Source of the DNA: Physcia stellaris
Lineage: Eukaryota > Ascomycota > Lecanoromycetes > Caliciales > Physciaceae
Length of the DNA: 64,000 nt
Assembly (NCBI GenBank): GCA_018902385.1
Contig: JABSSW010000008.1
Span: 806,001-870,000, forward strand
Reading direction: 5' to 3'
Below the pieces are notes generated by a model that saw only the letters and a list, made by a program, of their open reading frames with translations, was not told the DNA's origin and searched no databases. The translations under genes and the position numbers were made by a program. Below are positions 1 through 64,000 of this stretch, one piece after another (position 1 is the first letter of the stretch; each line of letters opens with the position of its first letter).

Positions 1-427
1 CGTGTCGGTCGACTTGCTCGGACTGGATGGACGTCTTGTAGATCTCATGAAAGCAAAGATGCCACGACGGACTCCTTGTCTGATCAAATTACATATCATT
101 TCCCATCACGACATTTAGCGTGAAGTGACAAGTGGACGTTCCTCTACAAATTGGAGGGTATTAGCATTCATGTATGTTGCCTCGCAAGGCAATTTTAAGG
201 CTCCTGGTCCCACACCCCTACCTACATTACATACACGACGGAACCCTTCCAAAACTACAACAACAGCCTTTGACTGAGCAGGCTTCGCCTTCCGAGAGAT
301 TGTGCGGACTGCATGGACTGATTGCCTGACGTGATTTCCTGTCAGACGTCACATTTTGCATTGCTGACACGCGCTCGTCAAGGCTCCGAGCCCGTTTGAC
401 GCATCTATCACCGGGCCTTACTTCCCT
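1..427. other. Upstream region of the UBP12-like gene
   Basis: I see no convincing gene here. The stretch probably holds the promoter and 5' leader of the ubiquitin protease that follows, and possibly a short first coding exon, because the open frame that begins near 428 has no early ATG. Confidence 0.4.
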
Positions 428-3400
428 TTGGGGAGTGAGGCATTCACCGTCACGACGTCTTCCCACAAGAAACGTAGGCTTTCACCTCCCGAAGATCAAG
501 AATTGGAGAATTCTTTGCTAGATCCAAGCACCAATGACTTGGCATTAACAAACCAACAAAAGCTACCGTTGTCTTCTGCACCGCTTTCTTCTCTTCCTGA
601 TCAATCCTCAACCATCTCTTCCACACCCAGATTCATTCCTCCGCATCTAGTTGCAGAAGGTGCCAGACAGGGTCGTTCACCAACGCCAGAGTTGCCCACT
701 GGAGCAAGCTCGCCCTCTGCCGCCTACGCTGGCTTGACACTGGAAACCGAAGCGGGTGGGGATATCTCTGGTGCTGAAGGCCGAAGCTTTGCTTGTCGAA
801 GAGGTTCAGTGCCAAATAAAGAGAAGAACCTCAGGCCTGCTTTATCGGATCGGTCTTCTTCTCCAGCTACTAAAAGGCCCGCTGCTGACATGGAGGAGGG
901 CAACATGGACGGCACAACAGATCCACGTGAATCGGTAAAGGAAGCCATGCCACGCCGCAAGTCTCAAACCCAGAACAGCCGGCATAGGCGAGAGGTCTCG
1001 GTGGACATGCTCAACAACGAATCCGAATCCTCCCCGACCAGATTCCTCTTCCCACCGTCCCGGAGGCAAGTAGCACATCGCTCCTTGGTGGAGCGTACCA
1101 ATCTCCAGGAACGTCATCATCAGGAGCGAGCTCGAAAGAGCAGGATAATACAAGTTTGTCCCCAGCTTCAACTACTACAAGTCGCCAAATGCCATCAATC
1201 GACGAACAGATCTCAAAGATTCTACCCATGGTCGAGGCTCCACTCGTGGAAGGCCAGAAAGGCTATGCTGTATCGAACAAGTGGCTTCAAGGTGTACTTT
1301 CAAAAAGCTCAAAACCGGAGGAAGCTAGAAAATACCCTAAAGAAGCAGTTGAGAGACCTATTGGACCCGTGGACAATGCTGGCCTGAATGTGGTTCTGGA
1401 TCCTACACTGAGTGGTCTCCAGGATGAGAAGGGTGACCCGTTCATCCCTTTGATAAAAGGTACTTCACTCGACGATATCACCATCTTCCCACAAGAGGCC
1501 TGGGATTCAATCATCAAATGGTACGGCCTTACCCCAGGCTCAGCGATCATCACCCGATACTGCCACAACACGAGCAACAACGCGGATTACGAGAATCTGC
1601 AATTCGAATTGTATCCGCCTATCTTCACCATCCTGAAACTACCCGAACAAAGTGGGGGCCCCACTCCATCACTTCTAGCAGATAAAAATTCTCGACCTGT
1701 GAAGATACTGGCGAGCAGGCACGAAGTCATACAGAAATTCCTTAGGCGAGCCAAACAGCTGGCGAACATCGACCTGAAGGTCAAGGTCCGGGTTTGGAAA
1801 CTGAGTGGGAGTGTGGAGAACACTGCTAAGGATGGCATTATAACCCCAGTTGATTCTCGGGATACGTCTCCCTCACCAGGGATACTTCCAGTGGTCGATC
1901 CTGGCCAGAGTCTTGTTCTTGAGAATGAAACGTTCACCAATCTTGAGCGCAGTGGTCGAAGGGAGATGCTAGACGTCAAGGATGAAACTGCCAATGAGAA
2001 ATACAACGGCCGTTCGACATTGAGCCTCGTCGGACTCCTCAAAGACGAAGTACTGGTTCTTGAAGAGCAAGTAGGAGGGCCCGCTGGTGGCGAGTGGAGG
2101 TCTGATCTAGTCCAGCACAAAGCTAATGAAATACCCGTGAGTGTCAGCAGTGGTGGCGATACTATTGTCAAAGGCAACTTGAAGCCTAAAATTAGCACAG
2201 CCAGCGGACGAACAAGTCCGGCACCTTCTACCGGTATAATGACTCGTGGCCGTGCTCAGAAAAATGGGAAGACACGAGGGACTGTTGGCCTTGGCAACCT
2301 AGGAAACACCTGTTATATGAACTCCGCCTTACAGTGCCTTCGCAGTATTCCCGAGCTGGCGCCGTATTTCCTGAGTACGTACAAAGTCGGAATATTATCG
2401 GGTAATGCCTGCTGCTAACACATCGCAGGCGGTAAATACAAGAAAGAGCTGAATATGGAGAATCCCCTGGGATACAAGGGCACGGTGGCAAAAGCGTACG
2501 CAACTCTTCTGGGCGAAATCTACGGCGACTCGAACAAGAGTACGTTCAGTCCTCATAGCTTTAAGAATGTCGTCAGTCGCAATGCACCAACGTTTTCGGG
2601 ATATGGCCAGCAAGATTCGCAAGAATTCCTAGGATGGCTTCTTAGTGCTCTAGATGAGGACCTAAACCGGATTTTGAAGAAGCCGTACATCGAGAAACCT
2701 GATTCAACAGATGAGATGATTCACAATCCAGTGGCTCTGCGGAACATGGCGGACAAATGCTGGGATATTTACAAAGCCCGAAATGACTCTGTCATTACCG
2801 AACTTTTTGCTGGCATGTACAAATCAACGGTTGCATGCCCTGAGTGTCCCAAGATAAGTATCATATTTGATCCGTTCACCACCTTTACACTGCAGCTGCC
2901 GATTGAGAGTCCTTGGTATCACGATATCTACTTCTTTCCACTATATTCGGCGCCTGTTCTAGTCAAGGTCGACGTCGACAAAAGTGCCAGCATGATGGCA
3001 GTTAGAGAGTTCCTCGGAAAGAGATTCGATATCGATCCAAGGAAAATGATAGTATTCGAAATCTACAGGCATAGGTTGTTTAAAGCATTCGATGACTCTA
3101 CCTCCATTGCCGAAGAACGTCCTGCAGAAAACGATGCCATCGCTGTCTACGAGCTCAGCGACGTACCCACTAACTGGCCAGCCCCTACGAGGAAGATACA
3201 AAAGAAAGCTATTTCGTTCCACAAATTTCATCGCGAGGAGGAAGTTTCTCTGGATGATGATCCCTCAATATCGCAGAAGATGCTCGTCGCCGTTTATCAC
3301 CGAAAATCAAAGCCGAGTGGATCAAGATCTGATTTAAAAGAAGTCTTTGGTGTCCCTTCGTTCATCATGCTTAACCCAGAGGAAGCAAGTGACTATGACA

Positions 3401-5522
3401 CGATTCTGCGTAAGGTCCTCGTCAATGTGCAGTCTATGACCACCATGAATATTTTGGGAGTAGAGGAAGATCCTGACACCGAAGATTCCGACACGGTCCT
3501 TATGAGTAAAGAAGAAGTCAACAATTCCGATTCGAAGGTGAAGACTCAGTCTGTCGATAGTGAGGACGGCCTCGTTGACGTCTCGATGCGTGATGAGGGT
3601 GACACTCAAGGGGACAATACAGTGGCCTCAGGTGCGCAGCACCGCAAAGGAAAAGTGCATCCTTCAATACTCAGTCCAGGTAACCCCATCAATCCTCAGC
3701 TGCGAAATTTATTCGACCTGCAAGTTTTTTCAGCAGGCGCTGGTCAAACAATACCAGCCGGCTTCAATATTCTTAATGATGAGGCCACAACTTATCCGAG
3801 CATGGCCGACCGAATACCCAAGCGCAAATTAAGTATGAGAGACAAAACGTCGAGGCGTGTAGCACGACTGGGTAGTGCAAGTTCCAGCGAAGACGATGCA
3901 GTGGTTTCGGCTGTTCCTCGCCCAACCAATGGCTCAGGTAGCGGCTCAGACAGCGATTTACCAGCAGTCGAAGCACTCACGCAACCCGACCGTTCAAACC
4001 AGAGTAGGTCCAGTACTAAGACGCATTTGAAGAAGAGGAGGCTAATCACCTACTCTCGTAAAGGCAAGCGTTCTAATACCGACGAAATAAACCAAACATC
4101 AGCAACTGATGGCCCGTTGATAAGGCCTGGCGAAGCTATTCTTCTCGACTGGACTCCCGAAGCTTGTGACAGCTTGTTCGGCGGCTTGTCCAACAGCGAT
4201 GATGACCTTCGGGGTGTAGAGACACATGATCAGCTATATGCCGAGGACGATCCTGCGTTGCAAGAGAGGAAAAAGAAACGCGAAAAACGAAGGAAGAGTG
4301 GCATCACTCTAGATGACTGCCTCGACGAATTCGCAAAACCCGAAACCCTATCAGAAAACGATGCTTGGTTTTGTCCCCAATGCAAGAAGCATCGTCGGGC
4401 AACGAAGACCTTCGAGCTTTGGAAGTGCCCCGATATTCTGGTGGTTCATCTCAAACGCTTCAGTAGTAGCTCAGGTCGATTTCAAAGGGATAAACTGGAC
4501 ATATTTGTGGATTTTCCAGTCGAAGGCTTGGACCTTACTTCGAGAATAGCTTTGCATGAAGATAACAAGAGCGCCATCTACGATTTATTTGCGGTCGACA
4601 ACCATTACGGCTCCCTAGGTGGTGGGCATTACACGGCGTACGCGAAGAACTCTGACAATGGGCTTTGGTATGATTACAATGGTAAGTCATAGTTAAGCCT
4701 ACATCCTTAGAACCATCACTTATGAAAGCAGACAGCACGGTCCGCCGGGTTGAGCCTCGTCAAGTTGTGAATTCTTCAGCGTACCTTCTCTTTTATCGCC
4801 GTCGCTCGGACAGGTGCTTAGGCGGGCCTTTCTTCGAATCATTGTCAAGCGAAGAATCTGCAGGCTCTCAACCAGGCTCTCGTACGGCATCGCCGTCGGG
4901 GGAAGGCCAGCGACTCGACGACTCCTCCCGCAATGGATCGTCGAGCGCTTTTCCCGGAGCAGAAGCAGTTCACCAAGCGGGAGGTGGTGGAATAACCGGA
5001 ATCGCTCAGAGGACGGGAGTGGATGATGAATTACCTGCGTATGGCCCTCTCAACGAGCCCATATCCGGTCTAGAGCCCTTGGAAATCGAAGAGGACGAAG
5101 GCATCGGCATGGGAGAGACTGCGGGTTTCCCCGCCCCTACGATCTCTAATGAGCCCAATTGGTCGTTCGACAATGTTTCAGGTAGTTCTAGATGGGACGA
5201 CAACCCACCACCTTCATACGAAATGTATGATGTCGGTGATGGGTCCAAGGATGTGTGGGGAGATGTAGAACGGCGGCGGAATTCAAACGACAGCACAGCG
5301 GTGACCGTGTCCCCGTTGTCTAGCAGGGGCCACGATGAGGAATTGGATCTTCCGATCCATTTCATCGACGCCTCGGATCCTTTCAGTCACACCGATGGTT
5401 CCGCGGGAGCTGCCGGCGTCCGAGGGCAGGATAACACCCCTGTTGATGAAATAGACACCGAACCAATGCTGGAAGATACCGAGAGGAAGCACGATCAAGA
5501 CGGCGATACCAAAATGGACTAA
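428..5522 (+). CDS. UBP12: Ubiquitin carboxyl-terminal hydrolase, UBP12/USP15 type
   Basis: A cysteine protease of the USP (C19) family that removes ubiquitin from proteins. Order seen: a disordered, Ser/Pro-rich N-terminus; a DUSP-like domain (about 1200-1780, GQKGYAVSNKWL); the Cys box GNLGNTCYMNSALQCL with the catalytic Cys codon at 2311; zinc-type CxxC pairs (CPECPK near 2840, CPQCKKH near 4375); a long acidic insert as in USP4/15; and the His box NHYGSLGGGHYTAYAKN near 4600. An acidic tail runs to the stop at 5520-5522. Clear introns: 2375-2428 (branch GCTAAC) and 4682-4731. A probable 47-bp intron at 995-1041 joins the N-terminal frame to the DUSP frame in phase 0. The real start is unresolved: the open frame runs back to about 368 without an early ATG, so a short upstream exon is likely. 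Family assignment is firm; the 5' end is not. Confidence 0.9.
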
Positions 5523-5906
5523 ACGAGATCAGCATGCGAGTACTGTTTTGAAGCCGGTTCCCTCAGGGAGCCAGAGATGTATACGGTTCTAGAAGAGGAA
5601 AAAGCGCTGTTGGGGGAAATGCATCTTGGTGGGGCCGCATAGAGCAATAGACATCGGCTGAATGAAGGTGTACATAGAGCAAATGGGCAGGAGAATATTT
5701 TTCCCCACCAGACGTTCCCTTTCATTCTTTGGTCTTGTGGCACATATTCTTGTTGGTTGCATTTCTACTTCCCTCGGTAGAGTAAGGGTATTGTTTGAAG
5801 AAACGAGATCAAAGTTTTCTCTGTCGACGAGATTGGTTTGCTACCTCCGAGTTCGTCTTCGAGTGAAGTACTAGCTACATCGACGCTGCTCATTGCGAAC
5901 ATCGCC
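5523..5906. other. Convergent intergenic region
   Basis: Shared 3' region between UBP12 (+) and the LEA2-like gene (-). Nothing recognisable beyond presumed 3' UTRs. Confidence 0.5.
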
Positions 5907-7381
5907 TCACAATATTGAAAGAACAAGGGAGTAAAGGGTTGGGGGGTGGAGGTCTGGCAGCCAAGGCTTAGACACCCATAGCACAGGATATGTGCGATAC
6001 GTGGAGCAAATCATACATGCATACTCATAATAGATAGGTCGACGTTGAGGCCACATGTCCCAACCCCCCATCCTCCATCCCCCTCCCCCTCCCCATCCCC
6101 ATCCTCCATCCTCATCCCCATCACGACCCCCTCCCTCCAAAAAATCAATCCCAGCCTCCTTCAACTTGGCCCCAACATCAAGCACAACCCTCACCGCGCT
6201 CCTCCCCAGCGCCATCTCGAAATACGGGATATGCACCCCATCGTACACGACGCCGGTCGCGACGATGTCGATGGGCAGCTTGCCGTCTCGGTAGTTTTTC
6301 ACCAGTTGCGCCAGGACGAGGGACTGGTTGATTTTGGAGCGGAGGGGGTGGAGAGTTGTGCCGGGCTGTTGAATAGGGGTGGGAATGTTAGTGAGGAAGA
6401 GGGGAGGAAGGGGGAGGGACAGGGGGAGGGACAGGGGGAGTACCTCAATAATTAAATCAGTCATGGTAGTGTTGCCGATCAGTATCTGCGTGCCGCCGAT
6501 GTAATTGTCGAACGTCACGGTCCCCAGCGTTAGCGTCATGGCCGTGGGGTTCGGGATCGAGATCGTGCCGAGCATGTTCGTGCCGTCTGGGTCTGGGAGC
6601 GGTTTGATGCTGAAGTCTGTTACTGCGAAGCCGGTGAGGGCGTTTAGGCCTGGTTTTTTTGGGTGTGAGAACGTTTTTTTATTTGATGATATTTAAGGGA
6701 AGAGGAGAGGAGAGAAAGTGCAATCTGACCTTTCATAGTGACGACTTTATCGAAATCCACCGTCGTGGTCGGAAAGCGCATCTCGTGCAGTTTCGTCCGT
6801 CCCTTGAGGCAGATTTTCACCGAGGCGCTGCCTAGCAATGCGGCGTTGTATTCGTTGAAGGCGGCGAGGTCGGTGATTTGCACGGTTTGGTTCACGCGGA
6901 TGGTGGTGGTCTTGGAGGCGTGGATGGCTGGGAGGGTGATGTATGCGTATGGCACGTCCTTCTCTGATCCGTCGAGGGAGAGGGAAGCGTTGAATGCATC
7001 GAGACGGGGATGGTAGTTGCCGCTGTTGCCCGCTACAGCCGTTTGCTCGAGGTGGAAAGAGTTGGGCGTTGGATCCGAAAGCGTCACCGACTGGATTTGG
7101 AGACGCGAGTCATTGATTCCAGCTTGCGCCATGCGTGGGAAGGCGACATAGACGCTGTGGAATTGTCAGCTTACTAGATGACGTACGAAATTGAAGGCAA
7201 GATTCTAGCTGACTCACAGACATAGGACTATTATGAGAATCGCACAGATGAGAAAGATTAAATAGAGCCACCAGAATCGTTTAAAATACGCCTTCACTTT
7301 CGCGCCGAAGCTGGGCTTCCGCCTTGGGACAAAATCTTCATAAGGGTAGCTTTGTCCCGCTTTCCCTTCGTAATCTAACAT
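5907..7381 (-). CDS. LEA2-like single-pass membrane protein (fungal)
   Basis: Four exons read downward from the ATG at 7381, with introns 7217-7155, 6729-6650 and 6443-6366. The N-terminus is basic and tyrosine-rich (MLDYEGKAGQSYPYEDF), followed by a clear transmembrane helix at about residues 40-57 (WWLYLIFLICAILIIVLC). The rest is extracytoplasmic or lumenal, with LEA2-type beta-sandwich features: IQSVTLSDPTPNSFHL, IPNPTAMTLTLGTVTF and a late repeat around VRVVLDVG. Similar fungal proteins are described as LEA2-domain or DUF3712-like and have no assigned reaction. The C-terminal tail after about 6130 is unusual. It is rich in Gly and Trp because the DNA is a C-rich simple repeat, and the stop at 5907-5909 may not be the true end if a further intron exists. 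Fold assignment fairly sure; function unknown. Confidence 0.75.
6061..6135. repeat. C-rich simple-sequence tract
   Basis: On the + strand this is a run of CCCCCTCC/CCATCC units. On the coding (-) strand it encodes the Gly/Trp/Asp-rich tail of the LEA2-like protein. It is probably prone to length change. Confidence 0.8.
6398..6440. repeat. Short G-rich tandem repeat in an intron
   Basis: Two to three copies of a 12-bp unit GGAGGGACAGGG lie inside the third intron of the LEA2-like gene. They give that intron a strong pyrimidine tract on the transcribed strand. Confidence 0.75.
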
Positions 7382-9090
7382 ATTCGCCGAGTGGGCTGAA
7401 AATGAAAGTCTGACGGTCGTGATGATAAGCTACAGTCCTTGCTAGGCATGGACCGTACAGAATACTGTGGCAGCTCAAAAGCTTTTACGCTGGGCTCTAC
7501 CGAATAAGGGAACGAATTCTACGCGAATCGAGGAGGGAGAGCTGTACTGAAAAAGGTATATCTTACACGCAGCCAAATGTTTTGCCGAAGAGAAAGCTAT
7601 GATAAGAGCTCAGGGGGATAGAACAGGCGGCATAATGGATTATGCTTGGACACAATGAAAAGCGATAAGCAACGACATATCTACAACTGTATTGCAGCCA
7701 AGCACAAGTTCGGGATCAGCGTAAACAGCGAACACCGAGGCACTGTTTTGGCTGCCCTTGCCCGCTTGAGCATCAGGTGCAGATGATGCGTCATAGAATA
7801 CTACTTCGGACATGCTCTACATGTGGTAAAGTAGCAGACTGTTTGTCTCCGACCAGGCCGCACTAGAGAGATATACAATTCGAACGATGCCGGCGAGGTG
7901 AACCGTTTCGAACCTTAGATCAGAGTCTAGAGATGTTGAATTGAGATCATAAGTTTGGAGTAGAGGGACGAAAACAGATGTTCGAGGGGTAAGGTTGATA
8001 ATCTCCGAGACTGCCCTTTAGGTGCAGCAAGCAAGGACCAATGACCTTCAGTATTTCGAAGACAGGAATAAGAGCCTGGGAATTAGTACAGTACGACAAG
8101 GTTAATTGAACAAACAGCATCGGCCTTCAGACGAGTATTGGTGCACTGGATAAAGAGGGACGAGGAGATCTTGAGAGACTACCCAATGGCGTGCTTTGAT
8201 TGGATGGCCTGCTCGAACGCCCACCACGACGGCTGGCGCGTGTAAAAGTACCACATCCACAGGCCTTGTGCTGCTTGATCTGGATAAATTTGTAGAATAG
8301 CCATAGAGAAAGAAACAATCGTCTTGCTGTGTGTGTCTGATCGTATCTGCGAAAGCATATTCGACTTCCGTAACTTCGAAGTCTCCAGCCCAAATCCACG
8401 CACAAGCGGTTACAACTGTAACTGTTCTCATGGACACTGTTCTCGTGCTTGTGGGAGCTGAAGCCAGCGTACGGAGGTAATTAGAAGGCCTACTGGTAAG
8501 AATACCATTCGATTAGGTAGACTCGGCCGCTGTCGTTGATGGCTGGCGTTAAAAGATTCTTTCACATGTCGCAGGGCAGAGATACTTCCACGTCAAAACC
8601 GAGGATAAGGGTATCTTTGTCTCATCAGTGCAGCCTCTTCCAAGACAAGTCGTGGCGGCTACTGGTAGTGACGGTTGATTATTGCTGCTTTCAGAGGTGC
8701 TCCGGATGGTGTCAGTGCTTTTCCCCAGATCAACGTTTCGCAAGCTGCCGAACCCTCGGGCTCACTAGGTATGGAAGGGTTTAGGCTTCCCTAAGCATGG
8801 CCTCTAGCGCGAGGGGACAGGTGGAGAACTGCAAGAAACAGCCCGGAGTTGCATTTTAAGCGCATCGAGGCACGCGAGCGACATCAATGCGCCTAAGGGC
8901 CGTTGCACAGAGGACCGTGTCACATACTCCTTACTGCCGCGGTCCTTTCTTTTCTTTTGACGTACGGGCAACTTTCGAGGATCGAGGATCGAGGAGATGA
9001 GATGGGAAGACAATTCCACATTGGCAATAATTAGCCTCCACCACCCGGGAGCTCATGGCCAATCAATACGAACAACCCCTGAATGGCATC
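7382..9090. other. 1.7-kb intergenic region
   Basis: Divergent space between the LEA2-like gene (-) and the CFEM gene (+). A short open frame on the minus strand around 8100-8440 has no recognisable family and no splice support. No RNA gene or mobile element recognised. Confidence 0.5.
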
Positions 9091-9120
9091 GTCCAATCCA
9101 GCCGTATATATAAGATAATG
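9057..9120 (+). promoter_or_regulatory. Core promoter of the CFEM gene
   Basis: A TATA-like GTATATATAAG (about 9104-9114) lies roughly 150 bp before the start codon, with CCAAT motifs just upstream (about 9059 and 9093). A strong TATA element suits an abundant or inducible cell-surface protein; that link is inference. Confidence 0.55.
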
Positions 9121-9260
9121 TTATCGTCCACCCAGTGTCCCAGAGTTCCAGTATCTCTCTCCTCGAGTATCAACCATCTGGCTCACACGTTCCTTGTTCA
9201 AATTTGACCACATCCGTCCATTCGTTTTCTTGCGACGTCGTCTCGCCTTTCTCTGTCACA

Positions 9261-10000
9261 ATGAAGTCTGTCGCTGCTGTTCTCGCCTTCGGGCTGGTTG
9301 CTGTTGCTCGGGCACAGGAACAATGCGCCGTTGTCGCAGCTAAGGTACCGAAGTGTGCCGTGAGTTCAAAATCCTACCCGCTATCCCTCGAAAATTTAAA
9401 GCTAACAACGATTGCAGGTCACTTGCATCGCTGCTGCTGCTTCCGGAGTCGGTTGCGGAGAGACTGATTTCGCTTGCCAGTGCAGCGCGTCTCAGTCAGC
9501 CGCCATTGCATCCTCTGCCCTTCCCTGCGTGGTATCAGGTTGTGGAGCCGTGACTGGACTTGCCGTTCAATCGAGCGCTGCCGCCGTGTGCCAATGCGCA
9601 GCAACTGTATGTCCTTCAGCAGACTCCTTCCATTGTCCATTATTTAGCAAGTCACAACAGACTGATTCAAGCTCGTCCATAGGCTGCCCCAGCGTCAACT
9701 GCCGCCAGTACCACGGCCGCTGCTGAGGCCACTGAAGCCTCGTCCTCTACCGTGGTAGCTACCTCTATTGTAAGCACTGCGAGCGCCACGTTGACTCCCA
9801 CATCAACGGCCGCACCTTATCCCACAGCTTCCACTACCAGTGCCCCGGTCGGAACTGCATCTGGTGCAGCATCTCCTTCTGGGGCAGGAGCAGGCGGATC
9901 AAGCTCCTCAGTTGCTCCCTTCACTGGCGGCGCTGTTTCTGTTGCTGCATCAGTATCTGCTCTGTTCCTCGGTGTCTTTGCGGCGATTGCGGCGCTATAG
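9261..10000 (+). CDS. CFEM-domain GPI-anchored cell-surface protein
   Basis: Three exons (9261-9359, 9418-9606, 9683-10000) give 201 residues; both introns (9360-9417, 9607-9682) have good GT..AG ends and fall in phase 0. The signal peptide is MKSVAAVLAFGLVAVARA. A cysteine-rich domain at about residues 22-96 has CFEM-type spacing (CIAAAASGVGC, DFACQC, LPCVVSGC, VCQC). A Ser/Thr/Ala-rich stalk of about 80 residues follows, then a hydrophobic C-terminal tail ending in AAIAAL, which is a typical GPI-attachment signal. CFEM proteins bind haem or act as surface and adhesion proteins in fungi. The domain holds ten cysteines rather than the canonical eight; the Asp of DFACQC is at the position used for haem in characterised members. 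Confidence 0.88.
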
Positions 10001-11495
10001 ATACGCGTTGGAGGCTAATATGGACGATCGTTTTATGACTTGTGGCCGTTAGCATGATACACCATACGCAGTGCGTTTATGGTTGTTGGCGCTCCAATGT
10101 TCGGTTCGATGTGGAAAATTTGGCGGACCCTAAAAGGAAAAGCCGTCACAATTCGGGCTTGTAAGTGAGGTGCAAGTCGCGTCCGAGACGATATTGCTAC
10201 TACCTAGAGACTGTATGTTGGACATTCGTGTAAATAGGTCTTGATATTTTTAAGCCTTTAATGGTATCCGGATTTCTACTAATTTCTGTACTTGTGTCCA
10301 AGATGGCAGTATGCTCACATGTCCTGGGTAGGTGACATAGCGGTTGCTCTGGAACAGGCGCCTCGTTTATGCAGCCATGCAAGACGTAATATGTCCAAAG
10401 ATGAACCATGCCATCCATCGCCCGTTCAACCCTAAGCCCGAAACAGGTAGTTGGAAAAAGAGGGAAAGCGTGCTGGACAGTCGAATAAGAGCCTCGGAAA
10501 ATGCCGAGAGTGGTGTTTATATGTCTAGATACATGGTTTGATGTTCAGTGAAGACTTTTAGATTCGCAATGAAGTTTTTTGTCCGTACTGGAGGACCAAA
10601 GACATATAAGAAAGATAGGGAAACAAAAGAGAAGGCCAAAACAGAAAACGAAAAAGAATTGCTCGTTAATCGACATATTTTTACGTTGTATAGGACCTTG
10701 TTCCATCTCCCTAGTTATCTGTTCATATTCTACCCAAGATCTTCCCAAGTGGCATCAAGATTTCACGACATCAGTGTGAGGATTAAAATAGAGATTCATT
10801 GATGGAACGTACGTGTTATTCGATACACGGCGATGGTGGTTGAGTTGATGACACACTAGGTCTTCATTGTTGAGAGATGCATATAGAAAAAGCACTACTA
10901 GCTCGTAGCTCACTGCGTCGACATATTTCGTTAAACTGAGTATTCGGTGATGACTATTGCTGGTGACGCTGCTGGATCTTGGTATGCGCAGCGTGGTATC
11001 AGATGCGCTGTAAAAATGCTTCTGGTTGGCCAGGGAAAGAGCAAAGAATACGATGGCATCTTTCTTTCTTTGAGATTTAAAAGTAACGGGAATGGTTGAT
11101 CGGTTTTACTGAAAAAAGCAGTTTCATTGCAGGAGCGTAACGGATTCGTGAATAGAGACCTCGAAAACGGGGTCTGCAATAGCAAGGAACGAAAAGCTAG
11201 TGCAGCAGTCAAATCTGGCACCTCAATCATCTTCTCGTCAAATGTTATTCCATACCTCCAAGGATTGCAGTTTTGCTCACTTCATCATTTGTGTCCCGCA
11301 ACTGTATACTCTCCTTTGCCAGGGACAGAATTGTATGTCTTGAGGAAGGAAATTCTGTGGGAAATCAGAAATTGTCATTTACCCTATGTGGGAAGCAGAC
11401 TTCACCAACTTACAATTATATTCATTGGTCACTTCAGTATCCATCCGTATACTCGGGAATGCCTCTATCGAGCCTTGAAGTAATCAGATCCTAAG
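10001..11495. other. 1.5-kb intergenic region
   Basis: Rather AT-rich, with several short open frames on both strands but no recognisable protein, RNA gene or repeat. Presumed 3' regions of the CFEM gene and of the F-box-like gene. Confidence 0.5.
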
Positions 11496-12356
11496 CTACT
11501 TCCTATCTATGGCATAGCTTTGAGATTGCGGAGAGACTCGCTCATAGGATTGACGAGCAGTGCAAAGGTCTTGGTACACAAGCCAGTAAGTTGTGCCGTA
11601 GTACATATCTCCGTAGGGAGTCCTTATAGGCCTGATACGAAGGTCGTGCAGGAAATGATCATTGTGGCACTTAGTGAAATGACTCAAATGCCATAATCGC
11701 TCGCAGCAGTCAATCCAGCGACGATGGTAAGCATAGCGTGTCCCATCCCGAGGTAAATAGGTTTTGCGCATCTTGGCAATCATCCTTTTGAGTCGCGCAT
11801 TCGATCTCCCTGCAAGCAATGCGGTCAGCTCACACAGAGGTAGGATGTGCCATCGTGATAATTGGTCCAGTTTGTTTTTCAGATCCCTAGGAAAACTGAA
11901 GGGTTTGTAGGTCGCCGTGCCAACAACTCTCCACATCCAGTAAAATGTTTCTTTTAGCATAGGACGGTCGCTGTCGTGTATTGGATAGGGTATTATCTCC
12001 CCTATCTGATACGGCGTTCTTCCTGTGAACTCACGTAGATATAACTTCCACGCCTCGTTTGCACAGCATGCAGCCTTGACTATGCGATTATGCCGCTGCA
12101 CCGTCATTTCAAATCCAACCAATGGCGCAGGGTGAAGGCTTTTCTCCAGCAAAAGCGCTTGAGGATAGCATTCGATGTCATTAGATAGTACGGCTTCCGA
12201 GATAGAAGCCGTATGTAATTTCCAAACATTATTGAAAACTGGAGCTGTACTGATGAGTGCAGCAAGGTCTGGTACAGAGTTTGTGAACTCAAGCACTAAA
12301 AGTATAAGCTCGTGAGGGAGGTCGAGAACACTGCGAGTATGCGGGAAGGCAGGCAT
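11496..12356 (-). CDS. F-box-like protein
   Basis: Single exon, 286 residues, ATG at 12354-12356. The N-terminus (residues about 8-50, LDLPHELILLVLEFTNSVPDL) has the LP..I/L..I/L pattern of a fungal F-box, followed by the short helical part typical of these proteins. The remainder has several Trp and Tyr residues (LKETFYWMWRVV, YHRRWIDCCERLWHL) and no second domain I recognise. F-box proteins link substrates to SCF ubiquitin ligases through Skp1. Fungal genomes have many lineage-specific F-box proteins of this size without known substrates, and this is probably one of them. Confidence 0.75.
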   Translation of the reverse strand: MPAFPHTRSVLDLPHELILLVLEFTNSVPDLAALISTAPVFNNVWKLHTASISEAVLSNDIECYPQALLLEKSLHPAPLVGFEMTVQRHNRIVKAACCANEAWKLYLREFTGRTPYQIGEIIPYPIHDSDRPMLKETFYWMWRVVGTATYKPFSFPRDLKNKLDQLSRWHILPLCELTALLAGRSNARLKRMIAKMRKTYLPRDGTRYAYHRRWIDCCERLWHLSHFTKCHNDHFLHDLRIRPIRTPYGDMYYGTTYWLVYQDLCTARQSYERVSPQSQSYAIDRK

Positions 12357-12884
12357 TTGTCCAGCAGGTTCAATCAGTGCCAGGTGAAGAGATCCACAGT
12401 TCAGGCAGAGCCTGGTACTACTACGGAGTATTTATAGGTAAGAAGATGTCCGAACATTCACGGGTCTTGGCATGAGGATAAATACATATCCGTACGTAGC
12501 CGAGCCTGCCGAGGTAGCCCTGCATCTCCGAAGCAGTTATTACATTCTAAGTGGCACGATCATGTTACTACAGTCTATATCTTCATTCACTGTTTCCAGA
12601 GTCTCGTATTGAATGGATGCCACCTTCGTATATATCTGTTTTGTCGTCTAGATTTCCCATCGAGTTATCAGTATACAATCGCCATTATTGAACACAACAT
12701 TCTAGAACCCCTTCCATCACAACACTTCCCTACCTATAGCTGATAGGCAGTATCGCGCCCAAAGCTTGACGGCACTATGGCCTTGTGCGCCGCGTCAATC
12801 TCATGAGGCACGTCAGTAAAAGACGATCTTCAATCGTCTGATATCTGTCTCCCGTTCTATGGGTTAAAGAGATCAGAGTCTATC
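12357..12884. other. Intergenic region
   Basis: Space between two minus-strand genes. It should hold the F-box gene promoter and the esterase 3' UTR. Nothing else recognised. Confidence 0.5.
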
Positions 12885-13909
12885 CTAAGGCCATCCGAGT
12901 TTCTCTAGACTTGGTATCATATCTTTCGCTAGTAGGTTTTGAAAAGTAGATGTGGTATGCAGGTCAGTATGACTCCACCAGATACAATGAGAGGTGCCCT
13001 CTCCGCTGCAGGTAGCATCCCGAAAGCCGTAATGCTGAGGCGAATCCAAGACTCTGGTCATCCAGGCGTGAAAATCATAGATCGAGATGTCCGCCTGGAA
13101 AACCAGTTAGTATTTCACTTCTGTCAATTATCGACAGCTGATTTGTGAATGAAACATAAAAGGATCACCCACATCTACACGCGCGCCGGCCCAATGGTTG
13201 ATACGTTGAGCAAGTGCTCCATTGAAGTTATTGATATAATCGGAACATCTCTTAGCATCCTCTTGGCCCTTAGATATGTACGGTGGCGAACGATCGAAAG
13301 GCGGAATGCCAATGAACAGGAATCTGCGGGCTCCGTCATCATACAACTCGTTCACGTATTGGAAATAGGCGTCAAGGAGCTCTGGGATCCGAGTTGCAGG
13401 ATCCGAGTCCTTGTATGAAGATTGAATACTGTCAAAGTATCAGAGTAAGACTTATACACCTCCCTTGGATGGTAACCCACTCATTGATACCAAAAAGTAT
13501 CGTAAAGATACTGAAATCTGAGGTCCATCCATCTGGACGGTCTTTCTGAGTGGAATATTTGGGTCGAAACAGCTGCTCTACTTGCTCCTGAAGAGTGTTG
13601 ATCTGCGGAACACCTGTCTTTACGATGGAATCTGTAATCGTGGCTCCACCGGACGCGAAATTATATGAAAGAACAAGGGTTTCATTGTAGTTCGCAACAA
13701 GGAAGTCAATGTAATTTGGTCCTCCGCTGAAAGTCCCACCAGCTATCGGAAAGCATTATCAGTAGTGTTTACCTTCTGTCAAGTCTCCGAAGGCCTACAT
13801 GTGTCTGAGAAGGCTGTCCCGTATTCAGGGTTACCGAGAGCATCGACAGAAGAGGGCTGGACACCATTGATATTGAACCCAGTATCAGTGTATGAATCTC
13901 CGCTAGTAC
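12885..13909 (-). CDS. Secreted-type SGNH/GDSL esterase, CE16-like (5' end incomplete)
   Basis: Exons 13909-13799, 13742-13481, 13428-13173 and 13094-12885 (stop 12885-12887), with three short introns whose phases agree. Block I is GDSYTDTGFN with the nucleophile Ser. Glycine block: GGTFSGGPNYIDFL. Block III, GINDIQSSY, is created only by splicing across 13480-13429. Block V near the C-terminus is WWSHTDLHTT, supplying the catalytic His. This is the pattern of carbohydrate esterase family 16 acetylesterases, which remove acetyl groups from plant or microbial polysaccharides. The first exon is unresolved. A hydrophobic start at 14032 (MLSYHSIHYFAGLLTVVSA) looks like a signal peptide, but I could not find a junction that joins it cleanly to block I. 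The Asp usually three residues before the His is replaced by Thr, with an Asp at -2 instead. Confidence 0.8.
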
Positions 13910-14032
13910 CTGTTAGCCCATAATATGGTCGAGACAATGGTTATGAGTGGCTTGCAATGAAAACAGATGTATCTGAGCGGATACTACAGTCAACAAGCCA
14001 GCGAAGTAATGAATAGAATGGTAGGATAACAT

Positions 14033-16096
14033 AATGGAAATCAAGTACGCTGCAACTACATGGAGAAACCTCAAAGAAACTTGAAGTACCCGGAGACAAG
14101 TCAAACATCATTTGGGGTATACGTAAAGTGAAATGACAAGGCTATGGATGGTGAGATAGCAGGGGCTTTGTGCGCAGCACTCTGAAACCAACGAGTGATC
14201 AGCACTGCCTCAATTGGATGGATTCTAACCAAGTTTGTGCTGTTTATAGTCAAACAAGGACTTCTCTTATGTCCAAAGTCAGCGTAACAATAATGTGCTT
14301 TCCAGTCGACATCCAGGATGACGATAAAGTTTTTCGAAGGACCACTCGCTCCTGACATACACGAGTGCCGATCTTTTGTCGAAATAAGTTCGTCCGCCTT
14401 TTGAACAGCTCATTTGCAGATGCAATCAACTGATCTTTGGAAGTTTTGATCTCCCAAGTCAAGCTACCATCGGTTCATTCTGAGATGCGCACTGAACCAA
14501 GAATGATTCCGAGGACCGGTCGCTGCCACATTGAAAAGCCCTCGCCGCGGACCAAATCGAGTGCGGTAAGAAGAGATCATTTTGACGCTACGTTGCTTGT
14601 CGCCAGAAAGTATACGAATAGGTACAGTCTGTACAGCGAAGGGATTGACACTTTCCTCAAGCCATACCTTCAATTTTATGTTTTTCAGGTGAAGTAGAGA
14701 GGGACCCTCGGGACTAAAATTGTACTCTGTACGCTAGACCAAATTGAGGAATCTCGACCAACCTAACCCAAGACGGGAAGCCGTGAGAGAAAAGAGAATA
14801 ATTAGCACAGGGGTAGGAGGCACGAAATCGAGGCCCAATAGGTCAATAATCGAGTGTAATGCTCCTGGTGTAAGGAGTGGTTAATTATGACCATCTGGGA
14901 GGATGCTACAGGCGGTTTTGTAGAAGGCCCACTGCCAAGCATTTAAGGCTAGTCACGTGCAACTCGCTTAATGGCCAATTACCGGTTTCTTGTTACTCCC
15001 CTTCAACAGTGAGACTACACTACTACTATCTCAAAGTCGTGCAACCGTCAAACCAAGAACATCTACGGACATGGAGGTTCAAAAAGTACATGACAACATG
15101 GAGCTCGTTTGTGTATCCAATATCCATATCTCACCGTCAGCCGAATAGCGTACATTCTGAGGCCATTTCCTTAGATGGCCGCGAGGTGATTTTTGTCGTC
15201 GTCTTCCCAATTTACCAAGGTAGTCCTATTGCGCAGCCCGTAGATACACATCAGATATCTTGGAAGTGTGGTTCTCCCCTCCATCTTCAAGTCTTTCATC
15301 GCGCGCAGACAAGGCCCCTTGTATTTGTGTACACGACCCAAGGATTAAGTGCTCATTCTGTGACCCTTTCCCACTCTCTGAGAAAAGAGTGGTATTAGCA
15401 GCTGTGAGCTATTGGCGAAGTGTCCAATACGGACCGTCGAACGTAAAGAGACCTGAAACATAACCATCTTGACGAATCTCAGCGCGAGCAGAATAGTCCG
15501 CTACGCAACGCTCAGGATCCAGCATCCTGAGCTAGTCCAGTCGTCTGGCACATAATTATCCTTCCTTGCTCTCGCTACCGCTTACAGACCCTCCGCTCTG
15601 AAGAGTTTATATGCAATCATGCAAAGTGGAAACAGACTCGATGACGTCCTGCCACATGAAGATGTCTCTGACTTGTTGGCAACCTCCGTGATCTAAATCG
15701 GGTAACGGTTCCACGTAGCCAGTTGATGTTGAGTTTCAGACATAGCTATCTTTCTGGTTGCCGCTCAGAGACTCTTGCTCAACGATAGATGGATGACGGT
15801 TTTGTTTCCTAGATCGCCTGTAACAGGTATGTACTGCCAATGATCGACGAGCAGGCGGTTGGCAATGAGTATCGCCGTAAACATTGTGGGTTGTCAACGT
15901 CTTTTCGATCTAATCAAACAGTATGGAATCATCGATAGCTTTCCAAAGACTTGATTTCGTGTCCTAGTTTACAAGCAAACAAGCATGCAACATCATCTAT
16001 CCATTACACTAATCAAAACCAAGCTCCTTCTCTACATGCAAGGGCAACCGGAAGCGAAATTTCCGTCACCAAGACCCACGGGTATGTGCACGGTTT
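14033..16096. other. 2-kb intergenic region
   Basis: Holds the promoter and possibly the unresolved first exon of the esterase. Open frames such as the one at about 14877-15398 (+) have no family resemblance, no signal peptide and odd composition. I see no transposon ends or RNA genes. Confidence 0.45.
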
Positions 16097-16821
16097 TCAC
16101 ACCCTATTACCTTCTTCAGTCCATTGGATAGACCCTATGCCCCAATAAGGGTAGCAGGAATGCCCAGGCGAACTGTCAGGATTATTTCTCCAAGTTCGGT
16201 AACGATTGCCTTTACAATCAGGTTGGTCCCAATTGAAAAAATTGTCTTGATGGTCGAAAGTTTCATTACCCCAAGATATGTCCATCCCTTTCGCTTTCGC
16301 CTTCGGAACGAGGGGTGTATTGTGACATTTTTGATCTGCGTAATATTCCAAGTCAGAAAAACCTATATTTAATCTCCAGATCCAGGGAGCCAGGATATGT
16401 GGTTATGACAAAGGGTGCATAGTCGCAGATGAAGGAAAATAAAGTCTGAGATGTACTTACCTCCCAGATTGATGCGTTTAACGATGGGCTTGCCTCCGCA
16501 TCCACTGTTGTCGTGAATCTCCACCCAGGCGTCCTTCGTAATATCACGCGAATAGATTTGAGTGACTGAGTCATTAGACTCTGAACCGGGGGTGGAGGTG
16601 GGATTCATTGTCGTTGGCAATGGTAGGGTCGCCGTAGGGGTAGCTTGCACCGGCTCACCGAGCGTGGTAGTGCTATCCGGGTCAAAACTTAGCGGAGTCC
16701 CGAGAATAGTTGTGCTTTCCGGGCTCGAGGATGATGCTGAGCTGGCGGGGAGGGCGACGATTCCCTGGAAGGAGCTCATGATGCCCAAAAGGGCGGTGAG
16801 GGAGAGTGTCGTGGAATGCAT
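16097..16821 (-). CDS. Small secreted protein of unknown function
   Basis: Two exons (16821-16461 and 16335-16097) give 199 residues; the 125-bp intron has a GTAAGT donor and a GCAG acceptor. The signal peptide is MHSTTLSLTALLGIMSSFQGIVALP. A Ser/Thr/Pro-rich linker (about residues 25-90) resembles an O-glycosylated stalk and contains loosely repeated TILGTPLSFDPDSTT-like units. The C-terminal domain (about 95-199) has four cysteines (SGCGG, KCHN, DCKG, SCYP) and many aromatic residues (FFNWDQPDCKGNRYRTW). I do not recognise the family. Secretion, small size and even Cys number fit an extracellular binding or effector-like protein, but that is only a guess. Confidence 0.7.
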
Positions 16822-18291
16822 AGTAGCTGCTTGGTTGTGTTCAGGTTGTTGATGGTCGGAGGTGAGGGAGGTATGATGGTCGTGAGTAGCCTTCTGTGTC
16901 CTGTTGGCTAGGAGATTGCGTCTTAGAGCCTGCTACGACGGGGGATTGGGGGCAGAGTAGAGTGTAGGAATAATATGTGTAGATTCGTACTGGCCTGCAG
17001 AGTAAGAGGTACTTTTGTGGGGAAAGAACAATGGGAAGGTGCTTGGAGACAGCTTTTATAGGCAAAGAGATGCTGACCCAGAGGGCTTATGAGTGCTGAC
17101 TTGACGTGATCATGAAACAAAGGGAACATGAATGGATGAACTGTGAACAGGGAATTCTTCTCAAGAACTCTTCACGAGCTGCGTGAAAAGTATCAATAAT
17201 GAGACCAAGGGTACATCATAGCTTGATGACTATGAAACAGCTTTGTTGATGATTCCTTCCGATCCGAAAATCGATTGCAAGTAGACGCCCCGGAGAACGT
17301 ACGTCTGGGGTTTGTGAAAGAATCGCAGTGTTTCGGAGCCTGAGAACTGTTACGAGAATCCTCGCAAGCACTGCTCAAGCAGCCGTTTCCTATTCGGAAG
17401 TATATCTTAGGAAGTATATCTTGACAAAGGTAGCTTTATACGCCATTGTGAGCGAATCCTCTCCGATTACTGCTAGAATGTCTCTAAAGGTATCCTGTAT
17501 TTATATCTTCATCAAGGAAAAAGCATAATCACAGGGTAGAAATCTCAGCATGTGCCTAAGAAAAGCAGGACCACCAAAAAATCTACTCAAATTAGCTTTA
17601 TCAGGCCGTACCCTGTCCGAGTAAGCTGCCGCATTTTCCAGGCTCATAACATACTCCGTTGCTGGATATAAAACCTTCATACGGCATCAATGTGCCCGTC
17701 AATATGCCGTGGCCCAGCCAAAGCTAGTTTTCGCTGAAAACCGGCGATATAGAATTGGACAGTAGGTTACCTAAGATCTAACATATATCTAAAGGAACTT
17801 CTCGTATAAACTTGCGCTTGATCCTGGATTTACGCAAGCTGTTAAGTGATGGGAGTCTTGCATACGGCTCGTCCTGAACATATGACGACCTTGACAATCT
17901 TCTTCTCCGCCAAGTGCAATCGCACGTTGGCCGCAATGGAAGTGACCATGTACTGTAATATAGGCTTTGAGCTGGTAATATAACTTCCTTTAGTATAGCC
18001 GCCTTCGTGAACGGTCAACCTTACGTTGGAATGATGTTGAGATTGAATCTGCCTCGTCATGGTAAAATTGAGCCTCCCGAAGCTATACCCTTATCTTTAA
18101 GGTGCAGCTTTGGGTTTCCTAGAGGACGTGGTCCTCGAGGTCTGCTGCTCTGTAGGGACTTGATTTCGCAGACCTTACTGACTGCAGAAGGTTCTGGAGC
18201 TATCCTTACTCCAGCTTGACGACTATATTATGGGCTTGCAATAGAGCTTTGAAAGGAAGAAAAATCCATGATCTGCGGCCGGTAGCTGCGA
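16822..18291. other. 1.5-kb intergenic region
   Basis: Promoter side of the small secreted protein and 3' side of CBP3. Several short open frames, none convincing; no repeats or RNA genes recognised. Confidence 0.5.
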
Positions 18292-19390
18292 TCATCGCGC
18301 TGCTTGTGCGTTCTTCGATTCTGGCTTGCCTGAAATTGGCTCGTCTAGCGATGCCATCATCCTACTCCTCTCCATGACTCCCGCCCTCTCGGTACCAGGA
18401 TCACCAAAAACTACTTCACCACCTGCGATCGCGTCGTCTTGCATGCCATCCAAGCCCTTGAGGACCCCACGCATATAGCTGACAACGTCGCCCAAGTGGC
18501 GGAAATCCACGTTCTCATCGGCCTTGAAAATATTTCTCCATATTGCGGTTGCTAGAACGGCGTCTCCCCTAATCAAACCCTCGTCGTATCCCGCCAAAAG
18601 ACCTCGCCACTGGACGAATAGATCCTTCAAATATTTATTGCGAATGGCTCGTGAATGAACGTTATGGATCGTAACCATGCGATCCTCAGCGGTGTAGAAA
18701 AAGTGGTTGAGAAGATGCTGATGCCAGGTTGGCGCATGCTCCGCAGGAAAGCATCGCATGCGAACAGTCAATAGGTACATGTGTAGGAATGTTACTTGTG
18801 CCCAGGTATTGAACGTGGGAGTCAAGCCTAGAGCTGGTTTTGGATCAGCCTTTCGTTCACCTGTAAGCGTGTAGCACTTATTCTTACTCTCGTACCACCA
18901 TCCACTCCCTACGCCTAGATCCTCGCCGTCCTTGGTCTTTGGTAATGATGCGTCTTTTTCATTTCGCTGAGGGATGGAGTAAGCCGCCTGACGGCCGCAT
19001 TCTTTAATTAGCTTTTCAGTGACACCATAAGCCACATATGTTTCAGTGACTGAAGGTAGGCGCTTCCGCGCCTCAACTGCTAGCTTTTGTGCTGTGCTTG
19101 CAGTATCTATAGGTACCTGGTTTGTACTCCTAGATTTTTGTGGTTGAGGTTCCGCCGACTCAGCTGTGGCAGTTGTCCGTGAACGAGCGGGAGAGGCGGC
19201 GGTTTGTGCAAGTGACAACGAGGTGGAGAATGATTGAGAAGCTCTGTGATTGAGCGTCTGGACAAGCTGATGATTAGCCTATTTCTTCATATGCACAGGA
19301 GCTAGGAGAATGCACCAATCGCTCCGGATGGCCTTGCTGGCGCAGTACTCGCGACCAAGTTCTGCAACAATTGCTTAACATGATCTTCAT
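18292..19390 (-). CDS. CBP3: Mitochondrial cytochrome bc1 assembly factor Cbp3 (UQCC1 family)
   Basis: Cbp3 works with Cbp6 at the mitochondrial ribosome to receive newly made cytochrome b and deliver it to complex III. The ubiquinol-cytochrome c chaperone domain is clear: WWYESKNKCYTL, FNTWAQVTFLHMYLLTVRMR, HQHLLNHFFYTAEDRM, YLKDLFVQWRGLLAGYDEGL and DAVLATAIWRNIF. The main exon is 19257-18292. A first exon at 19390-19316 (ATG at 19390, or in frame at 19381) joins in phase 0 across an intron at 19315-19258. It gives an Arg-rich, Asp/Glu-poor presequence (CCRTWSRVLRQQ) as expected for mitochondrial import. First exon inferred; the family is certain. Confidence 0.9.
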
Positions 19391-19635
19391 GGGCTTCGCT
19401 ACACCGAATTCTGATCGAGCTGCAATTTTTGTAGGTAAATCGGTTGATGCGGTCATGACCTAAACACGATCTGGCTTGGCGCAAATCTAGTGAACGCGCC
19501 AGTCAAGTCGCGCAAAAGAATCGTATGGTGTAGCGGCATCTACGTGATATGTCACTGGCATCATTGTCTGAAAGCTTTGAGACGCCTTACAGTGACTCTC
19601 TTTACATTGATTTCCTCGGGAATGGCCCTTTAGCT

Positions 19636-20562
19636 CTATGCCACAAATAAATGCTCTTGTGTCTTCTCCACTACAGGCAAGAGGTCACTCAAATTGTTCG
19701 GTTCTCGCAGTTGAGCCGGCGCATCCAGACCTTTCATACATAATTTCTGCTTGATATCAATATCTATGCCCTCTGTATATAATATTGGGAGGAAGCTATG
19801 TACCTGGCGAATGACTTCGTATTTATCTTCTTTCGCAACATACTCCCTGATAACCTCACCGGTCGCAAATTCAACGTACACCCTAGTGTCTCGTATCCTG
19901 ACCAAAACGTTGTCGAGCCGCATGAAGAATCGACAGAGCAGTAGCAATCGTGCAGGCATTACCCGTATCTTACACGAAAGAAGTGTGATACCATTATCAG
20001 CCATCTCGTCCTCATACAACATGATCTCGTCAAAGAAGACGATAGGGTCTGGCCGCTTCAGGAGCTCGAGTGGTATGGATTTGTCGGTAGATTGGAAGGC
20101 CGGCGCCGATTGGCGAAGGGTACCTCTATAGTTTGTGCTATAGGACCAGTCGAATGGTTTGACAACTTCCGTGATATCCTCATGTTTCTTTTCTCTACCT
20201 CGACTCAGCATTTCTTGGTCTCACAGTCCGCTTCAACCCGCGTACCGAGTGCTTTGCCATTCTTTTGAGTGCGCGACCTGCAACATTGATCCTGAGGTTT
20301 TGTCAACTTTATCGAGTGCGTCGAAGGTATTGAAATTTAATCCCCATCCGGTGCCAATATGCTCTATGGAAACAGAATTATCGCCGAATATCATCTCAGG
20401 CGGTGTGATACCCAGCTGCTTCGTCATCGCATCGATAGGCTCAGCTTTCAGAATGGGGAACTTTCGCGTCGTGACTTTGAACCCTTGTTGAGTGATTGAG
20501 CTTCCAGCGTCAGAAGCGGAGGGCGCAAGCAAGCTCGACGCTCGCTGGCCGTTCACTGCCAT
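19636..20562 (-). CDS. TIP41: TIP41-like regulator of PP2A/TOR signalling
   Basis: Tip41 binds Tap42 or PP2A-type phosphatases and takes part in TORC1 signalling. The ATG is at 20560-20562. Recognisable family segments: GFKVTTRKFPILKAEPID, GITPPEMIFGDNSVSIEH, VAHSKEWQSTR, VVKPFDWSYSTNYRGTL, PDPIVFFDEIMLYEDEMADNG and RVMPARLLLLCRFFMRLDNVLVRIRDTR. One intron starts at 20245 (GTACGC). The acceptor is either 20204 or, more likely, 20195, both in the right phase; they differ by three residues. The upstream neighbour is an Aurora kinase gene on the other strand, with under 300 bp between start codons. Confidence 0.93.
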
Positions 20563-20856
20563 GGCGAATCGCGGCAGACTTATCGATCCATGGAGCTCAA
20601 CATGATCGTAACCATTGCTGGATCTGAAGATCGTTTTGGTGCAGTGCTGAAACTGCCATCATTAGACTCCTTATCGTAACCCTAATCTGGGCGCTTTAAT
20701 CACCACGGCAACGGAGTCAACAAAGCTCATCCGAAGAGAATCGCCCATCAACTGAGAGTGGATCCCTTGCTGTCAACGCAACGTAATAACTGGCTTTTTC
20801 CACAGCTCTGTACAGTCATCAACAGCTGCTACTCGCGCTTCTGGTCCTACATAAAT
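20563..20856. promoter_or_regulatory. Shared divergent promoter TIP41 / Aurora kinase
   Basis: The 294 bp between the two start codons must hold both promoters and both 5' leaders. I see no TATA box and no clear symmetric motif. Confidence 0.6.
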
Positions 20857-22233
20857 ATGGCGATTCGAGCGATCGAGTCTCGCTTGGAGCAACTATCCGT
20901 CAATGATGAGAATGAGCCTTCAAATGGCGGTATCCTGTATCAGAAGTCTAAAGTTAGTATTACCCATTGGGAACCTTGATAAATATCGTATCCTGATCAT
21001 TTAATAGGGATCTTTGTCTATCGCAACATCGGCGCTGGGTCAAGCTACACAGCTCATATCGAATCCCAACCGCTCCAACCTCTTGAAAGTTGCGATTCAC
21101 AACAACAATGAGACTATCACCAAATCGTCGACGGTTGCCACCGTCAATGTTGTCTCACAAGCATCTCAATGGCGAAACTCCAACATGCCACAGGGCCCAT
21201 CCTCTCCTACCCATCAGAAGGGAAGCATGTCGTCCTCAGCTCGTTGCTCTAACGAAAGCATCGTACAACGGCTTTCGAACCCACCCATGTACGAGCAGCC
21301 ACAACCCAAAAAGTTTCATCTCGGAATGTTCGAGATTGGAAAGCCACTGGGAAAGGGCAAATTCGGGAGAGTCTACTTGGCCAAAGAGCGAACGACCGGC
21401 TTCGTCTGTGCATTGAAGGTGCTCCACAAAAGCGAATTACAGCAGGGCAAGGTCGAAAAGCAAGTGCGAAGAGAAATCGAAATCCATAGTAACCTACGAC
21501 ACCCTAACATCCTTCGCTTTTATGGACATTTTCATGACAGCAAACGAGTCTTCCTTATCCTTGAATTCGCTGGCAAAGGAGAGCTTTATAAACACCTGCG
21601 GAAAGAAACTAAGTTCCCCGAATGGAAAGCTGCTCAATATATTGCACAGATGGCTGCGGCTTTGAAGTACCTCCATAAGAAGCATGTTATGCACCGTGAT
21701 ATCAAGCCAGAAAACATACTCGTCGGTATACATGGTGAAATAAAGATATCCGACTTTGGCTGGAGTGTCCATGCGCCAAACAACCGAAGGAATACGATGT
21801 GTGGAACTCTGGACTACCTCCCACCGGAGATGTTGAAGCCCGGAAGCCAGGAAAACTACTACAATGAGAAGGTCGATTTGTGGAGCCTGGGCGTCCTCAC
21901 ATATGAATTCTTGGTCGGAGAGGCACCTTTTGAGGACACGCCAATTATGACACAAAAACGAATCGCCCGAGGTGAAATGACGGTGCCTAACTTCGTGAGT
22001 AGGGAGGCATCAGATCTCATTAAAAGAGTGAGTAGCCCCCAAAGCACGGTGCAATAGATGACTTGCTAACGTAATTGTAGCTACTAGTCCTAGACCCAGA
22101 TAGGCGAATATCTCTCGATGACGTCCAGAAGCACCCTTGGATCGTGAAGCATTGCGTGAAAGGCGAAAGGGCCACGCAAAGGAATTCAGGAGCGAAAGAG
22201 TCGAAACAAGCTGCGCAAGACTCTGGGTCCTAA
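20857..22233 (+). CDS. IPL1: Aurora serine/threonine kinase (Ipl1/Ark1)
   Basis: Mitotic kinase of the chromosomal passenger complex that corrects kinetochore-microtubule attachment. Three exons (20857-20952, 21008-22027, 22081-22233) give 422 residues, both introns in phase 0. The kinase domain starts near residue 135: glycine loop [17 protein letters not shown], catalytic Lys in [11 protein letters not shown], catalytic loop [19 protein letters not shown], activation loop [16 protein letters not shown] with the Aurora Thr, then [19 protein letters not shown]. The final exon carries [17 protein letters not shown], the usual end of the domain, plus a short polar tail. The N-terminal 130 residues are disordered, as in other Auroras. 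Confidence 0.96.
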
Positions 22234-22448
22234 GTGGAACGCGCCTCGACCTGATAATGAAGTATTCTGTCACTGGCTTGACCTTGGATTTTTCCGGAAT
22301 TCTTGGGAGGTTCGATCAGCGGGATCCTTGAAATGTAGCATAAATAGGAGTAGATGGGTGCTTTTCATTCTGCGAAAGCCCACCAAAGCCAGAGCAACGA
22401 CCGTGTTGCTCTCTCGATCAATCGTTGTCATTTAATTACGGTCGCTAT

Positions 22449-23261
22449 TCACCGGTAGATCTCGTCGAAAGGTCTTGTATCCGCGAAACAGCTGTCCCAG
22501 ACCTCGTTGACAATTCTTGCGGCGTGGGCTTCATCTTTACAATGAGGTCTACCCGCGACAGACAGAGTAGCTCTTCGTCTTACACACTCCTGGTGCTGTT
22601 GCGTAAGCTTCCATTGGCCTCTGGCGAAAAACTCCCGGGTCCATCTACATTCTCCACTTAGAGATGACGCCCGGATCTCTGTGCAGGCTGCATGCCTTAG
22701 GTTGTTCGTCCAGTCGACTTTGAATCGTAAATGATCGTATGCGTGCACCATCTCTGAGGGAATGTCAGCTTGAGATTCCACTCACACAAGTAACCATACC
22801 ATGTGCTAGTGAATCTTCAAGGAGACCTTGAGTAGGCACTGCATTTGCACATATCATGATACCATAGCGTGGATCGAACCCTGCGGTCTGCTGAGTGTGA
22901 CATCTTCGGCAGCGTATGTTCTGACTATTGAGGTCGCCGCCTAGCTGGTTGATTTTCTCGCTCATGAACCGTATCACTGGACCTGCGATTCATGTCATTG
23001 AGTCTACGCTCTTCCTCGATATCACAAGTCCGAGGGTCTGCCTACTATAGGCTAACAGGTAGTCTCTGTATTTTCACATCTCTTGCAGTCCGCCTCCTCG
23101 AAGCGGTCATCGCGCGCTTTGCGATACTGATTCTTCCCCTTGTCGCTCATGCGCCCCATCAGAAGCGTGAAGGTATTCCGCCATCGCGTCCAGCCATCAT
23201 CTCCAGGGATGAATCCAGTTTCTTCTTTCTCGGGCGGAGACTTGGGATTGTCGGCTGACAT
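22449..23261 (-). CDS. ATP23: Mitochondrial inner membrane protease Atp23 (M76)
   Basis: Metalloprotease of the intermembrane space that matures Atp6 and assists F0 assembly. Exons 23261-23057, 22982-22800 and 22753-22449 give 230 residues. The zinc motif HEMVH is completed by splicing (intron 22799-22754, 46 bp) and reads [18 protein letters not shown], the family hallmark. Upstream are [11 protein letters not shown] and [23 protein letters not shown], the conserved cysteines. The C-terminal part ([33 protein letters not shown]) also matches. ATG at 23259-23261 chosen; an in-frame start further upstream is not excluded. Confidence 0.95.
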
Positions 23262-23443
23262 GTCGATCGGGAGCGTGACCTGGTGGTGGTCGGATGTTCA
23301 AAGCGGGCACAGCGGGCAACTTTTTTGACGTCCGGGGCCAATCCTCAAATTTCCACCACAACAGACCGCTCAGACCTCAAGCAATCCCGAGTTTCACGAC
23401 TTAAAGAAGAAGCGATCTTAGCTACTGTTGAGTCGGGGCGTCA

Positions 23444-25087
23444 ATGGAAGTACATAAAGATAGCCAGTTCGCAGAGTCAAATCCCGGTATTCCAAAGGTA
23501 AGCATGAAAGCTCACCGGCAACTAACCGTTGTGATCAAGCTGGGTACGCATGGCATTCGGGAAGGTTGGAGGTCATTGCTAATTCGCATTTCCTCCCTAG
23601 GATCCAGCTCGATAGTCGACGAAAAGACCCACCAGCCAATCCTATCCGTTCTCACACTCATCGTTGAGACTGCGGTCAAACTTCGTAAAGATGGTCACCG
23701 AGTTGTCATTGTCTCCTCAGGAGCCATTGCAGTCGGCCTGCGAAGGATGGACATCGAGAAAAAGCCGAAAGTTCTTGCAAGAGTGCAGGTGGGAGAGCAT
23801 TGCGTCTCGGTCATGTTCCAAATTTCTAATTGAACGATCAGGCGTTGGCTGCTGTCGGACAGTGTCGACTCATAAGCCTCTGGGATAGTCTATTTGCTCA
23901 TTTACGGCAGCCGGTTGCTCAGATACTTCTTACAAGGAACGACATAGCAGATGTACGTATCTCCTCCATGCTTTCTTGTCATAGAATGCTCACGGGTGTC
24001 ACAGCGGACACAATACCTCAATGCTCAAAATACGGTTGCGGAGCTACTCAACATGGGAGTCATTCCGATCGTCAATGAAAACGATACTCTGGCCGTCTCT
24101 GTAAGCCCACGCGCTCGAATCCGATTCTGATTAGCCGCTAGAATTATTCAGGAAATTAAATTCGGCGACAATGACACCCTTTCCGCGATAACGGCTGCCA
24201 TGGTCCAAGCAGACTATCTCTTTCTGATGACCGATGTAGACTGTTTGTACGATAAAAATCCACGAACCAACACGGACGCCCAGCCCATTGAAGTCATAGA
24301 GGATATCTCATCCCTCGTGGCTGATGTATCCTCAGCTGGATCCAGCCTCGGAACAGGTGGAATGTCCACCAAACTCGTTGCCGCTCGGTTAGCTACTTCA
24401 GCTGGAGTTACGACAATCATCACGCGGTCTTCAAAGCCAGGGAATATAGCCGAGATTGTGGACTACGTTCAGGCCTCGAAGCAAGCAGAATCCCTCTCTG
24501 CCTCGATCTCGACAGACGCTATCGATACCCCTTCTCTCTCTAATTCAGTCTCGTCTCTCCAAATTGAAGTGACACTAAAGCCTCCGCTACACACTCGCTT
24601 CCTTCCGGATCCTCAGCCCATCCGAGACCGCTCTTTCTGGCTCCTCCATGGCCTAGCTCCTCATGGGACCATTTTCATTGACGAAGGCGCTCATCGTGCG
24701 CTAGCTGCAAAAGCAGGTCTCCTACCGGTCGGAGTTTTAGATGTCGAAGGCATATTTTCGCAACAGGAAGCCGTTCGGTTAGTTGTCATGCCCGGCAGAC
24801 GCTCAATCGCAACAGCCGCCCGTCCCCACAGTCTTCCACCAAGCAGCTCTTCAGATTCGGTAGTAGATGTGGACGGAGAGGAGAAAGCAAAGTCAGATCC
24901 ATTTGAGGTAGGTAGGGCGTTAGTGAACTACTCATCGGTTGAGGTCAGCCGAATCAAGGGGCTTCAGAGCACAGAGATCCACACTGTCCTTGGGTATGCC
25001 GACTCCGAGTATGTGGCGCCAAGGGAAAACATCAGCTTGACCAAAAGGGATAAGATAAGTAGGCCAGTCACTCCTGGTCGAGCTTGA
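23444..25087 (+). CDS. PRO1: Glutamate 5-kinase with PUA domain
   Basis: Catalyses ATP-dependent phosphorylation of glutamate, the first step of proline synthesis. Five exons (23444-23543, 23601-23788, 23842-23952, 24005-24100, 24152-25087) with introns of 51-57 bp give 476 residues. The amino-acid kinase domain shows [74 protein letters not shown] and [15 protein letters not shown]. The PUA-type C-terminal domain begins near [14 protein letters not shown] and has a Ser-rich insert (about 24820-24900) common in filamentous fungi. A second in-frame ATG lies at 23504, so the first 20 residues are uncertain. One oddity: the usual KLGTSS reads KLGSSS after splicing at 23544-23600. Confidence 0.95.
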
Positions 25088-25386
25088 TCACCATAGCTTG
25101 TCGATACATGGCGATTTCAAGCAGGCTTCTTTTTGCGAACAAGCTATTGAGCTTCATTTGGTGCAACCTGCATTTCTCATTCGAAGATAGCCATCCATAC
25201 TCCTCATAGCTATCACGCAAAACCAGACGAGCAACCCCGTCAAGCACATTCGCTCATGAAGATCAGTTCCCAGCAAAAACGCCCTATCCTTCTCAGCGAA
25301 TATGCAAAATTCCCTCAGTTGGTAATAGCCTGAAGATCCAACACTGGACCCTAGAACCTGTCGTGTTGAGCGGCATTGTTGCTATA
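25088..25386. other. Convergent intergenic region
   Basis: 3' regions of PRO1 (+) and the disordered protein gene (-). Nothing else seen. Confidence 0.5.
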
Positions 25387-27090
25387 TTACCGCGCATCAA
25401 CCATCTGACTACTTCCACTATGGGGCGTCACATCCTCAATCTCGAGCGCCCACTCATCAACCTCCCTAAATTTCTGCGCCAGTCGTCTCATCTCCCCCTT
25501 CACAGCCGCTCCATCCCTGCCATAAGTAGCTCCTCCCTTCACTCTTCCCTTGACTGGAGATGTCTCGCGCTCGTCGCCCTCATCTCCATGATCCTCACTC
25601 CCCTCCCCACCAAAATTAACCTCAACGGCCGTATTCCTTCCATACGTAGCGCTCACTCTACCCTTCTTATTCTTCACCACCGGCGTAGCTTTTACGCCTC
25701 CCACCTTTTTCTTAACATTCCCATTTCCCCGAACTTTCGGCGCGCGGTGGAAGCTTAGTTCGTCTTGGTCGGAGCTGGCTTCTATGTCGCTACTGCTGGG
25801 GATGTCGAATTCCGTGGCCTTGGCACGGACGCGACGGCGTGGGAGCAGGTTTTGGAGGGATGCTGTTGTGAGCGGCTTTAGTGCTGTGCTCTTTGTGGGG
25901 CGCATGGGGGACGGGTGGGAGGAAGTGGAGGATTGGGGGGAGCGGGGCGGGGAGAGCGCGCGGGAAGGTTGGGTTCGGGTTGGTTGTGCTTTCGACTTAA
26001 GGATGTTTTTGGAACGAGGTTTGTTTGCAGTTGTGCTTCGTGCTTGTGGCTGTGGGGTTAGGGGCGGGCTGCTGCTGCGAGGTGGTGCGAGGGTGGAGGT
26101 TCCGAGCTGGGATGAGAGTTGCGTGGATTGGATGACTCGTGGTAATTGCGGTTCTGCGGCATTTTCGTCGGGGGGGATGTCGAACTGGCTCAGCCCTGAG
26201 GAGGTCGATTGATCGGCCGGCGAAAATGCGTGTGAGGGAGATGGTTGGGATGCAGGTACCTGGATCTCAGGCTCGATGGCTGCTAGCTTTCGTTTGCGTG
26301 AGCCAGAGGAAAGCTGTTGAGAGGATGTACGTGCTGAAGAAGCGCTCTTTGCATCTGCCGGTTGTGACTTTGATATCATGAAGGGAGTGGATTCGCCATC
26401 CGGCTGGAAATCGTTGAGGCTGTCTTCGCTATTGCTCTCTTCGGCTTGCTGTTGTTGGTGCTGGGCTGACACCATTGCCAGTAAGCTTGGTTGTCTAGGC
26501 CTTCGCTTGAAGTCCGTCAATATGGATGACTCGCGTCGTTGAGACCCAACTGCTGTCGTGGGCCTTGCAGGCCTTGCACCCATTGCTACATTGCCCACTT
26601 CACCGAGGGCTGCGTCCGAGATTTCAGAGCGCGCTTCTGGCACAGCTAATCCATCACTATTTGTGTTCTTCTGAGTTCCTGGAATCACCCTTCCTTTTGC
26701 TATTTCTCTTTGCTCTTCTTCGGCCTTCTGCTTCGCCAATGCCGCATTTCTCCTCTCCTCCAAAGCTGCAATAGCCTTGGCATGATCACCTTCCCTAGCA
26801 ATCCGCGACAGCGCCGCTCTCTTTCTGCCCCGGATCGGCTTCAGCCGCCCTCCTGCCAGATCCTCTGGTGCTAATGCACCCGACATTGTCGCTTCTTGGG
26901 GCGCGACAACCCGTTGATTCACTCCCGCTTTGCTCTTGCTGATAAGACCTTCGCTATCATCGCTGTTGGTTGTGACGCGTTCAGAAGAGCTGTGAGACGA
27001 CATCTCCGAAGTCGGGTTTGAGGTTGATACTGTTGCGAGGCGTGTGATGGGCTCAGAGGGCGCGACTTTGCTACGCTTCGGGCGAGGCAT
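25387..27090 (-). CDS. Conserved-looking disordered basic protein, function unknown
   Basis: Uninterrupted 567-residue reading frame, ATG at 27088-27090 (MPRPKRSKVAPSEP). Composition is dominated by Ser, Pro, Lys, Arg and Gln, with little predicted structure. There is a short charged helix at about residues 95-130 (RAALSRIAREGDHAKAIAALEE, then AALAKQKAEEEQREIAKGR) that could form a coiled coil. The last part carries two copies of ATYGR (near residues 487 and 525). The protein ends with an ordered-looking motif, MRRLAQKFREVDEWALEIEDV. Several basic clusters (KRSK, RGRKR, GSRKRK) suggest a nuclear location. I do not recognise the family. Confidence 0.7.
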   Translation of the reverse strand: MPRPKRSKVAPSEPITRLATVSTSNPTSEMSSHSSSERVTTNSDDSEGLISKSKAGVNQRVVAPQEATMSGALAPEDLAGGRLKPIRGRKRAALSRIAREGDHAKAIAALEERRNAALAKQKAEEEQREIAKGRVIPGTQKNTNSDGLAVPEARSEISDAALGEVGNVAMGARPARPTTAVGSQRRESSILTDFKRRPRQPSLLAMVSAQHQQQQAEESNSEDSLNDFQPDGESTPFMISKSQPADAKSASSARTSSQQLSSGSRKRKLAAIEPEIQVPASQPSPSHAFSPADQSTSSGLSQFDIPPDENAAEPQLPRVIQSTQLSSQLGTSTLAPPRSSSPPLTPQPQARSTTANKPRSKNILKSKAQPTRTQPSRALSPPRSPQSSTSSHPSPMRPTKSTALKPLTTASLQNLLPRRRVRAKATEFDIPSSSDIEASSDQDELSFHRAPKVRGNGNVKKKVGGVKATPVVKNKKGRVSATYGRNTAVEVNFGGEGSEDHGDEGDERETSPVKGRVKGGATYGRDGAAVKGEMRRLAQKFREVDEWALEIEDVTPHSGSSQMVDAR

Positions 27091-27828
27091 GTTAACCGTT
27101 GTGGTGAAGAAGAACGTTTTAGACAGTGCGCAGATGAGTAGACCAGCTCGAGCGCCTGATCACCGCAGCGCACCGCAACGACAAGATGTATTCGCGTCAG
27201 GTGTAATCGAGGACGCGTCGTCACTTGTATGATGCTCTAAAGGACACTAGAGTATTTCAAGCTTAGTGGTTTGCCTGATCACGGGACTCTTGGATCTAGG
27301 TAGAACACGAGTCCCAGTGAATCCTTTCATATGTACGAGTACCTATTCTGGCCCCATTCACTTCACTCGAGGATTCGTCAGGAGTCAGTATCTACCTTTG
27401 GCTTTGTTTGACCTTTTCTTTCCGTGGAGTTACTGAGCCCTACGGCTCTTAAGCAACATGCAGCAACAAACAGGGGCGACCTTACTTTCATGTCGCCGAT
27501 CAATATCACATACGTATCCCGTGCACTATGTAGTATGGCACTTCGGATCTAGGAAGCACATAACTGGGGACTAAACGGAGCGAGGCGCGGAACTGTCTCT
27601 AAAGCACTCCGCTGGCAGGAACCAAGACAAAGTGCCACTCTCCACCAGTGTATGGGATACAGGTTACATTTCGAGGATCACTAGAACTATCTGAGTGCTG
27701 CTAAAGATGTAGGTATGATATTAATACCCTATATTAAATACATGTGTGAGGAATTGGGGGGTCTTTTGACTTGACATTAGAAATTCCGACTGGTCTCAGA
27801 TATCCACTGAATCCGGCAATGTTCTGCC
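27091..27828. other. Intergenic region before the cluster
   Basis: Holds the promoter of the disordered protein and the 3' region of the MFS gene. No gene, repeat or RNA recognised. It may mark the left border of the polyketide cluster. Confidence 0.45.
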
Positions 27829-29689
27829 TTAGTAAGTCGTCTTGCTAGACTTACGGATTCTTTCTCCAAACTTGTAGAAGACCCACGGAATAGGGCACAA
27901 GGCCAAAGCTATGAAAGCCAGCAAGCTATTGCCCCAGCCAATTCCTAGCGCTTTGTACATCGGCGGCCCAGCCAAGGGTAAGGTCGCGCCAACCACTGAT
28001 CTCAGCACTGCGTTCGCTGCAGTCGCACTAGCGGCATATTCCGTAAAGGCGTCCACAACGTACGTGAGCGTGCAGACCAAAGTAACGAGCAATCCGATTC
28101 CGAAGAATGCGTTGCCAATAATAGGCACGATCCAATGGACCGCGTATTTTGCTGACCAGCCGTACATCAGAAGGCCAATTGGTAAGGTGAACGAAGTCCA
28201 AACCATGGGCAGTAGGCGGTATTCAGGCTTCAGTTCTCCATTGGCAGCTTTTGCGAGCAGCACTTTGTCTGAGAAGACTCCAAAAATGACCAGGCCAATG
28301 ATGTTGCCAACACCCAGACCTAGGTAGACCAATCCTGTTATCCCGATGTTGAAATGGTAATACTCTCCGAACACGACGGGAAATGTTGTGAAAAGCAAGT
28401 AAAGGTAACCATAGGTGACCGCCATGAAAAGTGACAGAAGGAAGATGATGGGAGAAAAGAGCAACATCTTTGCGGGGCGTATCAAAGTATTCCGCCAAAG
28501 TCGGCCGGGCGTGAGACCCTGATCATATCTTGAGCGCAGAGACATATTGCCTGTCTTTTTCTGCAAAGCACGCGTTTTGCGTTCCATGATCACGACTCCG
28601 TAAGTCTCTCGCATGAAGACGAAGTTGACTAGCGTGATAGCGCCCTCCTAAATTCACCTCTTGGTAAGCTTAGTCCGCAGCGAAGAGATCAGGGAGCATG
28701 AAGTATAGCACTAACAATCATCAATAATAACCACATAAGCCATCTCCACCCTTTCGCTCGAGTCAAAAAGCCACCCGCTACTGGTCCAAATATCGGTCCT
28801 AGCGTAGGACCAAGAGCGTATATACCCATATACTTCCCCCGTCGCTCCTGCGGTATTAGATCGGAGATGGTTCCACCGCCAATCGCCAGTGGCGCAGATC
28901 CTGCACAGCCTTGGAGGAATCGCAGTGCAATCTCGCTATTCATGCTGGGAGCCAAAGCACAACCGACGGTAAGGGCCGCAAAGGCTGTATTACAACTATG
29001 ATAGAGTGGCGTTCGACCATAGAGTTCAGATAGCGGTGCAATTACCAGTGGTCCAGCAGCGAAGCCCAGCAAGTATACAGAGACAACCAAAGAGCCGAGC
29101 TCCGCGTTTGTTGACTTAAATTCGGCCAGGATCTGTGGGATACCTGTTGCAAGGATGGAGGAGCCAAGAGGGCTGTTGAAAATGTCCAACGAGAATTAGT
29201 AATGATACTCCTAGTCGTGAAGCGGATGCTGCGGCCAAAGGGATCTAGGACGTGGGAGTAAAAGGAGATTGTAGCTTGCCTGATGAAAGTAATGGCGCTG
29301 ACGAGAAAGATATGTGTCTTTATCTTCCACGGCGGCCAGTTCAACGGATTTGTCGGATCATCCGGACCATCCCAATCAACAACATTTGGGTCGACGGACT
29401 CATCCACTTTCTGTGGTTTCCCGTCATCTGTTGATGGAGAGCGAGAACCATTTATGTTGGCTTCAAGGTCGGTAGGCTTTTCATTGTCGACTTCAGCTGC
29501 ATTTTTTGGAATGCTGTACTTTGTGTCATCGCTCCGTTCGCTTTCAGCTTTTCGCTCACTGTCATGTCGAGACTTCTCAGACGACACGGATACCGCTTTA
29601 GCGGAATGTGCATCATCTACTGCTTTCGCTGAAGTGGTATCAGCGTTGAAGCTCGTAACCGGAGCACTGAAGGACTTGGGGTCCTCCAT
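27829..29689 (-). CDS. MFS transporter, DHA1 multidrug/polyamine type
   Basis: Drug:H+ antiporter-like exporter in the plasma membrane. Exons 29689-29280, 29172-28716 and 28647-27829 give 561 residues. A long hydrophilic N-terminus (about 130 residues) ends in DWDGPDDPTNPLNWPPWK, the typical lead-in of the fungal Tpo1/Flu1 group. Twelve hydrophobic segments follow. Motifs seen: SELYGRTPLYHS (motif A, loop 2-3), LRFLQGCAGSAPLAIGGGTISDL (motif B/C area) and DLIPQERRGKYMGIYALGPTLGPIFGP. The first intron (29279-29173) has a GC donor (AG|GCAAGC) with a normal AG acceptor, the second GT-AG. It is the left member of the cluster and is divergent from the methyltransferase. A role as product exporter is inferred from position. 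Confidence 0.9.
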
Positions 29690-30824
29690 GAGTTGAACAC
29701 TACGACAGTGACCTCAATTACGGTCCAAGCTGGGTAGGCAACAAGTAACAGCAAGACTTGACGGGATCTACACTTAGGCTGCTTCCACACTCAAGTCAGC
29801 GAGGGTGATTCTTGCAAACCGTAGTAAATCTGGGCGAGGACGTTCTGCAAGGTCAAAACATGCGAAATACCCAGAAAATGATCCATGACGAGAGCGATGC
29901 CCAGAGGGATGGTCAACATGGACGACAGCAAGAGTGCAGCTTGTCAATAGGTGCGTCTAAGAGTCATTCGACGCTGCAGAGCATCGTGGCTTGATGGAAG
30001 ACGTGAATGGAAACGACACGGACAGACATTACACCGACTGAGTATCTTTAGGCCGACCAGCAAGATCATCTCTACGCTTCCGCTGCTAGTTGCATATGCA
30101 TGCGAAACATGTCAAAAGATGATTTTGTGGAGATTTCTGAGGAGAGACGCTGAATTGAATCAGGTGTGGCACACTTTTCCTCGCAAGACGTCCAATCACA
30201 TCACCGACGGACGGTCGTCCTCCAGGACCGAACTGAAGCGACGATCACGATATCAGCTGCAGCAATATTACGGAGTACGCTCGTCCGCGTCCTGATAAGG
30301 CACGTCAAGCATGCGGCTACTGGACACTTTATGCAGGGCGCCTCCCCAAGCTTTGGCTAATCCACCTTCACTAGAGGCCGAGCCCGAACCGTTAGGGCCC
30401 GAGCTCAACCCAATCTCTAATTCAACGTGCAGCGCCAGGGGGTCCTTTCGAGCCTGCATCAAAGTCCACATGCAAGGTCCGATCTGCCGGACGTCTCGTC
30501 TGGGACCATGATGACGTACAAGATATGATCTTCAAAATCGACTATTTCACTTCGGCTCCTTAGAAGAGCGAGCACAGCAGCGCCAGCCTCTCTCTCAAGG
30601 AGTCTTCCACATGGAGTTAACGCTTCGATCAAGCCGACAAGACGAACACCTTGGAGATAATGATTGGAGAAGAGCCGACGAGCCGAAGCCTTGGCGACGG
30701 CGAGCTGCTTTCTGGCCATCATGGACATAGATATAACTCCGTGTGAAGCAAGTGCGAAGCAAATGCAAAGCAATTACACCATAACACTCTCAATACAACC
30801 GAATCGTTAACAGTTTCTTCCAAG
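29690..30824. promoter_or_regulatory. Divergent promoter region MFS / methyltransferase
   Basis: The 1.1 kb between divergent start codons. No gene recognised; a short minus-strand open frame around 30459-30773 has no family. At 30213-30230 there is an inverted repeat with CGGTC and GACCG arms around an 8-bp centre, giving CGG-N12-CCG. This is the kind of site bound by Zn2Cys6 regulators of fungal clusters. No such regulator gene lies in the window. Confidence 0.45.
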
Positions 30825-32271
30825 ATGACTTCAGTCGACGCTATTCCCTCACCATTGACCCGCCTAGAGAGTCAGCCTGATGACTTGATGGGCTCCGCTG
30901 ATGTTGACGGTGCATCAGCTCTTCTGGAGGGACACATGCCCGGAAAAGTGCCTGGGTTCAGTGCAGCTACTGAAAACCCGGCGTCCAATGGGACAGAGAA
31001 CACTCCGCAGGTGAATCAGCAAGAAAAGACACTGGATACGACGGAAGCCCCAGCGTCTAATGGGACAGAGAACCATCCACTAGTCAATCAGCAAGCAGAG
31101 GTGCTAGAAACGAACGGGTCAGGGAGCCACCCGGGACCCACGGACGAAATAAAGACCCCTGCAGTGAATGGCGGAGCGGAGCATCCAGCGTCCAATGAAG
31201 GGCAGAGCCAGCCAAATTTCCCTACTGGAACTGAGAAGCCTAGCGTCATTCCTCCGATTCAGCCGGGGGGCAAGAAGAACAACAAAGGAGTTCCTTGGTA
31301 TGACCCCTACCCTGTCCATTGCAGCCCTGCATCATCCCAGCCGTCGATTTCCTACTCCCCTGATCTCGCCTTTGCATACTGATAACGTTAGGTACCACAA
31401 AACACCCACTGACATTGACCCAATCACCCGTAAGCTCCTCGAGAACTACAGTCAAATCCAACCAGACCAAGTAGAGCAGCACGTCATCGCCATCGTAAGT
31501 CTCCAACCCAGTCTTGCCTCCTTTCAGTGCCTATCATTTTACCCCCTTTGCCCTACAAGCCCCCATCCGCTCACCCTGCACCTCCAGCGCGAAAAAGCGT
31601 GGGACGTCTTCCCCTACCCCTGCATCGGCCAGTTCCTCTTCCTAAACCTAACCATCAACCTCTCGCCCTACTACCCCACCCTCGTCTCCCGCCTGCGCGA
31701 CCAAGGCCAAACCATCCTGGACCTAGGCTGCTGCTTCGCGCAAGACGTCCGCAAACTCGTCTCCGATGGCGCGCCCTCCCAAAACATCTACGGCGCCGAC
31801 CTCTACGGCGAATTCATGGACCTCGGCTTCGAGCTCTTCCGCGACCGCAAGACGCTCAAGAGCACCTTCTTCCCGTGTGACATCCTCAACGAGCAGGATC
31901 TCTTGCTCCGCGGCATGAACGGCGAGATGGACATTGTGTACCTGGGGCTCTTCCTGCATCACTTCGATTTCGAGACCTGTGTCTCGGTGTGCGTGCGCAT
32001 CACCAAGATGCTGAAACCGAAACCGGGGTCACTGGTTATGGGCGTGCAGGTGGGTTCGCTGGTGGGCGATACGGTGGGTATCCCGATTCCGAGCGGGGGT
32101 ATTCTGTTCAGACATGATATCCAAAGTCTGGAGCGGGTGTGGAAGGCGGTCGGGGAGAAGACGGGGACGGAGTGGAAGGTTGAGGCGAGGTTGGAGCGTG
32201 GGAAAGGGTTTGGCGAGAAGTGGCAGATTGAGGGGACGAGGAGGCTAGGCTTTGAGATTCATAGGCTGTAG
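30825..32271 (+). CDS. SAM-dependent methyltransferase, AusD/Trt5-like (secondary metabolism)
   Basis: Exons 30825-31297, 31392-31494 and 31588-32271 give 419 residues. The catalytic part starts near residue 155: WDVFPYPCIGQFLFLNLTIN, then the SAM-binding motif I TILDLGCCFAQDVRKLVSDGA, acidic motif YGADLYGEFMDLGFELF, and MDIVYLGLFLHHFDFETCV. This signature is shared with fungal meroterpenoid carboxyl methyltransferases (AusD, Trt5, AdrK), which esterify a carboxylate. The first 150 residues are disordered and contain an imperfect 24-residue repeat (ASNGTEN..., DNA copies starting at 30981 and 31053, a third partial at 31188). This N-terminus is unusual for the family. It sits between the MFS and P450 genes of the cluster, so methylation of the polyketide carboxyl group is the natural inference. 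Confidence 0.88.
30975..31110 (+). repeat. 72-bp imperfect coding tandem repeat
   Basis: Two adjacent copies of a 72-bp unit beginning GCGTCYAATGGGACAGAGAA, in frame, encode two 24-residue blocks in the methyltransferase N-terminus. A degenerate third piece starts at 31188. Confidence 0.7.
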
Positions 32272-33216
32272 ATATGGGGTTATTAGAGGGAATTTTGGAA
32301 TTTTGGAAGAAAGGGTAAGGGAGTTGGGATACTGTTCAGGACTGGAGGCACGGGAGTGGGACGGAGCATCGATGCTGGCATCGGGATGCGGGGCATAGGA
32401 GGATCGAGCACAATGGCTGAGGAGAGGCTGGGGGCGGATGGGGTGATTCAACATCGCGCCATTCGACGACCAAAGAATGTTAAAAAGTCAATGTACGATA
32501 CAAAAAGGTCCACAGTCACAAAAGCCACTCTCTCGCAAATGGAAGACTGCATCGCGCAAAGACAATGAAGATCATCATCATCAACAGTTTTCCAAAACCA
32601 AAACGATGATCAGGACACTCCCAATCGCAGGGTCCTTCCAGAAACCTTCGAATGACAGATTAGGTATGACAGATATGATTTTTTCAAAGGGAGGGTGTGT
32701 AGCAGAGGACTTTCCAAGGAGGGAGGGTGTGTGGCAGACGAACTTTATACTTTCACCGTTAGCTGTCGTGGCGCGAAGGAAGAGGACGATTGGGTGGTAG
32801 ACGGCATCCTAGTCGGATGGGTTAGCTAAGGTGCAGAATCGAGGACCAAAGCGGCTGCAATGTCATGCATCGATTGGTTCCCCACGCGTTCTATCTGGGA
32901 GTGTACGGATGTAGGTCCGCGTGTATGTAGACGTCTACCTCATATTCAACATTATTGAGTGACACGGCGTCAACATGAGGCGCGAGCCAGCAGAGCAAAC
33001 GTCATTGACATTTTCATCATTATTGACATCGGAGCAATCTTGAGCCGACTGTACGCTCGACCTCCATCGCCAATGCCTCTTTTGTAGAATCAGACATACG
33101 TTGCTGCGAGATAAGGTAAGCCCAGTTTGGTGGTTGCATATCCAATTGCAGTTTGCACAATCTCCCACGACGACCCCAAAAGCGTCCCCCTTTGCATGAG
33201 CTGGTAACTCTCGCTA
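32272..33216. other. Convergent intergenic region
   Basis: Between the ends of the methyltransferase (+) and P450 (-). Contains a short direct repeat of GGGAGGGTGTGT about 30 bp apart (near 32690 and 32720). No gene recognised. Confidence 0.5.
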
Positions 33217-34977
33217 CTATCCTCGCTTGACCAGCGACAGATCCACCATCAATGGTTTCTTATCCCACTGGATCCAGCTGTCCTGCTTGTCCCAGTCCTG
33301 GCTCTCGGGGCTAAGCTGCATGTCGAAGCTGAAGAGCATGCGCGCTAGGATAAGGCGCATTTCCAGATATGCGAGGCTAGCGAGCCACGTTCGTCAGCAT
33401 TTCCACCCTGCATTCTTGGGAGAGAGGGGGCAGGAAGAGAGATAAGGGAAAGGAGCGGAAGGGAAAGCTTACTTCCGGCCAATGCAGCTGCGAGGCCCGA
33501 TCGAGAATGGCTGTGAAGCTTCCTTGATGTCAGCCGCGAAATGCTTGTCACCTAGCCAGCGCTCAGGAGCGAAGACGTCTGGGTCGGTGAAGTTGGCGGG
33601 GCTGCGGTGGGCGGCGTGGGTGCTGAACTGCACGTAGGTCTTTATTGCAAAGTCAGCTCCGAGACTAAAATAAGCAGGGTACAACTCACCCCTCCAGGAA
33701 CCCACTTCCCACAGATCGTCGCTCCACACCGTGGTGTAAGGCGTGGAAGTCCCTCAGGGAACGGCGGATACATCCGTAGCCCTTCGGAGACCAGCGACGC
33801 AAGATACGGAAGCCGTTTCACACTCTCAGGCACGATCTCGTCCTCATTGGCAAATGCAGTCCGGATCTCCTCCACGGCCTTCTTCAAAGGCCCAGGGTGT
33901 TTGAGGAGCTGGAAAGTGATGCCGGCTAGGCCAGATGCAGTACTTTCGCTTCCTGCAAGGACGAGCAACGTGGAGTTTGCATAGAGCTCTTGCATTGGCA
34001 TAGCGACGCCGTCTTTGCCTTTGATGATGTAAGAGAGGAAGTCAGGCCGGTCAGTTTTGGAGGCAATGCGGCGGTCGACTTTTTCCATGTTCAGGGTGAA
34101 GACTTTGGCTTGGCGGGCTTTCATCGATTTGGGGATCATGAGTCTGACAAGCTTGTCGAGAGGGGCGAGCTGCTTGCTGGTGGACTGGTGAGTAGGATTT
34201 CTTCAATCGAAGAGGAAATGTATTCACCTGATGTTGACGAATGCGAAGGTCTTGAAGGCATTGAAAACGAGAGCAACCCATTCAGTGAAGCTAGCGGCCT
34301 CGAGACATTTGAAGGGTTCCCCGAAAGCCAGATCGCCAATCAAGTCGAAAGTAGTCCAGATGTACCATTCGAACATGTCGACCGAATTCGAGGTTCCGGG
34401 TGCTTCAACTCGTTCGCGCAATTTGTTGATGAGAAGAGATGTGAAGTGCTGCAGCATATCAGTCTGATCTGACAACGCCTTGTCGGAAAAGGCGGGCAGA
34501 ATCTTGCGGCGGACGCTGCTATGGGCGTCGCCTTCCGAAGTCAAGATGGAGTGAACGCCATTGGTAGCCGGCTGGAAGAATGCTGGATTCTTACGAAAGC
34601 CCTCACCTGGCTGGCGATGGCCATAAATTGTTTTCAATGCTTCCGGATCCGTGTACGAGAGCTCATTGGGAGCCACGCGGACAACAGGACCATACTTCTC
34701 GTGGAGTTCCTGGAAGCGAGGTACAAGCTTCCCGGAGGCCATCCATTGGAGATAAGGGAGCCGAGCAGCGATGAGAAATTTTGGACCGGGATAGCTCTTC
34801 AAGGGATGAAAGTAGAAGTTGTAGAAGATATTCCCTACGCAGTAGACTAGAACCTGATTTCCGGAGCCTCAGTAACTACATAACGAACATGGAATGAGTC
34901 ACTCTACTCACAAGAGAAACAGTTACACCTAGGCCAGCCGCTACTCCACTCAAAGAGAAGTTGGAAAATGTTTGCAT
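33217..34977 (-). CDS. Cytochrome P450, CYP65/isotrichodermin C-15 hydroxylase-like
   Basis: Five exons (34977-34912, 34853-34228, 34176-33690, 33639-33473, 33376-33217) give 501 residues, all phases consistent. The N-terminal membrane anchor runs from MQTFSNFSLSG to NIFYNFYFHPL and is followed by the proline hinge YPGPKF. The I-helix has LVLAGSESTASG, the K-helix EGLRMYPP (ExxR), the PERW motif is DVFAPERWLGD, and the haem loop is FSIGPRSCIGR with the axial Cys. The fourth junction yields CIGRNLAYLEMRLILARM, as expected. Microsomal monooxygenase. In the cluster it could oxidise an aryl methyl group; in the atranorin pathway a P450 takes such a methyl to the aldehyde. An in-frame ATG upstream, at 35046, could lengthen the N-terminus. 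Confidence 0.92.
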
Positions 34978-37334
34978 CTTGCTCGTAAGATCGATGCTTC
35001 GCAGGTTCAAGGGGATCTCAACACCTTTCAAACGCTCAAATGCCATGATAGTGAAGAGTAACCTACTCAACAGCAATGAAACATTCAAGACAAGACCTTA
35101 CTGTAGATTTGACAGTCTCCGTGAGTGTTGATTTCAGATGATGTGGTGAGATATGGAAAGTATTGCATGACATGGGTCAGTACCGAATGAGAGCTGTAAA
35201 GGAGTCTAGCTAGAAATCATTGGGTCATTGAACATCTGGCTTGACATCCCGAAAGGCCGAGCACAGCTTGCTATCTACATTGGGCGTTTCTTTCGGTGTC
35301 TGCTGCATGCAAGACGTATTCAAGGGAGTCACTAGTCCATGATCCCGGCAAGCATGTGGATCTTGATTCCAGCACGGCGCGAGAGTGGAGCTAGAGATGC
35401 AGAGACACTAGCATATGCGAGATCTTCCTGCAGAAGAGACCAGTGAACAAGGAACGAGGACAAGGCCCAAGGTAATCCGGGTGTCTTCGGAAGGGGACAC
35501 ATTTTGGCGACTGTTCTTCAACTTCGGCGCTAGCGGTATCTGAAGGGCGATGTGTCACTGGAGCGATCTGTGGCTGCTCCTATCTCAAGCCTCATTCAGT
35601 CTGAAAAGGTACCGTTGCGGCAGGATCTATGCAGGTTGGATGTGCATTTGGCAAAGCTATCAACTCGAGAGCATATCCAACGGCTACCACACAGATCGCT
35701 TCGGAGGCAGCAGATCCCTTTATCCTTCCGCGATCATATGCAGTTGTCTATGCAAGATGTTAGTGGTGTGATTAGGATAATTTCTCATGAGATGAATGGC
35801 TTATGGAAGTGTCCGAGCAGTAAGCTGTGCGTCTATCGGACAGTATCACGGCTAAGCCTGTATTCTGCAGGGTCATCTTGCAGCTCTGGGTCGAGTAGGT
35901 GATTCATATCTTCCGGTAGGATCCAAGTCCGATGGAGAGATGATAACTGGTAGCGAGGGTAGCTCTAGGGCTGTTCTCGCTAAGGGTTCACTAGCGCAAT
36001 ACACTAGTCACTAGCGCCCGGAATCCAGCCCGAGGAGCTTTGATTGGTCGCAGCCAATTGTAGCGCGCCTCGAGCTTCAACTGCACCTCTTGATCGCCAC
36101 CGCGTCTTGATCTCCATCAACCCCAACACACCTGGGCTGCACTCACTTCTCTCACCTCGAAGGCTGGAAGAAGGCTTTGACCTCTCGCTACCGTTATCCT
36201 GGCTCGTATACTCAGTATGCATCAAACGGGCTAAAGCGAATGGGCGCTCTTCTCTTGACACTCTGTCATGCATCCTCGGACAGGCCTCCGAAGCTTCTTT
36301 TATCTGATGCAACCACCAAGACTGCAACCATCAGGATCCCCAGAGATCTCCAGCCTGGCCCTGTCATCTAGCATCAAGCCAGCCGTCTTTGACAGCGCGT
36401 GTGTATCAGTCCAATTTCTCGTCTAGCTTTCGCCACCAAGGGGACCTGCTTTGGTTGCTTTGCTCTGTTGACACTAACATCTATCTCAGCAGTTGACCAT
36501 CTGTTACACAGCAGCGCAACGGACGATGTAGATCTCAATCGCTTGCCTCGTTCTCTATAACCGGTTCGCTTGGACGGGGTTTCAGGGTGATTCTATGCTG
36601 GCGTCACCACTTCCTCCAGATGGAATACTCGGGATACCTTTCTCGTATCTTGCTGATGCTGGCGTCACCAGCCCCCACCTCAGAGCTCTCGAATACGGAA
36701 GGATCTTGACGAGACTTCTAGCTAATGCAAGTCTTTACTGCAAGCCGTCTCTTCTGCGCGTTCCACATGGTTGACGCCTGCCTATCTCACAGTGTCCTTA
36801 TACCAAGACTAAGAATCATGACCACCCAAAGCTCCCAACCGACTGAGTTTGGTTTAGGAACTCCAAAAGCGACCAACAGATTTCACACTTCATCAAATAC
36901 CCCTAATCGTCAACATCATTATGCTATGACTATGGAAACCAATATTTATTGCGTCTTTCGGGTGTGGCAGTCAATGCAAGAATGACTTTAGAGGTGGTCG
37001 ATCTATCTAGTAAACAATCTAGATTTCCCCTAAAACCAAGACCCTTGATTCGATTCATCATGCAGGTCCGATTTGCAATTCGATGAAGTTTCTGTCACTA
37101 ACGATATTCACCTGCACATTCACGTCCTGAAGTTAGGCAGATTATCGAGCGGATAAGACCTTGATAAAGGGCTGTAATTTCCCAATCCTCGACCTCCTCT
37201 TCTCTGCATCGGTCTTTCAGTTTAAGCATTGAGCCTTAGGCGTCGAGGAAGTTTCAACACCTCGCTGACCACAACCCTGCCCACCTCCTTGATATTGTTG
37301 CCTTTCATCTCAACAATAGCACCCCTCCTAGTCT
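34978..37334. promoter_or_regulatory. Divergent promoter region P450 / PKS
   Basis: A 2.4-kb stretch between divergent start codons, long for this genome. No gene is supported: open frames near 35550-35900 and 36004-36327 lack any family resemblance. A perfect 15-bp direct repeat ATGCTGGCGTCACCA occurs at 36595-36609 and 36656-36670. CACTAGCGC occurs twice near 35990-36018. Confidence 0.45.
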
Positions 37335-37398
37335 CTGACAGTACTACCTGCCACACCACTGACAGTACTACCTGCGACACCACTGACAGCACTACCTC
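37335..37398 (+). repeat. 24-bp tandem repeat in the PKS 5' leader
   Basis: Units start CTGACAGTACTACCTG at 37335 and 37359, with a third, shorter copy (CTGACAGCACTACCT) at 37383. The array ends about 10 bp before the PKS start codon at 37408, so it is probably transcribed as leader. Confidence 0.85.
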
Positions 37399-37407
37399 TT
37401 GTTCAGC

Positions 37408-40400
37408 ATGGCTTACAATCACGAGGAGCTGCCTTCAATGGCGGTTTTCAGCCCACAAAGCAAGGCTCCAAAGGAGAGCTATTTGGATGAACTGCGATCA
37501 TACTTGTGCGGAAAAGCAGAACTTCGGCCTTTGCTTGACGGCATTGACCATTTGCCCCAGATTTGGGCGATTTTTGCTCAACATAATAGCAGCATTGCAG
37601 AATTGACCCAAGGAGCAAGGTATACCCAGGCACTCTCTGACTGGGTCATAAAGGGGAACTCGTCTAGCATTTCCAATGTTATGTCTGGCATACTATCATT
37701 GCCTCTTTTGACTATCATCCAAGTCGTCCAGTACTTCCAGTTCCTGGAAGTTAAGAGACTACGCCATTGCGACTTCATGCATCGACTCAGAGATAGAGGT
37801 GGTATTCAAGGCTACTGCGGCGGTCTTATGCCGGCTATTGCCATTGCTTGTAAGTACTGTTTGGTTTCCTCCTCTCTCTCGGAAACGCATCCAGAAGAAT
37901 TCTGCAAGACAAGAAAATTATGGTTCATTGAAGCCACTTTTATTTCACCGAATTCCCCTCACAGCGGCAGTGCTAATTTCGCCTTTCCGCAGGCTCTGCG
38001 AACGAATCCGAAGTTGTTACCAACGCTGTTAAGGCAATGTCCATTGCCTTGGGCGTTGGGGCTTACGGCGAGCTTGGGGACGATGAAAACGAAACTGGCC
38101 CTACCACAATTGTGGTGCGCCTTAAATACGAAGGGCAAGGGAAAGATCTCGTAAAAGACTTTGCTGATGTAAGTTATCGACACAAGGGTATCCGGCTCTC
38201 GTTCCACTAACATTGTTGTAGGCACATATATCAGCAATTACGGACCCAAAGACCGTCAGCATTGTAGGGTCAGCGAAATCCCTTGCAGAAATCCAAGCCC
38301 GAGTAAAGTCTAGTGGGATGCAAACCCAAGCTATGCATCTGCGCGGGAAAGTGCATAATCCAGAGAACGCCGATTTAGCGCAGGAGCTATGCATGCTATG
38401 CGACAAGCACGAGGAACTTCGGCTACCTGACGCTTCGCGTCTGACAGCTCCATTAAGGTCTAATAAATCAGGAGCCAAGCTTACAGAGGGGTCACTTACA
38501 CATGAGGCAATCGAAACCATTCTCGCTTCATGTTGTCAATGGTATGACCTTCTCAATGGAGTGGCCAAAGATCTAGAAAGCACCGGAACGCAATCACACC
38601 TTTTCGCATCATTCGGCATTGGGGACTGCATTCCCCTGACGCCATTCCACCAAGCAGGGCTGCAGATTACAAAACTAGATGTTCTCTCTTTCATCAAGGC
38701 TATGATGCCGCCCGTCTTACCCATATCCGACCACAACCACCAGTATGCATATCCCACTGACGCGGTTGCTGTGGTCGGAATGGCATGTCGCCTACCGGGT
38801 GCCGACACCATGGAAGAACTTTGGGACCTGATCTCATCTGGTCGATCAACCGTAAGACCTGTCCCAGAAGATCGCACGGATATTGCCAACAGTTATCGAG
38901 CCATGCAAGATCAGAAATGGGCGGCTAAGCAGCAATGGTGGGGCAATTTCATCTCTGATATTGCTGGCTTTGATCACGCCTTCTTCCGCATGAGCCCGCG
39001 AGAATCTGCATCGATGGATCCGCAGCAACGCGTACTTCTGGAGACAGCATATCAAGCCATGGAGTCCAGTGGCTACCTCGGATCACATCGACGCGAATCA
39101 GGAGATCCCGTAGGGGTCTTTTTGGGAGCCAGTTTCGTAGAATACCTTGACAACACGTCTGCAAACCCACCAACAGCGTATACCTCTACTGGCACCATCC
39201 GAGCATTTTTGAGTGGAAAGATAAGCTACCATTTTGGCTGGACGGGACCATCGGAAATACTCGATACAGCATGCTCGTCTTCCCTGGTTGCCATCAATAG
39301 AGCTTGCAAGGCGATCCAGAATGGGGAGTGCGAGATGGCGCTCAGTGGTGGAGTGAATCTTATCACTGGTATCCACAATTATCTGGACCTCGCAAAGGCA
39401 GGCTTTCTGAGTCCCACCGGACAATGCAAGCCGTTCGATGCCTCAGCGGATGGCTATTGTCGATCAGAAGGTGCAGGACTCGTTGTCCTCAAACGTCTGA
39501 ATCAAGCCATGAGCGATGGTGATCAGATCCTTGGCGTTATACCTGGGGCCAGTACCAACCAGGGTGGTCTCAGTCCATCTCTTACAATTCCGCACAGCGC
39601 AGCCCAGGTAAAATTGTACCAAAATATCCTCCATCAGGCGGGCATGAAACCTGAGCAGGTAACTTATTGTGAGACACACGGCACTGGCACTCAGGCCGGC
39701 GATCCTCTTGAGATAGCAAGCGTACGCGAAGTCTTTGGCGTTCCACAAAGACAGAGCTCCATGGACATAGGCTCAATCAAAGGTAACATTGGCCACTGCG
39801 AGACTGCTGCCGGAGTGGCTGGTCTTCTCAAAGCGTTACTCATGGTCAACAAAGCCGCAATACCACCTCTGGCAAGCCACCAGAGCTTGAATCCGAAGAT
39901 CCCTGCTCTCGAACCTGACAAGCTCTGCATATCGAAGACTTTAAGTGATTGGGATGTCTCGCCAAGAGCCGCCCTGGTGAACAGCTACGGTGCGGCGGGA
40001 AGTAACTCTGCTGTCCTCTTATGTCAGGGTCCCGACAGTGACAAGGGTTCTTCCGCTGGTCGACCAGCTACCCAGTCTGCCTATCCCATCATCCTCAGTG
40101 CAGCATCCAAGACGAGCCTATTAGCCAATGCTACAAACCTGAGGGAATATCTAAATAAGACAACCCCTAAACGAGCGATTGCGGACATTGCATTTACTCT
40201 CGCCGAGAGACGAAAGCGCCATCAAATACAATGGATATCCACGGCGTCGGACACCGATGACTTAATTAGATCTCTCGGGTCTTTGCAGGATCTATCAGAT
40301 GCTCCGCAACCGAAGCAAGTAGTATTGGCATTTTCTGGCCAAAGCCGACAATCCATTGGACTCAATAAAGATTGGTATGACGCCTTTCCTCTCTTCCGAC

Positions 40401-43400
40401 ACCATGTCGAGACATGCGACAACTTGTTGCAGAAAAGTGGGTTCCCTTCTTGCAAGTCTACAATATTTGACAAGGAGCCTGCTCGAGATGTAATACCGCT
40501 CCAGTGTGCAATGTTTGCTGTCCAGTACGCATCTGCCATGTCTTGGATCGCGTGCGGCCTTCAAGTGGCAGCAGTCATTGGGCACAGCTTTGGCGAACTG
40601 ACAGCACTGGCAGTATCAGGCATACTGTCGCTGGGAGATGCTCTAAGGCTCGTTGCTACTCGAGCCACGTTGATGCAGTCGAAGTGGGGTCCTCATAGAG
40701 GAACCATGCTTCTCATCAGTGCGAGTGCTGAAATGGTAGGGCAAATAATCGCAGGGAACAAAGACGTCGAAATTGCTTGTCACAATGCGCCAACAAGTCA
40801 GATTGTCGTTGGTACGCAGAGTGCTATCTCTGAGGTTGAGAAGCTCCTGGAGAACAAAACTGAGTATCGCGGCATCCAGAGCAAGCGACTCGATGTCACG
40901 CACGGCTTCCATTCGCAATTCACGGAACCATTACTTGATGATCTTTCCAAGACAGCTCAGACCCTAGTCTTCCACGAGCCTCGGATACCGCTCGAATCCT
41001 GCACTCTCGAGGAGCTCAGCCATGTGGGATCAGGTCGTATCGCACAACACACCCGAGAGCCAGTCTGTTTCTATCAAGCCGTACGCCGGCTAGAGCAGCG
41101 ACTTGGCTCATGCGTGTGGTTAGAGGCTGGTTTCGATTCTCCGATCATCTCAATGGCCAAGAGGGCGGTCGAGTCTCCCGAGAAACACAAGTTCCAAGAC
41201 ATGAAGAGTCCTAACGGCAACACTACCGCTGTTTCCCTCACTAACGCAACAATGGACCTTTGGCGCAATGGTGTTACTTCTTCTTACTGGGGCTTCCATC
41301 CATTGCAAGAAATGAAGACGAAGCAAGTTTGGCTGCCGCCCTATCACTTTGACCGCACTTCTCATTGGATGCCTTACACCGATCATGCTTTGGAGATGAG
41401 CAAAGTTCAAGCTGTCATTGGAAATTCCACGCCTTTGATTGCGGAGTCTAACCAGCCGCTACGCCTCGTGGAGCCCCGTGTCAAGCCAGACGAAGAAGGG
41501 CAATATACTATGAACACCCAAGCTCGACGCTACACGGACATCGTGTCCGGTCATGCTGTAGTGAACAGACCACTGTGTCCTGCAGCCATGTATATGGAGT
41601 GCGCAATAATGGCCGCACAACTGTCAATAGGCCCATTCGAAGGCCAGGCTCCGTGGTTTGAGAACCTGACTTTCGAGGCACCGCTTGGAGTGGACAGTGA
41701 CCGTGACACCAGTGTTGTAGTGAAAAAGAATGATTCCAATCAAAGGTGGTCGTTCACTGCCTCAAGCGTCAACAAGGCCGACGCAAAGCGGAAACCGGTG
41801 TTGCACGCAAAAGGAGATTTTGGCTTCACCCCAACAACTCAGCTGCATCGATACGAAAGGCTGGTGACTGACCGCATGAGGCACCTGGAGCAAGGCGAAA
41901 CTGAAACGCTTCGAGCAAAACGAGCCTACGGACTGTTCTCGCGGATTGTTCGCTACGCGGAGCTCTTGAAGGGAATCTCATCAATCACTCTAGGCGCATT
42001 AGAAGCATCCGCAGTTATCGATGTACCGCCTGGCGCCAGTACTCAAGACAGCCTGGCCACGGGGTTGTGTGACTGCATCGCTCTTGACGCATTCATCCAA
42101 GTGGTTGGCCTATTGATCAATTCTAGTGAGCATTGTGCTGAAGATGAAGTATTTGTCGCCACCGGGTAGGTTCTCTAATTCAGCTTCTCCCCTCCCTAGC
42201 TCCCCAGGACATTGAGTGGAAACTCAATGGTCTTTATGCCCATGACACATATCCTAGAGCTTCCAGCGCTGCTCTGACGTTGGAAATGCTAACATTGCGA
42301 TTTACGATAGGGTCGAGAATTTCTCAATGTCTTTGGCTTGTGACTTTGATCGCTGTAAAGCGTGGACCGTTTTTGCGATGTACACTCCAACGGGCAACGG
42401 CAAAGCAATGGGAGATGTGTTCGTCCTCACTAGGGACAATGTCCTTGTCATGACAATCATGGGTGTCCAATTCACCAAACTCCCTATCGCCAGGTTGGAG
42501 AAGATGTTGGATTCAGCCAATCCCAAAGCTCGTGAGAAACCAACCTTGAAACCAATCCAGTCAGACGTCATAGCTTCCTCCAGCAGTAGCTCCAGTCTAG
42601 ACCGGAGCCAGGATGAGAGCGAGGAAGATAGCTTGGGATCTCCAATCAGCAGCGCCACTACGATCGACGACGAGCCAGAGACGTCTACCGATAACGGCGC
42701 TGTGAAGAGACTCAAGGCTCTCATCGCATCATACGTCGGGATTGCGGAAGATAATATCCTTGATGATTCAAACATCGCAGAGCTTGGGGTTGACTCTCTT
42801 GCTGCTACAGAACTAGCTGATGAGATTACCAATGACTTTTCCAAAGAAGTCGATGGCGGAGACCTTCCCATGATGACCTTTGGCGAGCTATGCACCCTTG
42901 TGGCCCCTCAGGCAGTTGCCAAGGTTACTAAAGCCAAGAAGAGCGCTTCCTCTAAACCCAAAGTCGAAGCTAGTCTCAGTTCCATACCGAATCAACCACT
43001 CAGTGGAGCCGAGAACTCAAAGGCTACGGCAGAGCCTCCGTCGAGACCAACACTGGACATACCCGATACTTCCGTTGTACAAGCTGATCCTGTTCAAGTC
43101 CTGCGCCAGTGCGATTCCACGTTCCAGATATCAGCGGATAATCTTGGATTCAGCAACTATTGGACAGCGGTGGCCCCCAAGCAGAACGAGTTAGTTCTGG
43201 CATACATTGGCGAGGAATTCAAGAAATTGAAAGTCGACCTTTGGACCATCAAGGCTGGAACAGTCATTCCAGCTATTAATCATCTTCCAAAGCACGCGAA
43301 AGTTGTTCAGAGGCTGTGGGATATCCTTTCGGATCATGGCATCGTCTACAGCTACGAATCTTCAAAGATACGGTCCAGCAAGCCGCTCCCAACTACCTCC

Positions 43401-45499
43401 GCCTCCACCCTTCTAAATGAGGTTAACGCCTTGTTCCCAAAATTCGCCAACGAGAATCGCCTTATGTCAGTCACAGCTCCTCACTTTGCGGATGGCTTGA
43501 TGGGAAAGACTGATCATGTTGGGCTACTATTTGGAAACCAACATGGTCAGGACTGTCTGAACGACTTCTACAACAACTCGCCACAGTTAGCCGTAATGAC
43601 CGATCATCTACTCAGCTTCTTCAATCAGCTCCTTAAAGGAACCACATTGAAAGGCCCCCTCAGAATCCTCGAGGTTGGTGGCGGCTTCGGAGGCACCACA
43701 AAGAGATTGGCAGAGACATTGGAAAGATTAGGTGTACCTGTCGAGTATACCTTCACAGATATTTCCTCCATGCTAGTGAAGGAAGCAAGGAAGAAATTTG
43801 CCAAACATCCCTGGATGGAATTCCAGTCACTCAACCTCGAGAAAGATGTCCCAGGGTCTCTTCAAGGCAAGTACGACATCGCAATTGGGACCAATGTTGT
43901 GCATGCCACGTCAAACATTGTGACTTCTACGAAACGGATGCGAAGCCTATTAAGGGAAGGTGGCTTCATCGTCTTATCCGAAGTCACCCGAATTGTGGAC
44001 TGGTACGACTTAGTCTACGGGCTCCTTGACGGCTGGTGGGCCTTTAAAGATTCCAGGACATATCCTCTGCAGCCTGCAGATGATTGGGTTAAAGATTTGA
44101 AGGAAGCAGGTTTCGAGACTGTGTCATACTCGAAGGGGGATACTGAGGAGTCGAATACTCAACAGCTCATCATCGGCTCCACAAAACCAAGCCAAGTATT
44201 ACCCACTAGCGGGCCTCCGAATATCAGACTAAACCAGTCGTACAGAACTAAGACGGTGCCCTACAAGATTGTCGACGACACGGAGATTCTAGCAGATATA
44301 TTTTTTCCAGTGGGGCAGGCACCCGCTGAAGCCATGCCCATAGGTAGGCCCATATCCTGACCCGTAATTAGCACGCATGCGCTGACCCATAGTCTAGCCC
44401 TCATGATCCACGGTGGTGGTTTCATGACACTCTCCAAGACCGCCATTAGGCCTTACCAAACTCAGTTCCTGCTGGACAACGGTTACTTGCCTGTCAGTAT
44501 CGACTTCCGACTATGCCCTGAAATCGATCTCATCGCTGGCCCGATGACCGATGTCCGAGACGCTCTCAGCTGGGTGCGAGAAAAGCTGCCTGGAATCGCC
44601 CTGTCCCACGGTGTCAAATTGGACACAACGAATGTTATCGCCGTTGGCTGGTCCACTGGTGGTCACTTGGCCATGACGACTGCGTGGACATGCAAAGAGA
44701 TCGGACAAGAGCCGCCCGCTGCAATTCTCAGCTTCTACGGTCCGACCGATTTCCAGTCTGAAGGTACTTTCCACTTGTCTTTTACTCCTCATGCAAAATA
44801 TCTCCGCAGCAGTTAAACGATGCCCCTTTCGCATACAACAGCTAACGACTACCATAGACATCGACCGTAGACGAGCTGAGCAATACCCAGAGCGAAGCAT
44901 GTCCTTCGAACGCATCCGGAAATCTCTACCCACGAAACCGGTAAGGCCTCCCTGGTCCCCCCCCTAGTCTCCATCAATGCCCAACTTCTCCATCCTTCAA
45001 ATTGTCCACTCCCAACTAACCAACCCCTTCCCTACAGATAACATCCTACAACTCCCCCACCGGCACCGACAGCACAAACCTAGGCTGGGTCCGCCCCGGC
45101 GACCCCCGCTCCGAGCTCGTCCTCTCGCTCTTCAAAGAATCCCACGGCCTGCGCGTAATGCTCAACGGCCTCTCCGAGACCGCGCTGTCGACCCCTCCGT
45201 CCTCGCAGAGGATAGCCCAGATCAGCCCGATGGCACAGCTCAAGGCGGGTAACTACAACGTGCCGACATTCATCATCCACGGCGACCGAGACGAGATCGC
45301 GCCGTTTGGAGACAGTGAGAAGTTTATGCAGGAGTTGAAGGGGAGGGGCGTGAAGGGGGCGTTGGCGAAGGTCAAGGGTGCGAGGCATATCCATGATTTG
45401 GCGCTGAGACCTGAGAAGGAGGGGTGGAGGGATGGCGTTGGGGTGGGTTATGAGTTTGTTTTTGGGGTTGTTGGGAAGGCTAATGGTGGGCGTGCTTAG
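37408..45499 (+). CDS. Non-reducing polyketide synthase SAT-KS-AT-PT-ACP-CMeT-esterase
   Basis: Seven exons (37408-37849, 37993-38168, 38222-42165, 42311-44343, 44398-44763, 44858-44940, 45038-45499) give 2501 residues with consistent phases. Domains and active sites: SAT with GYCGGLMPA (Cys137); KS from about 382 with DTACSSS (Cys557) and THGTGTQAGDP; AT with GHSFGE (Ser995); PT with SGHAVVN (His1317) and LDAF (about Asp1495); one ACP with GVDSLA (Ser1683); CMeT with LEVGGGFGGTTKRL (about 1975); and a C-terminal alpha/beta-hydrolase with HGGGF, GWSTGG (Ser2284), HGDRDE and a late His (ARHIHD). No reductive domain is present, so it makes an aromatic polyketide. The order and C-methyltransferase fit enzymes making 3-methylorsellinic or dimethylorsellinic acid (AusA-like) and lichen depside synthases such as Atr1. 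The hydrolase would release or join the units. Confidence 0.95.
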
Positions 45500-45898
45500 G
45501 TTGATTGGGGTTCGTTTTGGGATGTGGTTTGGGCTGTTTGGGTTTGGTTGATGGCTAGTTAATGTTTAGTTGCTGGCTTTTCTAATGTTTATCTACCTAG
45601 TATTTAGAGTGAGCTGGTTAATCTTAATCGATCTCTTATCCTCTTCAATATGGGTTCATTTGCAGCTGGTTTTCACTTTTCTGCCACCATACTCAAGCTC
45701 CTTTGGTGATGGTCTTTTTTCAGGGAACACTAAGAGCCAAGGCCTGGAGATCCGACTCTTTTAATGAGTCGATGCCAAACAATATATCATGATCATACTT
45801 TTGTCTACAGATTTCTCACGTTAACTCCAAGCTTTTCTGGGTATCATAGATAGCAAACAATCCTTTTCCCGTCCAAAACACCAATGGATCCCTCAACC
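45500..45898. other. Convergent intergenic region, right border of the cluster
   Basis: Between the PKS stop and the TFA1 stop. T-rich presumed 3' UTR sequence; nothing else seen. Confidence 0.5.
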
Positions 45899-47389
45899 CT
45901 AAAGCACATCCTCAAAATCAACCTCCACTTCATCCTCATCCGAATCCTGCGCTGGCGCCGTAGCCTTTTCTTCCTCATCTCCATTCTCCAGGCCTGCAAA
46001 CCGCGCCTTCTTAGCCGGGGGCCCATCACTCTCCCCCGCCAATGCCTGCGAGCCCACTGGCGTTCCGTCCCCGGTACCAGGCGCGCTGCTCCCGGACTCT
46101 CCACTATCTTGATGCTTGAGTACCCCATTAAGCAAGCCGTCTTTCTCTTTAGCGCCATTGACCGGCGGAGCAGAAGTCAAGCTCGATGGCGTCGCCCCGT
46201 TCGAACCATCCCCATTCAGATCCTCATCCTCGTCATTTTCGTCTTCATCCTCACTCTCCTCTCGCGCGGCAGCCTGCTCGCGCTCTGTCGCCATCTGCGC
46301 GTAGTAAGCCGCCAGCTCGTCATCGAGATCCTTGGTATTCGTTTTCTCGTCTTCTTCTGTTTTCGCGAGCTTGGTTTGTGAGGCGGTGAGTGCGAGCTCG
46401 CGGGCGCGCTCCTGGATGCCGACGGCGGAGACTTCGCCTGTAACGGTGGAGGTGCTGATCCATTCCGGCAGCTTGTTTTGGGCGGCGATGGCGGCTTTGC
46501 GCTTGGCTTCTGCTTCTTGCTCTGCGGCTGTGCGCTCCGAGGCTGTGGTTAGAGAGATACCGAGCGGGCCCGCGGTCTGGGTTAGGCCTTTTACGGTGGC
46601 GGGCTTGGCTTTGGGTGCGTTTACGGGGACGGTGGGTCGCGAGGGGTTAATCTGTTCGTCGCGCTGGATGGGTACGGCGACTGCGAAGGCGGCGTCGAAG
46701 TCATTCTTGGGAATATCTGATTCGTCGATTTTCTTCAATAGATCGAGAAGGGTCGCTAGTTGACTCATCAACTTGCTGTGTTTCTCATGCCCCGTCGCTT
46801 CCCCTGCCGCTCGGTCATCCCGTTCAAGAAGCCCCCCGCAGCGGTGGCATTCAAATCCTTCCGGTCCAAGTTTGTCGAGGACTTCGAGCTGAGTCCAATT
46901 AGCTTGGCAACGTGGGCAGTGGTAGTCTTTGCGCTCTTCGCTGGGCTTGTACATGTCTTGGACTTTTTTGGTGATGTGGAAGACTCGGTATTTGATGGCA
47001 TCGATAGTGGCGTGATAATCAACATAATAGTAATCTTTGTTGACGGGGCGTATCGAGTTTTCTCGGGTCTCTTGCCGTGAATGACTGATGAGGAGATGTC
47101 AATCTCGTTTGCGGAGCGTTGGAGATGGAGGGTGATGACTAAACTCACGTTGCCATCATTTTGTCCTCTTTCAAGCGGCCGAGGGACTTCCGCAGATCTT
47201 TCTGTTGCATACCCATAAGATGGGCGAGGTCTTCGTTAGTGAGACTAAGCAGAAGTCAACCCAGATCAACCTTTGAGCCAGCTTTGAGACAAACGCTGAG
47301 TGAACGAGCAAGGCGTCGATGACCAGCACCTGTCTTGTCTCGTAGAAGGCTCGAGCAACGCTCCGGATCAGAGTCTTAGCTAGATCCAT
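45899..47389 (-). CDS. TFA1: TFIIE alpha subunit
   Basis: General transcription factor that, with TFIIE beta, recruits and controls TFIIH at RNA polymerase II promoters. Exons 47389-47295, 47244-47149 and 47084-45899 give 458 residues. The N-terminal winged helix starts MDLAKTLIRSVARAFYE and continues LTNEDLAHLMGMQQKDLRKSLGRL across the first junction. The zinc ribbon is YHCPRCQANW...GFECHRCGG. A long charged region follows, ending in a very acidic tail (DSDEDEVEVDFEDVL), as in the yeast protein. Divergent from PUS1. Confidence 0.95.
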
Positions 47390-47770
47390 AGTGATGAGGT
47401 CTGCTCGATGTTCTATTGTAATGCTTGATTCAGTAAAGAGTGTGGGATGTGAGGAACGGAGCACAAGCTCAGGGAGGGGGAAAGCTAATCAGCGTCATCT
47501 ACTTGGCTGTGACAAGAACAGCATAGAAGATGAAATGATCAGTGTTGAGACCGCCTGTCAACTCGAATGACTGGTGGTGGAGTTATAGACAATCACAGTC
47601 ACAATCTCAACGCTCTTTGTCCGCCCAATGGAAGCGGGATTCCTACCTCATAGGGCTTAGTGCTCTGGTTGAAAGATAAAATACGCTAGTGTAACAATCA
47701 TGAACACGCCTTGGCCCTCGATTCACATCTTATTTGAAGTACGTAAATCTATGAGAGGTCATTGCTCAAG
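47390..47770. promoter_or_regulatory. Shared divergent promoter TFA1 / PUS1
   Basis: 381 bp between start codons. No TATA box. A short in-frame upstream stretch from an ATG at 47700 ends at a GTACGT donor-like site, so an extra 5' exon for PUS1 is possible but unsupported. Confidence 0.5.
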
Positions 47771-49980
47771 ATGGACAAGTCAAGTAACTCTACAAACTTT
47801 GCAGCTATGTCTGAGGACAGTCCTGCCAAGACAACCGGTGTGCATGCACATAAATCAGCCGTTGAGAGCCCACACCGCGGTCAGAGGGCCCCGCGAGGAA
47901 ATGGTCGAGATGGGAGAAAGAGCCGGGGAGCTCGAGGTGGCCGCAACAAGAGATCAGATATGGGTCGGGCTGAATGGAGGTAGAGCCATTGAAATCCCCG
48001 GGCACCTCTTTCCCACTAATTAATCAAGTCGGACTTCTATAGACAAGAGAGCCCGGCATGAGGAAAGCCAGCAAGCGATCAAGCGGCAAAGACTTGACGG
48101 CCAGGAGCCTGTACTACCTATCTATGCAACTCAATTCTCCAAGGAGGAGATTGAGAATGAGCCGAAAAGGCCGAAAAGAAAAGTCGCCGTTATGATGGGC
48201 TACTCAGGAAGCGGCTACAAGGGGATGCAACTGTCCGTCTCCTCAAACTCGTCCAGGAAATCGAATCATTGGAGCTGACTATCTTAGAAATCACAACGAG
48301 AGGACGATCGAGGGAGACTTATTCAAAGCTTTCGTTGATGCAGGTGCCATATCAAAGGCGAACGCGGATGACCCCAAAAAGTCTGCTCTCATTCGCTGCG
48401 CTCGTACTGATAAAGGTGTTCACGCCGCTGGAAACCTGATCTCTCTTAAGCTCATCATCGAAGACCCTGACGTGGTACAAAAAATAAATGAAAAGCTTTC
48501 TCCTCAGATCCGGGTGTTTGGGATTGAGAGAACCAATGGGAGCTTCAGTGCGTATCAATTCTGTGACTCCAGAATTTATGAATATTTGATTCCAACTCAT
48601 TGTTTCCTACCTCCTCACCCAAGCAGCTATCTTGGAAAGAAACTGGTCCAGCTCGCCGATCAGGCGGGTGATGGAGATGCATACCAAGAGCGCCAATCTG
48701 AAGTATCCTCATACTGGGCAGAAACGGAAGAGAAATATATTCAACCAGTTATCGATCGCATCGATCCGTCAATCCGGTCACTTGCACAAAGAGCTCTTTA
48801 CGATATTAGTGTGAAAGAGGCCGAAGAAGAGCTCGCGAAGATCGTAGAAGAGAATTCCGAAGTGAAGGAAGACTTAACTCCCAAAGAGGAAGTGAAATCT
48901 GCTAAGGACCGGAAGCATGCATCATCCCAGAGGGCAATCAACGACGCGCCCAGGTTTTCACCGGAATTGTCATCCAAGATCAACACCGAAGAATTACAGA
49001 AATCTAGTGAAGACTCTCCAACAGTGACCGTGAGCGAAGTTGTCAACGAAGAGGTCATCGAGAAAGAATATGAACAAGAGCCAAGCCGTCCAGCTACAAA
49101 GGACATCCCGGTTTCAGGGGCTCGATCGTCCGTGACCGGTGAAGAAACGAATGAAAGGCCCCCAGGGTTCCGGTCAAAACCATTCTCCGCTCTCGAGACT
49201 GCTATCAGGCAGCTTCGCTCCGCATACGTTGACGCCAAGAAGGCCTATCGGATACACCCTTGTCGTTTGGAACGTGTCCGATCCACATTATCCCGTTTTG
49301 TCGGCACACAGAACTACCACAACTACACCATCGAAAAAGACTTTCGTGATGCATCTGCAAAAAGGGTCATCAAATCCTTTGTTGTGGCCTCAGACCCCAT
49401 CATTATTCGCAACACGGAATGGCTAAGCCTTAAAGTCCACGGCCAAAGCTTCATGATGCACCAGATCCGTAAGATGGTTACAATGGCTGCTCTCCTGGTC
49501 AGATGCGGGTGTCACGAGGGCCGAATACAGGATAGCTATTTGGCATACAAATTGAGTATACCCAAAGCACCAGGGCTAGGACTCCTGCTCGAAAGGCCTG
49601 TTTTTGATACGTACAATGCGCGGCTAGTTGGCGAATACGAGAGGCAGCCAATCGATTTTCAAAAACACGAGAAAGAGATGGAAGAATTTAAACAAAGGGA
49701 GATATATGAAAGGATATTTCGTGAGGAAGAGAAGGAAAACACGTAAGGAGTCTCGACAATTTCTTATAAGTCAATGCTAAGGACTCTGTACAGCTTCCAC
49801 AGTTTCTTTGCGGCGATTGACAACCTCAAGAGCGCGCGGCTACTCTACCTCTCCTCTGTTGGCCTCGCAGCTGGGAATTACGGGATCTCTTCAAGAAAAC
49901 CGAATTCAGATGATGCCGATAATGCCGATGATGCTACGCTGATCGAATCGGATGACGAGGTTGACATTATTTTAGATTAA
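47771..49980 (+). CDS. PUS1: tRNA pseudouridine synthase Pus1 (TruA family)
   Basis: Converts specific uridines in tRNA and some other RNAs to pseudouridine in the nucleus. Recognisable: VAVMMGYSGSGYKGMQL, NERTIEGDLFKAFV (created by splicing at 48233-48287), the catalytic Asp in CARTDKGVHAAGNLISLKL, YEYLIPTHCFLPP, YTIEKDFRDASAKRVIKSF and GQSFMMHQIRKMVTMA. The last exon (49794-49980, after intron 49743-49793) reads FHSFFAAIDNLKSARLLYLSS with an acidic tail. An insert of about 170 residues (48660-49180), rich in Glu, Ser and Lys, separates the two catalytic halves, longer than in yeast. The first junction is unclear: the acceptor ends at 48042, but the best donor (47978, GTAGAG) is out of phase, while an in-phase one (GTCGGG, about 47957) would drop a conserved-looking GRAEW. 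Confidence 0.92.
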
Positions 49981-50425
49981 TATGCGCTTACTTGCCGCCT
50001 ACGTCTCCGCTATGGCTATGAGGCTCGACTTTACTATTTTCAACCCAGCGGTATCGACGGAGCGCATGTCGCTTTTCTACCCGAACATGGCGGCATAAGC
50101 CGCCTATTTGCTACTGCCTTCCTCCAAAGCTCTTTGCTCATCGACAAGCAGTGCCAACTACTTATGGTAAGAGCCCCAGGAGTTTTGCGGCTCGCTTGCA
50201 AGAAGCTTCCAAGGCATATCAAAATGCTCCACCATGGTATATTTTGGAGATCGCAATGATGATAGTTTGAAACGCAAACTCAGTCGGGGAGCATAGACCA
50301 CAGCAGGCAAATAAAGCATGTTCCCTCGGACCTTCACCTGCTGCTCCATTCCTCGACCTCAGTGATTCTTCCAAGTCCATACCAGGACACCCACAGTCTT
50401 TACTCACAACCCCAGGTTACCAACA
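49981..50425. other. Intergenic region
   Basis: 3' region of PUS1 and promoter of the secreted protein gene. Nothing recognised. Confidence 0.5.
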
Positions 50426-51162
50426 ATGTATTCGCTTCTCCTCTTCTCGGCCCTCTCCTCCCTCCTCCTATCCTTCACCTCCGCCGTAAAAGTAATCCTC
50501 AGCTACGGCGACGAGCATATCAATCCTGCCATGGCCGCCATGAATTCCCAAACCTGCAACAACTTGCCCCCCGGTATCTGCTGTCAAGGCCGCCCCATAC
50601 CCGCTATGCTTTTCGCCAACCCCGCGAACCCCAATTCCCAATGGCGAGATTACCGCGTCGCCAAGTTCACAGGCCTCGAAACCCTCCATATCGCAGCCGT
50701 GTGGTGGCAGCCCAGCGACGAAAGCGGCTGCTCCGGCACCCCACTCGACTCGCGCCCGGGTGGCGGCAACTACCGGTATCCCACGCAAGGGTCTTCCGAC
50801 GTGACCCTGACGGGCGCAAGCTATGTCAGGCTGCCCGATCATATCCCCAAGGGTCAGAAAGCGCCGATGATGGAGGCGCAGGGCATCTTGGGGTTGATCA
50901 CCGGGGGAGGACCGTATATTGATAAGAAGGTAGGGGGTCGTTGTTGCAGCGGATGCTGGCTGCGCAGTCGGGGCTGCAGGGAGGGACCTGGAAGAGAGGC
51001 ATTCGGAGTCCGAATCACGGCGTGGTTTTCGCGCAGCCGCCGCCGAGCGCGATTTGGCCGGATGTGGTCTCCTTTGATGGGACCGAGTATAAGCAGGACC
51101 ATGTGGGCGGCTCGATTTATACGAGTGAGGAGGGGCGGGTGCTGGATTTCCAGGGGAAGTAG
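50426..51162 (+). CDS. Secreted protein of unknown function with apparent frame slip
   Basis: ATG at 50426 begins a signal peptide (MYSLLLFSALSSLLLSFTSAV). The mature part has CNNLPPGICCQG and VWWQPSDESGCSG, with several cysteines and tryptophans typical of an extracellular fungal protein. The first frame leads to YIDKK near 50928; after that it turns into an Arg/Cys-rich string to 51199. The +1-shifted frame from about 50935 to the stop at 51160-51162 instead reads RMLAAQSGLQGGTWKRGI and DVVSFDGTEYKQDHVGG, which has far more natural composition. The switch sits beside a run of five G. Either one base is missing in the assembly or the gene is mildly damaged. A 20-bp GT..AG segment here is too short to be an intron. 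Family not recognised. Confidence 0.65.
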
Positions 51163-51479
51163 GAGGTCGTGCGGGTGGAAGGAGAGGGACACTATGTAGA
51201 TACTTTAGAGAGGAGAGGGAGAAATAGAGATTGCTTACCAACCCTTTTGGTTACCAATAGAAATCGAATTAGATCGTCGAGCTCATAGCAGGCTTGCTCG
51301 GTAGATGAGTCCCCGTAGAGGGTAGCGAACTATTCTCAAAATTGAAAGCGATAGATCGAATTGACTTGGTCGGCCTTGAGATATCTGCACAGGCGTATGA
51401 TCCAATTTGGGTCATGGACGGCGATTCACGATCATAGGGAGGAGTAGGTAAAACGACAGGATTAAATTACCGATTATTA
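51163..51479. other. Convergent intergenic region
   Basis: 3' regions of the secreted protein gene and PEX26. Nothing else seen. Confidence 0.5.
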
Positions 51480-52918
51480 TTATATGTACGAGACCTTGAC
51501 ACCCATTCCTATGGTCTGCCGTATCTTATCCCACGCCCTCGCCACCCTATCTTTGACGTCTCTCCGGCTCAAGGCCACTACCAAACCTAAAATAAATAAT
51601 AAAAAACGTAGTAGTGCCATGGGATTCTTCGAAAACGACTGTGTCATGTTTGTTATCAGATTCTGTAGATTAAGTAATACTGCTGCGCTGCGTTTGTATA
51701 GGCTAGGGGGCGTGGATGAGGTTTTCTTTCGGGAGGTCGTGGGTGGTGAGCGAGCTGTTCTTGATTGCGGTGGTCTTTGAGCGGGAGACTTGGCAGGCTG
51801 GGGTATTGATGAGGAAGCTTTGGGCGTTTCGATGCCGTAGTCATGTTCACTGTATGTTCTTTGGTGCTTCGAATGAGGTGCTGCCTGCAGCGTAGCTTCG
51901 CTGTCGTCGGTATGATCTTCGATATCAGGAGGTTCCGGCGGTTCAATCTCGTGCCGGGGGTCTAATTCTTGTAGCTGTTGTTCCTTTCCAGCATCTTTGT
52001 CGGCTGGATTTCCATCGCCATTTGATCTTATTCCGTTCTTTTGCTCTTGGAGGTCGAGGAGACTTGTGAGGAAAGCATCTCGGGTGTCCTCGTCTAATAT
52101 TTCGCTCATCTTTATGAAATCTTGGGCGTAATCCCATTCTTCGTTGCGGGGCAGGACGTGAAGGGCGTATAGTTCCAGAATCTTGATCCTCGATGCCAAA
52201 TCTCGGGGCGTATCCGTGCCATTCTTGTGCTTGTTGCCATCAGGACGGCCTGCGGAGTTAAAATGACTAGAAAGTTCGAGACTGGGCTGATTAGAAGCGG
52301 AGAGGTAGGCCTCAAGGTGCTCCTGGTGCGCGATTTGAGAAGGTGATTGCGCGAGTAATAACGTAGCTCTATGGCGTCACGATTAGCTATGTTTGACCCA
52401 AGAGGAAACGAATAGAGGTCATACAGATTGATGACTACATCGGCATCAACATTGCCTTCAACGCCTCCGTATCCGATATCCACGACTTCACCCCAGATAG
52501 ACCCATCCCAAGCTTTTGACGTCAATCGTTTCCACTCCTTGCTGCCAAATTGCGCTTTGCCTTCTTCCGGACCTAGTTCGTGGATGGCATTGAGCAACGT
52601 CAGATACAAGCTCCAAGTCTTGACCCGTTGACTCCGGCTTGCAGTTGTGATGGGAGCTCTTTTGAGGTCCTCTTCACTCTCTGGGTGTTCTTCGGAAGCT
52701 GGGGCGAAGGTGACGAGAGGCTCGATAGTGGTGTAAGCCTCTGGCAATCTGCGGGTCAGAAACAGATCTCTAGCTTGTTTATATGTTTTCGTTATACGTG
52801 AGTTGTTTTGATTGCGCGACTGAGAAAGAGTTTCTATTGAAGAGCTGAGGAAACGAGATGTGCAAAGCGCTTCGTCCATTGGATTGTAGAAAGCGGTATC
52901 GGTAGAGGTAGTACTCAT
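51480..52918 (-). CDS. PEX26: Peroxin Pex26 (fungal), peroxisomal tail-anchored protein
   Basis: Tail-anchored receptor on the peroxisome that docks the Pex1/Pex6 ATPases for recycling of import receptors. Two exons (52918-52425, 52368-51480; intron 56 bp) give 460 residues. The N-terminal helical domain includes YKQARDLFLTRRLPEAYTTIEPL and VKTWSLYLTLLNAIHELGPEEG; then HLEAYLSASN, ASRIKILELYALHVLPRNEEWDYAQDFI; a disordered Pro/Ser-rich linker; and a C-terminal transmembrane anchor (LLRFLLFILGLVVAL) followed by a basic tail. This layout matches filamentous-fungal Pex26. The first ATG after the acceptable leader, at 52916-52918, was chosen. Confidence 0.85.
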
Positions 52919-53431
52919 TGTGACAATATTTCTCGCGTTCAAATCTCACAGACACTTTACCTCGTAGCTGTGGGTTCAAAATCAAGGGTGCTACTCTGCA
53001 CTCCAGGGATCAGCGAAAGTCGATCGAGATGCGGAACATTCCGAGAAGGTACAGTAGATAACGGGTAGATCCGTACGGGTCACTGATCTTGTCGATCTTC
53101 GAACCCTTTGATATTGTTTCCATTATTCACCACAATGGCAAGTACGATGTGGCCATGGCTTCAAGGAATTGCGAGCACTCAACACATGCATCACTCTCAA
53201 TCACAGCCGCAGCAAACAGTCTATGGCGCATTTGGTGAAGCTTCCAGTCTCCCATTGTCAATTGCTGCCTGCAACAACCCTCCTCATCCGCAGCTTAGAA
53301 AAACCTCCTTCCAGCCAGATGGTTGAAACAAACACTTGTAACTAAATTGCATGCACCATATTTAACAACCTCCCACTTAGGGAGCCATTTCCACAGCTGT
53401 GCCCAAGAAACCATATCGTGTTCTCAATGCT
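52919..53431. promoter_or_regulatory. Shared divergent promoter PEX26 / PARN-like
   Basis: 513 bp between start codons. At 53032-53043 there is a 12-bp palindrome CGGAACATTCCG whose core GAACATTC fits the nGAAnnTTCn half of a heat-shock element. A 60-odd codon open frame at 53135-53326 has no family and may be leader sequence. Confidence 0.45.
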
Positions 53432-55475
53432 ATGGACGTGACCGGTGATGGGTTTCAGGCACGTCTGCCATTTTTATTGGAGGATATCCTCTATGCCCAT
53501 TTCGTGTCAATTGACCTTGAGCTTTCTGGTATTCCAGGTCCTCAAATTAGTAGAGGCAGGGTCGACGGTGTAGGCTCAAGTGGAAAACCGACCTTGCAGG
53601 AGAGGTATACGGACATTAAGTATGCCGTTGAACGTTACCAAGTCCTTCAGCTCGGACTTACTTGTGTTCTGGAAGACAAAGAGAGCGGTTCGTATCAGTC
53701 ATAAGTCAACTGTTGTCCAAGCTAACTCATGTATCAGGAAACTATATCCTCAAACCGTACAATTTCTTCCTTAATCCCGTACCTGACCACCGGCTACATG
53801 TCGAGCGCATATTCGCATACCAAAGTGGAGGTAACTTCAATGGAGTCAAATGCAGAGGAATTGTGTTAATTGGGTTCAGCTGTGGGGTTCCTGTTGAGCC
53901 ACCGTTTTCGCATGGAGGCCCCGTTTCTGGAAGGAGTTTCCTATTTCTCGCGTGAAGAGGAGACTCTTTCTAAGCAACGTCGTGAAGACAAATTGGTGTT
54001 TACAGACATTGAAATTGATCCCAAAGATCTAGAGACCTTGAATTTCGTAAAGAATGTCACGGACGACATAGAGAACTGGTTCGCTACGAGAGGCGTAAGC
54101 CATACCCACCCTTGTTTTGGCTGTTTCAGACTTGAATGACATAGCTAATTCGTTAAGGACAGCCTAGGGATACATTCTTCAACGTGACCACGCCTGAGTC
54201 GCACGAGTCTCAGATCAGCGATCATGGTTTGAATAAATTTCAAAGGGCCTTGGTTCATCAGATTGTCCGCAAAATACCAGGACTGACAGCAATTACTCGC
54301 ACAAACTTCATACAGGTCATCGACTACGATGAGAAAAGGGAGACAAGTCATCAGGCCCAGAAGAACAAATACTTCAAGCGCGACCTACAAAAACAGATTG
54401 GCTTACGGTGGCCCATAGAAGCAATGGCAGGGGGTGACTTGACAGATCTCGATCACTCTCAATTCCTTGCTTACGTCGATGGCCGTCAAGAAGTCGTGGC
54501 TGAGCATTTGGAAGACCTTAAAACAGGTCTGCAGGACAAGCGAACTGTGTTAGTTGGACACAACGTCTTCATGGACTTGATGTACTTCTACAAATGCTTC
54601 TTTGGTACACTACCTGACAAGGTCGAGGACTTCCAACGCGTCATCCATGAGCTCTTTCCTCTCGTCATAGACACCAAGTATCTTGCTACACACAACCGCG
54701 AGAACCCGGCAATGGCGAACTCTTCTCTTGAGCAACTTGATGTGGATCTGGCAAAGCTACCTTTCGATAAGGTTCCCGCCATTGGTAGGGTTTTCCACTC
54801 GCTTGTAACGAAACTGTCTTCTAACAGTGTACCTCAGAACTCCACCGCGACCACTCGAATTATTTCCGTGCCACACCTGCCCACGAAGCCGGATACGACA
54901 GTTACCAAACCGCTAAAGTGCTCATTCGCCTCTCAGCTAAGTTGGAGAGGGCAGGAACTTACGTTGATGTGCCCATCACCGAACCTCCTCCAGTTAACGG
55001 CTCTGCCCCGCCGCTGGAAACCGTAGCCGGAACTTCAGCTATCATCTCCTCAGATGACGACTACTTCACTCCAGAAGAAGAGGGTGTTCCACTGAATGCC
55101 AACCAGCAAGCTACAGAGCCTCGAGGCAGCGACTCTAGCTCCGGCGGCGTCTCACTCATCGAGCCGCTTACCCTGCAAGAGAACGTTGACCCCGCAGACT
55201 CTGGATTCATTGAAGTGAAACGTGCACGCAAGACACGCAAACCCAAATCGAACCAGAATCCGGAACCTCGTAAATTTGCCAATACAGCGATGTTCGATTC
55301 TCTTCTGGATCTCCCGAACGACATGGACAGGGCTGGGAATAGGACGCCGACCCCAGAGCCCGAACCTCAATTTGTCATGATGCCGCCTTTCGATAGCCAT
55401 TTCTGGGAAGTCTACGGGAATAAGCTGAGGGTGAATGGCACCGTGGAGGGAGTGTGTAACTTGCTGGGGGAGTGA
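53432..55475 (+). CDS. CAF1-family 3'-5' exoribonuclease (PARN-like deadenylase)
   Basis: DEDD-type nuclease that trims poly(A) or other 3' RNA tails. Five exons (53432-53687, 53738-53830, 53880-54094, 54163-54784, 54838-55475) give 607 residues. Catalytic residues seen: Asp and Glu in FVSIDLELSG (exon 1), Asp in GHNVFMDLMYFYKCFFG (exon 4), and the His/Asp block ATPAHEAGYDSYQTAKVLI (exon 5). The start MDVTGDGFQARLPFLLEDI fits the family N-terminus. Other segments, such as YTDIKYAVERYQVLQLGL and NPVPDHRLHVERIFAYQSG, match PARN. The C-terminal 200 residues are disordered, with a basic RARKTRKPKS stretch that could be nuclear or RNA-binding. All four active-site positions are kept. Confidence 0.92.
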
Positions 55476-56027
55476 GTAGCGTTGAACCGAAGGTTGTGGA
55501 TAGAGAGCACGCACGCTGTCATCCGATACCAAAGGCTGGAGCCAGCATTGAAGGTGAGGTCTATACTTGATTGGATGATTGGCCCAGCTTCTAGAACCAC
55601 TCGTGATCGCAAAAGTGTTTGCCGCGGGGAGGCATCATCGTGTTGAGCCGAATCAAGGACTCGATATGTCGCCTGAAGGCTTCTGCTAAACAATGAATCA
55701 AATTCAATCAGTTCACCCGGCCTGCGTTTTCCGAATCTAGTGACTCCTTTGGCTTTTCGTAGTCTCGCCGTCATTTCCTTCAAACCTGCTCCCCGGGTAA
55801 ACGTCTCTCACGTTTCAGAGACGTGTCGTTCATTCTCAATTTGTTGCTTCTCGTTCTTGGGAGCAGGCATACGTCTTATGAACGATAAATACGATACTCG
55901 CACCAGGGATTTCTGAGTTGTCACTAGCACGAATCCCACTACTCTAGATAACAAAATAACGTAATCTCCACTGCATCAAAAGGGTATCGACTCCACCATT
56001 AACCAACCCCCATCCCACCCCATCACC
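55476..56027. other. Convergent intergenic region
   Basis: 3' regions of the PARN-like gene and NOC3. A minus-strand open frame (55412-55783) overlaps the PARN end, has no family resemblance and is probably chance. Confidence 0.5.
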
Positions 56028-58076
56028 TCAAACCAACCCCTTCAGTATCCCATCGACCCCCCTAACCCCATCCCTGACGCCCCTGGCATAATGCAACCTC
56101 AACAGCTCCCCCTCCCAGACCGTGCTCGCAAACGGATTCGACCCCTCCACCTCCCCCTTCAGCGCATCGAACACCCCGTCCCCTCGTCTCTCCTCCGTGT
56201 TCCACAAACCGGCTACTTTCCGCCCGTGGACTTTGAGCACTTGCTGCAGCAGGGATAGGAGCGCGATGCTGCTTTTCTCCGGGGTCTGCAGCAGGACGGT
56301 GTGGAGCTGTTTGACAAAGGCGGCGATGCGGACTGGGGGCGTGGTGCGCGGGGTTAGGATCGAGGAGAGGGAAGTATGCAAGAGGGAAGCCGTGGTGCGG
56401 AGATTGACTTTGTTCTTTTTTGTTGGGCTTTGGGCTGGGAGGGCTTGCTGGTTGGTGGTGGGAGAGGAGTGCGGGTCGGGGAGATGGAGGGATTTGGAGG
56501 AGAATTCGAGATCCGGGTTCAGGGAGAGGGAGTAGAGCGATTTATAGAGGTGGGCGGTGAAGAAGGAGAGATCGAGGGAGAGCGAGGATGCGGATTTGGC
56601 GACGTCTTGGCCCGCTAGGAGGGCGAATGCTGTCGCTATACAGAGTAGGGTCGAGCGGGTTGAGGTTGTAGATTTGGGGGTCTCGGGGTCATCTGGATCG
56701 GTCGTGGAGAGGGCTTCGGCGTCGTTGATGAGGTCTTTTAGAGCTTCGAGGATATCTCCGAAGAAGTCTTGGTTGATGAGATGAGCGTACTTGGCTAGAC
56801 CTTCGAGTACGGCGCCCATTAATCTTGGGGATCTCGCTTTTAGGATGCGGAAGTAGGTCACGAAAACAAGCTTCAGCGTCTCGGCTTGCATTCTATCTCG
56901 CTCCTCGTGACTGACGATGGCGTCTGCTTCTTTGAATTCCTTCTCCACGGCTTTTTGCTCTTTAAGAACTTTCCGCTGCTTCTTTGTTCGGAATTCGCGC
57001 TTTGGCTTAGGCTTCTTGCCTGCAGCTCGGTCTTCAGCGCTGGGCTTGTCGATTCGGTCTTGTGATGCTTTGGACGAGAATTCAGAGAGCAGGCGGAGAT
57101 GGAGAAATGTATTCAGCACGCTTTCATTGACGCGGTAGTCCCGCGCTTTGATCATTTTCGTGAGCAAAGTCACGGCATCGAGGGACGGTGTACCGTCCTC
57201 ATCGTCTCGGAAGAGAGTTTCCAGAGTCTCGCGGCATTTTATGAAATTGGCGTCGACTTTGTTGTAGCTAAGCTTATCGACCAATATCTTCAAGATCTCG
57301 CCCCTGAAATTAAAATGGGGCACCGCTAGGAGGAGAGCGCAGGCACACGATATTGCGACTTGGGCTGTAGTCTCTGATGCTTCTGAGGAGTCTTTACCGA
57401 CTTTCGCTCTTTTAGCAAGCTCCTTCACATAAGCCTGGTAAGACCCGACGAGCGCTTGCTCAAAAGAACGAAGTCGTCGCACTTCTTTCGATATTTTCTC
57501 GGTAGAATCGAGGTCGCCGATAGGTCGTATTCGATATCCAGGAATGACATCTTTGAAGACGGCCAATTGAGCGACCAGACCCAGCCTCTTGATGGTGGGG
57601 TTTGAGGAAGTAGCAATTTGACCGAGCAGTTTGAATGCACCTGCATTCTCCTCTGGGTCTTCGCTTATGAGACTCGCAAGCCTTGCAAGCTCTTCCTTTG
57701 CTTCATTGATCTGCTGTCGAGCAGGGATCTTTGGAGCCTTCTCTTCGACCGGTGACGGCTGTTGCACGACTTGATCAGCCTCTTCCCCCGACTCGAGGAA
57801 GCTATCCTGGTCATCCTCCTTGACCTCTGGTAGACTCAGTTGTTCTATTTTGCCTTCAGCGGTCTTGATTGGTAATCTTGTATTTTCCTTGTCCTTCTTC
57901 TTCTGCTTCCTGGGCTTCTGCTCATAATCTTGTTCGAGATTCCATTTCGAGGCCCGAGTGAAGAAGTCGTCTTGTGCCGCGTTTGCTCTTTCTACCAGCG
58001 TTGATGGCAGAAATTCTTCCTCCGAGCTAGGCGGTGGAGTGAGGCGCCTCCTCTTGACTGCTGGTACGGCGATCAT
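56028..58076 (-). CDS. NOC3: Nucleolar complex protein Noc3
   Basis: Forms a complex with Noc2 that moves pre-60S ribosomal particles to the nucleoplasm; also linked to replication initiation in yeast. Single exon of 682 residues, ATG at 58074-58076. Features: basic N-terminus VKRRRLTPPPSSEEE, conserved block LVERANAAQDDFFTRASKWNLEQDYE, RLGLVAQLAVFKDVIPGYRIRP, VRRLRSFEQALVGSYQAYVKEL, a Lys-rich stretch (KPKPKREFRTKKQRKVLKEQ), and the CBF/Noc-type repeat FRILKARSPRLMGAVLEGLAKYAHLIN. Length is normal for fungi. Divergent from NIP7, another 60S assembly gene. Confidence 0.95.
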   Translation of the reverse strand: MIAVPAVKRRRLTPPPSSEEEFLPSTLVERANAAQDDFFTRASKWNLEQDYEQKPRKQKKKDKENTRLPIKTAEGKIEQLSLPEVKEDDQDSFLESGEEADQVVQQPSPVEEKAPKIPARQQINEAKEELARLASLISEDPEENAGAFKLLGQIATSSNPTIKRLGLVAQLAVFKDVIPGYRIRPIGDLDSTEKISKEVRRLRSFEQALVGSYQAYVKELAKRAKVGKDSSEASETTAQVAISCACALLLAVPHFNFRGEILKILVDKLSYNKVDANFIKCRETLETLFRDDEDGTPSLDAVTLLTKMIKARDYRVNESVLNTFLHLRLLSEFSSKASQDRIDKPSAEDRAAGKKPKPKREFRTKKQRKVLKEQKAVEKEFKEADAIVSHEERDRMQAETLKLVFVTYFRILKARSPRLMGAVLEGLAKYAHLINQDFFGDILEALKDLINDAEALSTTDPDDPETPKSTTSTRSTLLCIATAFALLAGQDVAKSASSLSLDLSFFTAHLYKSLYSLSLNPDLEFSSKSLHLPDPHSSPTTNQQALPAQSPTKKNKVNLRTTASLLHTSLSSILTPRTTPPVRIAAFVKQLHTVLLQTPEKSSIALLSLLQQVLKVHGRKVAGLWNTEERRGDGVFDALKGEVEGSNPFASTVWEGELLRLHYARGVRDGVRGVDGILKGLV

Positions 58077-58275
58077 TGGAGAGTCGACGTTTATATCAGA
58101 ATGACCTTAATGTTCACCTTTCGACGGTCGAGAGCGATTCGCTTCCACACAAAATATGATAATTGGCGCGGAACGAGTTCCGCTCCAATATCAAGAAAAC
58201 TGGAAACCTTTTTTGCTATTTGCTCCTCTCCGTTCAACTCAAATCTTCCACTAGTCGCCTCCAAGAATCTCCAAG
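58077..58275. promoter_or_regulatory. Shared divergent promoter NOC3 / NIP7
   Basis: Only 199 bp separate the start codons of two 60S-biogenesis genes, so both share one control region and are probably co-regulated. It has no TATA box and contains a symmetric dyad at 58162-58189. Confidence 0.75.
58162..58189. promoter_or_regulatory. 28-bp dyad with opposed CCAAT boxes
   Basis: ATTGG (58162-58166), one base, GCGGAAC (58168-58174), centre GA, GTTCCGC (58177-58183), one base, CCAAT (58185-58189). Arms are perfectly complementary except for the two single-base spacers. The centre lies 85-86 bp from either start codon. Confidence 0.85.
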
Positions 58276-59129
58276 ATGCGTGAACTCACGGAGGTCGAGA
58301 TGAAAACCATGTTCGACAAGCTGGCAAATTACACCGGCCGCTCTCTCACCAATCTAATCTCTCCGCCCTCAGAATCAGCTCCTTCAGAAAGATACGTTTT
58401 CCGACTGCACGAATCACGGGTATATTACTTGAAGCTTGCGATTGCAAACTTGGCTGTATCAGTTGCCCGAGAAAATCTACTGTCTCTGGGTACCTGTCTT
58501 GGCAAATTCACCAAGACAGGAAAATTCCGGCTGCATATCACGGCGCTGGATATCATTGCGCCGCATGCACGATATAAGGTCTGGATCAAGCCCAATGGGG
58601 AGATGCCATTTTTGGTACGAATGCATGAGATTTGACGTTCTCTATTTGTGTTCTGTTTCATCTCCTAGCTCTCCTTACTCTTAGACATAAAATTTCCGTC
58701 CTATTTCACTTCAGGCTCTGTTCAAAGACCACCTCGAGTATCAATCACTGCGTAGACACAATGATAGCGCTAATCTCCTGTTCAATCAGTATGGCGGAAA
58801 TATTGTAAAAGCGCACATTGGAAGATGGAGTGAGGATTGTCCAGAGCATCAAGCTGTAGTGGTATTTTCGATGGATGATACGCCTTTAGTGAGTCCATTT
58901 AGCGCACGAAAGACAAGCGCCCAAATACTTCTATACTGACACTATTCAGGGATTCGGCGTGACAGCAAGATCTACTGCTGAGGCTCGCCGGCTGGAGCCC
59001 ACGGGCATCACCTGCTTTAGGCAGGCGGATGTTGGGGAATATCTTCGAGAGGTATGCTCTCGATGTCTCCTTGTATCAAAGCTTCTGTGCCTGATCACGA
59101 TCTAGGAGGATACGCTGTTTACTACCTAA
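58276..59129 (+). CDS. NIP7: 60S ribosome biogenesis protein Nip7
   Basis: PUA-domain RNA-binding factor needed for 27S pre-rRNA processing. Exons 58276-58614, 58790-58888, 58950-59051 and 59106-59129 give 187 residues, close to the usual 180. Start MRELTEVEMKTMFDKLANYTG; PUA part YGGNIVKAHIGRWSEDCPEHQ, VVVFSMDDTPLGFGVTARSTAEARRL, ITCFRQADVGEYLREEDTLFTT. The first intron is long (175 bp). An internal acceptor at 58714 would keep 25 extra in-frame codons, but the shorter protein matches the family (EMPFL joined directly to YG). Divergent from NOC3. Confidence 0.94.
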
Positions 59130-61299
59130 CCTAAGGACTTGCTTTTTTATGACAGCGACGGTGTTCAGGAGTAAACATTCAGCATTTGGTTCAGCTGAAG
59201 AATTGCGGTGCTAAGTTGGTGCGAATGATACCCTTGGAAGGCTATGTCAAACATAATCTTTGTCCTAGAATCAGTATTCGATATAGACTCTCGCCAGCTC
59301 ATGATTGAGACCTCGTCTGCTATTCTTCCGATTTATGCTCCGAATAACCTAGGGAAGGAAAGTCCTCCTGCTACAACGGGTAGCCAATTATCCATGAAGG
59401 ATAGCACTGCTAACGGCGACACCTGAAAAAAACCTATACTTCAACTACCACTACGCTGATTAGGGAAAAAGAGAGAGGCTTACCCCTTGCCCAAAAAAAC
59501 CGAAATCGCTCAAAAAAGCAACAACAGCCAAAACTTACCAGAGAACGGAGATCAACGGAATTCACGCCTTAACATGAATTACGTAGACCTCCACAGTCCA
59601 CCTCCGACGCAGAGACGCGAGCCGTAAGGAGGCACCTCTCAGCCTGCCTATACGCCCCTGAAACCGGACGATCATCATCAATAATATGCGGTGCACATAA
59701 AGAGAGCGGCGTCCAGCCGCGCTACCAAATTTACATATTATTGTCAGTAGCATTTCTCTATACTAGGCCCGGGTATAGGTGGTTCAGAAGGCAGTTGACG
59801 TGATGGGCGCTTACTGGTTTTGGGCCCCTGTTGATGGGATGGGATTGCTGCCTGGAAGTTGCTTCCTTTTTAGTTCGGATTTTATGGATTAGTATTAACT
59901 TTCTCGGCTAGGACTAGGTAGGTGTTGGATTGAGGGATGATTTTGCTGGTCGGGGATTTGACCCATTTATCAGTGCTTCTAATTCCCTCCCCCATATATT
60001 TCTTTTTCTCATTCCCTAGGATAATTTCAGTGACCAACGACGAGCCGGAGTACATCCCCCCAAGACAGCAAAAACTCAGATAATCCAACTCTCAGCGACT
60101 CAACAATTCACAGTATCTTTTTTGCAAAGTCATCTCGCGGTGCAATCATCTAACAAATCTCTGGAGTATCTATCCATATTGGGCATAAAGCATCCCAATG
60201 CTCAAGGACCTCGTCGCCCATTCTCCAGACCTCATCCACGATCGAGTAGTCCTCTAACCAAACCAATCATGGAAAATAAATACATCGCTTGGAGCGAGTC
60301 CATGGAATAACCGCACTCAGACGTTTGTTCCAGTTATCCGGCAATTAGTCCATGGATCATTCATGTATACTGGCGTCAGAGCATCTAGTAATCATACTTA
60401 TTTTCGATATATGATCTCTAAAACGTAAGCAGCTGAGATCAACGAAAGAATACCCATGGCTGGAGATCATCGATGCAAGATCCGGGAGAGTTGGAGACTT
60501 TTAACACTCACTCAATCGCTCATTCCATCCATCTATGCTCCTTCCACTAATCTTGGTTTGTTGTGGATTCCGTACCCAGATCGTCAAGCTGGATATTCAT
60601 CTTATCCCCCATTCTCACTCTCGCTCTCGTTCTCCGGTACAATGGACCAGAAGTCATCGAGATCCCTTTCTTTCACTCTTGTATCTTCCGTGCTTCGCTT
60701 AGATCCAGATCAATTATCAGCAGAGCGATTCCACTTTCCGTTAAACAGTGAAGTAAGTAATGATTAGGCGAAAGTATTGATCCACTCCACTCCAGAATCA
60801 ACTCCACGTTCGGCGTGGGCGACTCCGGCTTCCCCAGAAGAAAAGGAGGAAGCGGGTGGTATCAATCGACATCGCGGGGAGCGGAGAAGCAGACGAGGTA
60901 TTCCAATCTCGTGGGAGCGAGGGAGTTCAAAGCAGGCGGCTTTGGAGGGGGTGTAAATGGTCGGTTCCTGGAGTTAAAGTGGGAATCGGGTAGGATGTCA
61001 GTGGTGGAAGAAGGGTTGTGGAATGGGATAAAGGGAGCAGATAGAGGGAGAGCTGGAATGCATGAGAAGGAATATTTCGCTGAGGGGGTGAGATGTTTTA
61101 CTCTATGTGCTTGAAGTAGCTGACTTGGGGATGAGTGAGGTTGGAAGGGGATGTTTTGTTCTTATGGCTTTCGTATGGTTACTTGTAAGGTTGGAGCATA
61201 GGTCTTTTGATAAAGAAAAGTTGGTCTCTAGGTAAGGATTTGTTGCAAAGAGCACCAGAACATGCTGCAACGTTGAATCGGATGCGAGCTTGTTGTCAG
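59130..61299. other. 2.2-kb intergenic region
   Basis: After NIP7 there is a small open frame (59244-59426) that is probably 3' UTR. The rest contains only weak, unrelated open frames and A- or C/T-rich patches; no RNA gene, transposon end or convincing protein. Confidence 0.45.
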
Positions 61300-62811
61300 C
61301 TAGCTATCACCATCGATAATCTTCTCCATCTCCTCAATCCTCTTAGGCGCAGTCGTGAGATTCTCATAGCCATCCTTCGTAATCAAGATGTCATCTGCAG
61401 TCAACGTCAGCGAAATCTCGTTCTTCAAATCCCAAGCCTCAAAGGCTAATATAGATAGAGTACTCACCTTCAATCCTCACACCTCCAACATCCCAATACC
61501 TCTCCAGCACGCTCTCATCGATGAATCCCTTGTGCTTTTCATCCTTCAAATACGGCTCAATGATAAACCGGCAGAAGTACACCCCCGGCTCCACCGTGAC
61601 TACACACCCCTCCGGCAATTTCCCCCTCACCCTCAGATAGCGAAACATCGTATCCTGATCCCCATAGTTTGGCTTCCCACCCACATCATGCGTGTCCATG
61701 CCCAAATAATGTCCCAACCCATGCGGAAAGAACGCAACACTCGTCCTCCGGCTCAAAATCTCCTCCTTGCTCCCTCCCCTCAGGATCCCCACCTCCAGCA
61801 ACCCCTCAACGGCAACTTCATGAGCGCGCACATGCACCTCTTCCCACTGCACGCCCGCTTTCAGCATCCCAAGGCACTCGGACTGCATTTTATACACGAT
61901 CGCGTAGATGGCTCGAGTCTCAGGCGAGAAGGTGCCGGAAAGCGGCATCGTGCGCGTGACGTCCGCGCAGTAGCAGTCATATTCCGCCGCTGCGTCGACG
62001 AGGATGTTGAGCTTGCCTTCTAGGGGCTTGTCATTGTGGACGTAATGCAAGGTCGCTGCATTGGTGCCGCTGCCGAAGATGCCGTGGTAGGCTTGCTTCG
62101 GGGCGCCGAGCGCGATGCAGCGTTCTGTGAAGATGGCTTCTAGCTCGCGCTCGTTTTTCTTGCTTTGGAGAGAGCGGAGGACGGCTGTGTGGCCCGCGGT
62201 GGTGATTTCGTTGGCGTGCCGCAGGAGAGCGATTTCATAGGGGTTTTGGTGATGCGGCATGTCTCGATTGCTTCTCGCAAGGCTTGCTGATCTTCTGGAC
62301 TTGGTGGTGATGTAGAGGCGGTATTTGAGGCTTCTGAGGGGAGGCCTTGGTTTTCGAGGGATAAGATCTGCTTCGGTGAGAGCGAGGCAAGGTGAGATGG
62401 GAGGTCGGGGGTTTGGAGGACGGCGTCAACGTCGTACTTGGCAAGCGCTTCGTCACAGGATAGGGGCAAACCAGACCATATCACGCTGTCGGGGTCCAGA
62501 GGTGGCAGAAAAAGGGTCAATGTGGAGGTGGGGATATGGTAGATGAGGGAGCAGTCGGGGAGCGGGACACCAGAGAGGTAGAAGAACGGGCGGCGCTGTC
62601 TACCTTACAGTTAGCATACATAACGAAGTAGGATAGCTAGGTATATTGACCGGAATGGTTCGGGTTCGTCGTTGTCTTCAAGCAGGCGGGTTTTCTGGGC
62701 TTCGAGGTAGATGGTTGCGGAGGAATAGCTGGGGTTCAGAGGCGCAAGGTGAGCGGCAAGTTTGGCGGCATGGGCTTTGGCCGGATATTTGTTGGATGTA
62801 GCATTGGTCAT
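61300..62811 (-). CDS. pepP: Xaa-Pro aminopeptidase, M24B family
   Basis: Cytosolic manganese enzyme that removes N-terminal residues before proline. Exons 62811-62651 and 62599 onwards, plus a last exon 61394-61300 after the intron 61467-61395. The N-terminal creatinase-like domain includes [20 protein letters not shown]. The catalytic domain has [21 protein letters not shown] (metal Asp pair), [19 protein letters not shown] (His), [10 protein letters not shown] (Glu) and WDVGGVRIE with its final Glu or Asp supplied at the splice. The end reads [19 protein letters not shown]. Between [10 protein letters not shown] and [16 protein letters not shown] the frame shifts by one base at the run AAAACCCC on the coding strand (62241-62248), with no intron possible. 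Since both sides match the family, a one-base assembly error is most likely. Confidence 0.9.
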
Positions 62812-63242
62812 TGTCGGACATCTAGGATTCGAGGCGTGCTCGAAATAGCGGGATGATGGAGGGTGAGGTCTACAGGACTGTCCCTGCAGATGGCTGCATC
62901 TACTGATCCTGGTGCATGCGCGAGAAGGGGATGCAAGATGCGAGACCGCGGCAATATTCGCGGAGCGTGCACATAGAGGCATCAAACGTGTCGTACAACG
63001 CTATTAATCTTTACAATTTATAGATCGCCATCGTATGCCTATCATAAATCCAAATGCTGGCTCCGCCTCTTGATGTACGCCCAACGCCTCCCTTCCCGAG
63101 TAAATGTACTTGTGCTGGACTGCCAGCTAACATGGAAATACAACGGTCTCTCAATCTTTCCACCTGTTCAGGAATTTCTGCATGTCATCCTTCGGTTGAG
63201 CTGCTGGTGTAGCCTTTGGCAACATTAGCAACAATGGTCATA
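62812..63242. other. Intergenic region
   Basis: Promoter side of the aminopeptidase gene and 3' region of the cell-wall gene. Nothing recognised. Confidence 0.5.
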
Positions 63243-64000
63243 TCAGCTAAAACCCCCAGAACTTACCGAGTTCTCCACGCTGCTCACAGTGAATGTTTGC
63301 GACATCGTCTGGGTGGTAACTTGTTTTGGAATCGGCGCATAGGTCTTGTAGAACGAGACTGAGCTAGTAGGATATCTCGCACTTGCTGTTTTCGCCGTGA
63401 TTTTGGTCCCCGGTTGGCTTACCATAGGAGCATACTTCGTTGGTCCGTCTTGATCCGCGTAGTTAACTGCGTACGAGCCTTGAGGCGCCACTGCGGCTTG
63501 GTTCACCCCTGCCGCAATGACAGCGTTGTGCCTAGCGGGACCTGCGGTACCGGTGACGCCCTGTGCTGCCGTTTTGATATTGGGGGTAAAAGAACCAGTC
63601 ATTCCTGAGAGGGAGAACCGAGAGGAGTAGTTTATCACAGTCCCGCCACCACTTTTAGGCACAGAGACAATCTGTAGAAAACTGAGTCGAGCCGTCAGAG
63701 TTATCCAAAGGTAGAAGAGAACGGTAATACGGACTATGCGTTGTCGATATCACCACCAGCCGTCGTTGGTACACTGACCGAGATTGTACTACCGGCGCTG
63801 AAACTCTTGCCCGTCGCCAAAGGGGACCCTATCTGTGCCTAAAAAGGCGAAGGATTGTCAGCTTTCGAGAAGGACGGATGATTGTAGCTAGAGGCACAGA
63901 GAAGCCAAAGCTACATACGTTGGTTCCATCAGTGTTCCCACCAGCGAACAGGTATACGGAGTACGTAGCGAGATCATCTAGAGATGGGCTATCGCCAGAG
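63243..64000 (-). CDS. KRE9: Kre9/Knh1-family cell-wall biosynthesis protein (5' end outside window)
   Basis: Secretory protein needed for beta-1,6-glucan in the cell wall. Visible exons: 64000-63919 (partial), 63838-63735 and 63681-63243. The N-terminal Kre9/KNH domain reads LDDLATYSVYLFAGGNTDG, then FSAGSTISVSVPTTAGGD and, after splicing at 63734-63682, NAYFLQIVSVPKSGGGTVIN and YSSRFSLSGMTGSF. The C-terminal Kre9 domain has GSYAVNYADQDGPTKYAPM, QPGTKITAKTASARYPTSSV and YKTYAPIPKQVTTQ, ending at 63243. The signal peptide and first residues lie beyond 64000. Confidence 0.88.

What the first reader, a model, noticed from the sequence alone, without database searches (positions are those of the whole stretch)
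27829..45499. Four-gene polyketide cluster resembling the lichen atranorin locus
MFS transporter, AusD/Trt5-like methyltransferase, P450 and a SAT-KS-AT-PT-ACP-CMeT-esterase NR-PKS lie together and alternate in strand (-,+,-,+). Published atranorin clusters of lichen fungi combine a C-methylating NR-PKS (Atr1), a P450 (Atr2) and an O-methyltransferase (Atr3), with a transporter nearby. The same chemistry (3-methylorsellinic depside, methyl to aldehyde, carboxyl ester) can be read from these genes. Product identity is inference. No prenyltransferase, FMO or local regulator is visible, which argues against a meroterpenoid.
Basis: partly seen in the sequence, partly recalled or inferred. Interest (0 to 1): 0.75.

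Follow-up and report, generated by a model that had tools for sequence, protein, structure and literature searches.

The report
Lichen-type atranorin gene cluster
Four neighbouring fungal genes match, in kind and order, the published set that makes the common lichen compound atranorin, so this is very probably another copy of a known pathway and not a new one.

Summary
Window 27829-45499 holds four intact, intron-containing genes: an MFS transporter (-), a Trt5-type methyltransferase (+), a P450 (-) and a SAT-KS-AT-PT-ACP-CMeT-TE non-reducing PKS (+). Kind and order match the experimentally reconstructed atranorin core atr4-atr3-atr2-atr1 (PMC8262933, Table 1). Sizes are close for three: PKS 2,518 aa in the preferred model (published 2,513), P450 about 521 (508), MFS about 561 (549). 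The methyltransferase is longer (419 against 346). Searches found no UbiA prenyltransferase, flavin monooxygenase or Zn2Cys6 regulator in the window. Of four related methyltransferase loci found in the genome, only this one has a PKS beside it. The one other NR-PKS with a CMeT domain is 31-37% identical over most of its length. An atr-type cluster making atranorin, or a close beta-orcinol depside, is most likely. Two things are not shown: no Atr1, AusA or MpaC sequence was within reach, so the KS/PT tree could not be run; and no chemistry is known. The cluster sits in another place than the published one (next to TFIIE-alpha; TFIIH p47 is on another contig), and the methyltransferase has a long repetitive N-terminus. 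Ordinary; a new member of a known kind.

The parts
27829..29689 (-). MFS transporter, atr4-like, 3 exons, 560 or 561 aa (published Atr4: 549 aa)
   Evidence: MFS_1 hits in two exons; gene model, first intron GC-AG
30825..32271 (+). SAM-dependent O-methyltransferase, atr3-like, 3 exons, 419 aa in the preferred model (published Atr3: 346 aa)
   Evidence: gene models; Methyltransf_25 below cut-off; three related loci in the same genome
30969..31112 (+). two copies of a 72-nt direct repeat (75% identical) in the N-terminal extension of the methyltransferase
   Evidence: family D1
33217..35046 (-). cytochrome P450, atr2-like, 5 exons, 517-524 aa by splice variant (published Atr2: 508 aa), haem motif FSIGPRSCIG
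   Evidence: Pfam p450 in two exons; gene models
37408..45499 (+). non-reducing PKS SAT-KS-AT-PT-ACP-CMeT-TE, atr1-like, 7 exons, 2,518 aa in the preferred model (published Atr1: 2,513 aa in Cladonia rangiferina, 2,500 in Stereocaulon alpinum)
   Evidence: gene models; domains
38759..39874 (+). KS domain
   Evidence: PF00109 + PF02801
40331..41185 (+). AT domain
   Evidence: PF00698
41480..42160 (+). PT (product template) domain, first part; continues past the intron
   Evidence: PF21089, TIGR04532 84 bits, under cut-off
42708..42893 (+). single ACP
   Evidence: PF00550
43110..44126 (+). C-methyltransferase domain
   Evidence: PF18558, PF08242, PF13489; 259 bits to the citrinin PKS CMeT structure 5mpt
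44398..45499 (+). terminal esterase/thioesterase-type alpha/beta hydrolase, 3 exons
   Evidence: PF20434, PF07859, PF00326
29690..30824 (.). shared 5' region of the divergent MFS/methyltransferase pair
   Evidence: gene models; no Pfam match in its ORFs scanned
35047..37407 (.). shared 5' region of the divergent P450/PKS pair
   Evidence: gene models; no Pfam match in its ORFs scanned

Best explanation
This is most likely an orthologue of the lichen atr cluster, making atranorin. The NR-PKS makes two 3-methylorsellinate units and joins them into the depside 4-O-demethylbarbatic acid, the P450 oxidises a ring methyl to an aldehyde, the methyltransferase esterifies the free carboxyl, and the MFS protein probably exports the product. 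The genes, their order and their intactness are shown here; orthology and each enzymatic step are inferred from the published reconstruction with the Stereocaulon alpinum genes.
For: Four adjacent genes in the published order (against PMC8262933 Table 1); the ten other ORFs of at least 100 aa inside the cluster that were scanned have no Pfam match. The PKS domain string is the same, with one ACP as published for PKS23 (PMC9146135, section 27). The preferred PKS model is 5 aa longer than Atr1 of C. rangiferina. All four genes are open with expected motifs. Of four related methyltransferase loci, the three others have no PKS match over 40 bits in the six 10-kb stretches fetched around them. Two places in the genome carry the CMeT-associated HTH_51 domain, this one and contig 10. 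No UbiA, Zn_clus, FAD_binding_3 or FMO-like match fell on contig 8 (for FAD_binding_3 only 19 of 56 candidates were scored).
Against: No direct sequence comparison with Atr1-4 was possible. The methyltransferase is about 70 aa longer than published Atr3 through a repetitive N-terminus. The setting differs: TFIIH p47, next to atr4 in C. rangiferina, is on contig 70 here, and the gene next to the PKS is TFIIE alpha instead of the published phosphotransferase and reducing PKS; contig 8 has one KS match in all. The last exon has a Peptidase_S9 match, which PMC9146135 calls only sporadic in group IX. The organism and its chemistry are unknown.
Confidence: 0.85

Rival explanations
1. An atr-like cluster whose enzymes have drifted to make another beta-orcinol depside or monomer (for example a baeomycesic-, barbatic- or methyl haematommate-type product).
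For: Atr3 showed relaxed specificity: baeomycesic acid appeared in the expression host (PMC8262933). PMC12711211 reports atranorin-type clusters that differ in sequence and gene content and may encode variants (passage). The methyltransferase here has an unusual N-terminus.
Against: All four core genes are kept, in order and open; in PMC8262933 that set was found, among 30 genomes, only in atranorin producers.
Confidence: 0.1
2. A 3,5-dimethylorsellinate meroterpenoid cluster (austinol/terretonin type).
For: Same PKS domain string and a methyltransferase of the Trt5/AusD kind (family recalled; PMC8262933 gives 37% identity of Atr3 to Trt5).
Against: No UbiA match on contig 8 (10 in the genome); no FAD_binding_3 or FMO-like match there; no terpene cyclase named by Pfam among 49 distinct window ORFs scanned.
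Confidence: 0.03
3. A methylphloroacetophenone/usnic acid-type PKS plus P450.
For: CMeT NR-PKS divergently next to a P450.
Against: A carboxyl methyltransferase has no role there (recalled chemistry). Contig 10 has another CMeT NR-PKS with a neighbouring P450 that fits that pair better; it is 31-37% identical to this PKS over most of its length and 52% over a 126-residue KS stretch.
Confidence: 0.02

Closest known systems
Atranorin cluster atr1-atr4 (PKS23 family, NR-PKS group IX) of Cladonia rangiferina and Stereocaulon alpinum, PMC8262933
   Same: Kind of genes, gene order, PKS domain string with one ACP, sizes of PKS, P450 and MFS
   Different: Methyltransferase 419 against 346 aa; other flanking genes on both sides. 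Sequence identity not tested.
Putative atranorin cluster of Bacidia rubella, PMC9146135
   Same: Same four kinds of genes, reported there as organised like C. rangiferina
   Different: Sequence could not be compared here
Austinol/terretonin-type DMOA clusters (AusA/Trt4, AusD/Trt5)
   Same: PKS architecture and methyltransferase kind (recalled)
   Different: No prenyltransferase or FAD monooxygenase found here

Membership tests
atr (atranorin) cluster | Four syntenic core genes atr1-atr4 | tested here: met
   MFS, OMT, P450 and NR-PKS adjacent in the order atr4-atr3-atr2-atr1 (against Table 1 of PMC8262933). Tested by kind and order, not by sequence identity.
atr (atranorin) cluster | Atr1 domain string SAT-KS-AT-PT-ACP-MT-TE with one ACP, about 2,500 aa | tested here: met
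   SAT is just under Pfam's cut-off but carries GYCGG; PT is under NCBIfam's cut-off; length depends on the splice model (2,495-2,518 aa)
atr (atranorin) cluster | Methyltransferase homologous to Trt5 (about 37% identity) | not testable with these tools
   no Trt5 sequence at hand; PDB search of the 223-aa core gave no hit at E 0.1; NCBIfam gave none
atr (atranorin) cluster | KS/PT in NR-PKS group IX, PKS23 clade | not testable with these tools
   scans of genome contigs and viral contigs found no relative; no fungal reference collection was held
atr (atranorin) cluster | PKS alone makes 4-O-demethylbarbatic acid; with P450 and OMT makes atranorin | not testable with these tools
   needs expression
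atr (atranorin) cluster | Strand of each gene as in the published cluster | not tested
   shown only in figures, which were not held
DMOA meroterpenoid cluster | UbiA-type prenyltransferase in the cluster | tested here: not met
   10 UbiA matches in the genome, none on contig 8
DMOA meroterpenoid cluster | FAD-dependent epoxidase in the cluster | tested here: not met
   19 FAD_binding_3 (19 of 56 candidates scored) and 11 FMO-like matches, none on contig 8; none among 49 window ORFs scanned

The most novel reading that the evidence does not exclude
A relocated atr cluster, outside the chromosomal setting published for Cladonia, in which a methyltransferase with a grown repetitive N-terminus has changed the ester-forming step, so that the product is an undescribed beta-orcinol depside.
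Probability: 0.07. Interest if true: 0.4.

Novelty: new member of a known kind. Interest (0 to 1): 0.2.

Why it matters
It adds one more genome with what looks like an intact atr core, set among housekeeping genes in a place different from the published one. That helps to ask whether the core moves as a unit or is transferred between lineages, a question raised for Bacidia in PMC9146135 (passage). By itself it opens no new chemistry.

Tried and rejected
Reference sequences: one scan of genome contigs and one of viral contigs with the KS-AT-PT exon, and one of viral contigs with the methyltransferase, gave no relatives, so no KS/PT tree with named groups was possible. PDB searches gave distant PKSs, among them fungal CTB1 and norsolorinic acid synthase (117 matches, best 60 shown), and the citrinin CMeT. 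That CMeT scores alike against this PKS (259 bits) and the contig-10 PKS (279 bits), so it does not separate the groups. Closest paralogue: the contig-31 PKS, picked for a 52%-identical KS fragment, proved about 25% identical over its long exon (44% over one KS piece) and shows two ACP-like stretches in its translation; dropped. Co-regulation: the two divergent upstream regions share 12 ten-mers, 3 eleven-mers and 0 twelve-mers, against means of 4.93, 1.195 and 0.335 and maxima of 14, 6 and 4 in 200 shuffles that kept base composition only; I take this as no evidence for a shared site. Chloroatranorin halogenase: 2 matches in the genome, none on contig 8. Of 17 stretches asked for (15 around PKS matches, 2 beside the window), one was fetched later and 16 never, so the DNA-level PKS comparison covers part of the genome's PKSs. 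The whole-genome ranking scored 35 of 80 candidates. One splice-site choice per intron was preferred by eye where several were open.
Full report
The finding describes real genes. In 27829-45499 I could build four complete gene models: an MFS transporter on the minus strand (29689-27829, 560 or 561 aa), a methyltransferase on the plus strand (30825-32271, 419 aa preferred, 415-436 aa by variant), a P450 on the minus strand (35046-33217, 517-524 aa by variant) and a non-reducing PKS on the plus strand (37408-45499, 7 exons, 2,518 aa preferred, 2,495-2,518 aa by variant). All are open, with short introns, and motifs expected of each PKS domain and of a P450 are present (motif meanings recalled). 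The genes form two divergent pairs, with the methyltransferase and the P450 convergent in the middle. Ten further ORFs inside the cluster were scanned and have no Pfam match.

The PKS carries SAT, KS, AT, PT, one ACP, a CMeT with its HTH_51 domain, and a terminal alpha/beta hydrolase with a Peptidase_S9 match in the last exon. SAT is just below the Pfam cut-off (20.3 against 22.8 bits). The PT scores 84 bits with the NCBIfam model (cut-off 168), against 122 for the contig-10 CMeT PKS and 199 for the contig-31 PKS. A low score might fit the NR-PKS groups with a CMeT, but that is inference, and the window's PT was scored without the part beyond the intron.

The published atranorin core of Cladonia rangiferina (PMC8262933; outline, Results, one Discussion and one Methods section read) runs MFS atr4 (549 aa), OMT atr3 (346 aa), P450 atr2 (508 aa), NR-PKS atr1 (2,513 aa, SAT-KS-AT-PT-ACP-MT-TE). 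Seven of 15 clusters with an Atr3-like OMT had the four syntenic genes, all in atranorin producers. Expression of atr1, atr2 and atr3 in Ascochyta rabiei gave atranorin. The window has the same four kinds of genes in the same order. PMC9146135 (passages, section 27 and tables) adds that PKS23 enzymes have one ACP, that group IX enzymes lack the NAD domain seen after CMeT in groups VI and VII and always have an 'ADH' domain (not spelled out in what I read), that Peptidase S9 is only sporadic there, and that Bacidia rubella has the same four genes. Here one ACP is met, no NAD-type domain was matched, and a Peptidase_S9 match is present.

How unusual is the combination in this genome? It is 43.97 Mb in 147 contigs, unnamed and with no relatives held. 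The methyltransferase has three related loci, 37-42% identical. A tblastn with the whole PKS gave no match over 40 bits in the six 10-kb stretches around them, so of the four only the window copy is beside a PKS; a P450 and an Abhydrolase_3 protein lie near the contig-7 copy. HTH_51 occurs at two places, here and on contig 10. The long matching stretches of other PKSs are 31-35% identical to the KS-AT-PT exon, with shorter KS fragments up to 52% (35 of 80 candidates scored). The contig-10 CMeT PKS is 31-37% identical over most of its length and 52% over a 126-residue KS stretch. So no close relative of this PKS was found in its own genome. The best P450 match is 44% identical (one exon). The best MFS match is 54% over the 272-aa exon (contig 24), while a contig-46 copy has pieces of 54% and 72%.

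The surroundings look like housekeeping genes. On the left are a deubiquitinase, DUF3712 pieces, a ubiquinol-cytochrome c chaperone, TIP41, a protein kinase, an amino-acid-kinase/PUA protein that looks like glutamate 5-kinase, and, next to the MFS, a 590-aa low-complexity frame without Pfam match. On the right are TFIIE alpha (PDB match; no Pfam match in that exon), a tRNA pseudouridine synthase, a CAF1-type nuclease, a NOC3-like protein, a peptidase M24 and a KRE9-like piece. UbiA (10 matches), Zn_clus (65), FAD_binding_3 (19) and FMO-like (11) matches exist in the genome, none on contig 8. These searches go exon by exon and list scored candidates only (19 of 56 for FAD_binding_3), so they are strong but not complete evidence of absence; 49 distinct window ORFs scanned with Pfam show none either. 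In C. rangiferina the TFIIH p47 gene is the neighbour of atr4; here the only Ssl1 match is on contig 70. The core therefore appears to sit in another chromosomal place.

The methyltransferase differs most from the published protein. Before the conserved core it has about 150 residues with a 72-nt tandem repeat, while the contig-37 relative has about 20 residues before the same point in its translation. The start could be a later Met, which would give about 382 aa; RNA data would decide.

Mechanism, as inferred from PMC8262933: the PKS makes and joins two 3-methylorsellinate units; the P450 oxidises the C-9 methyl to an aldehyde; the methyltransferase makes the methyl ester; the transporter may export. 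Nothing here shows these steps directly. The tree that would place the PKS in group IX could not be run: prokaryote and viral scans gave no relatives, and no fungal references were held. Five searches of the paper library were used; three other papers were seen as passages only (PMC10582450, PMC12711211, PMC9964704).

This is a further instance of a known, experimentally supported cluster type. Interest 0.2.

Noticed in passing
L022/L023 (G000 contig 10, about 155-169 kb): The only other NR-PKS with an HTH_51/CMeT domain found in the genome, with an esterase-type end and a P450 next to it on the other strand; the arrangement recalls the usnic-acid PKS/P450 pair (recalled, not tested).
   Followed up: partly
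G000 contig 10, 557480-557926 and 563303-566251: A flavin-halogenase match (25.7 bits, cut-off 21) about 5.4 kb from a PKS, perhaps a chlorinated polyketide cluster.
   Followed up: no
window 30825-31297: Methyltransferase N-terminus is low-complexity and internally repeated (SNGTEN...VNQQ), unlike the contig-37 relative.
   Followed up: partly
L021:3932-8841: A P450 and an Abhydrolase_3 protein near the contig-7 methyltransferase relative, without a PKS match in the fetched stretches.
   Followed up: no
L046 (G000 contig 31): A PKS whose translation shows two ACP-like stretches in tandem and a thioesterase-like end, of the kind linked to orcinol depsides (read by eye and recalled; PT model 199 bits).
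   Followed up: no
window 25387-27159, minus strand: A 590-aa low-complexity open frame next to the transporter with no Pfam match.
   Followed up: no
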